Source: Prevotellaceae bacterium
GTDB taxonomy: Bacteria; Bacteroidota; Bacteroidia; Bacteroidales; Bacteroidaceae
Assembly (NCBI GenBank): GCA_003150315.1
Contig: QAML01000042.1
Location: 1-58,281, forward strand
DNA length: 58,281 nucleotides
Direction: 5' to 3'
Positions 1 to 58,281 of the stretch are shown here, one piece after another. A model generated the notes under the pieces. That model was not told the origin of the DNA, made no database searches, and worked only from the letters and a program-made list of their open reading frames with translations. Every line of letters starts with the position of its first letter. The stretch's first letter is position 1. The translations under genes were made by a program, and so were the position numbers.

Positions 1-53
1 ACTTCACCACAGACCTTACACTTGCGTTTGATTTCAAATCCTATTGCTGGCAT
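1..53 (-). CDS. N-terminus of an integrative-element zinc-finger/HTH protein (probable excisionase), cut by window edge
   Basis: Only the first 17 codons and part of an 18th are in the window, reading MPAIGFEIKRKCKVCGEV on the minus strand from an ATG at 53-51. The CxxC pair starts a small zinc-binding motif. From memory of Bacteroides conjugative and mobilizable elements, this start matches a family of helix-turn-helix proteins with an N-terminal zinc ribbon that lie beside the integrase and act as excisionase-like factors. The 200 bases upstream (54-266) hold no gene, only element-end sequence and a hairpin. The gene points away from cas9, so the element extends to the left of the window. 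The family assignment rests on a short N-terminus and should be treated as moderate. Confidence 0.55.
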   Translation of the reverse strand, partial: MPAIGFEIKRKCKVCGE

Positions 54-200
54 ATTTTCTACTTTTAAGTATGCATTAGTATGTATTGGTAGGAACAAGT
101 CCCACATTATCTACTTTTTTGTTGTGTTGCAAATGTGCTGCAAATAAGCGATAAACAAGCGCATAACAAAGGCATAAGAAACAAGAACCCCATAAACGCA

Positions 201-233
201 AAAAGCGTGCAACTCATTGAGCTGCACGCTTTT
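201..233. terminator. Strong hairpin between element gene and truncated cas9
   Basis: An 11-base arm (AAAAGCGTGCA at 201-211) pairs perfectly with 223-233; the loop itself contains a short CTCA/TGAG pair. A/T tracts on both sides make it usable as a terminator in both directions. It lies just after the cas9 stop and probably ends cas9 transcription. Its symmetry and its place at an element edge also fit an element-end structure. Confidence 0.6.
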
Positions 234-266
234 GCTTATTGTTTATTATGTGTTTACCTTTCGGCA

Positions 267-3212
267 TTACTTCACCTCTCCGTAATCATTACTTTGTGAT
301 ATATCATTGAGACGTTCAAACCTCGGACGCATCATATCATTCCAAGTCTGCTTCAAACCCCAATCTTTCTTCAAACGGTCGGTTATACTTCCGTTTGTCA
401 TTATAATGTTTTTGGAGCGTGAACCCTGGTCATCCTCTTCACGAACAATATGCGAGAGAATTTCCGCAGTCTTACGGGCAATGTAACGGGTATTATTGAG
501 TTGTGAAGCATTAAAAGAGGCAGGAACGTCTGTACGCATGAGATTTTTGCGCTTCCTTGCCTTTTCCTGGCTGCTATAATTGTTTTCAACGAAAGTCTCA
601 AATTCTTCCGCGGTCTTAAGAGTAACTTTCTCACCATTGCCAAGCGAAATTTCTTTCCCTCCTTCGGCAAGAAGATACTCGTATGAAAGACGTGCGCCTT
701 TATCTTTGTTTACCGCGCTTTCGCATACTACTTTGTTGGTAAAAGAATCATCAAAATACCGTTTCTGGGGTATTATATGATCAATTTCATACTCAGAAGT
801 AAAGAGTTTTGCGATGGAAATGCTTTTTCTTGTGTAAGGAGATTGTTTGTTTTGCTCTTCCCACAGTTTATACTTCAACATGTGCATGGAAGAATTAGGA
901 TTTACATTGTCCGCCTTACCATTTTCTTTTAATTCTTGCAGCTTTTGTCGTAATTCAAGATTCTTTTTCCTGTTCTCAGCAATCTTTTTTGTCATTTCTT
1001 CACGCTTGTCGTTAGGTTCTTTCAGACTTCGCGCCATTTCTACATGAATCTCCGCAGGTTTACCATAGGTTTTCCAAATGTCCCGAACCACTTTCAGCGT
1101 TTCACCAACCACTTTTTCCACCACAGGATTGCGCATGGAGTTTTTACGAAACTCGCCGGCAATATATTTATCTATATCTTCGGGCGATTCCCAAATGCTG
1201 TTGTCCGCATTTTCAGAATGACGACCGTAAACAACGTAACAAGCTTCTGAAAGACGCAGGTATTGAAAATCTTCTATTTTCCCGTATTCCCCAAAACAAT
1301 CTTCAAGCACAGTGTTCTCCGCAATGTGTTTTTCTATTCTCGCGCGAGTAACCTTGTCTATTTCATCTGCACTCCAATATCTGCCGGTACGCATAAGGCT
1401 AAGCAAACGTTTCACAGCTTTTTTAGAATATGAAGCATAGTCTCCGCGCATTTGGGGAACGGATTTGAAAAGTTCGTAAAACTTATCCTTATCATATCCG
1501 CATTTTTCGGCAAAATGCTTGAGAGCTTTTTCAAGTTCGTCTCTATCACTCACAGAATAAAGTATATGCCACAGTTTTTCTTCTTCATCAGAAGACAGTT
1601 TCTTTGCGTTTTCAAGTTTCTCAATTTTTGTAACAAACGAATGATGAGTTTTCAAACCGGGAAATTCAGTGGAACCAAAATTCCACTTATACTTTTTGGG
1701 ATTTAGGCACAAAGCTTTCAGCACCGCGCTTTCCTTTATTGTTGAAATAGACGACAACTTATCGTATAAATCACACACTTGTTCGGGAGTTCCGAGTTCC
1801 TGCACTGTTACATCGTAGTCCAATACCACATGGTTGTCAACAGTTCTTTCATTTTCGGTGATTCTTAAATTATGTATGAATTGCCACAAGCGAAACTCTT
1901 GGAACAACGGATGGGATTTGGGCATTACTTTCAAAGGACGTTTTTTCACCTCTCCTGTTTCACTATCCACATAGTTGTAACTTTCATAAGGACAATCGGC
2001 TATGCAGCTTTTCTTACTTTTCAGCGGACGCTGGTAATAGATTACATCGTTAATAAGAAAGTCCACAATGTTTTTATGACTCAATTCATTGACGTGTGCC
2101 TCGTTGTTCCTATAAAGTTCTTTTACGCATTTCATATAAAGTTCTGCATCGTTCAATTCGGGAATGAACCTTTTCTGCGACTCAAGAATCTTTCTTATTT
2201 CATCCTTATAATAATGTCTCTCTATTGTTTTTACAAATCCGCCTTTTACCTTTTCAGACGGATTTTTCACGAGATTCCCATAAATGTATTCGCCAACGGT
2301 GCCACCACTTGCGTCTATCCCTGCCTGCGTTTTCTTCATAACAAGTCCCCAATCGTCTTCTTTCGGACTGCTGAGCCGTCTCACAATATTTCCGTCTTCA
2401 TCAACTTTTGGTTTTCCTCTGTCATCGAGCGGCGTAGTTACGATTAAATCCACTTCATCGCCTACACGCCACGGTTGCATTTTGCATTTTCGCTTTTGCA
2501 CCAGTCCGTTTTCATAGGTTATCTCATAAAAATAATAGCCTTTCTGCTTACGGTCCTCGTCTTGTTTCTCTACATTTATAACTTTGGTGCGACAGTATTC
2601 TTTTTTTTCATTTACTCTTTCATCACTTTCTTCATCAAGTTGATAATATCCTCTCTTGGAATTGGCGTTCAGCAATATCCAAGCCAATTCTCCCCTCGAT
2701 ATTTCCGCGTAAAGAGCTTTTTTACGGCAATAATATATTGTCCAATCATAAGGAATCAGTTTGTCGTCGACAAGTGCCTCGGGATTGTCCTTCTTAAAGT
2801 CTTCGAGCATTTCGAGAAAAGAAGATTGGAACACAAATTCACTTTTTCCGTTCTCATTTCTTTTATATGGCAACAAAGGTTCTGAATTGTCTTTGAATTT
2901 TCCCGGATGCGTCTCAAAATCTATTTGATTTTTATAATGGCATGGGAGGAAGCCGAGAATATTCAAGACTCTCAACAACCGTTCACGGCGAAGAGAGGCA
3001 CGTTCATACAATCTACGCATTCCTCGAAATCCCGTGCGCAAAGACGCAGCGGACTGAAGCTTACCGCTTTCATAGTCGCTCATTTCCTTGGCATCCATTG
3101 GAATTATGCGACTGCCTGCTTTTATAATTTTTTCCGGCTTTTCATTTTCTGTGTTTATCAAAGCCCACCCTATACTTGACGGACCGAGGTCCCAACCCAA
3201 TATTGTTTTCAT
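267..3212 (-). CDS. cas9: Type II-C CRISPR nuclease Cas9, 3'-truncated before RuvC-III
   Basis: RNA-guided DNA endonuclease of Bacteroidetes type II-C systems. Visible parts in order: RuvC-I with Asp8 in GWDLGPSSIGWAL; arginine-rich bridge helix about residues 60-85; a long recognition lobe; RuvC-II EIHVEMAR with Glu near 725; and the HNH core YEIDHIIPQ with Asp811 and His812, followed by the conserved Asn. The protein ends at residue 981, shortly after the conserved stretch KNIIMTNGSITDRLKKDWGL. Full-length relatives are about 1,400 residues and continue into RuvC-III (an HHALDA-like motif) and the PAM-interacting domain; both are absent. The last residues (about GEVK) are probably encoded beyond a junction with the integrative element to the left. 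HNH could still be intact, but without RuvC-III and the PAM-interacting region normal interference is unlikely. The upstream frame is clean and no internal frameshift is visible. Confidence 0.92.
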   Translation of the reverse strand: MKTILGWDLGPSSIGWALINTENEKPEKIIKAGSRIIPMDAKEMSDYESGKLQSAASLRTGFRGMRRLYERASLRRERLLRVLNILGFLPCHYKNQIDFETHPGKFKDNSEPLLPYKRNENGKSEFVFQSSFLEMLEDFKKDNPEALVDDKLIPYDWTIYYCRKKALYAEISRGELAWILLNANSKRGYYQLDEESDERVNEKKEYCRTKVINVEKQDEDRKQKGYYFYEITYENGLVQKRKCKMQPWRVGDEVDLIVTTPLDDRGKPKVDEDGNIVRRLSSPKEDDWGLVMKKTQAGIDASGGTVGEYIYGNLVKNPSEKVKGGFVKTIERHYYKDEIRKILESQKRFIPELNDAELYMKCVKELYRNNEAHVNELSHKNIVDFLINDVIYYQRPLKSKKSCIADCPYESYNYVDSETGEVKKRPLKVMPKSHPLFQEFRLWQFIHNLRITENERTVDNHVVLDYDVTVQELGTPEQVCDLYDKLSSISTIKESAVLKALCLNPKKYKWNFGSTEFPGLKTHHSFVTKIEKLENAKKLSSDEEEKLWHILYSVSDRDELEKALKHFAEKCGYDKDKFYELFKSVPQMRGDYASYSKKAVKRLLSLMRTGRYWSADEIDKVTRARIEKHIAENTVLEDCFGEYGKIEDFQYLRLSEACYVVYGRHSENADNSIWESPEDIDKYIAGEFRKNSMRNPVVEKVVGETLKVVRDIWKTYGKPAEIHVEMARSLKEPNDKREEMTKKIAENRKKNLELRQKLQELKENGKADNVNPNSSMHMLKYKLWEEQNKQSPYTRKSISIAKLFTSEYEIDHIIPQKRYFDDSFTNKVVCESAVNKDKGARLSYEYLLAEGGKEISLGNGEKVTLKTAEEFETFVENNYSSQEKARKRKNLMRTDVPASFNASQLNNTRYIARKTAEILSHIVREEDDQGSRSKNIIMTNGSITDRLKKDWGLKQTWNDMMRPRFERLNDISQSNDYGEVK

Positions 3213-3293
3213 GTACTTGATACTAAAAATTGTTATGATGCGAATTTAATAAAAAATTTCACAATACATCCACGCACATATAATAAATATTTG

Positions 3294-3392
3294 TATATTT
3301 GCAACAATAAATTTCAGCTAATCACAATAAGGATTATTCCGTTGTGAAAACATTTGGATTTGCCCATCGTCCTAATGGTGGGCTTTTTTATT
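3294..3392 (+). ncRNA. tracrRNA with its own promoter and terminator
   Basis: Divergent from cas9. A Bacteroidetes -7 box TATATTTG at 3294-3301 is followed by an anti-repeat region (ATTTCAGCTAATCACAAT, 3311-3328), a hairpin in which CACAA at 3323-3327 can pair with TTGTG at 3342-3346, the segment AAGGATTATTCCGTTGTGAA that I recall as typical of Bacteroidetes type II-C tracrRNAs, and a 7-bp terminator stem (GCCCATC 3362-3368, GGTGGGC 3377-3383) with a T run. Transcript start is expected near 3305. The complement of the anti-repeat predicts a CRISPR repeat beginning near ATTGTGATTAGCTGAAAT; no such repeat is seen in the window, so the array must be elsewhere. Confidence 0.8.
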
Positions 3393-3502
3393 GTTTTTCA
3401 TCACATACTATTTGTCATATCTGCGAGGTTGCTTTCACTAAAAGCAGAAACACCTGACATTCAACGTAAAAGAGGCAATTTTAATTTCTTGTCGGTTTCG
3501 GC

Positions 3503-3590
3503 AAAAAACATAAGGCTTTTGTTTCAAAAATACAAGGCACTTATTTTAAAATACAAGCCATATATTTCAAAATATATGGCTTGTATTTTT
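3503..3590. repeat. Modular palindromic repeat, copy A
   Basis: Tandem units of about 21 bases: an ATAAGGCTTTTGTTTC-type unit, an ACAAGGCACTTATTTT unit, then ACAAGCCATATATTTC whose complement follows directly (AAATATATGGCTTGT) and runs into TTTTT. The last unit with its inverse forms a long hairpin with a T tract, so it can act as a terminator. The flank at 3610-3625 contains an ACAACTTACAAAA-like sequence also found beside copies C and G. The rest of 3393-3780 shows no gene. Confidence 0.85.
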
Positions 3591-3812
3591 CGCCTTTATA
3601 AGAGTATGAAAGGCAACAACTTACAAAATGAGTATTTTTAGCATTAAAAATCGGTTTTCTGCCCGCCGAATATTGGGAAAACAGGTGGCATTTTCTTTCA
3701 CGCGGCATCGTCAGTTAGCAAAAGTAACTTCAAAAGCGTTTTTCCACTACTCCTTTTCTACGTTGCATAATTTACTAATACCGGTATTATTGCAGGAGCG
3801 AGAATTTTTCAG

Positions 3813-3820
3813 TAAATTTG
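3813..3820 (+). promoter_or_regulatory. pyrG promoter -7 box
   Basis: TAAATTTG matches the Bacteroidetes TAnnTTTG box. A transcript start near 3825 would give a leader of about 150 bases before the GTG start of pyrG. I see no strong hairpin in that leader. Confidence 0.55.
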
Positions 3821-3846
3821 CAAACGTTATTTCATAATCATGCTGA

Positions 3847-5595
<1,749 letters not shown>

Positions 5596-5628
5596 AAACT
5601 GCGCGAGCCACAAACTATAATCATAGAA

Positions 5629-7485
5629 ATGGATAAAAACAGTATAATAGGTTTTCTGCTGATAATTGCGGTGATTTTCGGTTTCAGCTATTTCAACAGA
5701 CCGGACGAGGAGCAACTGAAGCAACAACGCGAAGAACAGACTGCGAACAGCAAGCAACAACAGAACTCCGCCGATGCTTCCGTAGCAAATGCCACGACAG
5801 TAGTGGCACAAGACAGTATTTTTGCTACGGGAGAAGAACAGCCGCGACTCGTTGTTCTGAAAAACAATGACATCACCGTAGGAATCAGTACTCGCGGCGG
5901 AACTATCGGCGACGTAGTTCTCAAGAATTACAAAGGACAGGACAAGAAACCTCTCAAACTCTATAGCGAGAAATACGCAAAGATGTCGTTCACACTTGCA
6001 GGGAAGAAAAACAACATCAACACCTCGTCCCTCGTGTTTACTCCCGAAAATGTTACGGACTCTACCGTAACAATGGTGGCACAGGCTGCGAACGGAGGAA
6101 AACTTTCCATTATTTACAAGTTGCACGACAGTTTCCTTCTTGATATGGACGTAAAAGCCGACGGATTGCAGGAATACCTTTTGCCGACCTCAAAAGTATT
6201 GGGCATAGAATGGGCAGAACGTTTGAAACAACAGGAACGCGGTTACAAATTCGAGAATCAATATGCCGCGTTAACCTATAAAGAGGTTGACGGAGGGACA
6301 GACCGTCTTGATCCGCAGAAAGAAGAGGAGAAAACCATTGAAGAAAGTCTTGATTGGATTTCATTTAAGGATCAATTCTTCGGAGTAACGCTCATTGCCG
6401 ACGCAGGAATGAGCAAGGTGAACCTGAAAAGTAAACCCGAAGAGGACTTCAGCAAAGGTTTTCTGAAACAATATGACGCTTCGGCGGAAACTGCTTTCGA
6501 TCCAACGGGGACAAAAGCATCTTCGTTCAAACTATATCTTGGTCCCAACAAATTCCGTACACTGCAAAAGATAGACGATATTGTAAATCCTGATAAAGAC
6601 TTGAAGCTGGAACATCTCGTATATCTTGGTTGGCCTTTGTTCAGATACATAAACCGCTACTTTACAATTTATGTCTTTGACTGGCTCACGGATCTCGGTC
6701 TTTCTATGGGCATAGTGCTGTTGCTTATAACAATTTTGCTACGTATTATAGTATATGTGCCTACGCGCAAAAGCGTAATGAGCAGTGCGAAGATGCGTGT
6801 GCTTAAACCCAAAATAGACGAGATAAATGCTAAATATCCCGACCCTGCCGACAATATGAAGAAGCAACAGGAAATAATGCAGACATATAGTCAATATGGC
6901 GCAAGTCCTATGGGCGGTTGTCTGCCAATGCTTATTCAAATGCCTATCTGGATTGCAATGTTTAACTTTATCCCGAATGCAATAGAACTAAGGCAACAAA
7001 GTTTCCTTTGGGTTGATGACCTTTCTACCTACGACCCGATAATAAAATTCTCACATCCTATTTGGCTTATAGGCGACCATATTAGTGCGTTCTGCATCTT
7101 GTTCTGTATAACAAATGTTGTGTACAGCGTAATGAGCATGAGAATGCAAAAAGACATGATGAGCGGACAGCAGGAAAGTCAAATGAAGATTATGAGATGG
7201 ATGATGTACTTAATGCCGGTATTCTTTTTCTTTGTTTTCAACGATTACTCGGCAGGTCTTAACTACTATTACTTCATATCTTTGCTTTTCAGCGCACTTA
7301 CAATGTGGTATCTGCGTCGTACAATTGACGAGAAGAAACTTCTTGAACGCCTTGAGAAGAATTACCAAGCAAACAAAGACAAACCTAAAAAGATGAGCGG
7401 ACTTGCCGCACGTCTTGAGGCTTTGCAAAAGCAACAGGAAGAAATGATGAAACTTCAGCAGGAACGTCAAAAACACAGAAAGTAA
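5629..7485 (+). CDS. yidC: Membrane protein insertase YidC
   Basis: Inserts and folds inner-membrane proteins, alone or with SecYEG. 618 residues: an N-terminal membrane anchor (about 5-22), a large periplasmic beta-rich domain (about 60-340), then the conserved 60KD_IMP insertase domain with several membrane segments (about 350-560). The latter includes the MGGCLPMLIQMPIWIAMF and NYYYFISLLFSALTMWYL regions. The tail is very rich in Lys, Gln and Glu, as in other Bacteroidetes YidC proteins, and could contact ribosomes. It sits between pyrG and the S9 peptidase gene, which begins one base after its stop, indicating an operon. Confidence 0.96.
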   Translation: MDKNSIIGFLLIIAVIFGFSYFNRPDEEQLKQQREEQTANSKQQQNSADASVANATTVVAQDSIFATGEEQPRLVVLKNNDITVGISTRGGTIGDVVLKNYKGQDKKPLKLYSEKYAKMSFTLAGKKNNINTSSLVFTPENVTDSTVTMVAQAANGGKLSIIYKLHDSFLLDMDVKADGLQEYLLPTSKVLGIEWAERLKQQERGYKFENQYAALTYKEVDGGTDRLDPQKEEEKTIEESLDWISFKDQFFGVTLIADAGMSKVNLKSKPEEDFSKGFLKQYDASAETAFDPTGTKASSFKLYLGPNKFRTLQKIDDIVNPDKDLKLEHLVYLGWPLFRYINRYFTIYVFDWLTDLGLSMGIVLLLITILLRIIVYVPTRKSVMSSAKMRVLKPKIDEINAKYPDPADNMKKQQEIMQTYSQYGASPMGGCLPMLIQMPIWIAMFNFIPNAIELRQQSFLWVDDLSTYDPIIKFSHPIWLIGDHISAFCILFCITNVVYSVMSMRMQKDMMSGQQESQMKIMRWMMYLMPVFFFFVFNDYSAGLNYYYFISLLFSALTMWYLRRTIDEKKLLERLEKNYQANKDKPKKMSGLAARLEALQKQQEEMMKLQQERQKHRK

Positions 7486-7486
7486 C

Positions 7487-9628
7487 ATGAAACACTTTAG
7501 AATCCTATCCGTATTAATTATGTGTGCGATGTGGATAATGTCAAACAATACAAAAGCGGCAGGAAATGATGATCGTCTTACGCCGGAAAGACTTTGGTCT
7601 ATGGGAAGAATCGGAAGCGTCGTTTCTTCTCCCGATGGAAAAAGTGTGGTTTATACACTTACAAAATACGACATCAAAGAAAACAAGGGACATACCTCTA
7701 TTTATATAAAGGACACAAAGACCGGCAACGAAAAGAACCTTACCACGAGAAAAGATAGCGAAAGCGAACCGGCTTTTATCGAAAGTGGCAAAAAAATAGC
7801 CTATCTTGCTGCTTCAAATGGTGTAAACCAGCTGTGGACCATGAATCTTGACGGGAGCGACAAACAATGTATTTCCAATGAGAAGGAAGATATTGAAGGT
7901 TTTCTCTTTTCTCCCGATTGCAAACATGTGATTATTATACACCAAGTGCCTGCCGAAACTTCCATTGCCAAAAATGATGAAGATTTACCCAAAGCTTCGG
8001 GAATGCTTATCAACGATTTGATGTATAAACATTGGGATAGCTACGTGCGTTCCATTCCTCATCCATTCCTTGCGGAATATAGCAATGGCAAAGTCGCAAA
8101 TGCCAAAGACATTTTGGAAGGACAACCATTTGAATGTCCCATGATGCCTTTCGGAGGTATGGAAGAATTTGCATGGAGTCCCGATTCCAAGAAACTTGCA
8201 TACGTTCTCCGACAGAAAAAAGGCAGAGATTACGCTGTAAGCACCGATAGCGACATATTCCTTTATGACATAAACGATGGCTCTTCTCTTAATTTGTGCA
8301 AACCTATCACGAGAGACATTAAACAACCCGTAAAGATTGACTATACCCGCTCATTAAAAGACCAGCGCATATACGAAGGAGAAGATTGCAACTTGGGATA
8401 TGACGACAACCCCAAATTTTCGCCCGACGGTAAGTATATTGCGTGGACAAGCATGAAGCATGACGGATACGAAAGCGACCGCACCCGTTTGTGCGTGTAC
8501 GAATTTTCCACACGCAACAAAACATACGTTACAGAAAGCTTCGATAGCGGCGTTGACAACTTCTTCTGGAAAGAAAACTCCAAAGAATTGTTGTTTGCAG
8601 GAGTATGGCACGGGCGCACAAATATCTACGCAACAAACTTGAAAGGCAAAGTTCGCCAACTAACAGACGATGTGTGCGACTACAGTCTTGCCGGATACAT
8701 TGCGTCAAACGGCAATCTTCTTGTAAAACGCCACAGCCTTAGCGAAGCCGACGACATATATTTCGTAAACACAAAGAGCGGCAAGACAGAGCGCGTTACT
8801 AATGTAAACAAAGACACTTACGAAAAGACAACATTCGGAAAGGTTGAAGAACGTTGGGTTAACACCGTTGACGACAAAAAAGAATTGTGCTGGGTTGTCT
8901 ATCCTCCTCATTTCGATGCCAACAAAAAATATCCGGTATTGCTTTTCTGCGAAGGCGGTCCGCAGTCTCCCGTGAGTCAATTCTGGAGTTACAGGTGGAA
9001 TTTCCAAATAATGGCTGCCAACGACTATATCATCATAGCTCCTAACCGCCGTGGGCTTCCCGGCTTCGGCACAGAATGGCTCGAAGAAATCTCCGGTGAC
9101 TACACAGGACTGTGCATGCAGGATTATCTTTCAGCCATTGACGATATTGCAAAAGAAAATTATGTTGACAAGAACCGTCTCGGCTGCGTCGGGGCAAGTT
9201 TCGGCGGATACAGTGTATATTGGCTTGCAGGACATCACGACAAACGTTTCAAATGTTTCATTGCACACGACGGCATTTTCAATACCCAACAGCAATATGT
9301 TGAAACAGAAGAAATGTGGTTTGCCAACTGGGACATGGGCTCTGCGCCATGGGTAAAACCGGACGGTAAACTTCAAAAAGTATTCTCCGACTCTCCTCAT
9401 CTTTCAGTTGACAAATGGGACACTCCGATACTTTGCATACACGGTCAGCGCGATTTCCGTATAGAATACACCCAGGCCGAATCGGCTTTCAATGCTGCAC
9501 GTTTGCGCGGCATCCCCGCACAATTGCTTTTGTTCCCCGACGAAAACCATTGGGTTCTTAAACCGCAAAACGGCATAATGTGGCAGCGCACATTTTTCCG
9601 TTGGCTTGACAAATGGCTAAAGAAATAA
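7487..9628 (+). CDS. S9 family prolyl-oligopeptidase-like peptidase, dipeptidyl peptidase 5 type
   Basis: Probable exported serine peptidase that removes dipeptides from the N-terminus of oligopeptides. Signal peptide about residues 1-25; beta-propeller (WD40-like PD40 repeats such as SPDGKYIAWTS) about 40-430; C-terminal alpha/beta hydrolase with Ser about 571 in GASFGGYS, Asp about 656 in GQRDFRI and His688 in DENHW. Length (713) and layout match Porphyromonas DPP5 and its relatives. The start is one base after the yidC stop. The next gene overlaps its end by 16 bases and encodes an MFS carrier, which suggests release and uptake of the same small peptides (inference). Exact substrate preference cannot be read from the sequence. 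Confidence 0.88.
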   Translation: MKHFRILSVLIMCAMWIMSNNTKAAGNDDRLTPERLWSMGRIGSVVSSPDGKSVVYTLTKYDIKENKGHTSIYIKDTKTGNEKNLTTRKDSESEPAFIESGKKIAYLAASNGVNQLWTMNLDGSDKQCISNEKEDIEGFLFSPDCKHVIIIHQVPAETSIAKNDEDLPKASGMLINDLMYKHWDSYVRSIPHPFLAEYSNGKVANAKDILEGQPFECPMMPFGGMEEFAWSPDSKKLAYVLRQKKGRDYAVSTDSDIFLYDINDGSSLNLCKPITRDIKQPVKIDYTRSLKDQRIYEGEDCNLGYDDNPKFSPDGKYIAWTSMKHDGYESDRTRLCVYEFSTRNKTYVTESFDSGVDNFFWKENSKELLFAGVWHGRTNIYATNLKGKVRQLTDDVCDYSLAGYIASNGNLLVKRHSLSEADDIYFVNTKSGKTERVTNVNKDTYEKTTFGKVEERWVNTVDDKKELCWVVYPPHFDANKKYPVLLFCEGGPQSPVSQFWSYRWNFQIMAANDYIIIAPNRRGLPGFGTEWLEEISGDYTGLCMQDYLSAIDDIAKENYVDKNRLGCVGASFGGYSVYWLAGHHDKRFKCFIAHDGIFNTQQQYVETEEMWFANWDMGSAPWVKPDGKLQKVFSDSPHLSVDKWDTPILCIHGQRDFRIEYTQAESAFNAARLRGIPAQLLLFPDENHWVLKPQNGIMWQRTFFRWLDKWLKK

Positions 9629-11013
9629 AAGAAAAAACAAAAGATATGACAGCAATAGCTAAAAAGCTAAACGACTCGGCTGCAGCCAGATGGTCTGCAC
9701 TGTTCATCGTTGCTTTCACCATGATGGCTGCTTATTACGTAAATGATGTAATGGCGCCGCTAAAAGGAATGCTCGAAGGTCAACTTCATTGGACGAGCGG
9801 AGAATTCGGAATGTTCACAGGAGCTTATAGCTTCCTGAACGTGTTCTTGCTTATGCTCATATGGGGCGGACTTATACTTGACAAATTCGGCATACGCTTC
9901 ACAGGAACCCTTGCCACGGTTCTAATGGTTGGCGGCACGGCAGTAGAATATCTTGCCATAACCACATACGGCGGAACAACTGCCATGTTCCTGGGTTACA
10001 AACTCGATGTTTTCATGGCTTCTGCCGGATATTCCGTTTTTGGTGTCGGTGCAGAAGTAGCAGGAATCACCGTAAGCAAAATCATAGCGAAATGGTTCAA
10101 GGACAAAGAGCTTGCATTGGCAATGGGCGTGCAAGTGGCATTGGCAAGAATAGGTTCGCAGGTAGCTTACGCAATTGCCATTCCCGTGGCACGAAGCTAT
10201 AACCTCGACACTCCCCTTTTAATAGGAGCCGTACTTCTTCTTGGAGGTATGATTTCGTTCATAGCTTTCAGTTTCATGGACAGAAAACTTGACCGACAGG
10301 TTAAGATTTCCGTAGAAAGCAGCGCAGACGAAAAGTTCTCTTTCAAAGACGTTGTGGCAGTTGTTAAAAATCCGGGATTCTGGCTCATTGCCCTACTCTG
10401 CGTGCTCTTCTACTCATGCGTGTTCCCATTCCAGAAGTTTGCCACCGAACTCATGATAACCAAATACGGAGTAAACGAAGAAATAGCAGGAACATTTGCC
10501 GGACTGCCCGCGCTCGGCGCACTCATATTAACTCCTGTGTTTGGCGGAATGATTGATCGCAAAGGCAAAGCAGCAAGCATAATGATGCTCGGCTCTCTCA
10601 TGCTTATCTGCGTCCACTTCATCTATGCCGTGCCCTTCATTCATGCGGCATGGGTGGCTATCGCGCTCATGATAATCCTCGGCATAGCATTTTCGCTCGT
10701 TCCCTCAGCCATGTGGCCCAGTGTTGCAAAAATTTTCCCGGTAAAACAACTCGGAACAGCGTATGCTCTCATATTCTTCATTCAGAACATAGGCTTGTGG
10801 GGCGTTCCGGCACTCATAGGATATATTCTTGAAGAATACTGCATCGTTGGCACAACAACCGAAAACGGCGTAACAACAAACTTGTACAATTACACCCTGC
10901 CCATGTGCGTATTCACAAGCATAGCAGTCCTTTCGCTTGTCATAGCTTTCTGTTTGAAAGCAGCCGACAAAAAGTATGGTTACAAGCTTGAAGAACCTAA
11001 TTTGAAAAAGTAA
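9613..11013 (+). CDS. MFS transporter, possible small-peptide carrier
   Basis: A 12-helix major facilitator protein: helices begin near ALFIVAFTMMAAYYVNDVM, and the loop with GLILDKFGIRFTG is the usual helix 2-3 motif. Bacteroidetes proteins of this kind resemble the MFSD1 branch, some members of which carry dipeptides. That is a memory-based link, but it fits the overlap with the upstream dipeptidyl peptidase gene. The first ATG (9613) lies inside the end of that gene; a second ATG at 9646, 17 bases after its stop, would give a product starting MTAIAKKLNDS and is a serious alternative. The protein ends in a charged cytoplasmic tail, followed by a clear terminator. Confidence 0.85.
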   Translation: MAKEIKEKTKDMTAIAKKLNDSAAARWSALFIVAFTMMAAYYVNDVMAPLKGMLEGQLHWTSGEFGMFTGAYSFLNVFLLMLIWGGLILDKFGIRFTGTLATVLMVGGTAVEYLAITTYGGTTAMFLGYKLDVFMASAGYSVFGVGAEVAGITVSKIIAKWFKDKELALAMGVQVALARIGSQVAYAIAIPVARSYNLDTPLLIGAVLLLGGMISFIAFSFMDRKLDRQVKISVESSADEKFSFKDVVAVVKNPGFWLIALLCVLFYSCVFPFQKFATELMITKYGVNEEIAGTFAGLPALGALILTPVFGGMIDRKGKAASIMMLGSLMLICVHFIYAVPFIHAAWVAIALMIILGIAFSLVPSAMWPSVAKIFPVKQLGTAYALIFFIQNIGLWGVPALIGYILEEYCIVGTTTENGVTTNLYNYTLPMCVFTSIAVLSLVIAFCLKAADKKYGYKLEEPNLKK

Positions 11014-11037
11014 ATAAATCATTCACTGCACATAAAG

Positions 11038-11072
11038 AAAATCCCCGTTACATATTTGTATCGGGGATTTTT
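11038..11072 (+). terminator. Rho-independent terminator of the pyrG-yidC-peptidase-MFS operon
   Basis: AAAATCCCCG pairs with CGGGGATTTTT across a 14-base loop, with a terminal T run, 25 bases after the MFS stop. Confidence 0.85.
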
Positions 11073-11170
11073 GTTATACACAAATGAATAAACACAAGCG
11101 AATATTCATTCACCATGACAGACCGAAAAAGTACCATTTGCCCATTATTTTAATGTAATATGGGAAATCA

Positions 11171-11259
11171 AAAAAAACACAAGCCATATGTTTCAAAACA
11201 TAAGGCATATATTTCAAAATACAAGCCATATATTTTAAAATATGTGGCTTGTATTTTTT
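11171..11259. repeat. Modular palindromic repeat, copy B
   Basis: Units ACAAGCCATATGTTTC, ATAAGGCATATATTTC and ACAAGCCATATATTTT, then the inverse of the last unit (AAATATGTGGCTTGT) and a T run. It lies between the convergent MFS and cupin genes. No gene is visible in 11014-11391. Confidence 0.85.
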
Positions 11260-11391
11260 GCGTTTCTAAATCCCTAATTTTCAGATACCTGTTTTTCGGC
11301 TTTTCCACGCTTTTTTACTTTATGCAAATCTCTTTCTGCTTTGTGAATAACCGAATATTTATTTACCGAAACTGCATAAATTTCAAAACAA

Positions 11392-11802
11392 TTACAGCAA
11401 ACTCTCGCGTTCGTTTATTCCCGCGTCCGTTGTGGTGTAGTTACCCAAACTGCCTTCCCTTGCCTGAACACAGATATACGTCATGGGCACGTCCGAAGTG
11501 CATTTAAGATTGCGGTCGCAGTTTGTTGACACGCGAACCACGGAACCTTCTGCAATATCAAACACATCATCGTTTACCTGAAACCTACCGCTGCCGGAAA
11601 GAATTATGTAATGCTCCTCATTCTCCCTGTGACTATGGAAAAAAGGAACCGACACTCCTTTTGGCAATGTACCGAAAGAAATTTCACAAGAGGAAGAGCA
11701 CAAAGCTTCTTTCATAAAAAGCTTACCTTCAAAGTCATGCAAACTGCCAACCGAGGCATGAGCGAACTTGTCGCTCGAATTAAGAATCTTTACTTCGTTC
11801 AT
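11392..11802 (-). CDS. Small cupin-domain protein
   Basis: 136 residues forming a single cupin beta-barrel. The metal-binding motif is visible as HSHRENEEHYIILSGSGRF (His, His, Glu about residues 55-64), with a second motif region around NDDVFDIAEGSVVRV. Such stand-alone cupins include sensors, isomerases and dioxygenases; the substrate cannot be told. It is transcribed divergently from an HxlR regulator, and this arrangement usually means that the regulator controls it in response to a redox or electrophile signal (inference). The repeat copy B and the convergent operon lie downstream. Confidence 0.8.
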   Translation of the reverse strand: MNEVKILNSSDKFAHASVGSLHDFEGKLFMKEALCSSSCEISFGTLPKGVSVPFFHSHRENEEHYIILSGSGRFQVNDDVFDIAEGSVVRVSTNCDRNLKCTSDVPMTYICVQAREGSLGNYTTTDAGINERESLL

Positions 11803-11867
11803 AATGCTTAAATTTTATGAGATACAAGCCTCCACATCCGTCATCAATAAACAAACTATCATTACAA

Positions 11868-12002
11868 TTTGTCATTGACGAAACATTGTATTAACTTTGC
11901 ATCCGTAAGTAACTATTAATTTGATAGTGCAAAAATAACACATTGCATCATAATTTACAAGAGGTTACAAAAAAGTCATATACTTACTATCAAGTTAGTA
12001 AA
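11868..12002 (+). promoter_or_regulatory. hxlR promoter and two operator-like palindromes
   Basis: A near-consensus Bacteroidetes promoter: TTTG at 11868-11871, 20-base spacer, TAACTTTG at 11892-11899. Two inverted repeats follow: ACTAT/ATAGT around 11912-11927, and TACTA/TAGTA around 11985-12000 in ACTTACTATCAAGTTAGTAA. Both resemble the short AT-rich palindromes bound by HxlR dimers. They lie downstream of the predicted start of hxlR transcription and within the divergent cupin control region, which fits autorepression plus control of the cupin gene. Confidence 0.6.
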
Positions 12003-12009
12003 ATTGAAA

Positions 12010-12393
12010 ATGAGCACCATAATAGCACAAGAAAATCTGAAAAAATTTTCAGACATTGAAGCCTGTCCGATACGAAACATCGTGTCGCGATTCTCTGGAA
12101 AATGGTCAATGCTTATTCTTTGCATTCTTGCAGAGAACCAAGCCATCCGCTTCAACACCATAGGCAAAACAATTCCCGACATATCGCCGAAAATGTTGAC
12201 AGAAACATTGAAAAACCTGGAAACAGACGGATTGGTAAAAAGAAAAGTTTATGCAGAAGTCCCGCCGAGAGTGGAATACTCACTTACAGACCTCGGCACA
12301 AGTCTCATGCCCCATCTCGGAAACCTCATACGCTGGGCTCTTGAAAACTTCCAAACCATTTCCCAAAACCGAAAATCCAAATCACGCAAATAA
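12010..12393 (+). CDS. HxlR-family winged-helix transcriptional regulator
   Basis: 127 residues, a single HxlR-type winged helix: CPIRNIVSRFSGKWSMLILCIL is the family signature, with the conserved Cys near the N-terminus and Trp near residue 33. It continues through the recognition helix KMLTETLKNLETDGLVKRKVY and ends in a basic tail. The family's N-terminal Cys often senses electrophiles or thiol stress. I use the ATG at 12010 rather than an in-frame TTG two codons earlier. It is divergent from the cupin gene, with two palindromes between them that it probably binds. The 330 bases after its stop (12394-12726) hold no gene, only the ppdK terminator. Confidence 0.9.
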   Translation: MSTIIAQENLKKFSDIEACPIRNIVSRFSGKWSMLILCILAENQAIRFNTIGKTIPDISPKMLTETLKNLETDGLVKRKVYAEVPPRVEYSLTDLGTSLMPHLGNLIRWALENFQTISQNRKSKSRK

Positions 12394-12660
12394 CCCGCGA
12401 AACTACATAGTTCTCACCCAGCAAAAAGTTACTGATAACCACTTTTGGCGACTAAATAGCCTTATTCATTTCATATCTGCGTGTTTCGCAATTATTTGAT
12501 TAAACTTTTTTGCGACAACTACTTTCAAACAGTTTTGTTTGTTTTCCTTTGAGACAGAAATAAACTTTACGCAAAACTTTGTGATTAATATACGAACATC
12601 ACTTGAGTAAACTAATTAAAGACGCGTAAAGTACAATCAAAAGAATAGACATATAAAAAC

Positions 12661-12707
12661 AACTTAGGCTGAAGTCCCTGATTATTCAGAGAACTACAGC
12701 CTAAGTT
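12661..12707 (-). terminator. Rho-independent terminator of ppdK
   Basis: AACTTAGGCTG (12661-12671) pairs with CAGCCTAAGTT (12697-12707). On the minus strand a GTTTTTAT tract follows, so it ends ppdK transcription. It lies 20 bases past the ppdK stop. Confidence 0.85.
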
Positions 12708-12726
12708 GTTATATGGAATATTTACT

Positions 12727-15447
12727 TTATTCCTCAACGGCAGCCTGCGCCGCAGCAAGACGCGCTATGGGCACGCGGAACGGAGAACAGGAAACATAGT
12801 TCAAACCAGCCTTGTGGCAGAATTTAACCGATGAAGGTTCTCCACCGTGCTCACCACAAATACCACATTTAAGTTCGGGACGTACTGCGCGACCACGTTT
12901 TATTGCTATTTCAATAAGTTGTCCCACGCCGTTTTGGTCAAGAACCTGGAAAGGATCCACACTCAGAATCTTCTTTTCAAGATATACAGGCAAGAACGAA
13001 GCAATGTCATCACGCGAATACCCGAATGTCATCTGGGTAAGGTCATTTGTTCCGAATGAGAAATATTCTGCACGCGAAGCAATCTTGTCTGCAGTAAGAG
13101 CTGCACGCGGAATTTCAATCATTGTGCCAACCTTGAACGGAACTTCTACGCCTTCTTCCTCAAACAGTTTGGCAGCTGTTTCGCGAATTACCTTCTCCTG
13201 TGCTTCAAACTCATACAAAATACCAATAAGCGGAACCATTATTTCAGGATGCGGGTCATAACCCTCACGCTTCAGTTCTATGGCAGCACCAAGAATGGCA
13301 CGTGTTTGCATTTCAGTGATTTCGGGATAAGTATTTCCAAGACGGCAACCACGATGTCCGAGCATAGGATTGTGCTCTGAAAGACTGTCTATGCGCTGTC
13401 TGATAGTCTCTACGGTTACACCCATATCCTTTGCCATTTCTTCCTGCCCCTTTGCATCGTGGGGAACAAACTCGTGAAGAGGAGGATCGAGCAAACGAAT
13501 GTTTACGGGATAGCCGTCCATAGCTTTGAATATGCCTTTGAAGTCCTCTTTCTGATAAGGAAGAAGTTTGCAGAGAGCTTTTTCACGACCTTCTTTGGTA
13601 TCAGAAAGAATCATTTCGCGCATTGCAACAATCTTCTTGTCATCAAAGAACATGTGTTCTGTGCGGCAAAGACCGATACCTACAGCACCAAACTTGCGTG
13701 CCACGGAAGCATCATGCGGAGTGTCTGCATTTGTTCTTACCACAAGACGTGTATATTTGTCGCAAAGCTGCATCAATTCGGCAAAAGCACCGGAGAATTC
13801 GGCAGCCTGTGTTGTAAGTTCGCCTTTGTAAACATCGCCAGTAGAACCATTAATAGAGATATAGTCTCCTTCGTGAAGAACATTGCCTTCAATGGTTACT
13901 GTACGCTTTTTATAGTCTATTACCAAAGCACCTGCACCCGATACACAGCATTTACCCATACCGCGAGCCACAACTGCAGCATGAGAAGTCATACCACCGC
14001 GTGCGGTAAGAATGCCTTCAGCTTCTGCCATACCCGCAAGGTCTTCGGGAGAAGTCTCAATACGAACCATAACTACCTTATGTCCGTCTTTATGCCATTT
14101 GGCAGCGTCATCGGCAAAGAATACAATCTGCCCGGTAGCTGCACCAGGAGAAGCAGGAAGACCACGTGTCAAAGCCTTTGCGCTTGCAAGAGCCTTTTTA
14201 TCAAATACTGGATGAAGAAGTTCATCAAGTTTGTTGGGTTCACAGCGTTCGAGAGCGGTTTTCTCATCAATCTTACCCTCGTGAAGCAAATCCATTGCAA
14301 TCTTTACCATAGCCGTACCGGTACGTTTGCCGTTACGTGTCTGCAAGAACCAAAGTTTTCCTTCTTGAACAGTGAATTCCATATCCTGCATGTCGCGGTA
14401 GTGGTCTTCAAGTTTGTTTTGGATGGCATCAAGCTGCTTGTAAATTTCCGGCATTGCCTCTTCCATCGAAGGATATTTCTCTTTACGTTCCTCTTCACTC
14501 ACGCCCTGCATCTCTGCCCACTTCTGCGAACCGGCTTTAGTAATCTGCTGCGGAGTTCTAATACCCGCAACAACATCTTCTCCCTGAGCGTTTACAAGCC
14601 ATTCGCCGCTGAATACGTTTTCTCCCGTTGCGGCATCACGGCTAAAGCATACGCCGGTAGCAGAACTGTCCCCCATGTTTCCGAAGACCATAGCCATTAC
14701 AGAAACTGCGGTACCCCACTCTGCGGGTATGCCTTCCATTTTGCGGTAAAGTATTGCGCGTTCGTTCATCCAGCTATCGAATACAGCGCAAATGGCTCCC
14801 CAGAGCTGTTCCATTGGATTGTCGGGGAAATCAACGCCGGTATTCTCTTTAATAGCCTTCTTAAATTCAGCAACAAGTTGCTTCAATTCGTCTGTTGTAA
14901 GTTCGTTGTCAAGATGAACACCGCGCTGCGCTTTCACTTTCTCAATGATTGCTTCAAACGGATCGATGTCCTCTTTGCTCTGCGGCTTCATGCCGAGAAC
15001 AACATCGCCGTACATCTGAACAAAACGGCGATAAGCATCATAAGCAAAGCGAGGATTATTTGTTTTCTTGGCAAGACCTTCAGCCACTTCGTCATTCAAA
15101 CCAAGATTAAGGATTGTGTCCATCATACCTGGCATAGAAGCTCTCGCACCCGAGCGAACGGAAACGAGAAGAGGGTTAACGGGGTCGCCAAAACGGCTGT
15201 CCATCAAATTTTCTATATGTTTTACGGCATTCTCAACATCGTCTTTCAGCAGATTTACAACTGCGTCCTTGCCAATGCGGTAATACTCGTTACACATGTC
15301 AGTAGTGATAGTGAATCCTGGAGGTACGGGGATTCCCAAAAGATTCATCTCGGCAACATTGGCACCTTTACCGCCAAGCAAATTACGCATGCTGGCGTTA
15401 CCTTCGGCACTGCCGTTGCCAAACAAATAAACTCTTTTATCTTCCAT
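12727..15447 (-). CDS. ppdK: Pyruvate, phosphate dikinase
   Basis: Interconverts pyruvate + ATP + Pi and phosphoenolpyruvate + AMP + PPi; in anaerobic Bacteroidales it links glycolysis with PEP carboxykinase metabolism and PPi use. 906 residues, the normal length. The N-terminal nucleotide-binding domain has the NLLGGKGANVAEM signature. The central phosphohistidine domain has GGMTSHAAVVARGMGKCC (His near 460). The C-terminal PEP/pyruvate-binding barrel ends with the conserved CGICGEHGGEPSSVKF loop. It is monocistronic: a minus-strand promoter lies upstream and a strong terminator downstream. Confidence 0.97.
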   Translation of the reverse strand: MEDKRVYLFGNGSAEGNASMRNLLGGKGANVAEMNLLGIPVPPGFTITTDMCNEYYRIGKDAVVNLLKDDVENAVKHIENLMDSRFGDPVNPLLVSVRSGARASMPGMMDTILNLGLNDEVAEGLAKKTNNPRFAYDAYRRFVQMYGDVVLGMKPQSKEDIDPFEAIIEKVKAQRGVHLDNELTTDELKQLVAEFKKAIKENTGVDFPDNPMEQLWGAICAVFDSWMNERAILYRKMEGIPAEWGTAVSVMAMVFGNMGDSSATGVCFSRDAATGENVFSGEWLVNAQGEDVVAGIRTPQQITKAGSQKWAEMQGVSEEERKEKYPSMEEAMPEIYKQLDAIQNKLEDHYRDMQDMEFTVQEGKLWFLQTRNGKRTGTAMVKIAMDLLHEGKIDEKTALERCEPNKLDELLHPVFDKKALASAKALTRGLPASPGAATGQIVFFADDAAKWHKDGHKVVMVRIETSPEDLAGMAEAEGILTARGGMTSHAAVVARGMGKCCVSGAGALVIDYKKRTVTIEGNVLHEGDYISINGSTGDVYKGELTTQAAEFSGAFAELMQLCDKYTRLVVRTNADTPHDASVARKFGAVGIGLCRTEHMFFDDKKIVAMREMILSDTKEGREKALCKLLPYQKEDFKGIFKAMDGYPVNIRLLDPPLHEFVPHDAKGQEEMAKDMGVTVETIRQRIDSLSEHNPMLGHRGCRLGNTYPEITEMQTRAILGAAIELKREGYDPHPEIMVPLIGILYEFEAQEKVIRETAAKLFEEEGVEVPFKVGTMIEIPRAALTADKIASRAEYFSFGTNDLTQMTFGYSRDDIASFLPVYLEKKILSVDPFQVLDQNGVGQLIEIAIKRGRAVRPELKCGICGEHGGEPSSVKFCHKAGLNYVSCSPFRVPIARLAAAQAAVEE

Positions 15448-15612
15448 ATTACGTTAAATATTACTTAAATTCTTGTTTCAATATTGTTACGCTTGCGCGG
15501 CATCTTTGTTTTTCTATTTTTCAGACGCTGCGCATAAACGATGTTTCCTGTTTTTACAGCCTTTTTCAAACATTAACACCCGATTAACGGGATTGTTGCT
15601 TATGACAGTTTG

Positions 15613-15620
15613 CAAAATTA
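15613..15620 (-). promoter_or_regulatory. ppdK promoter -7 box
   Basis: The minus strand reads TAATTTTG, matching TAnnTTTG, about 165 bases before the ppdK start. The surrounding AT-rich palindrome is nearly symmetrical. The remainder of 15448-15870 shows no gene or clear structure. Confidence 0.5.
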
Positions 15621-15876
15621 ATATTAATTTGCGAAACTATCGGCATTTTGCCTCGAAAAACAGCACACCGAATCCATTTTTTGTTTAATAAAGCAAGAAA
15701 CAAACAGGCAAAGCGAAACAACGCTATATGGGATTCTCATTAAACAATCTTACAGATGCATCTTCTTAACCGCATTTTAGGGGGCAAAGAACACAAAAAC
15801 GACAGTCAAGACTTTGAAGACAGTACACTCCGATTAAAAACAGAAGGACAACTTCGATTTTCTGCGATATATTTTT

Positions 15877-15884
15877 TAATTTTG
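15877..15884 (+). promoter_or_regulatory. ssrA promoter -7 box
   Basis: TAATTTTG, 25 bases before the mature tmRNA 5' end. Transcription would start near 15891 and leave a short leader for RNase P to remove. Confidence 0.6.
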
Positions 15885-15909
15885 CAGTGCTTTAAGCAGA
15901 TTTCTTTTC

Positions 15910-16319
15910 GGGCCAGACTGGATTTGACAGCGGGCAGAGGAAGTATGTAAGCATGCAGTGAGTCGTGAGTTCTCACTATAATCTGAGCTTTCAAGAACTT
16001 AAATGGCGAAAATAACAATTACGCTCTCGCTGCCTGATCGAAGTACAGTAAATCAGCTTTATCCGAAAACAAAGTTTTTCGGACGAGACATCACTCCGAA
16101 GCCGTTGTTCCGAGGCTCGCGGAAATAGTGGTGCACGCAAATCGGGAATAGCGTGAAAAGTGTTGCGTAGTTCATGCGAAATTTCTAATCCGCAACTAAG
16201 GTTTGCAACAATGTGAATGCGTGCCGCACGTTGCAGACACAAAAATTCCCGGCAGGCTAAGCATGTAGAAAGCATGGTTTTTCCCCGTTTGGACGAGAGT
16301 TCGATTCTCTCCTGGTCCA
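15910..16319 (+). ncRNA. ssrA: Transfer-messenger RNA (tmRNA)
   Basis: Rescues stalled ribosomes and tags the nascent protein for proteolysis. The 5' end GGGCCAGACTGGATTTGACA pairs its first seven bases with CTGGTCC at 16312-16318 (one G.U) to form the acceptor stem, and the T-arm TTCGATTC is at 16300-16307. A resume codon GGC at 16005 opens the tag GENNNYALAA, with TGA at 16035-16037. The CCA end is not encoded. The tag has three Asn rather than the one or two I recall for relatives. A small hairpin with a GCGA loop (16326-16339) follows and may help termination. Confidence 0.95.
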
Positions 16320-16373
16320 CTTTTTCCGGAAGCGATTCCGATTTGGTTTTATAAAAAATATTCTATTGTATAT

Positions 16374-17555
16374 ATGAAAGAGATACAGTTAAAGTACGGT
16401 TGCAATCCCAACCAAAAACCCTCACGCATTTACATTGACAACGGCGAATTGCCGGTAGAAGTTCTCAACGGTCGCCCCGGATATATCAATTTTCTTGATG
16501 CCCTTAACGGTTGGCAGCTTGTGAAAGAGCTTAAAGCCGCCACCGGCATGCCTGCTGCCACATCGTTCAAGCATGTTTCGCCCGCAGGAGCTGCCATTGG
16601 TCTTCCATTAAGCGACACTCTAAAGAAAATATATTTCGTAGATGACGTGAAGATTCCTCTTTCACCCATAGCTTGTGCCTATGCACGCGCACGCGGAGCC
16701 GACAGAATGTCATCATACGGCGATTTTATTTCACTTAGCGACGTTTGCGACGAAGCAACAGCCACACTCATTAAAAGAGAAGTGAGCGACGGCGTAATCG
16801 CTCCCGGTTACACTCCAGAAGCTCTCGAGATATTGCGTGCAAAACGCCGTGGCACATACAACGTAATCAAAATAGATCCCGACTATGTGCCCGCTCCCAT
16901 TGAACACAAACAGGTGTTCGGTGTAACATTCGAGCAACATCGCAACGATGTAAACCTTGCCGATGACAGTTTGTTTGAGAATATTCCCACCCAAAACAAG
17001 ACTTTCACCGCAGAAGCAAAGCGCGACCTCATCATATCGCTCATAACGCTCAAATACACGCAGAGCAACTCGGTTTGCTACGTCAAAGACGGTATGGCAA
17101 TAGGTATCGGCGCAGGACAACAAAGCCGTATCCACTGCACACGCCTTGCCGGAAGCAAAGCAGACAAGTGGTGGCTTCGTCAAAGCCCCAAAGTCATGAA
17201 CCTTCCTTTTGTTAAGGGCATTCACCGCGCAGACCGCGACAACGCCATAGACCTTTACACAGGCGAGGATGCAGACGATGTTCTTGCCGACGGTGCTTGG
17301 CAGAAAATCTTTACGGAGCGTCCCGAGCCTTTCACTCTTGAGGAGCGCAAGGAATGGCTTGCCAAGAACACAGGTGTGTCATTGGGCAGCGATGCTTTCT
17401 TTCCATTTGGCGACAACATAGAACGCGCACACAAAAGCGGCGTTGAGTTTGTGGCACAAGCCGGAGGCAGCGTACGAGACGACAATGTTATTGAAACTTG
17501 CGATAAATACGGAATCGCAATGGCGTTTACCGGTATCCGCCTGTTCCACCATTAA
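16374..17555 (+). CDS. Stand-alone AICAR transformylase
   Basis: Transfers a formyl group from 10-formyltetrahydrofolate to AICAR in purine synthesis. 393 residues contain only the transformylase part of PurH; the IMP cyclohydrolase (MGS-like) domain is missing. It begins LKYGCNPNQKPS and has the catalytic Lys-His pair in SFKHVSPAGAAIG, in the form seen in animal ATIC rather than in most bacterial PurH. It also has QSNSVCYVKDGMAIGIGAGQQSR and ends with the family's typical ITGIRLFHH-like terminus (here FTGIRLFHH). Short stand-alone versions are known in Bacteroidetes, usually beside a full PurH elsewhere. It follows ssrA by 54 bases, and a small gene follows 15 bases after its stop. Confidence 0.93.
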   Translation: MKEIQLKYGCNPNQKPSRIYIDNGELPVEVLNGRPGYINFLDALNGWQLVKELKAATGMPAATSFKHVSPAGAAIGLPLSDTLKKIYFVDDVKIPLSPIACAYARARGADRMSSYGDFISLSDVCDEATATLIKREVSDGVIAPGYTPEALEILRAKRRGTYNVIKIDPDYVPAPIEHKQVFGVTFEQHRNDVNLADDSLFENIPTQNKTFTAEAKRDLIISLITLKYTQSNSVCYVKDGMAIGIGAGQQSRIHCTRLAGSKADKWWLRQSPKVMNLPFVKGIHRADRDNAIDLYTGEDADDVLADGAWQKIFTERPEPFTLEERKEWLAKNTGVSLGSDAFFPFGDNIERAHKSGVEFVAQAGGSVRDDNVIETCDKYGIAMAFTGIRLFHH

Positions 17556-17570
17556 AAATCATATAGGTTT

Positions 17571-17777
17571 ATGCGCAAAGCAAGCCGACAAGAAGTGCAA
17601 AAAGCCATACATGAGGGCATTGTTTTTCGCAAATCCAAGAATCAGGGATTTGAGGATGACAAGGTACGTACCAAAGCTAAGAAAAAAGCTTACCGTACAG
17701 GTTCTCACGGTTCGGCATCTGCCATAATAAAAGCCGGTATACGCAAACACCGCGCCGAGAAATCCAAGCGCAGATAA
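17571..17777 (+). CDS. Small, very basic protein of unknown function
   Basis: 68 residues with many Lys and Arg (for example RTKAKKKAYRTG and the RKHRAEKSKRR tail). No membrane segment, signal peptide or cysteine. The composition suggests nucleic-acid or ribosome binding, but I recognise no family. It starts 15 bases after the AICAR transformylase stop and ends before a clear terminator, so it is probably the second gene of that operon. This position and the sustained charge pattern are the main support for it being real. Confidence 0.6.
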   Translation: MRKASRQEVQKAIHEGIVFRKSKNQGFEDDKVRTKAKKKAYRTGSHGSASAIIKAGIRKHRAEKSKRR

Positions 17778-17800
17778 ACACAACGTTGCAAATTACATAC

Positions 17801-17840
17801 AATGCCGTGTGGTTTTCGAGCCATGCGGCATTTTCTTTTT
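17801..17840 (+). terminator. Terminator of the AICAR transformylase operon
   Basis: AATGCCG (17801-17807) pairs with CGGCATT (17826-17832), followed by TTTCTTTTT. Confidence 0.75.
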
Positions 17841-17977
17841 CGCATATTTACAGTGCATACAGATACTGCGATGCACAAGCGCGGCATCTGCTCACTATGC
17901 TTCAGTTTTTCAAGAATATTGTGTATTGAAAAATGAAGCGGTTTACGGGACATTTTTAATGCATTTTTCCGCATGCG

Positions 17978-18064
17978 AAAAAACACAAGGCATCTTGCAA
18001 AAAACATAAGGCATATATTTTAAAATACAAGGCACTTATTTTAAAATAAGTGCCTTGTATTTTT
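17978..18064. repeat. Modular palindromic repeat, copy C
   Basis: Four units: an ACAAGGCATCTTGC variant, ATAAGGCATATATTTT, ACAAGGCACTTATTTT, and the exact inverse of the last (AAAATAAGTGCCTTGT), then TTTTT. The last two make a perfect 16+16 palindrome. It lies between convergent genes. The right flank has CTACTTACAAAA, shared with copies A and G. No gene is seen in 17841-18170. Confidence 0.88.
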
Positions 18065-18171
18065 CACGTTTTCAAATATCTAAATTACAACTACTTACAA
18101 AACCGTTTCAAAATGCCTGTTTTTGTTTGCCGAAACTACTGTTTTTTGCGTCTTTTCGGAGGCGTATAAAT

Positions 18172-18202
18172 AAAGGCGTGTCGCATTTCGCAGCACGCCT
18201 TT
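18172..18202 (-). terminator. Terminator of the DUF4965 gene
   Basis: AAAGGCGTG (18172-18180) pairs with CACGCCTTT (18194-18202). On the minus strand a TTTATTTAT tract follows. It lies 28 bases after the stop. Confidence 0.8.
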
Positions 18203-18230
18203 GTGTTTGGGAATTATCTGCTATTCCCCA

Positions 18231-20750
18231 TTATTTGTTGTCGTTCTTGTCCATAAGAACCTTGAACCAGAAGCCTCCGATTACCGAACGGGCACGGAAA
18301 CTAACCCACACAGGCTTTTCTGTTTCAAACCAATCGCTCATGGGAACACGCGAAGTGGTTTCACTATAGAACTTGTAAACTGGAGAAACGAATTTCTTGA
18401 ACGTTTCATTGTCTTTTGCCATGCAGGCAGTCCACAAAATCCAGTCGCTCTTGGTATAGCCCTTGCGGCAATCAAGAGGCAAACCATATACGTTTTGTTT
18501 CTTGAGATAATAGTTTATCTCTTTCTCCATTACATCGTCAAACATATTCAAACCCCACAACTTGTCCCAAACAAGATTGTATTTCTGACTCCATGTATCG
18601 GGGCGGTCAAATGCCAAACGGTAATGGTCGCCGTCTGCAGCGTCTTTTTTCCATTGTTCTGCCATTTTCTTCGCTGTTGCCAAATATTTTTCGGCATCCT
18701 GTGCACGTCCGTCAAGTTTGCACAAGATACCATATGCGGCAACACCCATAATTGCTTTTGCAGAAAGATTGGCATTGTGTGCCCAGTGTCCGGCAAAGTC
18801 ATCGGTGCAAAGCTGATTTACAGGATCCTGACCGTTTTCTGCAAGATAATCCGCCCATGTCTTGAGCAAATCCCAATAAGGTTTCACATAATTAGTGTTT
18901 CCTTCAATCCTGCAAATCTCGGCAGCAAGCGTAAGCATGTTTCCGCCTTCCTCTACAGGCATGTCGCCTGTATAAGTCTGCCCGTTAGCCTGCGGATATG
19001 TACCCATGTCGTGCTGCGGGAAAGGCTTTGTCCATCTTCCGTCCTTTGCATATTCAAAGATGCTAGTCATCATTCCCTTTTCAAGCTCGGGATTGTAAAT
19101 TAGGAACAGAGGAGCCGAAGGATATGTAAGATCTACGGTGTTCACACTGCCATTACTGTTGTTTTCTTTTGAGAAAAACAACAAACGACCTTTATTGTCG
19201 GTGAAAAGTTTATGGGCGGAAATTGTCTGACGATAAGCTCCGCTGCAAATTTCAGCATACTCTTTTCCGCCGGCTTTGAAAGCATCGTCATAAATTGTTT
19301 CATCAAGCTTACGGCAACGCTGCATTATGTCGTTATAATTGTTACGCAATTTGTTGAAAGCGTCAAAAATCGTAACCTTTCCGTCATGTGCCCAATAACC
19401 TTTGCGAAGTTCGTAAAGATACATGATAGACCACACATCATCATAGCCAATAAGCGTAAAATTACTCTTTGAAGTTTTCTTGTCAACGCTTCCGAGATTG
19501 TCAACAAAGGCAAGCGCAGGCATATCAACGTTTTTGAACGCTCTTACCTCCTCTTTCGAAGTTGGCAGATTGCCTGTGGCAGAGAAAGTGTTCTCTATTT
19601 CCAATTCGCTGTTGAGACTCAGTTGCTGGTTTGAGGCACCTTGTGTGAGATAAACATAGCCCCAATCCTGACAAATAAGGTCGGCCGCCGTAGCACAATA
19701 GGCTTGCTTTATGGTACCCGCCTTCAAATATTTCATTCCTCCTTTTGAAAGAGTATTTGACACCGTGGGCTGCGAAGAAGAATTGACTGCCAATTCGGGC
19801 GAAGTGGTTATCAAGAGCTGCACATCGTGTTTTTTCTTGTCAAGTCCCGTTACCTTATAAGATATATAGTTTATGGGAGTGGACAAAAGGTCAAGATCGT
19901 CAATTAACTGCGGAGCCGTGAACACAACATTCAGTTTTACGGGACCACATTTGAAAGTATAATAACTTGATGTGGCAAGTACGTCGCACGAAAGCTGTTC
20001 TGCGGCGGCATCAAACTTTGACACATTTGCGGGAGTGTAGTATATTCCGAAATCTGCGTACGCGCCGCCGGTAGTATTATGGCAATGAGCAGCAATAACA
20101 TTGTCGCCTTCGTGCAACTTCGCCGCCTGTGCCGGAGTAAGCTCCACAACCTGATCGTCAAGCCATGTATTTCCTGTGTCAACTATCTTTTCGCCATTAA
20201 GATAAAGCTCGAAAACATCATCGTGTGAGTAAACAATTCTGATTTTAGCGTCTTTCTCAATTTTTGAAACGTTGAAGTGGCGGCGAATATATACATCTGC
20301 ATCGTCGCCGCTCCATTTTGTTTTGTTGGCTTCTGTATTTCTGTCACCGAAAGCTCCGTATCCTTCCTGCCAACTGCCGTCGTCATACTTTTCCTTTGTC
20401 CAATCGCCCTGCGGAGTCTTGAAAGTATATTTAGTTTTCCAACCTTCGGCTTTAGCCATTTCGGCATAAGGAATAAGTTTGTCGGGCTGTTTGCCAAGGA
20501 AACGATAATTCTTTCCGTCAACACGCAAAACTCCAATCACAGACTTCTTTGCATCGCTCCAATGAATGGTTGAAGATTCATAAAGTTTGTCGGTCGGAGA
20601 CCAAATTGAGAAATAAGGATCACTCACAACTATCGGAGTGGCGGGCATCTTAAGAGCCGAGCGTCTCGAAGGTGTGAAATAATCGGGCTGCTGTGCATTT
20701 GCCGTCAAAAAAGCAATGGCAAACGCCGCAATAGTAATAATTTTTCGCAT
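18231..20750 (-). CDS. Exported DUF4965/DUF5127/DUF1793 protein, glutaminase-like
   Basis: 839 residues with signal peptide 1-20 (ending in TANAQ). Layout of the GtaA-like glutaminase family of Bacteroidetes and fungi: an N-terminal DUF4964-like segment (YFTPSRRSALKMPATPIVV), a jelly-roll insert about 95-240 (DVYIRRHFNVSKIEK, LYLNGEKIVDTGNTWLDD), DUF5127, and a C-terminal (alpha/alpha)6-barrel-like region with DDVWSIMYLYELRKG and HDMGTYPQANGQ. Fungal relatives are named extracellular glutaminases, but bacterial members next to carbohydrate genes have been suggested to act on glycans, so the substrate is uncertain. It is monocistronic with its own terminator, and is probably periplasmic or surface-located. 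Confidence 0.85.
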   Translation of the reverse strand: MRKIITIAAFAIAFLTANAQQPDYFTPSRRSALKMPATPIVVSDPYFSIWSPTDKLYESSTIHWSDAKKSVIGVLRVDGKNYRFLGKQPDKLIPYAEMAKAEGWKTKYTFKTPQGDWTKEKYDDGSWQEGYGAFGDRNTEANKTKWSGDDADVYIRRHFNVSKIEKDAKIRIVYSHDDVFELYLNGEKIVDTGNTWLDDQVVELTPAQAAKLHEGDNVIAAHCHNTTGGAYADFGIYYTPANVSKFDAAAEQLSCDVLATSSYYTFKCGPVKLNVVFTAPQLIDDLDLLSTPINYISYKVTGLDKKKHDVQLLITTSPELAVNSSSQPTVSNTLSKGGMKYLKAGTIKQAYCATAADLICQDWGYVYLTQGASNQQLSLNSELEIENTFSATGNLPTSKEEVRAFKNVDMPALAFVDNLGSVDKKTSKSNFTLIGYDDVWSIMYLYELRKGYWAHDGKVTIFDAFNKLRNNYNDIMQRCRKLDETIYDDAFKAGGKEYAEICSGAYRQTISAHKLFTDNKGRLLFFSKENNSNGSVNTVDLTYPSAPLFLIYNPELEKGMMTSIFEYAKDGRWTKPFPQHDMGTYPQANGQTYTGDMPVEEGGNMLTLAAEICRIEGNTNYVKPYWDLLKTWADYLAENGQDPVNQLCTDDFAGHWAHNANLSAKAIMGVAAYGILCKLDGRAQDAEKYLATAKKMAEQWKKDAADGDHYRLAFDRPDTWSQKYNLVWDKLWGLNMFDDVMEKEINYYLKKQNVYGLPLDCRKGYTKSDWILWTACMAKDNETFKKFVSPVYKFYSETTSRVPMSDWFETEKPVWVSFRARSVIGGFWFKVLMDKNDNK

Positions 20751-20790
20751 GATATATTTTTTGAGATTATAAAAGTCAAGAAAAAAACAA

Positions 20791-20807
20791 TTTTGCCGCC
20801 GGCAAAA
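20791..20807. other. Short GC-rich palindrome between divergent genes
   Basis: TTTTGCCGCCGGCAAAA forms a 7-bp stem with a 3-base loop in the region between the DUF4965 gene and the GT2 gene. It could be an operator or a small terminator. No other evidence is available. Confidence 0.4.
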
Positions 20808-20902
20808 AGTTCACTCTGTCTAATGAGCCACAAAATTAATCATTTCTTAAAACAAACCATAAAACAAAAGAAAAAAACATACCCATTAAGGCATTATTTT
20901 AG

Positions 20903-20910
20903 TACATTTG
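20903..20910 (+). promoter_or_regulatory. Promoter -7 box of the GT2 gene
   Basis: TACATTTG matches TAnnTTTG. The start it implies (about 20917) lies downstream of the earliest in-frame ATG (20793), and therefore supports the ATG at 20991 as the translation start. Confidence 0.55.
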
Positions 20911-20990
20911 CATTACACTTTCTGACATACAACAAAAATATCAAGAGAACAACAAAGCCGGACAAAGGCTTGACAAATAGAAAATTTAAT

Positions 20991-21881
20991 ATGCTGTCGA
21001 TACTAATACCTGTATATAACTACGACTGTTCCGAACTTATAAAAGCCTTGCACCTGCAAGGAGAAAGGCTAAAGCAATCAAAGGGCGGAGACTACGAGAT
21101 TATTGTGGGCGATGATGCATCTTCGAAAGGGCATGGCGTTGAAAACGTTCGCAAGGCATGCAATTTTCCCGAATGCAGATTCCTTTCCCCGGAAAAGAAC
21201 CGGGGACGTGCAGCCAACCGAAACGCCATGGCGCGAGAGGCAAAGGGTAATTATCTTCTTTTCATTGACTGCGATGCTCTCGTAACCCGTGGCGATTTTC
21301 TGGAAAAGTATTACGAAGAAACCCTAAAGGGAGCCGAAGTGGTGATAGGCGGCATTGAAGCTGTAGGAACGCAGCCGTCGCCCGACGTATCGCTCAGATT
21401 CAAATACGAACAAAGCGCAGCGGAAATTCGTTCGCTTGAGTATCGCAAAGCAAACCCTTACAGCCATTTTTCAACGTTCAACGTAATGGTCAAAACCGAA
21501 GTGTTCATGCACATACGCTTCGACGAAAGTTGTGTGGGCTATGGATATGAAGACACAATCTTTGGTCTTCGTCTCAAACAGGAAGGATATAATATCACTC
21601 ACATTGACGCGCCGCTCGTACACAATGGTCTCGACACCAACAGGGAGTTCGTGGAAAAAACAGAGCAATCCATGCGAAACCTTCACCGTTTCGGACGCGA
21701 CATTCAAAACTTCTCTCACGTGGGAGCCGTTGCGCTCAGGCTTAAAAGGCTCAACCTTGACGGAATGATAGTTACATGGCATCGTTTGTTCGGTCGCATT
21801 GAACGGGCAAACCTTTTAAGCAACAATCCATCGCTTTTTGTACTAAAACTTTACAAGTTGGGATTCTTCTGTTCTTTGTAA
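20991..21881 (+). CDS. Family 2 glycosyltransferase
   Basis: 296 residues with a GT-A fold. MLSILIPVYNYD opens the nucleotide-sugar binding strand; GDDASS and the DCDALV (DxD-type) motif follow near residues 40 and 95; and GYGYEDTIFGLRLKQEGY is the acceptor-side ED motif. It lacks a clear membrane anchor, so it is probably a cytosolic enzyme working at the membrane on a surface polysaccharide or glycolipid. The start at 20991 is chosen because the GT2 fold begins there and the promoter box lies between it and the longer alternative. Sugar specificity cannot be read. It stands alone, convergent with the phosphate transporter gene. Confidence 0.88.
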   Translation: MLSILIPVYNYDCSELIKALHLQGERLKQSKGGDYEIIVGDDASSKGHGVENVRKACNFPECRFLSPEKNRGRAANRNAMAREAKGNYLLFIDCDALVTRGDFLEKYYEETLKGAEVVIGGIEAVGTQPSPDVSLRFKYEQSAAEIRSLEYRKANPYSHFSTFNVMVKTEVFMHIRFDESCVGYGYEDTIFGLRLKQEGYNITHIDAPLVHNGLDTNREFVEKTEQSMRNLHRFGRDIQNFSHVGAVALRLKRLNLDGMIVTWHRLFGRIERANLLSNNPSLFVLKLYKLGFFCSL

Positions 21882-21907
21882 CTATAAAACAGACACTTAT
21901 AAAGAAG

Positions 21908-21995
21908 AAAAAACATAAGGCTTTTGTTTCAAAATACAAGGCACTTATTTTAAAATACAAGCCATATATTTTAAAATATATGGCTTGTATTTTTT
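21908..21995. repeat. Modular palindromic repeat, copy D
   Basis: ATAAGGCTTTTGTTTC unit, ACAAGGCACTTATTTT unit, ACAAGCCATATATTTT unit, then the inverse of the last and a T run. It has the same unit order as copy A. It lies between convergent genes (GT2 and PiT). No gene is seen in 21996-22118. Confidence 0.88.
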
Positions 21996-22118
21996 GTGGT
22001 TTCCTATATCGTTTTTTTCAGATTAGGAAAACGGCATTGTTTTATCAATGCTTTTTGTGTTTTTCGTCAGTATTGACGCAGAAACCTGCGGCTTTACGGT
22101 CAACAGGGAAAAAGGGAT

Positions 22119-24383
22119 TTATTGTTTAGACGGCGTTTCGGATGCGAGGCGTGAGAATTTACGCATATTATATATAAGCCGGTCTATTTCGTGCAGAATC
22201 TGTTCCAACTCCTGAAGCAAATGGAGCAGAAGCGTAGTGGCAGTTATGTCGCAGTTTTGCGTTTGAATGTTTACCATCATCTTGTCTCTGAAATCAGAAA
22301 TCTCATGTTTCAGTGCGGAACACTCCTTTTGTATCTCTTCTCCGTCTCCAAGATTCAGTTCTGCAAAGTTTCCTGCCATTTCGTTCATGAGTATTACAAC
22401 TTTTCCTCTGAAATATCTGAACAATTCGGCATCGTTCGGATCAATGGGCAGGAAGTTATTATCAACATGTTCGAGCGAGGGGCGACAAATACGCAGCAAA
22501 CTGTAATATAATTGGAAAAGTGCGTTGTGCAAAAGGTGGAACGGAGTACTAAGTCTCACAGCCACCGCAACATCTGTTCTTCTAAGGCAGATAATCTCCC
22601 TGCGTCTCAAGCTCTTGAGAATAACCTTGTACTTCTTAACGCTGCTTAGTGATTTCCGAAGCGAATGCAGTTTTTCGTTAAACAGTCCGTCAGTGGAATC
22701 TATGAGCAGGGTGGAAAATTTATCGGTAATCTCCGCCACATTCTTACCCACATGTTCCTGCAACATCTTCACAATTTCTTTGGAATCTGTGGAAGAAAGC
22801 ATATTGTAAAAGAGAACGTCCTTCTTGTCGTTCTTCTTGCGCTTGGCATAGCTGATATTGGAGTGAATCAACATGGCTACGGCTACCGTTATAAGTATTA
22901 CTTGTGCGGGGAAACCGCCATAATGCATGATGTTGGCTATTGTGAAACAAGAGATGAAAGCCACTGCTGCAGTAATGAACCATCCGCCGATAACCGTGAG
23001 CACACCTGTTATGCGGAACACGGCACTCTCTCTGCCCCATGCGCGGTCAGCAAACGAAGAACCCATGGCAACCATAAATGTTACATAGGTTGTGGACAGC
23101 GGAAGTTTCAATGAAGTGCCGAGAGCAATGAGTAAGGCAGAAATCACAAGGTTTACCGAAGCACGCAAAAGATCATAGGCAGCAGAATTCTCCCCCACTG
23201 CTTCAACGGGACGCTGAAAGCGACTTTCAACAAACTTTTGGGCTCTTTCGGGAGTGATTTTCAATATGACATTTCCCGCAGAACTAGCCATGCGCACGAG
23301 ACTTCGCGCCACTCTTGAAGAACCGAACATTTCATTTCCCGCATCCTGACGCGAAAGATTGACTTCGGTTTCTGTAACTCTGCGGGCTTTTTTCGACGTT
23401 GCCAAAGTTGCAGCCATTATTGCGCCTGCACCTATGAGGAAAAACACAGGTGTTTTTGCCGATTCCAAAAGCGATGACATCATAAAGGTGTCGGGATTTC
23501 CCGAACCCGAATTAGCGTAATCGATATAAGAAGAATATCCCGCCAAAGGTACGCCAATGAAGTTTACAAGGTCGTTGCCCGCAAACGCCATGGCAAGAGC
23601 AAAAGTTCCGAGAAGTACAACGATTCGCAGCACATTGATTTTCAAGAAATGGAGAATCTGCATTATGATACAGAGAACCACAAAGCATACTCCGAGAATC
23701 ACAGCTATGTGAGTATTGATGAATTCCTTTGTTTCGGGAGTCATGAAAGAAAGGTTGCTTAAACCCTTGAAAAGCATAAAATACAGTATGGCTGTAACGG
23801 CAAGTCCCCCGAAAATTCCAATTTTGAACTTCAAGTGCACCTTATATTTGAATGTAAAAATCAAACGCGTTATGTACATCACAAGAGTTCCGAATACAAA
23901 AGCAATTCCCACAGATATGAAAATGGCAGTAATCATTCCCAAAGCCTGACCGGAGTTTATGTAATCGCCAAAATCGGTACCCGGGTTTCCCCATGTCTTA
24001 ATCATGGCAAGAGCAAACGAAGCACCAAGCAGTTCAAACACCATCGAAACCGTGGTAGAAGTCGGCATTCCGAAAGAATTGAATATATCAAGCAGCACAA
24101 TGTCCGTTACCATTACCGCAAGGAAGATTGTCATAACCTCGCGGAAAGAGAACAAATCGGGCTGAAACACTCCATGACGGGCAATGTCCATCATGCCGTT
24201 GCTCATAACCGCACCGCAGAATATGCCTACGGCAGCTATTGCAACAATTGTACGAAACTTGGCAGCCTTTGAACCGATTGCCGAATTCATGAAATTAACC
24301 GCGTCATTGCTCACTCCTACCCATAAATCGGAAGCTGCGAGCAAAAACAGTAACACCACCAATACCAAATAGATACTTTCCAT
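22119..24383 (-). CDS. PiT-family inorganic phosphate transporter with PhoU-like C-terminal region
   Basis: Inner-membrane phosphate carrier driven by proton or cation gradients. 754 residues. The N-terminal PiT half has the GVSNDAVNFMNSAIGSK signature and FGMPTSTTVSMVFELLGAS. The second half carries the matching repeat LPLSTTYVTFMVAMGSSFAD. From about residue 560 a soluble helical region follows (TDKFSTLLIDSTDGLFNEKLHS onward), resembling the PhoU-like extensions of Bacteroidetes PiT proteins. I place the start at the ATG at 24383 (MESIYLVLVVLLFLL), as relatives begin this way; an ATG four codons earlier would leave almost no leader after the predicted transcript start. Confidence 0.9.
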   Translation of the reverse strand: MESIYLVLVVLLFLLAASDLWVGVSNDAVNFMNSAIGSKAAKFRTIVAIAAVGIFCGAVMSNGMMDIARHGVFQPDLFSFREVMTIFLAVMVTDIVLLDIFNSFGMPTSTTVSMVFELLGASFALAMIKTWGNPGTDFGDYINSGQALGMITAIFISVGIAFVFGTLVMYITRLIFTFKYKVHLKFKIGIFGGLAVTAILYFMLFKGLSNLSFMTPETKEFINTHIAVILGVCFVVLCIIMQILHFLKINVLRIVVLLGTFALAMAFAGNDLVNFIGVPLAGYSSYIDYANSGSGNPDTFMMSSLLESAKTPVFFLIGAGAIMAATLATSKKARRVTETEVNLSRQDAGNEMFGSSRVARSLVRMASSAGNVILKITPERAQKFVESRFQRPVEAVGENSAAYDLLRASVNLVISALLIALGTSLKLPLSTTYVTFMVAMGSSFADRAWGRESAVFRITGVLTVIGGWFITAAVAFISCFTIANIMHYGGFPAQVILITVAVAMLIHSNISYAKRKKNDKKDVLFYNMLSSTDSKEIVKMLQEHVGKNVAEITDKFSTLLIDSTDGLFNEKLHSLRKSLSSVKKYKVILKSLRRREIICLRRTDVAVAVRLSTPFHLLHNALFQLYYSLLRICRPSLEHVDNNFLPIDPNDAELFRYFRGKVVILMNEMAGNFAELNLGDGEEIQKECSALKHEISDFRDKMMVNIQTQNCDITATTLLLHLLQELEQILHEIDRLIYNMRKFSRLASETPSKQ

Positions 24384-24407
24384 ATAATTTTGCATTCTTT
24401 GTCAATG

Positions 24408-24415
24408 CAAAATTA
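24408..24415 (-). promoter_or_regulatory. PiT gene promoter -7 box
   Basis: The minus strand reads TAATTTTG (TAnnTTTG type), 24 bases before the chosen start codon. An ATAATTTTGCATT copy recurs nearer the start, which makes a short direct repeat. Confidence 0.5.
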
Positions 24416-24503
24416 TTCCTACAGTGTTAGCCTTCTGTTACAACCGTGTTAAGATGATGTTAAGACGCGCCATAATAAAAACACGACACCAAAACTCCAT
24501 TGG

Positions 24504-25625
24504 TTATACCTCACGGAATTTGAAATATCTGTCGTTATGCTTCAAAAACCACGGATGAGTTACCGCCAGATAGAATATAATCGAAACAACGGCAGCAGGA
24601 ATAGCAACCAACGTAGGATTTGGTACAAAAAAAGCCAAGACAAAACCTATTGCATATCCGCACTCACGCGAAAGCATATAGGTGTTCTGCGCCGTACCGC
24701 GCTGACAGTGTCCTATCATTTTCAAGAAGTACAACAGGAAACGCGAAGAACTTAGTCCCATACCGGCTCCGAATATCAAAGCAGCCGCATGAAGCGACGC
24801 GGGATTCGATGTTGCAAAAGGAATAAGCAATGCTGCCAACACGAGAATCATTCCCGTTACAATCTCCGCCCTGACATCAGCATTAGCAAAAACCATTATT
24901 CTAAGCGGATACGCCACGAGTATTCCCAACGCAGCAAATACAAACGATAACGGTTGCAGATTTGTTGCCACAAACATTCCCATTGTTGTGGAAAACAATA
25001 AGAGATTTACAAAAGGCAGGAAGTCATTTTTTTGCCAAAAGCGGTCGCAGCTAAACAGACTAACGTGAATTGGTGCACGAAACGGAACTCTGATTCTAAC
25101 TATTACTATGACAGAAAGCAGCAATACCGAAACGCTCACAAGCAATACCGTATGGAAATCGGTAAGAGGCATTATATAATAAGAAGCTGCCACACCGGCA
25201 GGCACTGCAAGTATAGCCGACCACGCAAAATAATAATCGGAAACCGTACGTCGCTCTGAAGAGGTAAGATCATTGAGAAGCGTACTGCCCAAAGAAACCT
25301 GTGCCAAACCACATACCGCACCCTCAAGGAAACGAACTAATGCCACAGAAAGAACATCGCGGCTGAAATACATTATTCCGGAAATCGCAACAAGTACAAG
25401 CAATGACGCTTCGTAAACATTCTTTCTTTGAAACCTTACTACAAGAAAAGAACTCAACGGTCCAAGGACATATAATCCTACAGAAAAGGCTGCAATTGCA
25501 AGCGAAAGTGAATGATTTGAAACACCTTCAATGCGTCCTACAAATAAAACCGATGCAAGCTGCATCATAATGGCTACCACCAAAAGGAAGTTTGCCAAGC
25601 AGATTCTGAACAACACACCGTTCAT
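24504..25625 (-). CDS. MFS transporter, unknown substrate
   Basis: 373 residues, about 11-12 membrane helices and short loops, without the usual long central loop. FLEGAVCGLAQVSLGSTLLNDLTSSERRT corresponds to the helix 4-5 region of drug/sugar efflux-type MFS proteins. It begins 26 bases after the panB stop and is likely in the HAD-panB-MFS transcription unit. Linkage to pantothenate metabolism is therefore possible but not shown. No substrate motif is recognisable. The protein is at the short end for the family, but both termini look complete. Confidence 0.82.
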   Translation of the reverse strand: MNGVLFRICLANFLLVVAIMMQLASVLFVGRIEGVSNHSLSLAIAAFSVGLYVLGPLSSFLVVRFQRKNVYEASLLVLVAISGIMYFSRDVLSVALVRFLEGAVCGLAQVSLGSTLLNDLTSSERRTVSDYYFAWSAILAVPAGVAASYYIMPLTDFHTVLLVSVSVLLLSVIVIVRIRVPFRAPIHVSLFSCDRFWQKNDFLPFVNLLLFSTTMGMFVATNLQPLSFVFAALGILVAYPLRIMVFANADVRAEIVTGMILVLAALLIPFATSNPASLHAAALIFGAGMGLSSSRFLLYFLKMIGHCQRGTAQNTYMLSRECGYAIGFVLAFFVPNPTLVAIPAAVVSIIFYLAVTHPWFLKHNDRYFKFREV

Positions 25626-25651
25626 TGCGTATTCGGTATCTATTTACAATA

Positions 25652-26473
25652 TCAATACTGTTCTTCTTTGTTAGGATAATCTCCACTTTTTACATCCGCC
25701 ACATATCTTTGCACGGCATCAGTTATGATTGTATACAAATCTGCATAGCGGCGCAAAAATTTAGGAGCAAATCCTTTGTTCATGCCAAGCATATCTTGAG
25801 CTACCAGAACTTGTCCGTCAACTTCATTGCCCGCTCCTATTCCTATTACAGGTATTGATAATTGCGCAGAAACCTTTGCGGCAAGAGATGCAGGGATTTT
25901 TTCGAGCACCAAAGCAAAACAACCGGCGTCCTGCAAGGCTTGCGCGTCTGCCAAAAGGCGTTCCGCTTCTTCCTCTTCCTTTGCTCTCAATCCGTAACCG
26001 CCGAATTTGTGTATACTCTGCGGTGTTAATCCCAAATGTCCAACCACTGGAACTCCCGCATCTACCATTGCGCTTATGGCAGGTACAAGACGTTTTCCGC
26101 CTTCAAGCTTCACAGCATCGCAACCACTCTCTTTCATTATACGAATGGCATTTCTTACTGCTTCGTCTGCGCTTACCTGATAAGAACCAAAAGGCATATC
26201 ACAAACCACAAGTGCATGCTTTGCAGCTTTCACCACACTTTTGGCGTGATAAATCATTTCGTCTAAAGTAATAGGAAGTGTAGTTTCATTGCCGGCCATA
26301 ACATTTGAAGCGGAATCTCCTATTAGAATCATATCAACTCCGGCAGCATCCACAATACTTGCCATTGTATAGTCATAAGAGGTAAGCATGGAGATTTTCT
26401 TACCCTCACTCTTCATTTTCAGAATGCGTTGCACTGTTATTGGACGCATGTCATCTGATATATAACCGGTCAT
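25652..26473 (-). CDS. panB: 3-methyl-2-oxobutanoate hydroxymethyltransferase
   Basis: First committed step of pantothenate synthesis: adds a hydroxymethyl group from 5,10-methylenetetrahydrofolate to 2-oxoisovalerate to give ketopantoate (TIM barrel, Mg-dependent, decamer). 273 residues. Visible: [30 protein letters not shown] with the metal-binding Asp residues, [25 protein letters not shown] and the [15 protein letters not shown] loop. I start at the ATG at 26473 ([13 protein letters not shown]); a longer in-frame start at 26548 adds 25 residues of no family likeness. It lies 90 bases after the HAD gene and 26 before the MFS gene on the same strand. Confidence 0.96.
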
Positions 26474-26562
26474 ATTATAATTTGTTTCACACGCGGAAAG
26501 AAATCGAATCCTCCAGATTCGATACATATCCCGTCTTACGAAGTGCAAAATTACTAAATTCC

Positions 26563-27225
26563 CTATTTATTACAAAAAGTGCTGCAAAAAACCTTATTTG
26601 CGTCTTCAGGACCAAAGCTCGAAAAGTTAGGAATTACCACATCGCTGTACTTTTTTACTACTTCTTCGGGATTGGATGTGGTCAGTCCTATTACCATAGA
26701 CCCGGAAGCTGCCGCAGACATCAGACCATTTACGGAATCCTCCACCACTATGCATTCTTTTGAAGAGAAACCGAAATGTTTTGCAGCGGTTATATAACAG
26801 TCGGGAGAAGGTTTCGATTCTTTATAATCCTCTGCTGTTAAAATTGAGTCAAACATATTCCGTATTTCCGGACATGCCTTATACACGAAACTCATTTTGT
26901 CCCGGTCTGAACTTGTTGCCACAGCAGTTTTAACCCCTGCATTTCTTAATTTCTTTACAAATTCCGCAACTCCAGGTATATATGGATAGGTCATGGTGCT
27001 TTGAAATTCGTTCAATTCCTTTTTTATTTTGGCTCTTGTCTCATTATTAGGAAAATATTTCTCAAATACTTCCACAAGAGTATTGCCTTTTAGTTTCAAG
27101 GCAAGGTTTTCAACTTCGGGCAAATACTTTTCATTTATCTCGTCCCAGAATATTGTGTACTGACTTTCTGTATCTACCACAACACCATCAAAATCAAAAA
27201 GCACGGCTTTGAAACTATATTCCAT
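26563..27225 (-). CDS. HAD-superfamily phosphatase/phosphomutase (beta-phosphoglucomutase-like)
   Basis: 220 residues, subclass I HAD hydrolase. Motif I is [11 protein letters not shown] (nucleophile Asp), motif II ATSSDRD (Thr/Ser), a Lys near [10 protein letters not shown], and motif [15 protein letters not shown] with the acidic pair. The second residue after the nucleophile is Asp and the cap is of helical C1 type, both typical of beta-phosphoglucomutase and sugar-phosphate phosphatases. The exact substrate is unknown. The start at 27225 ([14 protein letters not shown]) is preferred over an ATG 16 codons upstream because a promoter box lies between them. First gene of the HAD-panB-MFS unit; divergent from the GH3 gene. 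Confidence 0.87.
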
Positions 27226-27242
27226 TCTCAAATTGTTTTCGG

Positions 27243-27331
27243 CAAAATTAAATATAACCAGATTTTCATACAAACACCTTTACAGAAACTACACATTGCT
27301 TGTCCTGCTATTGAATTTAATGCTAACTTTG
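27243..27331. promoter_or_regulatory. Divergent promoters of the HAD-panB unit and the GH3 gene
   Basis: Minus-strand TAATTTTG at 27243-27250 serves the HAD gene. Plus-strand TAACTTTG at 27324-27331 serves the GH3 gene, with a leader of about 25 bases. Confidence 0.55.
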
Positions 27332-27360
27332 CATTACAAGTATCAAAAATCACACAAAAG

Positions 27361-29817
27361 ATGAAGTTACGAGTTATTACAGTCGGATTTATCTGCGCAT
27401 GCGGGGTTTTGTTTTCGCATGCTCAGACTCCGGTAGAAATTACAACAAAAGACATTAACCGCGCAAAGGAGCTTGTGTCAAAAATGACGCTTGACGAAAA
27501 GCTCTCACTTATTAGCGGAAACGATGACGGCATGTCCCTGCGTCCCATAAAGCGTTTGGGAATCCCTGCTCTTCAAATGCACGACGGTCCGCAAGGCATC
27601 GGACAAGGCATTAAGGGAATAATGTTTCCCTGTGGCATGCTCACGGCTGCCACATGGGACAGAAGCATGGCAAAACTTGTTGGCGAAAGTCTGGCAACAG
27701 ATTTCAAGAACCATAACACGGATGTTATTCTCGGTCCTGGCGTAAACATTTATCGCGCTACCCTTTGCGGACGCAACTTTGAGTATTTTGGCGAAGATCC
27801 TTTCCTGGCAAGCGAAACAGCAAAACAATATATATTAGGCGTGCAGTCCAAAGGTGTTATTGCCACCATCAAGCATTTTGCCGCCAACAACATGGAATGG
27901 GGACGCATGGACGTAAATTCCAACGTTGACCTCCGTACTTTGAATGAAATTTATCTCACCACTTTCCGCAAAGCTGTGAAAGAGGCAAAAGTGGGAGCTG
28001 TTATGGACAGCTACAATCTGCTTTACGGACTTCACACTACCGAAAGCCGTTACCTCAATATTGATTTGCTGCGAAAGAAATGGGGATTCCAAGGAATTGT
28101 AATGAGCGATTGGGGTGCGGTTCACTCTACTGTGGCTACGGCAAACGGCGGTCTCGATCTCGAAATGCCTAATTCGGACTTTTGGAAACCGGAAAAAGTT
28201 AAAGAGGCTCTTGCTAAAGGTTTGATTTCCGAAGCTACGATAAACGAAAAGGTACAACACATTCTTCAAACCATGAGTGCTTTCGGTGTGCTCGATAAAG
28301 ATGAGAGCAAAAAGGCTGTACCGCATGAAATGCCGGAACTTAAAGCTGCGGCACTCAAAATTGCAGAAAGCGGTATTACTCTTCTGAAAAACGAGGACGA
28401 TGTTCTTCCTATTGCAAAGCAGAAATTTGCGGTAATAGGTCCTAACGCCGATAAAATTGCACGTGGTGGCGGCAGCGGACAAGTCAATTATTATTCCGCA
28501 GTTACCCCTTGGGCGGGCATAAAAAAGGCTTTCGGCAAACAGGCTTCATTTATTTCCGACAGCAAATATAAGACCCAACTTAAAAATGCTTTCTTTACCG
28601 ATGCTTCCATGAGTCATCCCGGATTTAAGGCGGAATATTTCAAGAACAAAAACCTTGAAGCTGAACCGGCTCTTACGAGAACAGAAGAAAACCCGAGCAT
28701 TGCCAATGATACCAAAATGCCTGAAGGCTTTACAAATGCAAATTTTTCGGTTCGCTGGAGCGGTGTGTTCAAGGCTCAAAAAGACGCAGCCATTAATTTC
28801 ATTATTACCGGAGACGACGGATACCGTTTGATTATTGACGGAAAGACCGTTTGCAACGAATGGCGTGATCAAGCTGCGAAAAAGGCTTCTTATAAACTGA
28901 ACGCAAAAGCCGGTAAAACTTATAATGTCGCTATAGAATATTATCAGGGCACAGGCGACCAAAAGTTTGAGCTTGATCTTTTCGAATACGACCTCAACAA
29001 ACTTGGCAACATACTGAAAGATTTCAACACCGCCGTTGTTATGGTTGGTTATGACACAGATACCGAGAGCGAAGGCTCTGATCGCACTTTCGATTTGCCC
29101 GATCCGCAAAACGAACTCATTTGCAATGTTGCCTCTAAGGTAAAGAATGTGATTGTTGTGGCTAATTCGGGCGGCGGCTTCAATTTCATGCCGTGGATTT
29201 ACAATGTAAAGGGTGTCATTATGGCTTGGTATCCCGGACAGGAGGGAGGTACGGCTCTCGCCAACATACTTAAGGGTACTGTAAACCCGAGTGGCAAACT
29301 CCCCATGTCCATTGAAAAGAAATGGGAGGACAATCCGGTGCACGACAACTTCTTCAGCAAAAACGGCGAGAAAGAAATTACATACCAGGAAGGGCTTTTC
29401 TACGGCTACAGAGGTTATGACGCGCAGGGCAAACGCCCGCTGTTTCCGTTCGGATTCGGATTGAGCTACACAACTTTCTCATATTCCGACATTAAAGCCC
29501 AACCACTCGGAAAGAATCGGTTGCGCGTTACCTTCAAAGTAACAAATACCGGAAAACGTGCCGGTGCCGAAGTGGCTGAACTGTATGTGTGTCCGCTTAA
29601 ATCTAAAGTCGTCAGACCGGTTAAGGAACTTAAAGGCTACGAAAAAGTTTATCTTGAAAAAGGTGCTTCAAAAACCGTAACCATTGACCTTAACGAAGAC
29701 GCATTCTCCTACTATGACGTCGAAACCGAGGATTTAGTTCCCGACAACGGCAGCTTCAGAATTTTGGTAGGACCGTCGTCCGACGACCTTTCTCTGCAAA
29801 CAGACGTAAACTTTTAA
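27361..29817 (+). CDS. Exported GH3 beta-glucosidase-like enzyme with inserted PA14 domain
   Basis: Glycoside hydrolase family 3, probably periplasmic, releasing terminal beta-linked sugars. 818 residues. Signal peptide 1-22; N-terminal TIM barrel from about 30 with HDGPQGIGQG, IKHFAANNMEWGR and the nucleophile Asp in VMSDWGAVHS (about residue 252). The second domain is interrupted about 415-540 by a PA14 domain (WSGVFKAQKDAAINFIITGDDGYRL), then resumes with GYDTDTESEGSDRTFDLP and MAWYPGQEGG. A C-terminal fibronectin-III-like domain (from about 715) ends the protein. PA14 insertions are common in this subgroup and often shape the active site. It has its own promoter. Substrate linkage cannot be fixed from sequence alone. 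Confidence 0.93.
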   Translation: MKLRVITVGFICACGVLFSHAQTPVEITTKDINRAKELVSKMTLDEKLSLISGNDDGMSLRPIKRLGIPALQMHDGPQGIGQGIKGIMFPCGMLTAATWDRSMAKLVGESLATDFKNHNTDVILGPGVNIYRATLCGRNFEYFGEDPFLASETAKQYILGVQSKGVIATIKHFAANNMEWGRMDVNSNVDLRTLNEIYLTTFRKAVKEAKVGAVMDSYNLLYGLHTTESRYLNIDLLRKKWGFQGIVMSDWGAVHSTVATANGGLDLEMPNSDFWKPEKVKEALAKGLISEATINEKVQHILQTMSAFGVLDKDESKKAVPHEMPELKAAALKIAESGITLLKNEDDVLPIAKQKFAVIGPNADKIARGGGSGQVNYYSAVTPWAGIKKAFGKQASFISDSKYKTQLKNAFFTDASMSHPGFKAEYFKNKNLEAEPALTRTEENPSIANDTKMPEGFTNANFSVRWSGVFKAQKDAAINFIITGDDGYRLIIDGKTVCNEWRDQAAKKASYKLNAKAGKTYNVAIEYYQGTGDQKFELDLFEYDLNKLGNILKDFNTAVVMVGYDTDTESEGSDRTFDLPDPQNELICNVASKVKNVIVVANSGGGFNFMPWIYNVKGVIMAWYPGQEGGTALANILKGTVNPSGKLPMSIEKKWEDNPVHDNFFSKNGEKEITYQEGLFYGYRGYDAQGKRPLFPFGFGLSYTTFSYSDIKAQPLGKNRLRVTFKVTNTGKRAGAEVAELYVCPLKSKVVRPVKELKGYEKVYLEKGASKTVTIDLNEDAFSYYDVETEDLVPDNGSFRILVGPSSDDLSLQTDVNF

Positions 29818-29850
29818 GTATAAATATTCGGGTATATTCAAATTTTTCAT

Positions 29851-29858
29851 TATATTTG
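29851..29858 (+). promoter_or_regulatory. Rubredoxin promoter -7 box
   Basis: TATATTTG, 31 bases before the rubredoxin start codon; a separate promoter from that of the GH3 gene upstream. Confidence 0.6.
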
Positions 29859-29888
29859 CAATGGTATTAACCCTAAAAACAAGATGTT

Positions 29889-30053
29889 ATGAAAAGATTC
29901 GTTTGTAAGGTGTGTGGTTACGCATACGATCCCGAAGTGGGAGATTCTGAACACGGAATAGCTCCCGGAACTGCGTTTGAGAACCTTCCTGACGATTGGG
30001 TTTGCCCTATATGCGGGGCAGACAAAGAAGAATTCGAGGAAGAAGAAGATTAA
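29889..30053 (+). CDS. Rubredoxin
   Basis: 54 residues, the classic small iron-only electron carrier of the cytosol. The two iron-binding knuckles are CKVCGYAY (Cys6, Cys9) and CPICGA (Cys39, Cys42), separated by the conserved [26 protein letters not shown] stretch. The tail is acidic. In anaerobes it passes electrons to rubrerythrin or similar peroxide-removing enzymes. It is flanked by its own promoter and terminator, so it is a single-gene unit. Confidence 0.96.
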
Positions 30054-30081
30054 AGGAAATTCATTATCAGAAATTCAATTT

Positions 30082-30113
30082 GCGGCATTCCGTTTGCGGG
30101 ATGCCGCATTTTT
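30082..30113 (+). terminator. Rubredoxin terminator
   Basis: GCGGCATTCC pairs with GGGATGCCGC over a short loop, followed by ATTTTTC; 28 bases after the stop. Confidence 0.85.
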
Positions 30114-30224
30114 CATGCTCCGCCCACTTTGAAACACTTTTTCCGCAAAAAGCTAAAAATCAGCCGCTTATCCAATTTTACAGAGTGTTTTATAAGTTAT
30201 TGTTGTTCAGACACTTGAAACAGT

Positions 30225-30313
30225 CAAAAATATAAGGCACATATTTTAAAATAAAAGGCACTTATTTCAAAATACATGGCTTGTATTTTTTACAATAAGC
30301 CATGTGTTTTTTC
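30225..30313. repeat. Modular palindromic repeat, copy E
   Basis: Units ATAAGGCACATATTTT, AAAAGGCACTTATTTC and ACATGGCTTGTATTTT, then ATAAGCCATGTGTTTTTTCG. ACATGGCTT and AAGCCATGT form an additional stem found only here and in copy F. The conserved flank (complement of a sequence like ACAATATCTTACAAAA) lies on the left, so this copy is reversed relative to A, C and G. It lies between convergent rubredoxin and transpeptidase genes. No gene is seen in 30114-30379. Confidence 0.83.
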
Positions 30314-30379
30314 GTGTGTGCCGCAGCGGGGTGAAAATTCTTACGAATTTTCCGGGCATAAAAGCATACGTTTTTCATT

Positions 30380-31528
30380 TCATTCGTCCTCGTAGTCGTA
30401 ATCATACTCCGTAGGGATAACATCCATGTCTTCCCATTGCTCAGCCTTTAGTTCGGAACGCCCGGACAGTTTCCCGTTCATGGCTTGTTCTATCATCAAA
30501 GCCCCGAGCGGCGCAGCAAGATCGGCACCCCAGCCCCCGTTTTCCACAAACACAACCACCGCAATGCGGGGATTTGTTTTCGGAGCAAAGCCAATGAACA
30601 CGGAATGGTCCTTACCCTCATTTTCCGCAGTTCCCGTCTTACCGCATATTTCATATTCGGCAGAATTTATGTGCCGCGCCGTTCCCTGCGTTACGGCATT
30701 GCGCATTCCCTCAATCACAAGTTCATAAGCCTCTGCCGTTGGCTTGCAATAATGTTTGGCATTATATTTCTTGTATAGCGAATCCTTGTCGGAATATTTT
30801 TTTACATGAGGAACGATATAAAAACCTCTGTTGGCTATTGAAGCTGCAAGGTTGCACAGCTGAAGAGGAGTAACCATAACCTCGCCTTGTCCCATTCCCA
30901 CCCACATAATAGTCTCGGCGTTCCAACCGCCTTTGTGAACTTTTGCGAGATAAGCCGAATCGGGAATCAAGCCGGGCTTTTCTCCTGCAACATCAACACC
31001 GAGTTTCCTGCCAAGCCCCATGCTGTGCATATAATAGCTCCAAACGTTTATGGCTTTTGAGTATGTGTGATAGCGTTCCCTGTTGTTAATCATATTCATA
31101 AAAGCCTTGCAGAAATAAGAATTGCAAGAATGCCCTATGGCAGGCACAAGCGCGAGCGAAGGACGGTGGGCATGGCAACCTATATGGACTTTGCCGCGCC
31201 AAAAACCTTTGTTGCACGAAAACGAACTCTTTGCGTTCAGAACATTCTCGCTTACGAGAGTAAGAGCCTGCGCAACCTTGAACGTACTTCCCGGAGAATA
31301 TTCCACACCCAGGGCACGGTTTACGGTATCTGCCATATACGATTCGGACACAAGGCATTTAATCTCGCCTGTTGACGGTTCTATTGCCACTATGCTCCCT
31401 TGTTTGGCGTAGAGCAAACGACGCGCAAGCTCCTGCATGCCATTGTCGAGAGTTTCTGTCGTCTGTGCCATGGCGGCAATGGCGAAACAAACCGTATATA
31501 TACTTAACAATACGCGCTTAATGCTCAT
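30380..31528 (-). CDS. Transpeptidase-only penicillin-binding protein
   Basis: 382 residues. Residues 1-22 form a signal peptide or anchor; the rest is a PBP transpeptidase domain with the catalytic Ser81 in STFK, the SCN motif at about 134 and KTGT near 297. Class B PBPs (FtsI, MrdA) are 550-700 residues with an N-terminal pedestal, which is entirely missing here. The ending is acidic (DYDYEDE). The likely role is D,D-transpeptidation of periplasmic peptidoglycan, possibly a specialised or regulatory one (inference). Its ATG overlaps the tilS stop as ATGA, so it is translationally coupled as the third gene of rarA-tilS-pbp. Confidence 0.87.
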   Translation of the reverse strand: MSIKRVLLSIYTVCFAIAAMAQTTETLDNGMQELARRLLYAKQGSIVAIEPSTGEIKCLVSESYMADTVNRALGVEYSPGSTFKVAQALTLVSENVLNAKSSFSCNKGFWRGKVHIGCHAHRPSLALVPAIGHSCNSYFCKAFMNMINNRERYHTYSKAINVWSYYMHSMGLGRKLGVDVAGEKPGLIPDSAYLAKVHKGGWNAETIMWVGMGQGEVMVTPLQLCNLAASIANRGFYIVPHVKKYSDKDSLYKKYNAKHYCKPTAEAYELVIEGMRNAVTQGTARHINSAEYEICGKTGTAENEGKDHSVFIGFAPKTNPRIAVVVFVENGGWGADLAAPLGALMIEQAMNGKLSGRSELKAEQWEDMDVIPTEYDYDYEDE

Positions 31529-32901
31529 GGGGTGTCTTGATAATCGTTCGCGTTAACACTCATACACTTTATGTTCGCCGTATCTTGCGATATGCGCACA
31601 CGATTATCGACCCTGCGCCCCACAATCCATATTATTTTTTCTTTGTCGCATACTACAAGTTGCCGCAGTCTCTCTTCCACCGGAACTTTACAGTCTTTCA
31701 AAAAATCACTAACCAGTTTACTCCCCTTCATTCCGAACGGCACAAAACGATCTCCCGTTTCAATGCGTCTTAAAACAAGTGGAAAACTCACCTTGTCCGC
31801 ATCTATGTATGCAAGGTCAGTTTCCGTTAGTTTTTTCTTGGGAGGAAATTTGTCTACATCGGCAATCCGCACCACAGAAAAGCCTGTATTCACCTCACAT
31901 CCGGGTTGCAGAACAAACTTGTTGCCTTTTGTCGCAGAATCCTTGCGCACAACCACATAACGATATTTGTTGAAATAAAGAATATAATCGTTGCTTTCCA
32001 TAAGTCTTGCCTCTTCCCGCTCGTTTCGTGAGGCGTTTTCTATCTGATCCTCGTTAAACCCTTTCGGCGAAAGCCATTCAAAAAGCACAATCTCGGGAGA
32101 AACACAAACATTCAGCTTCTCGGCATAAAGAATCTCATCGCCGTAAACATTGTGTTCTATTTCGTCGAGAACCTTCCCTACTGCATCCTTATATATATTG
32201 TATGCGTCCGAAAATTTCCGTATTTCTTTTTGCAATGTGTCGCACACCGACGGATTTATTTCCCTTAGCTGCGGAATAATTTCAAGGCGTATTTTGTTTC
32301 TTTTCACATCTGCCACGAGATTGGTGCTGTCGGTAACGAAAGATTGTTGCTTGCTTTTCAGATATTCCAGTATCTCCTCGCGCGAAACGTCGAGAAGCGG
32401 ACGAACAATCCTGATATTTTTTCCGCACGAACAGACTCTTTCGCTTTCATAAGCCATTCCGCACAAACCGCGAAGCCCTGTGCCGCGAATTAAATTCAAA
32501 AGAAGCGTCTCGCAATTGTCATCGCGATGATGAGCCACCGCAACGGGGGCACGTAGCTCCTCACAAAGCGACGCAAAAAAATCATAGCGCAAATCACGAG
32601 CCGCCATTTCCACGCTCACCCCCTTTTCCGCCGCATAAGAAACCGTGTCAGCCTCGGCAACTCTGACATCAACTCCCAAAGAACGGCAAAGTTCGCGCAC
32701 AAAACGCTCGTCGCGCATGGATTCTTTGCCACGAAGATGAAAATTATAGTGAGCCGCCGTGCAATGACAATTCAATTCCAAAAGAACACGCAGCAAAGCC
32801 ACGGAATCAGCCCCGCCGCTGAGCGCAACTATCACTTCCTTACCGGCAAGTGGCAAAGAATTTCGGACTATTGTGCTGTAAACTTTTTCTGTAAACGTCA
32901 T
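31525..32901 (-). CDS. tilS: tRNA(Ile)-lysidine synthetase
   Basis: Modifies C34 of the CAU-anticodon tRNA-Ile to lysidine, so that it reads AUA; essential in most bacteria. 458 residues. The N-terminal PP-loop ATPase has SGGADSVALL (about 27-36) and a HYNFHLRGKES loop. The LIRGTGLRGLCGM segment, the substrate-binding middle domain and the TilS C-terminal domain (RRIETGDRFVPFGMKGSKLVSDFL) follow. The ATG at 32901 overlaps the rarA stop as ATGA and is preferred to an in-frame ATG eight codons upstream inside rarA. The end overlaps the transpeptidase start in the same way. Confidence 0.95.
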   Translation of the reverse strand: MTFTEKVYSTIVRNSLPLAGKEVIVALSGGADSVALLRVLLELNCHCTAAHYNFHLRGKESMRDERFVRELCRSLGVDVRVAEADTVSYAAEKGVSVEMAARDLRYDFFASLCEELRAPVAVAHHRDDNCETLLLNLIRGTGLRGLCGMAYESERVCSCGKNIRIVRPLLDVSREEILEYLKSKQQSFVTDSTNLVADVKRNKIRLEIIPQLREINPSVCDTLQKEIRKFSDAYNIYKDAVGKVLDEIEHNVYGDEILYAEKLNVCVSPEIVLFEWLSPKGFNEDQIENASRNEREEARLMESNDYILYFNKYRYVVVRKDSATKGNKFVLQPGCEVNTGFSVVRIADVDKFPPKKKLTETDLAYIDADKVSFPLVLRRIETGDRFVPFGMKGSKLVSDFLKDCKVPVEERLRQLVVCDKEKIIWIVGRRVDNRVRISQDTANIKCMSVNANDYQDTP

Positions 32902-34178
32902 TTTTCGGGATATTTCCTGCCCCATAATCTTTCCATGCGTTCCCGCAATCCGTCTTCCTGACGATTATGCTGCGGAGTCCAGAAACTTTCATCTTTCAAA
33001 GCATCGGGCAGATACTGCTGTCTCACAAAATTTTCCTTGTAATCGTGAGCATATTTATAACCTGCGTGATAGCCGAGCTGTTGCATGAGTTGTGTGGGAG
33101 CATTACGCAGATGCAGCGGAACAGGTTGGTTACCGCTTTTCTTAACTTCCGCAATGGCTTTGTCAAGAGCCGTATAGCTTGAATTACTCTTGGGAGAAGC
33201 CGCCAAATAAACCGTTGCCTCGGCAAGAGGTATCCTTCCTTCGGGCCAACCTATCTTCATTACGGCATCGAAAGCCGCATTGGCAAGAAGTAATGCGTTG
33301 GGATTTGCCAGACCTATGTCCTCGCTCGCAGAAATCACAAGACGGCGGGCAATGAAAGCGGGGTCTTCGCCGCCCTCCACCATTCGCGCGAGCCAATATA
33401 GGGCTGCGTCAGGATCGCTACCGCGAATGCTCTTGATAAACGCCGAAATTATGTCATAGTGCATCTCTCCGTTCTTATCATAAGCCAGAGGATTCTGCTG
33501 CAGACGCTCCTCCACCTTTTTGTCTGTGATTACGACTTTGCCGTTTGGCTCGGCATCGACCACAAGTTCCAGAATATTCAGCAGCTTTCGGGCATCGCCG
33601 CCGCTATATCGCATCATGGCGGAAGTTTCCTGCACATCTATTTCGCGCTTCTTCAGTTCTTCGTCGTCATGTATGGCGTGGTCTATGAGTTTTGTCAAAT
33701 CTTCTTTCTCGAGAGGCTTGAGTGTATATACCTGACAGCGAGAAAGCAAAGGACGTATTACCTCGAACGAAGGATTCTCCGTGGTTGCGCCGATAAGTGT
33801 TACCGTTCCGTCTTCCACGGCTCCGAGCAGTGAGTCTTGCTGCGACTTTGAGAAACGATGGATTTCGTCTATAAACAAAATAGGACTGCCCTCGGAGGTG
33901 AACAGTGTATTCTTTTTTGCCCTGTCTATGACATCGCGCACATCCTTTACGCCGCTCGTAACCGCGCTAAGGGTGTAAAACGGCACCTCAAGGCGGTTGG
34001 CTATGATTTTTGCGAGTGTGGTTTTCCCTACACCCGGCGGTCCCCACAATATGAACGAGCTTATACGTTTGCCCTCAATCATACGGCGTATCACACCGCC
34101 TTCGCCCACAAGGTGATGCTGTCCCACATATTCGTCAAGGGTTCGCGGACGCATCCGCTCTGCCAAAGGTGTATCCAT
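32898..34178 (-). CDS. rarA: Replication-associated recombination protein A (RarA/MgsA AAA+ ATPase)
   Basis: Clamp-loader-like AAA+ ATPase acting at stalled replication forks. 426 residues. PLAERMRPRTLDEYVGQHHLVG is the family's N-terminal signature; Walker A GPPGVGKTT about 45-53; Walker B LFIDEIHRF; sensor GATTENPSFEV. The C-terminal tetramerisation and MgsA_C regions carry IRGSDPDAALYWLARMVEGGEDP and VPLHLRNAPTQLM. The start at 34178 (MDTPLAER) matches relatives; an upstream ATG at 34217 adds 13 basic residues. First gene of the rarA-tilS-pbp operon. Confidence 0.95.
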   Translation of the reverse strand: MDTPLAERMRPRTLDEYVGQHHLVGEGGVIRRMIEGKRISSFILWGPPGVGKTTLAKIIANRLEVPFYTLSAVTSGVKDVRDVIDRAKKNTLFTSEGSPILFIDEIHRFSKSQQDSLLGAVEDGTVTLIGATTENPSFEVIRPLLSRCQVYTLKPLEKEDLTKLIDHAIHDDEELKKREIDVQETSAMMRYSGGDARKLLNILELVVDAEPNGKVVITDKKVEERLQQNPLAYDKNGEMHYDIISAFIKSIRGSDPDAALYWLARMVEGGEDPAFIARRLVISASEDIGLANPNALLLANAAFDAVMKIGWPEGRIPLAEATVYLAASPKSNSSYTALDKAIAEVKKSGNQPVPLHLRNAPTQLMQQLGYHAGYKYAHDYKENFVRQQYLPDALKDESFWTPQHNRQEDGLRERMERLWGRKYPEK

Positions 34179-34444
34179 TTGCTTTTTTCTTTGTTTCTGC
34201 AAAGATACTGATTTCATTTTATAGATTCGCGCGAACTTTCAAAGCCGTTCACAACACGCCGCAAAGCACTATGTCTGCCGGAAAGCTTTCTTTGCACGCA
34301 GTATGTGGGTTACGGATTTTTTGATGCCATTCATGTTTTTTCGCCCGTTTTACGTTCAAAACTGCAACACGCTTAGAATCAAACAATTAAGCAATTTCAA
34401 AAATTTTTCAAAAGACATTGTTAATCAGAGAGTTATAAAGGCGA

Positions 34445-34532
34445 AAAATACAAGGCATATATTTTGAAATAAGTGCCTTATATTTTAAAATACATGGCTT
34501 GTATTTTTTACGATAAGCCATGTGTTTTTTCG
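34445..34532. repeat. Modular palindromic repeat, copy F
   Basis: ACAAGGCATATATTTT unit, its partner AAATAAGTGCCTTATATTTT, then ACATGGCTTGTATTTT and ATAAGCCATGTGTTTTTTCG as in copy E. The complement of the left flank (about 34400-34437) reads like CTCTGATTAACAATGTCTTT, matching the right flank of copy G, so it is reversed. It is the only copy between divergent genes (rarA and GH2). No gene is seen in 34179-34634. Confidence 0.85.
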
Positions 34533-34634
34533 CACAATGCAGAATTGAGGAATTTTCGACCGATTCCAATACGGCAAATTCTATCACGCTGCGCGTTTTT
34601 CAGCTTTTCACATTGCGGTTATGGCTATAATAAT

Positions 34635-34642
34635 TAACTTTG
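34635..34642 (+). promoter_or_regulatory. GH2 gene promoter -7 box
   Basis: TAACTTTG, about 50 bases before the ATG at 34691. A longer in-frame start at 34640 would lie inside this box and is rejected for that reason. Confidence 0.6.
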
Positions 34643-34690
34643 CTACAAATCTTAATTACCATAAACAACAACAATGAAAATACAAGCGTC

Positions 34691-36805
34691 ATGAAAACTT
34701 CAATACTCAAGACCTTTTGTCTTGCCACACTTATGTTGGCAGCGCAGAGCGTATGTGGTCAGCGCAGAGCCTGGCAGCAAACCGAACTGAAGCAGTGGAA
34801 TTTCAGCAAAAACAAAACAGAGTGGCAGCAGGTGAGCATTCCCCACAGTTGCAATGCCATGGACGGACATTCACAAAGTTATTATCGCGGAAAAGCATAC
34901 TACAAAAAACAAATAGAATTCAGCAAGAGCGACCTTAAAAAGCCCGCTTACATTCTGTTTGAGGGCGCGGCGCAGGCGGCAACCGTCAGCGTGAACGGCA
35001 AACAGGTCATTGAACATCGCGGAGGCTATACACCTTTTGTGGTGAGCCTCGACAAATTCATTCATGAGGGTAAAAACGAAATAGAAGTCTGTACCGACAA
35101 CACTTTGGACGTAAATCTTATTCCCGTAAGCTCGGATTTCAACAAAAACAATGGTCTCCACAACCCCGTATACCTGTTGAAGATGAACACTGTTTCGTTT
35201 CTGCCCGAAAAATACGGTTTGTATCGCATGCATGTAAGCACACCGTTTGTAAGCCGCGAAAAAGCCACGGGAAAAGTTGAGACTTCAATAGTAAACACAA
35301 GCGGAAAGAAACAAAAGCTGAAGGTTGTGTTCACCCTAAAAGGCAAAGATGCCGGCAGCACAGCCTACAGGAGCGAGCGCGAAATAGTTATGGAAAACGG
35401 CAAATCGTATGATTATCTCGAACAATTCGAAATAAAATCCCCGCATCTTTGGAACGGTTTGGAAGATCCCTATCTCTACGATGCCCACATATCCATTCTC
35501 GACACAAAAGGCAAAACCATGGACGAAGCAGAAACCAAAGTGGGATTCCGCTTCTACCAAACAACTGCAAGCGAAGGCTTTTTCCTAAACGGACGAAGCT
35601 ATCCGCTGCGCGGAGTTTCGGAACATCAGGACTGGGACGGCGAAGCTTCAGCTGTAAGTAAGCAACATACTTACGCCGATTACGAGATAATTAAGGAACT
35701 CGGGGCAAACTTTGTGCGCCTTGCCCATTATCCTCACAACGATTACGAGTTTCGCCTGTGCGATTCGCTCGGCATTGTGGTGCAAACCGAGATTCCGTGG
35801 GTTAACGTCTGCGGTACGAAAGCCACTCCGGGATATTTCGAAAACATAAACCAACAAATGAAAGAAATGATTGTGAATCTATACAATCATCCGAGTATTA
35901 TTTTCTGGGGAATGTGGAATGAATTGAGCGGCTGGGGCAACAACGACCAACTGCAAGGCAAAATAGACAACAATAAAATAGTAGAGGAATCGTCCAAACT
36001 GTATCGCTACGCAAAAACACTTGATCCTTTCCGCTATGTTGGCGTTACCGATTGCAGCATATACCGCGACGCGGAATATACAAAGCTCCACGGCGATTTC
36101 TTCTCGGAAAACCGCTACCCCAACTGGTATCAGATGGGCGACATGAACCGACTTACTACCGAAATGAACGAAGTACACAGGAAAATGGGCGTTGTCAGCA
36201 TTGCCGAATACGGAGGCGGTGCGAATCCTTTCTGTCATACTCTCGACTCAACGGTAATGAAAGACCGCAAAGACGACAGTAAGCATTACGAAGAATACGC
36301 CTGCTATCTGCACGAAAGCGACATGAAACAAATACTCCGTATGCCGTGGCTGAACTTTACCTCGCTGTGGATAATGTTCGACTTCCCGGTGGCAGACCGT
36401 AGGGAAGGATTCATGGACAGTGGGGACGGAGTGAATTTCACACCCAATGAAAACCGAAAATACATGAACGACAAAGGTCTCGTAACCCGCGACCGAAAGA
36501 TTAAAAAGGACCACTTCTATTTCTACAAGGCTTTGTGGAACAAGAAAGAGCCTACGGTCTATATAACAGGGCGGAGACGCACGGGAAGTCCCAAAGAAAA
36601 AGCGTTTAATATAAAGGTTTACAGCAACGCAAAGAGTCTTACGCTTTACCAAAACGGAGAAAAAGTGCAGACACTCGAGAAATGTCCCGACTATTCAGGC
36701 GTTATTTGGATGTTCAACCCCGTGAAATACAAAACCGCCAAAGATAAATTCAAAGTAGTATCGGACAGCGGAATTTCTGACGAGGTTGAATGGAGCGCAT
36801 TATAA
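34691..36805 (+). CDS. Exported GH2 family glycosidase (beta-galactosidase-like)
   Basis: 704 residues. Signal peptide about 1-23; N-terminal sugar-binding jelly roll (VSIPHSCNAMDG, YRGKAYYKKQIEF, NGKQVIEHRGGYTPFVV); Ig-like domain about 190-300; TIM barrel from about 310 with RGVSEHQDWDG, FVRLAHYPH, acid/base Glu near 410 in MWNELSG, and nucleophile Glu near 505 in SIAEYGGGANP. It ends with a short beta domain about 610-704. Family GH2 contains beta-galactosidases, glucuronidases and mannosidases; HQDWDG and NE resemble the galactosidase subgroup, but the substrate is open. It stands alone, not in a SusCD locus. Confidence 0.92.
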   Translation: MKTSILKTFCLATLMLAAQSVCGQRRAWQQTELKQWNFSKNKTEWQQVSIPHSCNAMDGHSQSYYRGKAYYKKQIEFSKSDLKKPAYILFEGAAQAATVSVNGKQVIEHRGGYTPFVVSLDKFIHEGKNEIEVCTDNTLDVNLIPVSSDFNKNNGLHNPVYLLKMNTVSFLPEKYGLYRMHVSTPFVSREKATGKVETSIVNTSGKKQKLKVVFTLKGKDAGSTAYRSEREIVMENGKSYDYLEQFEIKSPHLWNGLEDPYLYDAHISILDTKGKTMDEAETKVGFRFYQTTASEGFFLNGRSYPLRGVSEHQDWDGEASAVSKQHTYADYEIIKELGANFVRLAHYPHNDYEFRLCDSLGIVVQTEIPWVNVCGTKATPGYFENINQQMKEMIVNLYNHPSIIFWGMWNELSGWGNNDQLQGKIDNNKIVEESSKLYRYAKTLDPFRYVGVTDCSIYRDAEYTKLHGDFFSENRYPNWYQMGDMNRLTTEMNEVHRKMGVVSIAEYGGGANPFCHTLDSTVMKDRKDDSKHYEEYACYLHESDMKQILRMPWLNFTSLWIMFDFPVADRREGFMDSGDGVNFTPNENRKYMNDKGLVTRDRKIKKDHFYFYKALWNKKEPTVYITGRRRTGSPKEKAFNIKVYSNAKSLTLYQNGEKVQTLEKCPDYSGVIWMFNPVKYKTAKDKFKVVSDSGISDEVEWSAL

Positions 36806-36832
36806 CTTTCAGAAACATATAAAAGCCTTAAA

Positions 36833-36876
36833 AAGTCCGTGTTTCCCTATCCTCGGAAATACGGACTTTACTTTTT
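36833..36876 (+). terminator. Terminator after the GH2 gene, abutting the convergent methyltransferase stop
   Basis: AAGTCCGTGTTTCC pairs with GGAAATACGGACTT across a 7-base loop, then TACTTTTT. The T-rich end overlaps the last codons of the opposite-strand gene. Confidence 0.8.
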
Positions 36877-37668
36877 CCCGCACAACTCCCAGAACGCCAC
36901 TGCCGAAGCGGCTGCCACATTCAGCGAATCCACTCCGTGCATCATGGGAATCCTTACCACATAGTCGGAATTTGATATGGTTTCATCGGGAAGTCCTTCG
37001 CCTTCCGTTCCCATTATTATTGCCAGTTTCGGTTCGGACTTCAGGCTCTCGTTGTCAAGCGTTACGGATTTTTCAGTCAATGCCATTGATGCAATTCTGA
37101 ATCCCAAAGCCCGCAATTCGGTTATGGGATTTTCCGTCCATGTCCACGGAACGAGGAAAACAGACCCCATGGAAACTCTAACGGCACGCCGCGTCATCGG
37201 GTCGCAAGAGTTTTTTGTCAGCACAACGGCATCAACGCCCAAAGCCGCCGCAGAGCGAAAAATGGCACCTATATTGGTGGAATCGACCACGTTATCAATG
37301 ACCACAATCCTTTCGGCATTTCTGCAAACATCCTCAAGTTTTCTGCAAGGTCGGCGACGCATGGCACACAACACCCCACGCGTAAGTTCATAACCCGTAA
37401 GGCGCGAAAGCAGTGCGCGGTCGCCCGTATAAACAGGCACATCGCCACAGCTGTTTATGATGTCGGCGGCATCGCCGTCAATGTGCCTGCGTTCACACAA
37501 GAGCGACACTGGTTCATAACCTGCCCCAAGGGCCACACGTATCACCTTGGGACTTTCGGCAATGAACAGTCCTCCTTCTTCCGCGCCACGGCGCAGCTGC
37601 CGCTCCGTAAGACGGCAGAAAACTTCCGCACCGGGGAAGTCAAGCGATGATATTTCAACTACCGGCAT
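36868..37668 (-). CDS. SpoU/TrmH-family RNA 2'-O-methyltransferase
   Basis: 266 residues. An N-terminal substrate-binding domain (about 1-105) precedes a SPOUT methyltransferase knot with the three SpoU motifs: VVIDNVVDSTNIGAIFRSAAALGVDAVVL, KLAIIMGTEGEGLPDE and VRIPMMHGVDSLNVAAASAVAFWE. The family methylates ribose 2'-OH groups in 23S rRNA or tRNA; which RNA cannot be decided. The start at 37668 (MPVVEISSL) is used; an ATG eight codons upstream is possible. It is convergent with the GH2 gene, and its stop codon lies within the terminator region. Confidence 0.92.
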   Translation of the reverse strand: MPVVEISSLDFPGAEVFCRLTERQLRRGAEEGGLFIAESPKVIRVALGAGYEPVSLLCERRHIDGDAADIINSCGDVPVYTGDRALLSRLTGYELTRGVLCAMRRRPCRKLEDVCRNAERIVVIDNVVDSTNIGAIFRSAAALGVDAVVLTKNSCDPMTRRAVRVSMGSVFLVPWTWTENPITELRALGFRIASMALTEKSVTLDNESLKSEPKLAIIMGTEGEGLPDETISNSDYVVRIPMMHGVDSLNVAAASAVAFWELCGKK

Positions 37669-37756
37669 TTTCAAACTTTTTATTTGCTGCAAAAGTAATC
37701 AATTGCTTTGTCGGCACAAAACAAAAGCCTTCCCCAAACTCCCCGAAGAATATATT

Positions 37757-37832
37757 TGATGTAGCAAAAACTACATAGGACGTAGAAAAAATTATATCAG
37801 ACATAATTTTTTCTACATCAGACCTTTTTTCA
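37757..37832. repeat. Second modular repeat family, copy 1 (left edge of island)
   Basis: Units GATGTAGCAAAAACTACAT, AGGACGTAGAAAAAATTAT, ATCAGACATAATTTTTTC, then TACATCAGACCTTTTTT. ATTAT/ATAAT and CTACAT/ATGTAG arms make nested palindromes ending in a T run. Nearly the same sequence recurs at 41896-41982, in the same orientation. The ACATAGGACGTAG unit resembles the first unit of repeat copy G (ACATAGGACTTCG), so the two families are probably related. Confidence 0.83.
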
Positions 37833-38005
37833 CCGCCTTGTAACCCATTGCAAGACAAATCGTTATAAGATTATCGCGCAGGTAGTGTAAAACGTTGTTC
37901 TCCAATGGTTTGTGCAAATTTTATGGAACGTTGGCATACGTCTTGAATATTTCCTTTTGCAAGGCAACGCCAAAACACGTGCCTTTGCAAAAAACTGTGT
38001 GATAA

Positions 38006-38038
38006 TTTGTTTGTTATGGAAAATAAATCATAAATTTG
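38006..38038 (+). promoter_or_regulatory. Promoter of the structured RNA
   Basis: TTTG at 38006-38009, 21-base spacer, TAAATTTG at 38031-38038: among the best matches in the window to the Bacteroidetes consensus. There is no open reading frame downstream before a terminator, so it drives an untranslated RNA. Confidence 0.7.
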
Positions 38039-38446
38039 CTGTCGGTTCTCAACCGACAGCCGTATGCGGCGCAGGGGCGTAAGCCCAGAACGCCGCTGCG
38101 GAAATGTAAACCCACGCCGAAAGGCCGGCACAAGCCGGCTGTGAGGGCGGGAGGTGAGAGCCGCAACATATTTAAGGCGTTTACTGCGCTTTGTTCTTGA
38201 CGGACTGAAATCTGGCAGTTTCAAATCTTCTCAAAGACAAATGCAACGGTAGATGCCTGCGGGATGTGTATATACGCATTCTTTTTACGGGGTTTTGTGT
38301 CCGCAATGCACGGACAGGAACTCTGTGAAAAGGTGTATCAGTACATATCGGCGTGGGCTTCTGCGTTGCTCGTTTCGAGAAGATGGGCAATGCCAGAGCC
38401 TCAGTTCGTGGGACGAGTAACGGTTTGACTCCCACGTCTTTTTTTT
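38039..38446 (+). ncRNA. Unidentified structured RNA of about 400 nt
   Basis: There is no convincing reading frame, but the structure is dense. Hairpins: CTGTCGGTT/AACCGACAG (38039-38059); GCGGCG/CGCCGC (38066-38096) enclosing GGGC-GTAA-GCCC; GCC-GAAA-GGC (38116-38125); GCCGGC-ACAA-GCCGGC (38124-38139). These lie inside TGCGG/CCGCA (38097-38165). In the 3' half: a near-perfect ATGTGTATATACGCAT palindrome, TGTCCG/CGGACA around 38299-38317, GCGTTGC/GCAATGC with an inner CTCG-TTT-CGAG, and a terminator CGTGGGA/TCCCACG (38407-38436) with an 8-T run. Two of the tetraloops are of the GNRA type. A 9-base match CCCACGCCG (38111) with CGGCGTGGG (38349) could close the two halves. It lacks the conserved RNase P, 6S, SRP and tmRNA signatures. 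The transcript start would be at or a few bases into the first hairpin. Confidence 0.65.
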
Positions 38447-38518
38447 ATGCTGCAAAACCATGTACGAATAATAACAACCGCCTTTTCGGGAGCCAAAGGC
38501 ATAAAAACATATTGTAAT

Positions 38519-38644
38519 ATGCTTAAAGTTGATTTTCTAATTCCTATTCCAGAAAGAAAACTTGTAAACTTCGATGATGTCGTAAAAATATTAGGCATCA
38601 ACATCAAAGAAACAGTAATCAGAAATACCACATTTCGGCACTAG
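38519..38644 (+). CDS. Doubtful small ORF between the structured RNA and the lipoprotein genes
   Basis: 41 codons starting MLKVDFLIPIPERKLVNF; a longer version of the same frame starts at 38447, inside the sequence directly after the RNA terminator. The composition looks protein-like (alternating hydrophobic and charged residues), but I recognise no family and see no promoter. It could be a remnant of a larger gene. Confidence 0.22.
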   Translation: MLKVDFLIPIPERKLVNFDDVVKILGINIKETVIRNTTFRH

Positions 38645-38728
38645 TTGACAAAATGTTTTTGTGGAAAATGTTTCGAAATATACAAAGCCCAATACTTGTG
38701 AATTTCTTAAATTGGAAAAATATATAAT

Positions 38729-39358
38729 ATGAAATCAATTACAAAATCATGCGCCATGATATTAGCATTCACCATTTCAGTGGCATCATGCGGCGGCAAC
38801 AGCGATAAAAAAATCCATATACAAGGTCTGCTATTGAACAAAACAAAAATAACCTTGGAAAAAGGTACAAGCGAAACGTTGACAGCAACAATAAGCCCAA
38901 TTGGGGCGGCGAAGAATGCGCTTGTATGGAAAACAAACAACGAACATATTGTGGCGGTATCGTCAACAGGAGAAGTTTCTGCCTTGAAAAATGGGCAAGC
39001 TGTTGTAACTGTTTCTGACGAGACCGAAAAAGTCTACGCTTCGTGCGATGTAAATGTTATAACCACTGTAATCGGCGTACTCGTAAATGCTGAGGTCATG
39101 TTGGCTGTTGGAGAAAAACAGCGGTTGACTGCTACTGTGTTGCCTGAAGACGCAACAAACACAAATGTTATATGGCAGTCGAGCAATGAAAACATAGTTG
39201 AGGTTTCTGCCGAGGGAACAGTGCTTGGCAAGGCACCAGGAGAAGCTACAGTAACGGTGACAACCATTGACCAAAAGAAACAGGCAAAATGCAGGATTGT
39301 TGTGAAATCCGCTTCTACAATAGAGTATCATCCGTTCGATGAACCTAAACATTGGTAA
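38729..39358 (+). CDS. Lipoprotein with two Ig-like (Big_2) domains
   Basis: 209 residues. Signal II with lipobox ending at Cys21 (SVASC), followed by GGN, so it is probably a surface or outer-membrane lipoprotein. Two bacterial Ig-like group 2 domains follow: about 33-112 (LLLNKTKITLEKGTSETLTA, STGEVSALKNGQAVVTV) and about 113-192 (VNAEVMLAVGEKQRLTA, AEGTVLGKAPGEATVTV). The last 15 residues contain no domain. Such proteins are stalks or adhesin modules; there is no catalytic region. The next lipoprotein gene begins 20 bases after its stop. Base composition here is more AT-rich than in the neighbouring housekeeping genes. Confidence 0.85.
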   Translation: MKSITKSCAMILAFTISVASCGGNSDKKIHIQGLLLNKTKITLEKGTSETLTATISPIGAAKNALVWKTNNEHIVAVSSTGEVSALKNGQAVVTVSDETEKVYASCDVNVITTVIGVLVNAEVMLAVGEKQRLTATVLPEDATNTNVIWQSSNENIVEVSAEGTVLGKAPGEATVTVTTIDQKKQAKCRIVVKSASTIEYHPFDEPKHW

Positions 39359-39378
39359 AACCTCCAAAAACAAGACGA

Positions 39379-40659
39379 ATGAAAAATAAAATTTTATACC
39401 TATTGTTTGCCTTGGCACTGTCATTGTCAAGTTGCGAGCAAGGTCAAGAAAACAACGGCAGAAAGGACATGAAAACTCTTACATTTAAGGTTTCCATATG
39501 CCAATACAATGACAAAGGAACAAAGGTCGCGTCTGACGACAAGAAAACATGGAAAAACGGCGACCAAATATACGTGGCGGTAGATGGCGACAGAAACAAC
39601 CTTTGTGCATTGACATACAATGGAGAAGACTGGATTGTGAGCAAACTTAGCGACAAAGCCGATTTTTCTTCACATGGAAGTCTGAATGCTGTTTACGCCG
39701 AAAAATTAAGGTATGAACAAGGCTATATTTCCACACAAGGCGACATCCTTTATACTGATAAGGGTACTTATGAAACTAAAAACAATATCGTATTCATAAC
39801 CTTGAACATGAATGTACGCCCTGTTGCTAAAATCAAAATAACGGGAATACCTGTCGGCTTTTATATAGAGGGATTAAAAGAATTCAGCTCTGTTGATATT
39901 GGAAACATGACGTGGAACAAAACATATAATGCAGAAAAGCAATACATGGAATCTAATGGGAAAGACGAAACGGTATATTATGGTTTGTTTGACGATTCAA
40001 ATGGCGACTTTACTATAAAACTGCTCAACAGCCAAGGGGCATATTACGAAAAGACATTTGGCTCGAAAAATGTTTTAGCTGGAGACTACATAATAATTGA
40101 TGGTCCACAAAATACTCAAGACTGGAAGTCTTTCATTCCTTTGCAAGGCATAAAGAAAAATCGTGACGTAATGGTTGTGTTAAATGGAAAAGTTTCTGCA
40201 AAAGAGTTATTCTCCTTGATCCCTAAGAATGCCACCAACCATGAAGTTTCTTATTCCTCAGACAACACTTCAGTGGCATCTGTTGATGCCGACGGCAATA
40301 TTTTCGGAAATTCACTGGGTGATGCCGTTATAACGGTTACTACAAAAGATGGAGGCTATTCTTGCAATATAAACATAAAGGTCATAGACATAACCCAATA
40401 TATTTCTGCAGAAATCAAAAAAACAGGAATTTACATTAGCACTACAATATATTACAAAAGGACGTGTACCATAAAAAACATTAGCGATTGCGACATCTTA
40501 GTAAAAAGTTTAAATAACATTGATGTCAACAAGACAGTACCGGCTAATTCCTCATTGGATATTAGTTTCTACAATTACTATGACGTAACCCCTGAAATGA
40601 AAATCACATTTACGTATGATGATACGGTATACAGCATAATAGGCAAATGGGTAATATAG
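39379..40659 (+). CDS. Lipoprotein, fimbrillin-like N-terminal part plus Ig-like segment
   Basis: 426 residues with lipobox ending at Cys19 (SLSSC). The segment TKVASDDKKTWKNGDQIYVAVDGD resembles the start of the Bacteroidales fimbrillin-like fold (Trp-x-x-GDxI), and the N-terminal half is beta-rich. A Big_2-like stretch (YSSDNTSVASVDADGNIFGNSLGDAVITVTT) lies about 293-335, followed by a beta-rich C-terminal domain of unknown type. The ATG at 39379 is used: the lipoprotein signal starts there, whereas an upstream start at 39352 overlaps the preceding gene. It is probably cotranscribed with the Big_2 lipoprotein. The fimbrillin assignment is tentative. Confidence 0.75.
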   Translation: MKNKILYLLFALALSLSSCEQGQENNGRKDMKTLTFKVSICQYNDKGTKVASDDKKTWKNGDQIYVAVDGDRNNLCALTYNGEDWIVSKLSDKADFSSHGSLNAVYAEKLRYEQGYISTQGDILYTDKGTYETKNNIVFITLNMNVRPVAKIKITGIPVGFYIEGLKEFSSVDIGNMTWNKTYNAEKQYMESNGKDETVYYGLFDDSNGDFTIKLLNSQGAYYEKTFGSKNVLAGDYIIIDGPQNTQDWKSFIPLQGIKKNRDVMVVLNGKVSAKELFSLIPKNATNHEVSYSSDNTSVASVDADGNIFGNSLGDAVITVTTKDGGYSCNINIKVIDITQYISAEIKKTGIYISTTIYYKRTCTIKNISDCDILVKSLNNIDVNKTVPANSSLDISFYNYYDVTPEMKITFTYDDTVYSIIGKWVI

Positions 40660-40679
40660 GGTCTAAAAAAGGCAGACAA

Positions 40680-40733
40680 TACAACCATTACGGACAGAAG
40701 ACAGGCTTCGCTCCATCGCAGAAAGGCATAAAC
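40680..40733 (+). pseudogene. Vestige of the C-terminal tail of an LRR surface-protein gene
   Basis: In one frame this reads YNHYGQKTGFAPSQKGIN, which parallels the tail of the complete LRR gene just downstream (YSTDGTRLASPQKGIN). The nucleotides are also close (gctccatcgcagaaaggcat against gcctccccgcagaagggcat). There is no upstream LRR sequence and no start, so it looks like the leftover end of a deleted or recombined paralogue. Confidence 0.55.
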
Positions 40734-40750
40734 TATAATACAAATCGACA

Positions 40751-41791
40751 ATGAAATACTTCAAATTAAAGGCAACACTCATACTGGCGATGTTGCTTTG
40801 CAACATATCCGCATCTGCGTATACGGAAATATGGCAAAAAGGCATAAGATACACGCTTGGCAATGACGGAACGGCGGCTGTGAGCGGCATATACGGAATA
40901 ACCGCCGCCATAATCCCCGAAAAGGTAACGTACGATGGAATGGAATACGCCGTTACGAGCATAGAGGAATATGCTCTCTCATTCTGCACCAGCCTTGTCT
41001 CTGTTGTCATTCCCTGCTCCGTTACGAGCATTGGGGACGGCACTTTCGGTAATTGCACGGGGCTTGTTTCTGTGGACATTCCAAACTCAGTAACAAGCAT
41101 AGGGGATTATGCTTTCATGGGTTGCGAGAGCCTTGCTTCCATAGTCATCCCCAATTCCGTTACGTACATAGGGGATTATGCTTTCATGGGTTGCGAAAGC
41201 CTTGCTTCGATTGCCATCCCCTGCTCTGTTACAGACATAGGGAGATACGCTTTCTGTGAGTGCAGCAACCTTGCTTCCGTTGTTATCCCTAACTCCGTTG
41301 CGGGCATAGGAGATGCCGCGTTCGCTCGTTGCACGCGCCTTGCCTCCATAGTAATCCCCAACTCCATTACTAGCATAGAGGCATATACTTTCCAAACTTG
41401 TACGGGTCTTGTCTCTGTGGATATTCCCTACTCCGTCACGAGCATAGGAAAAAGTGCTTTCACTAGTTGTAACAGCCTCAAGAAGTTGGTGTGTCATGCC
41501 ACAACGCCCCCTGTATTCGATGATGAGTTTTGGGGTGCCTTTGTTGGTGTTGACAAGAACGAATGCACGCTCTACGTTCCGCAGGAGAGTCTTGATGCCT
41601 ACAAGTCCGCCGCACAGTGGAAGGAGTTCTTCTTCCTTGAGACAGGCATAAAGAACGTGCCGAACACGTCTTCCTCCGCCACGGAGTCGGAACGCTACTC
41701 AACCGATGGCACGCGCCTCGCCTCCCCGCAGAAGGGCATAAACATTATAAGGATGAGCGACGGCACAGTGAAGAAAGTGCTTGTGAAATAA
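40751..41791 (+). CDS. BspA-type leucine-rich repeat (LRR_5) surface protein
   Basis: 346 residues. Signal peptide about 1-23; then eight 23-residue TpLRR/BspA units of the form VTSIGDYAFMGCESLASIVIPNS (about 70-260); a short capping segment KKLVCHATTPPVFDDEFWG; and a tail YSTDGTRLASPQKGINIIR...KKVLVK that resembles the C-terminal sequence seen on many exported Prevotella-type proteins. Relatives bind fibronectin, fibrinogen or host cells. Neighbouring units are nearly identical at DNA level (41093-41161 and 41162-41230), so repeat number may vary by recombination. Last gene of the lipoprotein-LRR island. Confidence 0.9.
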   Translation: MKYFKLKATLILAMLLCNISASAYTEIWQKGIRYTLGNDGTAAVSGIYGITAAIIPEKVTYDGMEYAVTSIEEYALSFCTSLVSVVIPCSVTSIGDGTFGNCTGLVSVDIPNSVTSIGDYAFMGCESLASIVIPNSVTYIGDYAFMGCESLASIAIPCSVTDIGRYAFCECSNLASVVIPNSVAGIGDAAFARCTRLASIVIPNSITSIEAYTFQTCTGLVSVDIPYSVTSIGKSAFTSCNSLKKLVCHATTPPVFDDEFWGAFVGVDKNECTLYVPQESLDAYKSAAQWKEFFFLETGIKNVPNTSSSATESERYSTDGTRLASPQKGINIIRMSDGTVKKVLVK

Positions 41792-41833
41792 GCTTAGTCC
41801 ATGAGTACTTAAAAGTTACCTTTTTTATACTTT

Positions 41834-41863
41834 GTGGGGCGGCTTTATGCCGTCCCACTTTCG
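41834..41863 (+). terminator. Terminator after the LRR gene
   Basis: GTGGGGCGGC (41834-41843) pairs with GCCGTCCCAC (41849-41858) over TTTAT, followed by a short TTTC. The T run is weak, but the stem is ten base pairs. Confidence 0.65.
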
Positions 41864-41895
41864 TATGTGCCGTAAATGGAACAGGGCAGAGCCAC

Positions 41896-41982
41896 GAAAA
41901 CTACATCGGATGTAGAAAAAACTACATAGGACGTAGAAAAAATTATGTCTGATATAATTCAAACTACATCAGACCTTTTTTC
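41896..41982. repeat. Second modular repeat family, copy 2 (right edge of island)
   Basis: ACTACATCGGATGTAGAAAA, ACTACATAGGACGTAGAAAA, AATTATGTCTGATATAATTC, then CTACATCAGACCTTTTTTC. It has one unit more than copy 1, in the same orientation. The rest of the gap to 42251 shows only a small AAGGTT/AACCTT palindrome near 42194 and no gene. Confidence 0.83.
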
Positions 41983-42251
41983 GACCACTTGCAATGCTCT
42001 GAAAAACATAAAGTTACGTTTTTGCGCCAAATTATCACAAACATCTGTTATACAGTTTGTTATGTTTTTCATGTTTTTTTGCCCACATACCACCGGGAAT
42101 GGCGGAAATGCCATTTGGCTTGCCGCATCCGTAAAACTATCGAAAAGCAATTCTTTGTTTCGCAAATAATGCGTAATTTTACAGGTTGAAACCAAGGTTT
42201 TAACCTTTTTCGCATACAGTCTTTATTTGATTGTCAAACTTTTAGATAGAA

Positions 42252-44108
42252 ATGAATATCAAAAAAGCAGTTTTATCACTTGGGGCAGCCATCCTTACTT
42301 TGTCAGGCACGCTCAACGCGCAAATACGTCCGTTTCGTTTTGCACAAATCACCGACATACACCTAAATCCGAACAATGCCAATCCCACGGAAGGCTTGTT
42401 GCGCTCTGTGGCACAGATTAACGCCACAGACAGTTTGGACTTCGTTCTCATTACAGGCGACATAGCCGACTACGGAGACCGGAAAACCATTGAAAAAGTG
42501 AAGAGTTGTCTTGATTTGTTGAAGTATAAATACTACATCATACTCGGCAATCACGAAACCACCTGGAGCGACAGCGGCTGCATGGCATTCAGTGAAATTT
42601 TCGGCAGCGAGAGATTTGAATTCAAGCACAACGGAATACTTTTTCTCGGTTTCAACACCGGACCTTTCATGCGTATGGCTTACGGACACGTTGTGCCGCA
42701 GGACATAACCTGGCTGAAACAGGAAATGGACAAATGGGGCAAAGACAAGCCGGTGATTCTCGTAACCCATTACCCGCTGACGAAAGGAGATGTGGACAAT
42801 TGGTACGATGTAACCGATGCCATTCGTCCCTACAACATAAGACTGATGATTGGCGGGCATTATCATGCCAACCGTAATTTGAAATATGACGGCATTCCGG
42901 GAATTCTAATGCGTTCGAACCTTGCCGATGATAAAGGAAAGAACGGATACGGAATTTACGACGTAACAGAGGACTCGATAAAGGTTTACACCCAAAACAT
43001 AGGAGAACCTAAAAAAGAATGGGCGGCTTTCCCACTGAAAGGTGAACTTTTTGACCACAACGCCAAGGCAAACGAATATCCCGACTACTCGGTTAACAAT
43101 CAATACGGCGTGAAAGTAAAATGGTGTGTCAAAGGTGAGGGCGGCATCTACTCTTCGCCTTTCAAAGAAGACAACAGACTTTTTGTGGGAGACGACACCG
43201 GCAAACTCACAGCCTATAACATAAAGAACGGGAAGCGTTTGTGGCAATTTTCCGTCCAAAGACGCATTGTAGGAGACTGCGCGGCAGAAAACGGAATAGT
43301 GGTGTTCGGAAGTGCAGACAGCACTGTTTACGGCGTAAGTTCCGCAAACGGCAAAATGATTTGGAAACTGAAAACGCAGGGACCGGTTCTCGGAGCTGTG
43401 AGAATAGTAAACGGTTTGGCATATATTGGTGCAAGCGACAACAAAATGCGCTGCATAGACACAAAGACGGGAAAAGAGGTATGGGAATACAGCGGCGTAA
43501 CGGGATATATCGTTACACGCCCGCTCGTAACCGACGGAAAAGTGATTTTCGGGGCTTGGGACAACACGCTGTACGCTCTCGATGCTTCAAACGGTTCGGA
43601 AGTTTGGAAATGGAAAGGCGGAAAAGACGGAATGCATTTCTCTCCCGCGTCGGCATGGTCCGTGAGTGCTAACGGAAAAGTCTTTATTGCCGCGCCCGAC
43701 AGGTATCTGACAGCAATAGACCTTAAAACGGGAAGCACGGTGTGGCGCACAAACGCTTCTATGGTGCGAGAATCAATAGGAATGTCGGAAGACGGAAAAA
43801 CTATATTCGCAAAGACAATGAACGACAGCGTGGTTTGCTACCCTACCGAGGGAAACACGCCAAAAGAAGTATGGGCTTCGAATGCAGGATTCGGCTATGA
43901 ACACGCACCTTCCATGCCTTTGGAAAGCCAGGGGACGGTTTACGGCGGAACATGTAGCGGACTTGTTTATGCTTTGGACGCAAAGAGCGGAAAACTAAAA
44001 TGGAAATATAAAATAGGAAACTCACTCGTAAACACCGTGCTGCCTTTGAGCGCAAAAGAAGTGGCGGTTACATCGAGCGACGGAACTATTGCAATACTCT
44101 CCAAATAA
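42252..44108 (+). CDS. Exported metallophosphoesterase fused to a PQQ-type beta-propeller
   Basis: 618 residues, signal peptide about 1-24. Calcineurin-like phosphoesterase domain about 25-250 with all metal motifs: DIHLNP, GDIADYGD, GNHET, VTHYPL and GGHYHAN. A linker is followed by a PQQ-like repeat propeller about 290-618 (GKLTAYNIKNGKRLWQF, GSADSTVYGVSSANGKMIWKL, GAWDNTLYALDASNGSEVWKW, SGLVYALDAKSGKLKWKY). First gene of the peptidoglycan salvage operon, six bases before namZ. It could remove phosphate from a muropeptide, lipid-linked or teichoic-type product so that sugars can be imported, with the propeller as the binding module (inference). I do not know a characterised protein of this layout in MurNAc salvage. 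Confidence 0.85.
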   Translation: MNIKKAVLSLGAAILTLSGTLNAQIRPFRFAQITDIHLNPNNANPTEGLLRSVAQINATDSLDFVLITGDIADYGDRKTIEKVKSCLDLLKYKYYIILGNHETTWSDSGCMAFSEIFGSERFEFKHNGILFLGFNTGPFMRMAYGHVVPQDITWLKQEMDKWGKDKPVILVTHYPLTKGDVDNWYDVTDAIRPYNIRLMIGGHYHANRNLKYDGIPGILMRSNLADDKGKNGYGIYDVTEDSIKVYTQNIGEPKKEWAAFPLKGELFDHNAKANEYPDYSVNNQYGVKVKWCVKGEGGIYSSPFKEDNRLFVGDDTGKLTAYNIKNGKRLWQFSVQRRIVGDCAAENGIVVFGSADSTVYGVSSANGKMIWKLKTQGPVLGAVRIVNGLAYIGASDNKMRCIDTKTGKEVWEYSGVTGYIVTRPLVTDGKVIFGAWDNTLYALDASNGSEVWKWKGGKDGMHFSPASAWSVSANGKVFIAAPDRYLTAIDLKTGSTVWRTNASMVRESIGMSEDGKTIFAKTMNDSVVCYPTEGNTPKEVWASNAGFGYEHAPSMPLESQGTVYGGTCSGLVYALDAKSGKLKWKYKIGNSLVNTVLPLSAKEVAVTSSDGTIAILSK

Positions 44109-44114
44109 GTCAAA

Positions 44115-45365
44115 ATGAAAGCAAACGGAATAATACGAGCAACAATAGCGTTCCTGCTGTTGCTATCGCCTATGGTCCGCGCACAAAAAGTAACCATAAA
44201 GACAGGCATTGAGGTTCTGAAAGCAGAAAACTTTAAAAGCCTTGAAGGAAAGCGCGTGGGACTAATAACAAATCCTACCGGTGTGGACAACAATCTTAAA
44301 AGCGACATAGACATACTGCACGAAGCAAAAAATGTGAACCTTGTGGCTTTGTTCGGTCCCGAACACGGAGTTCGCGGAAACGCTCACGCCGGGCAAAGCG
44401 TGGGAACAGAGAAAGACGAAGTTACGGGACTTCCTGTTTATTCGCTGTTTGGCAAAACACGTAAAGCCACACCCGAAATGCTGAAAGATATAGACGTTTT
44501 GGTATATGACATTCAGGATATAGGAAGTCGCTCGTTCACCTACATAAGCACCATGGGACTTGCCATGGAAGCAGCAGCGGAAAACAATAAAGAGTTCATC
44601 GTTCTTGACCGTCCCAATCCGCTTGGCGGAAAAAGAGTTGAAGGCTGTTTGGTAGAGGACGGTTTCTTTTCGTTTGTAAGCCAATACAAAATTCCTTACA
44701 TTTACGGGCTGACCTGCGGCGAACTTGCGCAAATGCTCAACGGAGAAAGAATGCTCGAGAACGGAGTGCAATGTAAATTGAAGGTAATAAAAATGCGCGG
44801 TTGGAAACGTAAGATGAATTATACCGCCACCGGATTGCAATGGATACCTTCGTCTCCGCACATTCCCCATGCCGAAACTTCTTATTTCTATCCTGCAAGC
44901 GGAATACTCGGAGAATTCAGCTACATGTCCATAGGTGTGGGCTATCCCATACCTTTTGAAATGTTTGCAGCCCCGTGGATAAACGCCGGAGTATTGACAA
45001 AAAGACTAAACGCATTGGATGTGCCGGGAGTTATATTCCGTCCGATTTATGCAAAACCTTTTTACGCCACATTCAAAGGCGAGAACATAGAAGGTGTGCA
45101 GGCACACATTATAGATTATAACAAAGCTCCGCTGACCGACATACAGTTCCTCGTAATGCAAGAAGTAGCAGCAATGTATCCGGAAAAAGCTGTTTTTGAA
45201 GTTGCAGACCATAAGCGGTTCGGCATGTTTGACAATGTGTGCGGTACATCAAAAATACGCGAACTTTTCAGCAAACGTAATCGTTGGGAAGACGTGAAAG
45301 ACTACTGGTACAAGGACGCTGAAAATTTCAAAACCCTGTCCAAAAAATACTACCTATATAAATAA
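44115..45365 (+). CDS. namZ: Exo-beta-N-acetylmuramidase NamZ (DUF1343, GH171)
   Basis: Removes terminal MurNAc from the non-reducing end of peptidoglycan glycans or disaccharides. 416 residues with signal peptide about 1-24. Conserved family stretches: LEGKRVGLITNPTGVD, FGPEHGVRGNAHAGQ, VLVYDIQDIGSRSFTYISTM, DRPNPLGG and SPHIPHAETSYFYPASGILGE. It is periplasmic here. It follows the metallophosphoesterase by six bases and precedes the transporter gene by five. Together they form a release-and-import pair for MurNAc. Confidence 0.9.
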   Translation: MKANGIIRATIAFLLLLSPMVRAQKVTIKTGIEVLKAENFKSLEGKRVGLITNPTGVDNNLKSDIDILHEAKNVNLVALFGPEHGVRGNAHAGQSVGTEKDEVTGLPVYSLFGKTRKATPEMLKDIDVLVYDIQDIGSRSFTYISTMGLAMEAAAENNKEFIVLDRPNPLGGKRVEGCLVEDGFFSFVSQYKIPYIYGLTCGELAQMLNGERMLENGVQCKLKVIKMRGWKRKMNYTATGLQWIPSSPHIPHAETSYFYPASGILGEFSYMSIGVGYPIPFEMFAAPWINAGVLTKRLNALDVPGVIFRPIYAKPFYATFKGENIEGVQAHIIDYNKAPLTDIQFLVMQEVAAMYPEKAVFEVADHKRFGMFDNVCGTSKIRELFSKRNRWEDVKDYWYKDAENFKTLSKKYYLYK

Positions 45366-45370
45366 AGAAC

Positions 45371-46537
45371 ATGAAAAACGACGTAGCAAAAAAAAGGATT
45401 CTTGCCATAGATATTTTAAGAGGAATAACTATTGCCGGAATGATTTTGGTAAACAATCCTGGGTCTTGGGGACACATATTTACACCACTTGACCACGCAG
45501 AATGGATTGGTCTCACTCCCACCGACTTTGTTTTTCCTTTCTTCATGTTCATAATGGGAATAACAACCTATATATCGCTGCGCAAATATGACTTCCGTCC
45601 TTCGGTTGACGCAATAAAGAAAATTGTGGTACGAACCATAGTAATAATGCTCGTAGGCTCTTTTATCGGACTCTTCGTGCATTTTTGCCGTTATTGGGGA
45701 AACGTTGACGAAACCCTGTCATTCGGGAAACAATTATTGGAAGCACTGAACGTGTTTCCCACTTTGAGATTTACGGGAGTGCTTCATCGTTTGGCAATAT
45801 GCTATTGCATTGTGTCGATTCTCGCATTGCTGATAAACCACAAGAGATTTCCTCTTATAATTGCCGTTCTTTTCATCGGCTATTTCATAATTCTTGAATG
45901 CGGAAACGGATTTGCCTATGACGAAACAAACATTCTTTCAATCTTTGACCGCACCATAATAAGCACAGAACATTTGTATAACGATAACGGAATAGACCCG
46001 GAAGGACTTTTAAGCACTATTCCGAGCGTTGCTCACGTAATGATTGGATTTATGGCAGGTAAAATGATTCTTGCAAAAGGCTCCGAGAACGAAAACACTC
46101 TACATAACAAAATTATAAAGACGTTTGTGTCGGGAACTTTATTGCCTGTTTTCGGTTTTCTGCTAAGCTACGCCTGTCCCATAAGCAAGAAAATTTGGTC
46201 ACCAACCTTTGCCATGGTAACATGTGGCTTTGCGTCAATAGTTTTGGCAACACTTATTTACTTTGTAGATATGAAAAATATAAAATGCCGGGTACATTTC
46301 TTTGAATCATTCGGCGTTAATCCTCTTTTTCTCTTTATCATGTCCGACATATTTGCAATTCTTTTCGGCTGCATAAAGATTGCAGGAACCAGCATACACG
46401 GCATTATATATAACAGTCTTGTTCCGTTTTTCGGGGAAACCGGAGGCTCGTGCGTATATGCTCTTCTTTTTGTATTGTTCAACTTTATAGTTGTGGCATA
46501 CCCCTTATACAAACGCAAAATATACATTAAAATATAA
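45371..46537 (+). CDS. murT: MurT-like inner-membrane MurNAc transporter (DUF5009 / HGSNAT-like)
   Basis: 388 residues with about ten membrane helices and no cleavable signal. LAIDILRGITIAGMILVNNPGSW and EWIGLTPTDFVFPFFMFIMGI are the hallmark of the heparan-alpha-glucosaminide acetyltransferase-like DUF5009 family. In Tannerella forsythia a member (MurT) imports MurNAc and is encoded with murK and murQ. Here it lies between namZ and murQ, which supports the same role. The alternative is an acyltransferase acting on an amino sugar. Confidence 0.8.
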   Translation: MKNDVAKKRILAIDILRGITIAGMILVNNPGSWGHIFTPLDHAEWIGLTPTDFVFPFFMFIMGITTYISLRKYDFRPSVDAIKKIVVRTIVIMLVGSFIGLFVHFCRYWGNVDETLSFGKQLLEALNVFPTLRFTGVLHRLAICYCIVSILALLINHKRFPLIIAVLFIGYFIILECGNGFAYDETNILSIFDRTIISTEHLYNDNGIDPEGLLSTIPSVAHVMIGFMAGKMILAKGSENENTLHNKIIKTFVSGTLLPVFGFLLSYACPISKKIWSPTFAMVTCGFASIVLATLIYFVDMKNIKCRVHFFESFGVNPLFLFIMSDIFAILFGCIKIAGTSIHGIIYNSLVPFFGETGGSCVYALLFVLFNFIVVAYPLYKRKIYIKI

Positions 46538-46545
46538 GCACTCCA

Positions 46546-47370
46546 ATGGAATTTGAAAAGATAACCGAAAAGCCCTCCCTTTACGATAATCTCGAGAAAA
46601 AAAGTACTTGTGAGATTCTTAAAGACATCAACAACGAAGATAAAAAAGTTGCAATTGCCGTAGAAAAAGCCATACCCCAAATAGAAAAACTTGTCGACGG
46701 CATTGTTCCAAGAATGCGCAAAGGCGGTCGCATATTCTATATGGGAGCAGGCACAAGCGGACGTCTCGGAGTTCTTGACGCATCTGAACTTCCCCCGACC
46801 TATGGTGTTCCCCCTTCATTGGTAGTTGGTTTAATTGCCGGCGGAGATACGGCTTTAAGACGTGCTGTTGAGAATGCAGAAGACGATTCCACAAGAGGTT
46901 GGGAAGAACTTGTGGAACATAATATCAACGAACACGACACAGTTATAGGAATTGCCGCTTCGGGAACCACGCCTTACGTTATCGGAGCTGTAAAAGAAGC
47001 GCGCGAACACGGAATTTTTACCGGCTGCATAACAAGTAATCCAGGTTCTCCGCTTTCTGAAGCTTCGGAAGTTCCCATTGAAATGGTCGTAGGACCGGAA
47101 TATGTTACCGGAAGTTCAAGAATGAAATCGGGAACGGGGCAAAAGATGATTCTAAACATGATTTCCACAGCTGTTATGATTCAACTTGGAAGAGTCAGAG
47201 GGAATCGCATGGTAAATATGGAGATTACTAATAAGAAATTGCAAGACCGGGGAACAAGAATGATTGTCAGCGAACTTGGCGTTAGCTATTCCCACGCCCG
47301 CACACTTCTTTCGCTTCACGGCTCGGTGCAAAAAGCAATTGACGCATATAAAAAAGGAGAAAACATTTAG
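46546..47370 (+). CDS. murQ: N-acetylmuramic acid 6-phosphate etherase
   Basis: Cleaves the lactyl ether of MurNAc-6-phosphate to GlcNAc-6-phosphate and D-lactate in the cytosol. 274 residues with a SIS fold: YMGAGTSGRLGVLDASELPPTYG carries the catalytic Glu, and GIAASGTTPYVIGA and SSRMKSGTGQKMILN complete the family signature. It is slightly shorter than the E. coli protein (298). It needs MurNAc-6-phosphate, yet no MurNAc kinase gene is in this operon. It lies eight bases after murT and three before the hydrolase gene. Confidence 0.96.
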   Translation: MEFEKITEKPSLYDNLEKKSTCEILKDINNEDKKVAIAVEKAIPQIEKLVDGIVPRMRKGGRIFYMGAGTSGRLGVLDASELPPTYGVPPSLVVGLIAGGDTALRRAVENAEDDSTRGWEELVEHNINEHDTVIGIAASGTTPYVIGAVKEAREHGIFTGCITSNPGSPLSEASEVPIEMVVGPEYVTGSSRMKSGTGQKMILNMISTAVMIQLGRVRGNRMVNMEITNKKLQDRGTRMIVSELGVSYSHARTLLSLHGSVQKAIDAYKKGENI

Positions 47371-47373
47371 TTC

Positions 47374-49221
47374 ATGAGACTACGCATTCTTATATTATTT
47401 ACAATGGCAAGCATCTGCGCCACGGCTCAAACTCTTGAACGCACGATTCCCGAAAGAGTTGGCATGAGCGGTGCGCGTCTTGCCTACGCCGACAGTACGA
47501 TTCTTAACTCCATTAACGCAGGAGATATTCCCGGTGCCGTACTTGCCGTAGTCAAAGACGGCAAAATGGCTTACCTAAAAGCGTATGGATATCGTAGCAT
47601 TGTGCCAAAACGCGAAAAGATGACCACAAACACAATCTTTGACATGGCTTCTTGCAGCAAATCTATGTCAACAGCGATATGCGCCATGGTTCTTATTGAG
47701 CAAGGAAAGCTTAGACTTAGCGACGCAGTGGAAAATTTCATCCCGGGTTTCAAGAATTGGACATCCGCAGACGGTAAAGACCATACCACCATAAGACTGC
47801 GACATCTCCTAACTCATACTTCCGGTCTGCCTCCTTACGCTCCGGTTGCCGAATTAAGAAACAAATACGGGACAAACTGCCCAGACAGCCTTATAAGTTA
47901 CATTGCTTCATGGCGCAGAGATTTTGAACCGGGTACAGACTTTCAATATTCATGTCTTAACTATATTACACTTCAACACATCATTGAAAAAGTAAGTGGG
48001 TTGTCTCTGCGAGAATTTGCACGCCGCAATGTTTTCGGACCGTTAGGCATGAACCATACCGACTACATACCTTGTCTTGAAGACCAAAAAGGATATTGGA
48101 GAACCGTAAGTCTTCCTGTTTGGGCAAAAGACCATTCGTGGGCAGATATCATAGCACCCACAGAAAAACAGAAAACAGGTGAAGTTCTGCGCGGTGCTGT
48201 TCACGACCCTCTGGCAAGAGTTATAAATTCCGGCATAAGCGGCAACGCAGGAGTCTTTTCCTGTGCAGATGATATTGCATTGCTTTGCGCCGCACTCATA
48301 AACGGCGGAGAACTTAACGGGCATCGCATTCTCAGTCCCACCACCGTAAAACTTATGACAACAGTTCCCAAAGGTCTTGAAGCATTTGGCAGAACTCCGG
48401 GATGGGATAATTCTTCCGATTATTCCTCTAATCTTGGAGACATGCTCAGCAAATCGGCATATGGTCATACAGGTTTTACCGGTACAATGATTGATATTGA
48501 TCCCGAAAACAAGCTAGCAATTATTCTGCTTACAAACAGCGTGCATCCCGACGGGCACACAAGCGTCATTCGCCTTAGAGCTGTAGTTGCAAACGCCGTT
48601 GCGGGAGCAATCACAAACGACAAACACACGCAGCACTACCTTGACAGAATGGACTTGTTTGAAAAAGAACCAGCCATAACCTCCAAAAACATTGTGATGC
48701 TTGGAAACAGTCTCACCGAAAACGGCGGAGATTGGAGCAAACGCCTTAACATAAAGAACGTTGTCAATCGCGGCATTATCGGCGACGATGTTCCCGGCAT
48801 TTACGAGCGTCTTCATCAGATACTTCCCCACCACCCTGCCAAGATTGTTTTAATGGAAGGAATCAACGATGTTTCTCATCAACTTTCAAATGCAGAAATC
48901 ATACAATCTATAGCCACTACCATAAGCCGCATAAAACGTGAGTCTCCCAATACCCGGCTCATTCTTCAAAGTCTCCTGCCGATAAACGAAACTTTCAAAC
49001 GTTACAAGTTGCTTGAAGGCAAGACGGATTCCGTGGCTGGCATAAACCGTGAACTTGAAGCTTTGGCAAAAAAGGAAGGACTGACTTTCGTAAACCTTTT
49101 TCCACTGTTCACCGAAAGCGGAAGCAATATATTGAGAAAAGAACTCACAACCGATGGTTTACATCTCAATGAAGACGGCTACAATATATGGTGTGCCGAG
49201 CTGCGAAAACACTTAAAATAA
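47374..49221 (+). CDS. Exported serine beta-lactamase-type hydrolase fused to an SGNH/GDSL esterase
   Basis: 615 residues with a signal peptide about 1-19. The N-terminal half (about 25-415) is a class C/serine hydrolase fold with S93-x-x-K96 (SCSK) and an HTG triad at 365. The usual YxN motif reads Y192-S-C194, so Asn is replaced by Cys, with an Asn two residues later. The C-terminal half (about 435-612) is an SGNH hydrolase with GNS446L, GIND (Asn498) and the D594-x-x-H597 pair in DGLHLN. In this operon, cleavage of D-Ala or lactoyl-peptide bonds by the first half and removal of O-acetyl groups from MurNAc by the second are plausible (inference). Both domains look complete. Confidence 0.87.
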   Translation: MRLRILILFTMASICATAQTLERTIPERVGMSGARLAYADSTILNSINAGDIPGAVLAVVKDGKMAYLKAYGYRSIVPKREKMTTNTIFDMASCSKSMSTAICAMVLIEQGKLRLSDAVENFIPGFKNWTSADGKDHTTIRLRHLLTHTSGLPPYAPVAELRNKYGTNCPDSLISYIASWRRDFEPGTDFQYSCLNYITLQHIIEKVSGLSLREFARRNVFGPLGMNHTDYIPCLEDQKGYWRTVSLPVWAKDHSWADIIAPTEKQKTGEVLRGAVHDPLARVINSGISGNAGVFSCADDIALLCAALINGGELNGHRILSPTTVKLMTTVPKGLEAFGRTPGWDNSSDYSSNLGDMLSKSAYGHTGFTGTMIDIDPENKLAIILLTNSVHPDGHTSVIRLRAVVANAVAGAITNDKHTQHYLDRMDLFEKEPAITSKNIVMLGNSLTENGGDWSKRLNIKNVVNRGIIGDDVPGIYERLHQILPHHPAKIVLMEGINDVSHQLSNAEIIQSIATTISRIKRESPNTRLILQSLLPINETFKRYKLLEGKTDSVAGINRELEALAKKEGLTFVNLFPLFTESGSNILRKELTTDGLHLNEDGYNIWCAELRKHLK

Positions 49222-49241
49222 AACTACAATCTAACTCATAT

Positions 49242-51554
49242 ATGAAGAATAAGAACATTTTTCTGATTGCAGCCGTTATGCTGTTGGCGGCAATCTGTAT
49301 GTCGCAAACCACTTACGCTCAAAACAAGGATTTCCGTGCTCAGGCAGGAGAATTGATTCTAAAAGGAGAATTCAAAAAAACCGAAAAACTGCTCAACGGA
49401 CTCCCTAAAAAGACAAAAACAGAGAACCGTTTTACAATAGACTCCATACAACAAACCATGTATCGCATACGCAAAGATTTTTCGCTTTCGCCAACCGAAG
49501 GGCGTGCACAAATCGAAAAGCGCATGGGGCATGCCGTGAGCAATGAAAAGATTGATTATTGGAAACGCAAACGTTATATTGAAGCCGATACCATTGACGG
49601 CAAAGAAATGTGGTTTCGTCGTGGCGTGGGAAACTTCTTTTTGCTGAACAACGAGGATTTCAAAAGCGAAAACGCCGCAGAAAAGAAATCCACAAACAAT
49701 TACTACGCAAAATTCTACAACGAAGCGATGAATTGTCCCGCAGACTACAACAATCTGCGCAATCCTCATAAATGGCAACTTACTTTCAATCTTAAAGTAA
49801 ATGCCAATGCCATTCCCGACGGAGACACTTTGAGAGTGTGGCTTCCCTTTCCCATGGAAACGACACGCCAAACAAACGTAAAGTTCCTGAAATCTTCCGC
49901 TCCAATAAAAGTATCACAAGGAACATTCCACACCACGGCATACATGGAAGGTGTGGCACACAAAGACCAACCCACAAATTTCAGCATCACATACAGTTTT
50001 GTTTCCCATGAACAGCATTTCACACGTGCCGATATTATGTCAAGTCTAAAACCTTACGACACATCGTCCGAACTGTATAAGCAATACACTGCCGAAGAAT
50101 ACCCACACATAATAAAAACCGAGAAACTCAAAAAACTTGCTCATACCATTGTGGGAGAAGAAAAGAATCCCGTGCTTCAGGCATCCATGATATACGATTG
50201 GATAGCAACCAATTTTCCGTGGGCGGGCGCACGAGAATACAGCACCATACCAAATATTCCCGAATATGTGGTAGAAAACCGCCACGGAGACTGCGGACAG
50301 GTGGCACTTTTATACATCACGCTCGTAAGATGTCTGGGTATTCCCGCACGATGGGAGAGCGGTTTCATGCTACATCCCGGAGCAGAGAACTATCATGACT
50401 GGGCAGAAACATATTTTGAGGGAACAGGTTGGGTGGCTACCGATCCTTCGTTTGGAAGAAGCACCACAGGAGAATCTCTCGCCGACTATTACAAAACTGG
50501 TATCGACCTCTATCGTTTCGTAGTGAACAAAGGCGTGAACGGGAGCTTTGATCCCAAGAAGAACTACATACGTTCGGAAACCGTGGACAATCAGGCGGGC
50601 GAAGTGGAATGGAAAAACGGAAATCTTGAATATAAAGACTGGACTTCCGACCTTCATGTTGATTCATGCATCAAGATTGACATTAACCGTCCCGAATATT
50701 CCTGGGCACTCACCAAACTATCCGTGGCTTCAATGCGCACAAGCGGAGACCATGCAGCCGAAATGGCAACACAATCAGTAATGGGTACACCGCTGAAAGT
50801 GCTCCAAAAAGACGACGAGTGGTATAAAGTGGAAACTCCGGAGGGTTATCAATCCTACATTCCGGGAAGTTCCATACAAATGCTCGACAGTGCCGCGTTC
50901 TATAATTGGAAACACGCAAAACGTTACATAGTTACAGCCTATCAGTCGCAACTCACCACCCAACCGGGCGGAGACGAAACGGTCAGCGACCTTGTTCTTG
51001 GCAACATTCTCGAATATAAGGACAAAAAAGGCAAGTATCTGCTATTGTCCACTCCCGACGGACGCACGGGATATGCCGCAGCCGCCGACGTGGAAGAGTT
51101 ATCGGAATGGGCTAACAAACCTTTCACCACAGCACAAGTGCTGAAAACAGCAAAACGCATGATGGGTTCGCCATATTTTTGGGGAGGAACGTCCACAAAA
51201 ATGACTGATTGTTCAGGACTAAGCAAAATCAGCTATCTGTCTGCCGGAGTAATTCTACGCCGCGACGCTTGGCAACAGGCTTTGACCGGAGAAAAAATAG
51301 AAGCTAAGGATTGGGCAAAAGCACAAGCCGGCGATTTGTTCTTTTTCGGCTCTCGCTCGGGTCGTGTAACCCATGTGGCAATTTCTCTCGGGGGTGCAAA
51401 ATACATACATTGCAGCGGCAGGGTAAAGATAAACAGCATTGACCCCAAAGCCAAGGACTATCTTTCCACGCCGTTCCTTTCAATAAGTCGCATAAACGGA
51501 AAAATAGGCACAGACGGGATTGTTGCCGTGAAGAATCACCCTTGGTTTTTCTGA
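49242..51554 (+). CDS. Exported transglutaminase-like / SH3 / NlpC-P60 peptidoglycan peptidase
   Basis: 770 residues, signal peptide about 1-27. A transglutaminase-like core at about 290-410 shows the Cys351-His385-Asp401 triad (GDCGQVALL, YHDWAETY, TDPSFG). SH3-like segments follow (about 520-640, PLKVLQKDDEWYKVETPEGYQSYIP). At the C-terminus an NlpC/P60 domain has Cys657 (DCSGLSK), His711 and His723, typical of gamma-D-glutamyl-diamino acid endopeptidases. It probably trims muropeptide stems in the periplasm. The ATG at 49242 opens the signal peptide, 20 bases after the previous stop; an upstream start at 49188 overlaps that gene and is rejected. Last gene of the six-gene operon. Confidence 0.9.
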   Translation: MKNKNIFLIAAVMLLAAICMSQTTYAQNKDFRAQAGELILKGEFKKTEKLLNGLPKKTKTENRFTIDSIQQTMYRIRKDFSLSPTEGRAQIEKRMGHAVSNEKIDYWKRKRYIEADTIDGKEMWFRRGVGNFFLLNNEDFKSENAAEKKSTNNYYAKFYNEAMNCPADYNNLRNPHKWQLTFNLKVNANAIPDGDTLRVWLPFPMETTRQTNVKFLKSSAPIKVSQGTFHTTAYMEGVAHKDQPTNFSITYSFVSHEQHFTRADIMSSLKPYDTSSELYKQYTAEEYPHIIKTEKLKKLAHTIVGEEKNPVLQASMIYDWIATNFPWAGAREYSTIPNIPEYVVENRHGDCGQVALLYITLVRCLGIPARWESGFMLHPGAENYHDWAETYFEGTGWVATDPSFGRSTTGESLADYYKTGIDLYRFVVNKGVNGSFDPKKNYIRSETVDNQAGEVEWKNGNLEYKDWTSDLHVDSCIKIDINRPEYSWALTKLSVASMRTSGDHAAEMATQSVMGTPLKVLQKDDEWYKVETPEGYQSYIPGSSIQMLDSAAFYNWKHAKRYIVTAYQSQLTTQPGGDETVSDLVLGNILEYKDKKGKYLLLSTPDGRTGYAAAADVEELSEWANKPFTTAQVLKTAKRMMGSPYFWGGTSTKMTDCSGLSKISYLSAGVILRRDAWQQALTGEKIEAKDWAKAQAGDLFFFGSRSGRVTHVAISLGGAKYIHCSGRVKINSIDPKAKDYLSTPFLSISRINGKIGTDGIVAVKNHPWFF

Positions 51555-51674
51555 CTTTCACCCATATAATCCGCGCCAACCGATAGGGAAATATTTTAAT
51601 TGATTCCCGTTACTTTTCTCAGCCAATCCGGCAAAAAGAACAGGCACGAAAAGGCAAATGTTTTTCGTACTCCG

Positions 51675-51771
51675 AAAAACACATAGGACTTCGTAAAAAA
51701 CATAAGGCACTTATTTCAAAATAAGTGCCTTTTATTTTAAAATATATGCCTTGTATTTTTTGCCGCAACAA
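51675..51771. repeat. Modular palindromic repeat, copy G
   Basis: ACATAGGACTTCG unit (like the second family), ATAAGGCACTTATTTC, its inverse AAATAAGTGCCTTTTATTTT, then AATATATGCCTTGTATTTTT. The right flank carries GTCTCTGATTTACAATATC followed by TTACAAAA, the best example of the shared flank. It lies between tandem genes (peptidase and ispE). No gene is seen in 51555-51944. Confidence 0.87.
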
Positions 51772-51944
51772 GTCTCTGATTTACAATATCTTACAAAAGC
51801 CTCTCAAAACGGCGTAACTTTTTGAAAATTAGAACTTTGCCGTATTTTGTCGCTATCGGCATAAATTTCATTACCTGTTCGGTAAATTCATGAAGCTTTC
51901 CCGCAGAAACAAAGCGGAGCGCAGAAACCTTTGCGACGCGCTTT

Positions 51945-51989
51945 TTGGCACACAGGTACCTGTTGCCAAGGAAATATTGCATAACTTTG
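51945..51989 (+). promoter_or_regulatory. Palindrome and promoter box directly before ispE
   Basis: A 25-base inverted repeat: TTGGCA (51945) and TGCCAA (51964) flank the perfect core ACAGGTACCTGT (51952-51963). TAACTTTG at 51982-51989 follows. The ATG of ispE is only four bases after this box, so transcription would start at or very near the ATG (leaderless mRNA). The palindrome sits where a -33 element would be, and looks like an operator. Confidence 0.5.
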
Positions 51990-51993
51990 TATC

Positions 51994-52842
51994 ATGAATA
52001 AATTTTTTGTTGCCGACACACCGTGCTTTCCATGCGCCAAAATAAACCTGGGGTTGAATGTAGTGGAAAAACGTCCCGACGGATACCACAACATTGAAAC
52101 GGCATTCTATGCCATTCCCCTGACGGACGTTTTAGAAATAAAGCCACTGGAAAACGGTGATGCCGAAGAGGTTCTGTTTTTGGGAATGCCCAAAGAGGAC
52201 AGTCCCGAATCCAATCTTGTATATAAGGTGTATGATGATTTGCGCAAGGAATTCAACCTTCCGCCCATGTCGCTCTATCTATACAAGCATATACCCACCG
52301 GCGCAGGTCTCGGAGGCGGTAGCAGCGATGCCGCCGAGACACTTAAAACCATAAACGCCCTCTTTGACTTGGGACTTGACAAAGAAGAGATGCGCCAACG
52401 CATATCGCGCTACGGGGCAGACTGCGCCTTTTTTGTAAGCGGGAAACCTGTTTATGCCACAGGCATAGGGAACATTTTCGAAGATTTGGACATAAATCTC
52501 AAAGGCTACTTCTTAGCATTGGTAAAACCTAATGAGAGTGTAAGCACAAAGGAAGCGTACTCGGGGCTGACACCTCAAAAAAGCCGGGAAGACATTAGAG
52601 ACATACTGAAAAACGATGTTGCCAAATGGCGCGGGCTTTTGAAAAACGATTTCGAACCATCTGTGTTTCGGAAACATCCTCAAATAGCCGCAATAAAAGA
52701 AACTCTCTATGACATGGGAGCAATATACGCTTCGATGAGTGGCAGCGGCAGCGCGGTTTACGGCATCTTTAACCGCCCCGTACCCGAAGTTCGCAAAGTT
52801 TTCTCCGACTGTTTCACTTTCGAAAAGGAATTGCGCAGATGA
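51994..52842 (+). CDS. ispE: 4-diphosphocytidyl-2-C-methyl-D-erythritol kinase
   Basis: Phosphorylates CDP-methylerythritol in the MEP isoprenoid pathway. 282 residues, GHMP kinase fold. CFPCAKINLGLNVVEKRPDGYHNIE is the family N-terminus, with the catalytic Lys. The ATP loop is PTGAGLGGGSSDAAETL (about 95-111). GADCAFFVSGKPVYATGIG holds the catalytic Asp. MSGSGSAVYGIF is the third motif. It overlaps the next gene by four bases (ATGA). The promoter box sits immediately before the start codon. Confidence 0.96.
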   Translation: MNKFFVADTPCFPCAKINLGLNVVEKRPDGYHNIETAFYAIPLTDVLEIKPLENGDAEEVLFLGMPKEDSPESNLVYKVYDDLRKEFNLPPMSLYLYKHIPTGAGLGGGSSDAAETLKTINALFDLGLDKEEMRQRISRYGADCAFFVSGKPVYATGIGNIFEDLDINLKGYFLALVKPNESVSTKEAYSGLTPQKSREDIRDILKNDVAKWRGLLKNDFEPSVFRKHPQIAAIKETLYDMGAIYASMSGSGSAVYGIFNRPVPEVRKVFSDCFTFEKELRR

Positions 52843-53591
52843 TATACTGGTTTTCAGGCACCGGCAACAGCCGTTTTGTGGCAGAAAAGCTTGCAGAACT
52901 CACAAACGACACGGCGCAAAACATCTTTATGCCTTATACAGAGGAACATGACGGCATCGTGGGATTGGTTTTCCCCGTATACGTGTGGATGCCTCCCTTT
53001 TTCGTGTCGAAATTCATAGATAATTTCCTGCAAAACATTGCTCCACAGACATACAAATACGTGGTTATGACTTGCGGAGACGATGTTGGTAAGACTCTTG
53101 ACCTTGTTAAAAAACACGGTTTCGCTCCTGACGGAGCCTACAGTCTGTTCATGCCCAACACCTATGTATGCCTTCCGGGATTTGACGTAGACGGCGATAA
53201 AGTAAGGCAGGATAAACTGGGCAAAAGCCTTGCAAGAATTTCACATATAGCCCAAGAGGTTAACGATAGACGTAAAACCGTTGAAATTCACGAAGGATTG
53301 TTGCCACGAACCAAAACTTATTTGCTCGGGAAGCTCTTCGGCAGCTTCGTAAGAGACGATAAACGTTTCCGTGCAGGCAAATGTTGCAATTCCTGCGGCG
53401 CATGCACCAAAGCCTGTCCCGCAGGAAACATAACAATAGGCAACGGACAACCGCAATGGGGCGGCAACTGCACGGGATGTCTTGCCTGCTATCACACATG
53501 TCCCAAACACGCAATAGATTTTGCAAGACGCACAAGCGGAAAAGGACAATATCTCTTCCGCCGTCATGCAGGAGAAACAGGGAAATCATAA
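52839..53591 (+). CDS. EFR1-type ferredoxin (flavodoxin-like domain plus two 4Fe-4S clusters)
   Basis: 250 residues. The N-terminal flavodoxin-like domain begins IYWFSGTGNSRFVAEKLA, with an FMN-phosphate loop. The C-terminal bacterial ferredoxin has CNSCGACTKACP and CTGCLACYHTCP cluster motifs. EFRODs are common in anaerobes, but their partners are mostly unknown. Coupling with ispE (4-base overlap) suggests electron supply to the iron-sulfur enzymes of the MEP pathway (IspG/IspH), an inference. A basic C-terminal tail follows. Confidence 0.88.
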   Translation: MIYWFSGTGNSRFVAEKLAELTNDTAQNIFMPYTEEHDGIVGLVFPVYVWMPPFFVSKFIDNFLQNIAPQTYKYVVMTCGDDVGKTLDLVKKHGFAPDGAYSLFMPNTYVCLPGFDVDGDKVRQDKLGKSLARISHIAQEVNDRRKTVEIHEGLLPRTKTYLLGKLFGSFVRDDKRFRAGKCCNSCGACTKACPAGNITIGNGQPQWGGNCTGCLACYHTCPKHAIDFARRTSGKGQYLFRRHAGETGKS

Positions 53592-53608
53592 TATAAAGCA
53601 AAACAACA

Positions 53609-54748
53609 ATGAAGATTCTGCTTCTTGGCGAATTCAGTAATGTACACTGGGCTTTGGCATGCGGACTGCGGCAGCTCGGACATGAAGTTACCGTAGTTTC
53701 CGACGGCGACAATTGGAAGAACTATAAACGCGACATAGACGTAAGACGCTACGACCTTGGCGTTCGCGGCACAACGGCTTTCGTGGGGCGTTTGGTCAAA
53801 ATTCTTCCAAAACTGAAAGGATATGACGTGGTTCAGATCATAAATCCCATATTTCTTCCCGTGAAAGCGGAAAGAACAGCACCTATATACAATCTGCTAC
53901 GTGCGCGAAACAAGTCAATGTTTCTCGGAGCTTTCGGAATGGATCACTTTTGGGTTCACGCCGGATGCAATTGTAAAACTTTCCGTTACAGTGATTTTAA
54001 TCTCGGCGACACTTTAAGACACGACGGAGAGAACGATATTTGGATAAAAGAATGGGGCTCGGGAGTAAAAGGGCGGTTGAATTGCAGAATAGCAGAGAAC
54101 TGCGACGGAATAATTGCAGGACTTTACGAATACTATGCTTCCTACAAACCCTATTTCATAGATAAGCTGGAATTTATTCCGTTCCCGATTGATATGAGTA
54201 CCATTACTCCGAAATCATCCGAGGCACACGACAAAGTAAGATTCTTTATAGGCATACAAAAAGCCCGCAGCGAATATAAAGGAACAGACATAATGCTTAG
54301 GGCACTTGAGCGCGTGGTTCGCGATTACCCCGAAAAAGCAGAGATGATAAAGGTGGAATCCGTTCCATTCGAGAAATATCAAAACCTAATGAATTCAAGC
54401 GATCTTCTGCTTGATCAGCTTTATTCTTACACGCCTGCAATGAATGCACTGTTGGCTATGGCAAAGGGAATAATTGTTGTGGGCGGCGGTGAAGAGGAAA
54501 ACTATGAAATTCTCGGCGAAAAAGAATTGCGTCCTATCATAAATGTTCTTCCCAACGAAGATAGTGTTTACAACGCTCTCAAAGATATTGCTCTACATAA
54601 AGAACGTATTCCTTTGCTTTCGCAACAAAGCGTGGAATATATAAAGAAGTATCATGATTCCGTGAAAGTTGCGCAGCGTTATCTGGATTTTTGGAACAGA
54701 CAAATAGAACGTAAAAAACAAACAAGCCAAGGACCGCAGCACGACTGA
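53609..54748 (+). CDS. GT-B glycosyltransferase (family 1/4-like)
   Basis: 379 residues. ILLLGEFSNVHWALACGLRQLGHEVTVVSDG opens the first Rossmann domain. The donor domain includes FIGIQKARSEYKGTDIMLRAL and SSDLLLDQLYSYTPAMNALLAMAKGIIVVGGGEEE, where the usual E-x(7)-E region is weakened. It carries an unusual Cys-rich insert (HAGCNCKTFRY, about 115-125). It is probably involved in surface polysaccharide or glycoprotein synthesis; no polysaccharide cluster is adjacent. It lies 17 bases after the EFR1 gene and 17 before mfd, so it is likely cotranscribed. Confidence 0.83.
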   Translation: MKILLLGEFSNVHWALACGLRQLGHEVTVVSDGDNWKNYKRDIDVRRYDLGVRGTTAFVGRLVKILPKLKGYDVVQIINPIFLPVKAERTAPIYNLLRARNKSMFLGAFGMDHFWVHAGCNCKTFRYSDFNLGDTLRHDGENDIWIKEWGSGVKGRLNCRIAENCDGIIAGLYEYYASYKPYFIDKLEFIPFPIDMSTITPKSSEAHDKVRFFIGIQKARSEYKGTDIMLRALERVVRDYPEKAEMIKVESVPFEKYQNLMNSSDLLLDQLYSYTPAMNALLAMAKGIIVVGGGEEENYEILGEKELRPIINVLPNEDSVYNALKDIALHKERIPLLSQQSVEYIKKYHDSVKVAQRYLDFWNRQIERKKQTSQGPQHD

Positions 54749-54765
54749 CAGGTTTGTTAGAAGAA

Positions 54766-57700
54766 ATGACTGATTTAAGTTTTTTTGAAAAGGCTTTTGC
54801 CCAAAGCGAAGGAGTAAAACGTCTGTACAATGACGTCTGTGAACTCCGCAACAACAATAACGGTACAATTAAAGTTTGTGGTCTGCAAGGTTCTTCGCGA
54901 GCCATTGCTGCCCATAGTCTTTTTTACAAATTGGCAAAGGAAGACGTTTGTTTCGTTGCGGTTCTTGACAGCTACGACGATGCGGCATATTTTTTTCAGG
55001 ACTTTCAGAAACTGTCGCACAACGGAATACTCGGCAACAACATAGTATTTTTTCCTTCCGAAACCAAACGTAAGGGAAACAATTTCGTGCGTGATGAAGA
55101 CAATATCATTATGCGCACAGAAGTTCTCGGTCGTCTTGCCCACAAAGACAACCCTTTGGCAATAATAACCTATCCTCAAGCCATTGCAAAGAAAGTTCCG
55201 GGGGCGGAAGAGGTTTCGAAGCGTTCGTTCACGGTGAAAGAAAACAGTTGCCTCGATGTTGCTGAAACCGAAAACAAACTTCGCGAATGGGGCTTCAAAC
55301 CTGTTGACTATGTTTATGCTCCCGGCGAGTACGCTGTACGTGGAAGTATAATAGACATCTTTTCATATTCCTGCCCCGACCCTATAAGAATAGACCTATT
55401 CGGAGATGATGTGGAAAGTGTGCGCACTTTCGACGTAACAACACAGTTGAGTATTGAAAAAATAAGCAGTATAATTATTGCGCCGCAGGCTTCATCTTCG
55501 GGCAAAACAGTTCCCATTACAAATCTTTTCCCTGACAATACAGTTTATTTTACAGGTAATCTTGCTTTTGACGCTGCAAAAATTGACGAATACAAAGATT
55601 CTATGACCGAAGACAAACCAGAGGATTACATAGTGGGAGAAGCCTTTCTGGGATTGCCTTGTAAAAACGTGGTTATAGAATGTGGCGTTACGCAGGATGC
55701 AAAAGCGGGAAAACATACAAGAACTGTTTCGTTTCATACAAGTCGCCAGCCTCTTTATCACAAGGATTTCGATTTGGTAAAGAGCTCTTTCGAGGAATTC
55801 AATTCGAAAGGTTACAAAATTTATATCGCTGCCGACAGCGCAAAACAGCTTGAACGAATAGCAAGTGCACTTGAAGGCATCGGGGCAGCAAACATATTTA
55901 CTCCTCTTCTTGGAACAGTACATTCGGGATTCTGTTCCGACGACATAAAGACCTGTCTCTTTACCGATCACGAGATATTTGATCGTTTCCATCGCTATAA
56001 TATGAAAGAAAATAGTGCGAGAAACGGTAAAAATGCTCTGACATTAAAAGAAATAAACGACTTGCAGGTAGGAGACTATGTGGTTCATTCCGATCACGGA
56101 ATAGGTATATTTATGGGACTTGTCCATATAGGCGAAGGCAATTCCCGTCAGGAATCTATAAAACTTGTTTACTCCGGCGGCGACATAGTCATGGTGTCCA
56201 TCAATTCCCTTCACAAACTTAGCAAGTATCGCGGAAAAGAAGGAACGCCGCCTAAAGTCAGTCATCTTGGCACAGGTGCATGGCAGAAAATCAAAGACCG
56301 CACAAAAAAGCGCATAAAAGACATTGCCCGAGACTTGATAAGGCTTTACGCCGAAAGACGTTCCAAGAAAGGTTTCGCTTTCAGTGGCGACAATTACATG
56401 CAACACGAACTTGAAGCCTCGTTTCTTTACGAGGATACCCCCGATCAGTCAAAAGCAAGTATGGCTGTTAAAGAAGACATGGAGAAAGCGCGCCCCATGG
56501 ACAGGCTTGTATGCGGGGATGTGGGCTTCGGAAAAACAGAAGTTGCCATACGCGCAGCATTCAAAGCTGCCTGCGACAACAAACAAGTGGCGGTTCTCGT
56601 GCCTACCACAGTGCTTGCGCTGCAACATTACAGAACTTTCTGCGAACGATTGAAAGATTTTCCGGTGCGTGTGGACTATCTTTCGCGTGCAAGAACTGCC
56701 AAGCAGACAAAAGAAGTATTGAAAGACCTCGCTGATGGCAAAATAGACATAATCGTAGGCACACACAAACTGACGGGCAAGACAGTGAAATTCCACGACC
56801 TCGGACTTTTGATAATTGACGAGGAACAGAAATTCGGTGTTTCCGTTAAAGAAAAACTGCGTCAGATAAAAACCGAGATCGATACACTTACGCTCACTGC
56901 CACCCCCATACCGAGAACACTGCAATTCTCACTTATGGGTGCGAGAGACCTTTCGGTTATACGCACAGCCCCGCCAAACAGATATCCCATAGACACAGAA
57001 TTGATAACCTTCAATGAAGAAATTGTTTCGGAAGCCATTAACCGCGAACTTGCACGCGGAGGGCAGGTGTTTTTTGTATGCAACAGAGTTTCGAAATTGC
57101 CCGCAATAAAAGCAATGATAAACCGTGTGGTTCCCGAAGCCCGAGTTGCCATAGGACACGGGCAGATGCCGCCGGAAGAAATGGAGAAAGTCATAACAGG
57201 ATTCGTAAACTTCGATTTCGATGTGCTTGTTGCAACAACCATAATAGAGAGCGGAGTTGACATTCCCAACGCCAATACAATAATAATAGAAGGAGCACAA
57301 AACTTCGGACTTAGCGACCTGCATCAAATGCGCGGGCGCGTGGGACGTTCAAACAAAAAAGCCTACTGCTACCTTCTCACTCCGCCCGTGTCCTCTCTTC
57401 CCGACGATGCCCGCCGTCGCCTTGAAGCCATAGAGGGTTTCTCCGATTTGGGAAGCGGCTTCAGCATTGCCCTTCAAGACCTTGACATACGCGGTGCGGG
57501 AAATCTTTTGGGTGCGGAGCAGAGCGGATTTATAGCAGACTTGGGTTATGAAACATATCAACGTGTGCTCAACGAAGCGGTCAACGAATTGAAGACCCAG
57601 GAATTCTCATCTCTCTACGAAGACGAAATAAAACAATCCACGGAAGGCGAAGGCAGTTTCTTTGTTGAGGATTGCAATGTGGAAAGCGACATTCCTATGT

Positions 57701-58128
57701 TCTTTCCAGAAACATACGTGCCCGGAGTAAGCGAAAGAATAATGCTATATCGCGAACTCGACTCCATATCCGACGATTCGGAATTGCAACGATACAGACA
57801 AAGACTCGCAGACCGCTTCGGCACTCCCCCGCGTCAGGCAGAAGCCCTTATGCTAATGCCTGCGCTGCGCCGCAAAGCTCGTGCCCTCGGTGTGGAAAAG
57901 GTTTTCATGAAAAACAAGTCAATGACCTTGTTCTTTGTATCAAACAACGCAAGCCCGTTCTACAAGAGCAATACATTTGGGAACATCATTGACTACGCCA
58001 TGAAGCATCTGCACCGATGCAAACTTGACGAAACTAACGGCAAACGCAAAATGCTTATTGCTAATATCCCCACCCCGGAAGCGGCAATAACTGTTCTTGA
58101 CGAAATTCTTGTTAAGAAAGAGGACTGA
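54766..58128 (+). CDS. mfd: Transcription-repair coupling factor
   Basis: DNA translocase that removes stalled RNA polymerase and recruits UvrA to lesions. 1,120 residues: UvrB-like N-terminal domains (about 10-370, with YAPGEYAVRGSIIDIFSY), an RNA-polymerase-interacting domain about 430-500 (VGDYVVHSDHGIGIFMGLVHI), and helicase domains with Walker A GDVGFGKTEVA (about 583), DEEQKFG (about 685), TATPIPRTL and RGRVGR (about 857). A TRCF C-terminal domain follows (from about 960). The ATG at 54766 is chosen over an in-frame TTG four codons earlier. The product is near the usual length. Confidence 0.97.
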   Translation: MTDLSFFEKAFAQSEGVKRLYNDVCELRNNNNGTIKVCGLQGSSRAIAAHSLFYKLAKEDVCFVAVLDSYDDAAYFFQDFQKLSHNGILGNNIVFFPSETKRKGNNFVRDEDNIIMRTEVLGRLAHKDNPLAIITYPQAIAKKVPGAEEVSKRSFTVKENSCLDVAETENKLREWGFKPVDYVYAPGEYAVRGSIIDIFSYSCPDPIRIDLFGDDVESVRTFDVTTQLSIEKISSIIIAPQASSSGKTVPITNLFPDNTVYFTGNLAFDAAKIDEYKDSMTEDKPEDYIVGEAFLGLPCKNVVIECGVTQDAKAGKHTRTVSFHTSRQPLYHKDFDLVKSSFEEFNSKGYKIYIAADSAKQLERIASALEGIGAANIFTPLLGTVHSGFCSDDIKTCLFTDHEIFDRFHRYNMKENSARNGKNALTLKEINDLQVGDYVVHSDHGIGIFMGLVHIGEGNSRQESIKLVYSGGDIVMVSINSLHKLSKYRGKEGTPPKVSHLGTGAWQKIKDRTKKRIKDIARDLIRLYAERRSKKGFAFSGDNYMQHELEASFLYEDTPDQSKASMAVKEDMEKARPMDRLVCGDVGFGKTEVAIRAAFKAACDNKQVAVLVPTTVLALQHYRTFCERLKDFPVRVDYLSRARTAKQTKEVLKDLADGKIDIIVGTHKLTGKTVKFHDLGLLIIDEEQKFGVSVKEKLRQIKTEIDTLTLTATPIPRTLQFSLMGARDLSVIRTAPPNRYPIDTELITFNEEIVSEAINRELARGGQVFFVCNRVSKLPAIKAMINRVVPEARVAIGHGQMPPEEMEKVITGFVNFDFDVLVATTIIESGVDIPNANTIIIEGAQNFGLSDLHQMRGRVGRSNKKAYCYLLTPPVSSLPDDARRRLEAIEGFSDLGSGFSIALQDLDIRGAGNLLGAEQSGFIADLGYETYQRVLNEAVNELKTQEFSSLYEDEIKQSTEGEGSFFVEDCNVESDIPMFFPETYVPGVSERIMLYRELDSISDDSELQRYRQRLADRFGTPPRQAEALMLMPALRRKARALGVEKVFMKNKSMTLFFVSNNASPFYKSNTFGNIIDYAMKHLHRCKLDETNGKRKMLIANIPTPEAAITVLDEILVKKED

Positions 58129-58221
58129 CAGAATTTCCTACCTCACACATAAAAAAGGACCTTACGTGCATCCCAAGAAAACGCTATTTTTTGCGTTGTT
58201 TTTTGAGCCGTTCGACAGCTC

Positions 58222-58281
58222 GAAAAACACATAAGGCATGTTGTAAAAAATACAAGCCATATATTTTAAAATACAAGGCAC
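58222..58281. repeat. Modular palindromic repeat, copy H, cut by window end
   Basis: ATAAGGCATGTTGT variant, ACAAGCCATATATTTT, then ACAAGGCAC at the edge. The unit order resembles copy C. It lies 93 bases after mfd. Confidence 0.8.

Follow-up and report, generated by a model that had tools for sequence, protein, structure and literature searches.

What is the strongly folded RNA encoded at 38039-38446 (+), and what does it do? The window, that is, the whole 58,281-nt stretch of Prevotellaceae DNA analysed here, carries at these positions a folded RNA that starts directly 3′ of a promoter and closes with a run of eight U residues. A reading made from the sequence alone (the sequence-only reading) had taken it for a free-standing RNA of about 400 nt. 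The comparisons described below incline us towards a different answer, namely that the element is an mRNA 5′ leader, one copy of a large family of cis-acting RNAs of the Bacteroidales, and that it works as a transcription attenuator. The family and its structure are well supported; we infer that the leader is transcribed, that it controls termination and that a trigger acts on it. To our knowledge, few cis-regulatory RNAs have been described in the Bacteroidales, which are major residents of the gut and the rumen.

The promoter (38010-38038, +) consists of TTTG at 38010-38013 and TAAATTTG at 38031-38038, and we take it to be of the Bacteroidales type from the motif TAnnTTTG. That a promoter precedes the element had been proposed from the sequence, and the family bears this out. 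A TAnnTTTG box lies within 190 nt 5′ of helix P1 in 96 of 117 copies, the count being limited to those of the 147 distinct copies in which P1 could be located; 11.0 were expected from mononucleotide shuffles. A sigma-70 scan gave no site on the + strand, which is to be expected of another promoter type. The proposed strong structure was likewise confirmed. The minimum free energy of 38039-38446 is -194.2 kcal/mol, against -135.8 (sd 6.05) for 100 shuffles, none of which folded as well (z -9.65). The opposite strand also folds well (z -7.05), since the element approximates one long imperfect hairpin. GUAA and ACAA loops are contained in the minimum free energy fold, and GCCGAAAGGC is found in the sequence. 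The GNRA-type and ACAA hairpins pointed out earlier (GUAA, GAAA and ACAA, at about 38060-38145) are therefore present, but they lie inside a segment that is not conserved between copies. This variable 5′ segment with its local hairpins (38039-38175, +) was delimited by between-copy comparison; among the 96 copies that have a promoter box, its 10-90% length range is 45-103.5 nt.

A simple terminator scan found nothing at the element, because the hairpin that ends at the U run (38439-38446, +) encloses about 73 nt in the window copy, which is unusual for an intrinsic terminator. The hairpin is backed by covariation, and 145 of 149 distinct copies have five or more T in their final 9 nt; the sequence-only reading was right to see a terminator-like structure here. 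The interval that it gave holds a real structured RNA and was nevertheless drawn too short, as the conserved unit runs past the U run to about 38500. Its view that no convincing reading frame is present also agrees with the data. Open reading frames overlapping 38039-38446 reach at most 56 aa on the + strand; on the - strand they reach 117 aa, with a TTG start. Across the family, a 5′ reading frame occurs in 67 of 96 copies, compared with 61.1 (sd 2.8) in dinucleotide shuffles, and ATG is seen 139 times against 142.7. Among the 25 peptides listed, common residues occur only where a frame continues into the conserved P1 RNA. Leader-peptide attenuation was rejected on these grounds: the excess over dinucleotide shuffles is slight, mononucleotide shuffles having given a larger one, 67 against 54.0.

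The absence of a recognised family, also claimed earlier, was upheld with the covariance models of Rfam 15, which gave no match at gathering score on the element in the window and none overlapping it at 40 further loci (two sets of 20). A permissive scan of 37700-38740 returned five sub-threshold matches (E 2.1 to 9.3, far below gathering scores), of which two chance matches (E 6.5 and 8.3) overlap the element; in a permissive scan of locus L157 no match overlapped it. The window's sole match at gathering level, a tmRNA gene with the tag peptide GENNNYALAA, lies at 15910-16322 (+). No description of the RNA was found in the literature searched, which took in few subscription papers. An attenuator leader is a known kind of regulator; this family of them appears to be new, unless it coincides with the Bacteroides-2 motif.

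Relatives of the element are numerous. Blastn against 36 whole genomes, reached via loci of the neighbouring methylase (36 Bacteroidales picks out of 80 loci), gave matches in 24, mostly as two blocks (query about 137-245 and 313-420). With nhmmer, copies were found in 33 loci besides the window, with a core of 227-299 nt where it is in one piece. R1, a covariance model of the 3′ domain built from 33 sequences, matched 38 of 149 genomes in an order sample (E <= 1e-3), 38 of 61 in a family sample (E <= 1e-4) and 2 of 296 in a phylum sample (E <= 1e-4), where one of the two is the centre genome. Filtering was stricter for the larger samples, and the E-values that such models give are only approximate. 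Repetition in Bacteroidales genomes, which had been put down as an unverified impression, is thereby borne out. A genome may hold up to 13 copies, which in G146 lie in 13 separate places; the R1 counts of G010 and G174 in the order sample include opposite-strand shadows. The 38 family genomes together gave 169 R1 matches, which may include a few shadows. As DNA, one copy used as blastn query reached 7 of 99 order genomes, its own included, compared with 38 of 149 for the R1 model.

From 214 R1 matches, 147 distinct ones were left after removal of repeats and of those without a U run; this set keeps two opposite-strand shadows (L204, L211) and two weak extra matches (L193, L236). With no U-run filter and with the shadows removed, the count is 149 distinct copies. 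The 3′ domain (38343-38445 in the window) is nearly self-complementary, and many copies are weakly matched by R1 on the opposite strand (22.7 bits in the window). A compact class has a 3′ domain of 83-97 nt and lower R1 scores, and resides mostly in other genomes. R2, an independent model of the 5′ domain trained on 32 sequences, was applied to 99 loci outside its training set (L200 was left out of this run, as was L094 from alignment A5). Each of its 76 matches with E < 1e-5, in 75 loci, is followed on the same strand by an R1 match at a distance of 26-107 nt, as judged by eye, and both halves of the element therefore travel together. Loci without an R2 match are mostly of the compact class. 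Partial matches in DNA with no listed gene were found on plasmids of P. dorei and P. vulgatus (25% of the query, 73.6% identity) and of B. finegoldii (8% of the query, 94.3% identity); phage records searched with the element gave no match.

The surroundings of the copies bear on how the RNA is used. The open reading frame that takes up most of the next 900 nt was determined for 132 copies, made up of the window copy, 31 early loci and 100 fetched regions; it is in the sense orientation in 127, antisense in four and absent in one. The ATG of a frame of about 60 aa or more was located in 112 copies, at most 15 nt short of the match end and at most 350 nt beyond it; the median lies 72 nt past that end. 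The element is therefore most likely an mRNA 5′ leader. The neighbourhood of the homologues thus argues against the free-standing 400-nt RNA for catalysis or scaffolding that had been suggested, as do the conserved arm past the U run and the attenuator-like competing helices described below; the stand-alone reading is probably wrong. In the window, a 41-aa frame (38519-38644, +), the in-frame tail of a 65-aa frame at 38447-38644, starts 75 nt past the R1 match end, close to the family median of 72 nt. It has no Pfam match and may be a remnant. The first sizeable frame begins 284 nt from the element; downstream on the + strand are two Big_2 proteins (38729-39358 and 39352-40659) and a BspA-type LRR_5 protein (40751-41791). 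The other flank is formed by a SpoU-type methylase gene at 36868-37692, on the - strand, opposite to the element. Between this gene and the RNA lies an inverted repeat (37779-37819) with 20-nt arms, 90% complementary, and a 1-nt gap.

The conserved part of the RNA was resolved into a series of arms, all on the + strand. Arm 0 (GGCGUUUAC, 38176-38184) is the 5′ strand of P1. It is followed by the three 5′ segments of a long-range stem, stem A (38201-38232): CGGACUGA at 38201-08, UCUGGCA at 38211-17 and AUCUUCUC at 38225-32. GCAAC (38243-47) and arm 1 (GUAGAUGCC, 38249-57) together span 38243-38257 and have as partner either arm 0 or arm 2 and its neighbours. The middle hairpin (38261-38349) varies in length and sequence and is reduced to a few loop bases in many compact copies. 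Arm 2 (GCGUGGG, 38351-38357) has one partner upstream, on the arm 1 side, and one downstream, arm 3. The 5′ strand of helix P5 (GUUGCUCGU, 38365-38373) pairs with its 3′ strand (ACGAGUAAC, 38413-38421), and between these strands lie the 3′ segments of stem A (38377-38408): GAGAAGAU at 38377-84, UGCCAGA at 38391-97 and UCAGUUCG at 38401-08. The window pairs of stem A are CGGACUGA:UCAGUUCG, UCUGGCA:UGCCAGA and AUCUUCUC:GAGAAGAU. Arm 3 (GACUCCCACGU, 38427-38437) pairs with arm 2, in the terminator-like hairpin, or with arm 4. The latter is the loop GGGAG (38488-92) of a downstream hairpin (GCCUUUUCGGGAGCCAAAGGC, 38480-38500) and complements CUCCC of arm 3, so that 3:4 in the window is CUCCC:GGGAG, formed across the U run.

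Covariation was found, in stems other than the GNRA and ACAA hairpins of the sequence-only reading. In alignment A1 (33 sequences), the basal helix 2:3 (GCGUGRG:CYCACGC) is paired in 99.6% of cells and P5 (UUGCUCGUU:RACGAGYAA) in 99.2%, with double changes in four of the eight pairs of P5. When the partners were slid by 1-3 columns, pairing over the whole tested structure, which also included a helix P4, fell from 89.8% to 40-52%. Two candidates were given up. A helix P4 in the 3′ domain was paired in 70.9% of cells (80.8% in an extended form), and stem A explains it better; a compact terminator, GUGGGA:UCCCAC, as the conserved hairpin was paired in 83.5%. RNAalifold on the 5′ domain alone gave no helix at default settings and a P1-like stem at others. 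A MAFFT/RNAalifold fold of the whole element showed little structure, as we read it because the helices cross and the lengths vary.

Because of these length differences, an alignment-free test was used, in which the best helix between an arm and its flank within a copy was compared with that formed with the flank of another copy. These cognate-versus-swapped tests were carried out on the 147 distinct matches, two of them opposite-strand shadows. Two segments, which belong to stem A, find their match in the 5′ half of the same copy: the 10 nt that precede GGGC (z 25.5, n 125) and the 9 nt that precede GCC (z 14.4, n 145). Arm 3 matches its own downstream 120 nt (3:4; z 18.1, n 138). The three named controls gave z of -0.4 to 0.6 (0.4 for 3:4). 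A scan with 8-mer windows over 121 copies with a 3′ domain of at least 100 nt (8 shuffles each) had its upstream peaks at the three stem A segments, with z of 13-14 (offsets 32-36), 12 (offset 48) and 39 (offset 60). It also gave a downstream peak of 11 at offset 84 and upstream values of 3-6 at offsets 0-20; unrelated windows reach a z of about 3.

Helix by helix, 2:3 gave z 13.0 (n 136) and P5 z 14.9 in the long class (n 121) and 4.2 in the compact class. For 3:4 the values were 16.2 (long) and 4.7 (compact), and 83 of 138 copies (70 of 115 long, 13 of 23 compact) contain an uninterrupted helix of 6 bp or more. The pairing of arm 1 (CUCACG) with arm 2 makes a short hairpin in compact copies (z 4.2, n 24), with at least 6 bp in 20 of the 24 and 17 distinct arm pairs, for example ATTCGTGGGC/GCTCACGAAT; in the long class 1:2 is weak (z 2.9). 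P1, the helix 0:1, is weakly supported (z 2.7 in the compact class, n 20; 1.9 in the long class, n 17). At column pair 17:109 of A1, 26 sequences have GC, 6 have AU and 1 has GU. Four of the six with AU (L095, L097, L103 and L104, scored by eye, L095 and L097 being near-identical) have a downstream loop that agrees with the changed base as well; L100 has no loop change and L101 has one only further downstream. Such mirroring is expected if base 109 must fit both partners.

Comparison of the copies shows the order promoter, leader, U run and sense reading frame, as well as conservation of helices 2:3, P5, stem A and 3:4. Arm 2 has arms 1 and 3 as competing partners and arm 3 has arms 2 and 4; P5 and stem A occupy crossing or overlapping strands. 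When 2:3 and P5 were forced together, with no pseudoknots allowed, the median cost was 9.9 kcal/mol over the free fold (57 copies), and the free fold contained P5 in one of the 57. This cost points to two distinct, competing folds. The comparative data thus support the view that the covariation-backed helices, an antiterminator-like stem, a terminator-like hairpin and 3:4, cannot all form at once. A kissing complex of two hairpins was considered and dropped, since the loop segments are nested and two folds compete.

Given a U run in 145 of 149 copies and the competing arms, the simplest reading is a terminator (2:3, P5 and the U run) set against an antiterminator (stem A and 1:2). In the first fold, arm 0 would hold arm 1, arm 2 would pair with arm 3, and P5 would form; this hairpin and the U run would then stop RNA polymerase. 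In the second, the 5′ half would capture the 3′ half in one long hairpin, stem A continued by 1:2, which would leave arm 3 free and let the polymerase read through. After readthrough, arm 4, in the hairpin past the U run, would take arm 3, and the terminator hairpin could not re-form. The fold would be chosen, presumably at P1, by a signal common to many unrelated operons, be it a small molecule, a protein or an RNA acting in trans.

Arm 4 is the feature on which the main rival turns. It lies past the U run and cannot act before it is made, which suits a role in readthrough or in the control of translation better than one in termination; translation or stability may just as well be what it serves. 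The element might then be a switch of translation or mRNA stability, a reading that we regard as unlikely. The U run would be no terminator, the leader would always be transcribed, and the choice of 2:3 or 3:4 would determine whether the start codon, about 72 nt downstream, is accessible, or would expose an RNase site. Conservation of arm 4 past the U run (z 18.1) and near the ATG speaks for such a switch, as a pure attenuator has no need of it; the U run directly 3′ of arm 3 in 145 of 149 copies is left unexplained by it. We prefer the attenuator reading.

Attenuators of the riboswitch and T-box type are terminator/antiterminator leaders. Like them, the element is placed as a 5′ leader, with mutually exclusive helices, a U run and a sense reading frame downstream. 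Unlike them, it has no gathering match in Rfam 15 in the window or in the copies scanned, no shared pathway downstream, an extra conserved arm past the U run and a long-range stem of three segments. The chain of alternating arms, the breadth of targets and the copy number seem unusual. We put forward only tentatively the wider proposal that the family forms a large new class of RNA switches, which might be riboswitches that sense some general physiological signal. It would gate unrelated operons, often with exported proteins, up to 13 times per genome, through the alternating arms 0:1, 1:2, 2:3 and 3:4, the last arm, beyond the terminator, securing read-through. If so, a leader placed before surface, signalling, restriction and capsule-type regulator genes would point to an unnamed global signal at the RNA level. 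The many copies and the competing helices offer direct, testable predictions.

The downstream genes are diverse. Among 106 of the 112 first reading frames that were scanned (E <= 0.01; for L083 a frame other than the one listed was taken), LRR_5 and Big_2 were each found four times and LytTR and antiterm_UpxY three times each. Among 87 of 108 further operon frames (second and third genes, E <= 0.001), LRR_5 was found five times, protein kinase and FHA three times each and Eco57I methylase twice. Neither set, the 106 first genes or the 87 further ones, showed a shared theme that would point to the signal, nor did a ligand theme emerge in them. A signal-peptide rule, a crude one made for this analysis, fits 50 of 90 first genes compared with 105 of 411 other frames of the same loci (Fisher P 7.5e-8), so that exported proteins are enriched among the first genes by this rule. 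As to a defence role, 3 of the 87 further operon genes match kinase-type PADLOC models, nothing general.

The UpxY matches raise another possibility, namely that the element is a target of processive antitermination by NusG paralogues of the UpxY/LoaP type, as in capsule operon leaders, the RNA modifying the polymerase. EAR RNA (epsC, RF01735), the leader targets of LoaP and HK022 put are structured leaders that let polymerase pass terminators. A likeness to these is that an UpxY-family match lies directly downstream, on the same strand, of at least 8 of the 169 R1 matches in the 38 family genomes (by eye; five of the eight over the family cut-off), and the unrelated downstream genes would suit a device that acts at the level of the polymerase. 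Among the matches listed, no UpxY gene follows the other 161, and UpxY is on this count a lead but not a general explanation; UpxY genes are, moreover, present in genomes without an R1 match (for example G478 and G481), and processive antitermination has no need of mutually exclusive arms. Unlike the EAR, LoaP and put leaders, the element has no Rfam match, extends beyond polysaccharide operons and has a terminator-like hairpin built in. We consider this explanation improbable. The R1 matches 5′ of UpxY-family genes are at G508:C12, G508:C19, G523:C15, G513:C9, G493:C9, G493:C187, G486:C8 and G517:C30; several of the UpxY-family matches lie in open frames of about 250 aa, which exceed the 164-position model.

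Less probable again is a stand-alone small RNA of about 400 nt, acting in trans from its own promoter and terminator and lying upstream of genes by chance. The element does have a promoter and a U run of its own, and multicopy small RNA families are known in Bacteroides: FopS/GibS (PMC11697453) is a multicopy family of Bacteroidaceae RNAs of about 65-70 nt with sigma-ABfr promoters, which act in trans. The element resembles it in being multicopy, in its type of promoter and in occurring in Bacteroidaceae. Identity with FopS was rejected, as the core of the element alone takes about 227-299 nt and sits in cis, whereas the FopS RNAs have about 65-70 nt; against any stand-alone RNA, the next frame is in sense in 127 of 132 copies and arm 4 lies outside the supposed transcript. 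A mobile or selfish DNA repeat (a MITE-like palindrome or a retron-like RNA) is disfavoured as very improbable: the element is multicopy and near-palindromic, R1 weakly matching itself on the opposite strand, and it turns up in part on three plasmids and as an exact motif on one viral contig, but the sense bias, the promoter, the U run and the compensatory changes in competing helices oppose it, and neither transposase nor reverse transcriptase is among the 25 most frequent families in the 106 first genes or the 87 operon genes.

Other RNAs of the order were compared with the element. Bacteroidales-1, Bacteroides-1 and Bacteroides-2 are candidate structured RNAs of the same order, and Bacteroides-2 is given as lacking an Rfam number and as coming from one sequenced organism only (PMC2864571). 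The first two, which have Rfam numbers, gave no match to the element; Bacteroides-2 might be the same RNA, although its report from a single organism is a difference. DUF805 RNA (RF03081) is, like the element, a multicopy cis-regulatory motif in Bacteroidales, and was found in 7 of 26 genomes; it differs in its length of 68 nt and in sequence and fold. The DUF805 motif was probably described in a 2017 survey. DUF805 RNA was rejected as the 3′ part of the element, since an R1 match with E < 0.1 is absent in 17 of 18 DUF805 regions with filters off (16 regions being over the DUF805 cut-off, and L284 having a 10-bit partial R1 match, E 0.37). DUF805 RNA was found just 3′ of a copy of the element at L153 (1389-1457), L161 (1712-1777) and L292, two leader elements in tandem.

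Some further features of the loci were noted on reading them. LytTR-like first frames occur in L084, L096 and L247, and in L084 and L096 an FHA-like gene is next. The exact motif match on an 85.7-kb contig from a viral collection (L299, 539-8970), possibly host DNA, lies just 5′ of genes; by eye, their translations resemble an EF-Tu-type GTPase, an Hsp70-like protein and a HerA-like ATPase. A small helix-turn-helix-like protein (about 70-100 aa, with a motif near RSVTWFAxxLxCxRxNVY) recurs right 3′ of the RNA, in L089, L111, L083, L214, L225 and L269.
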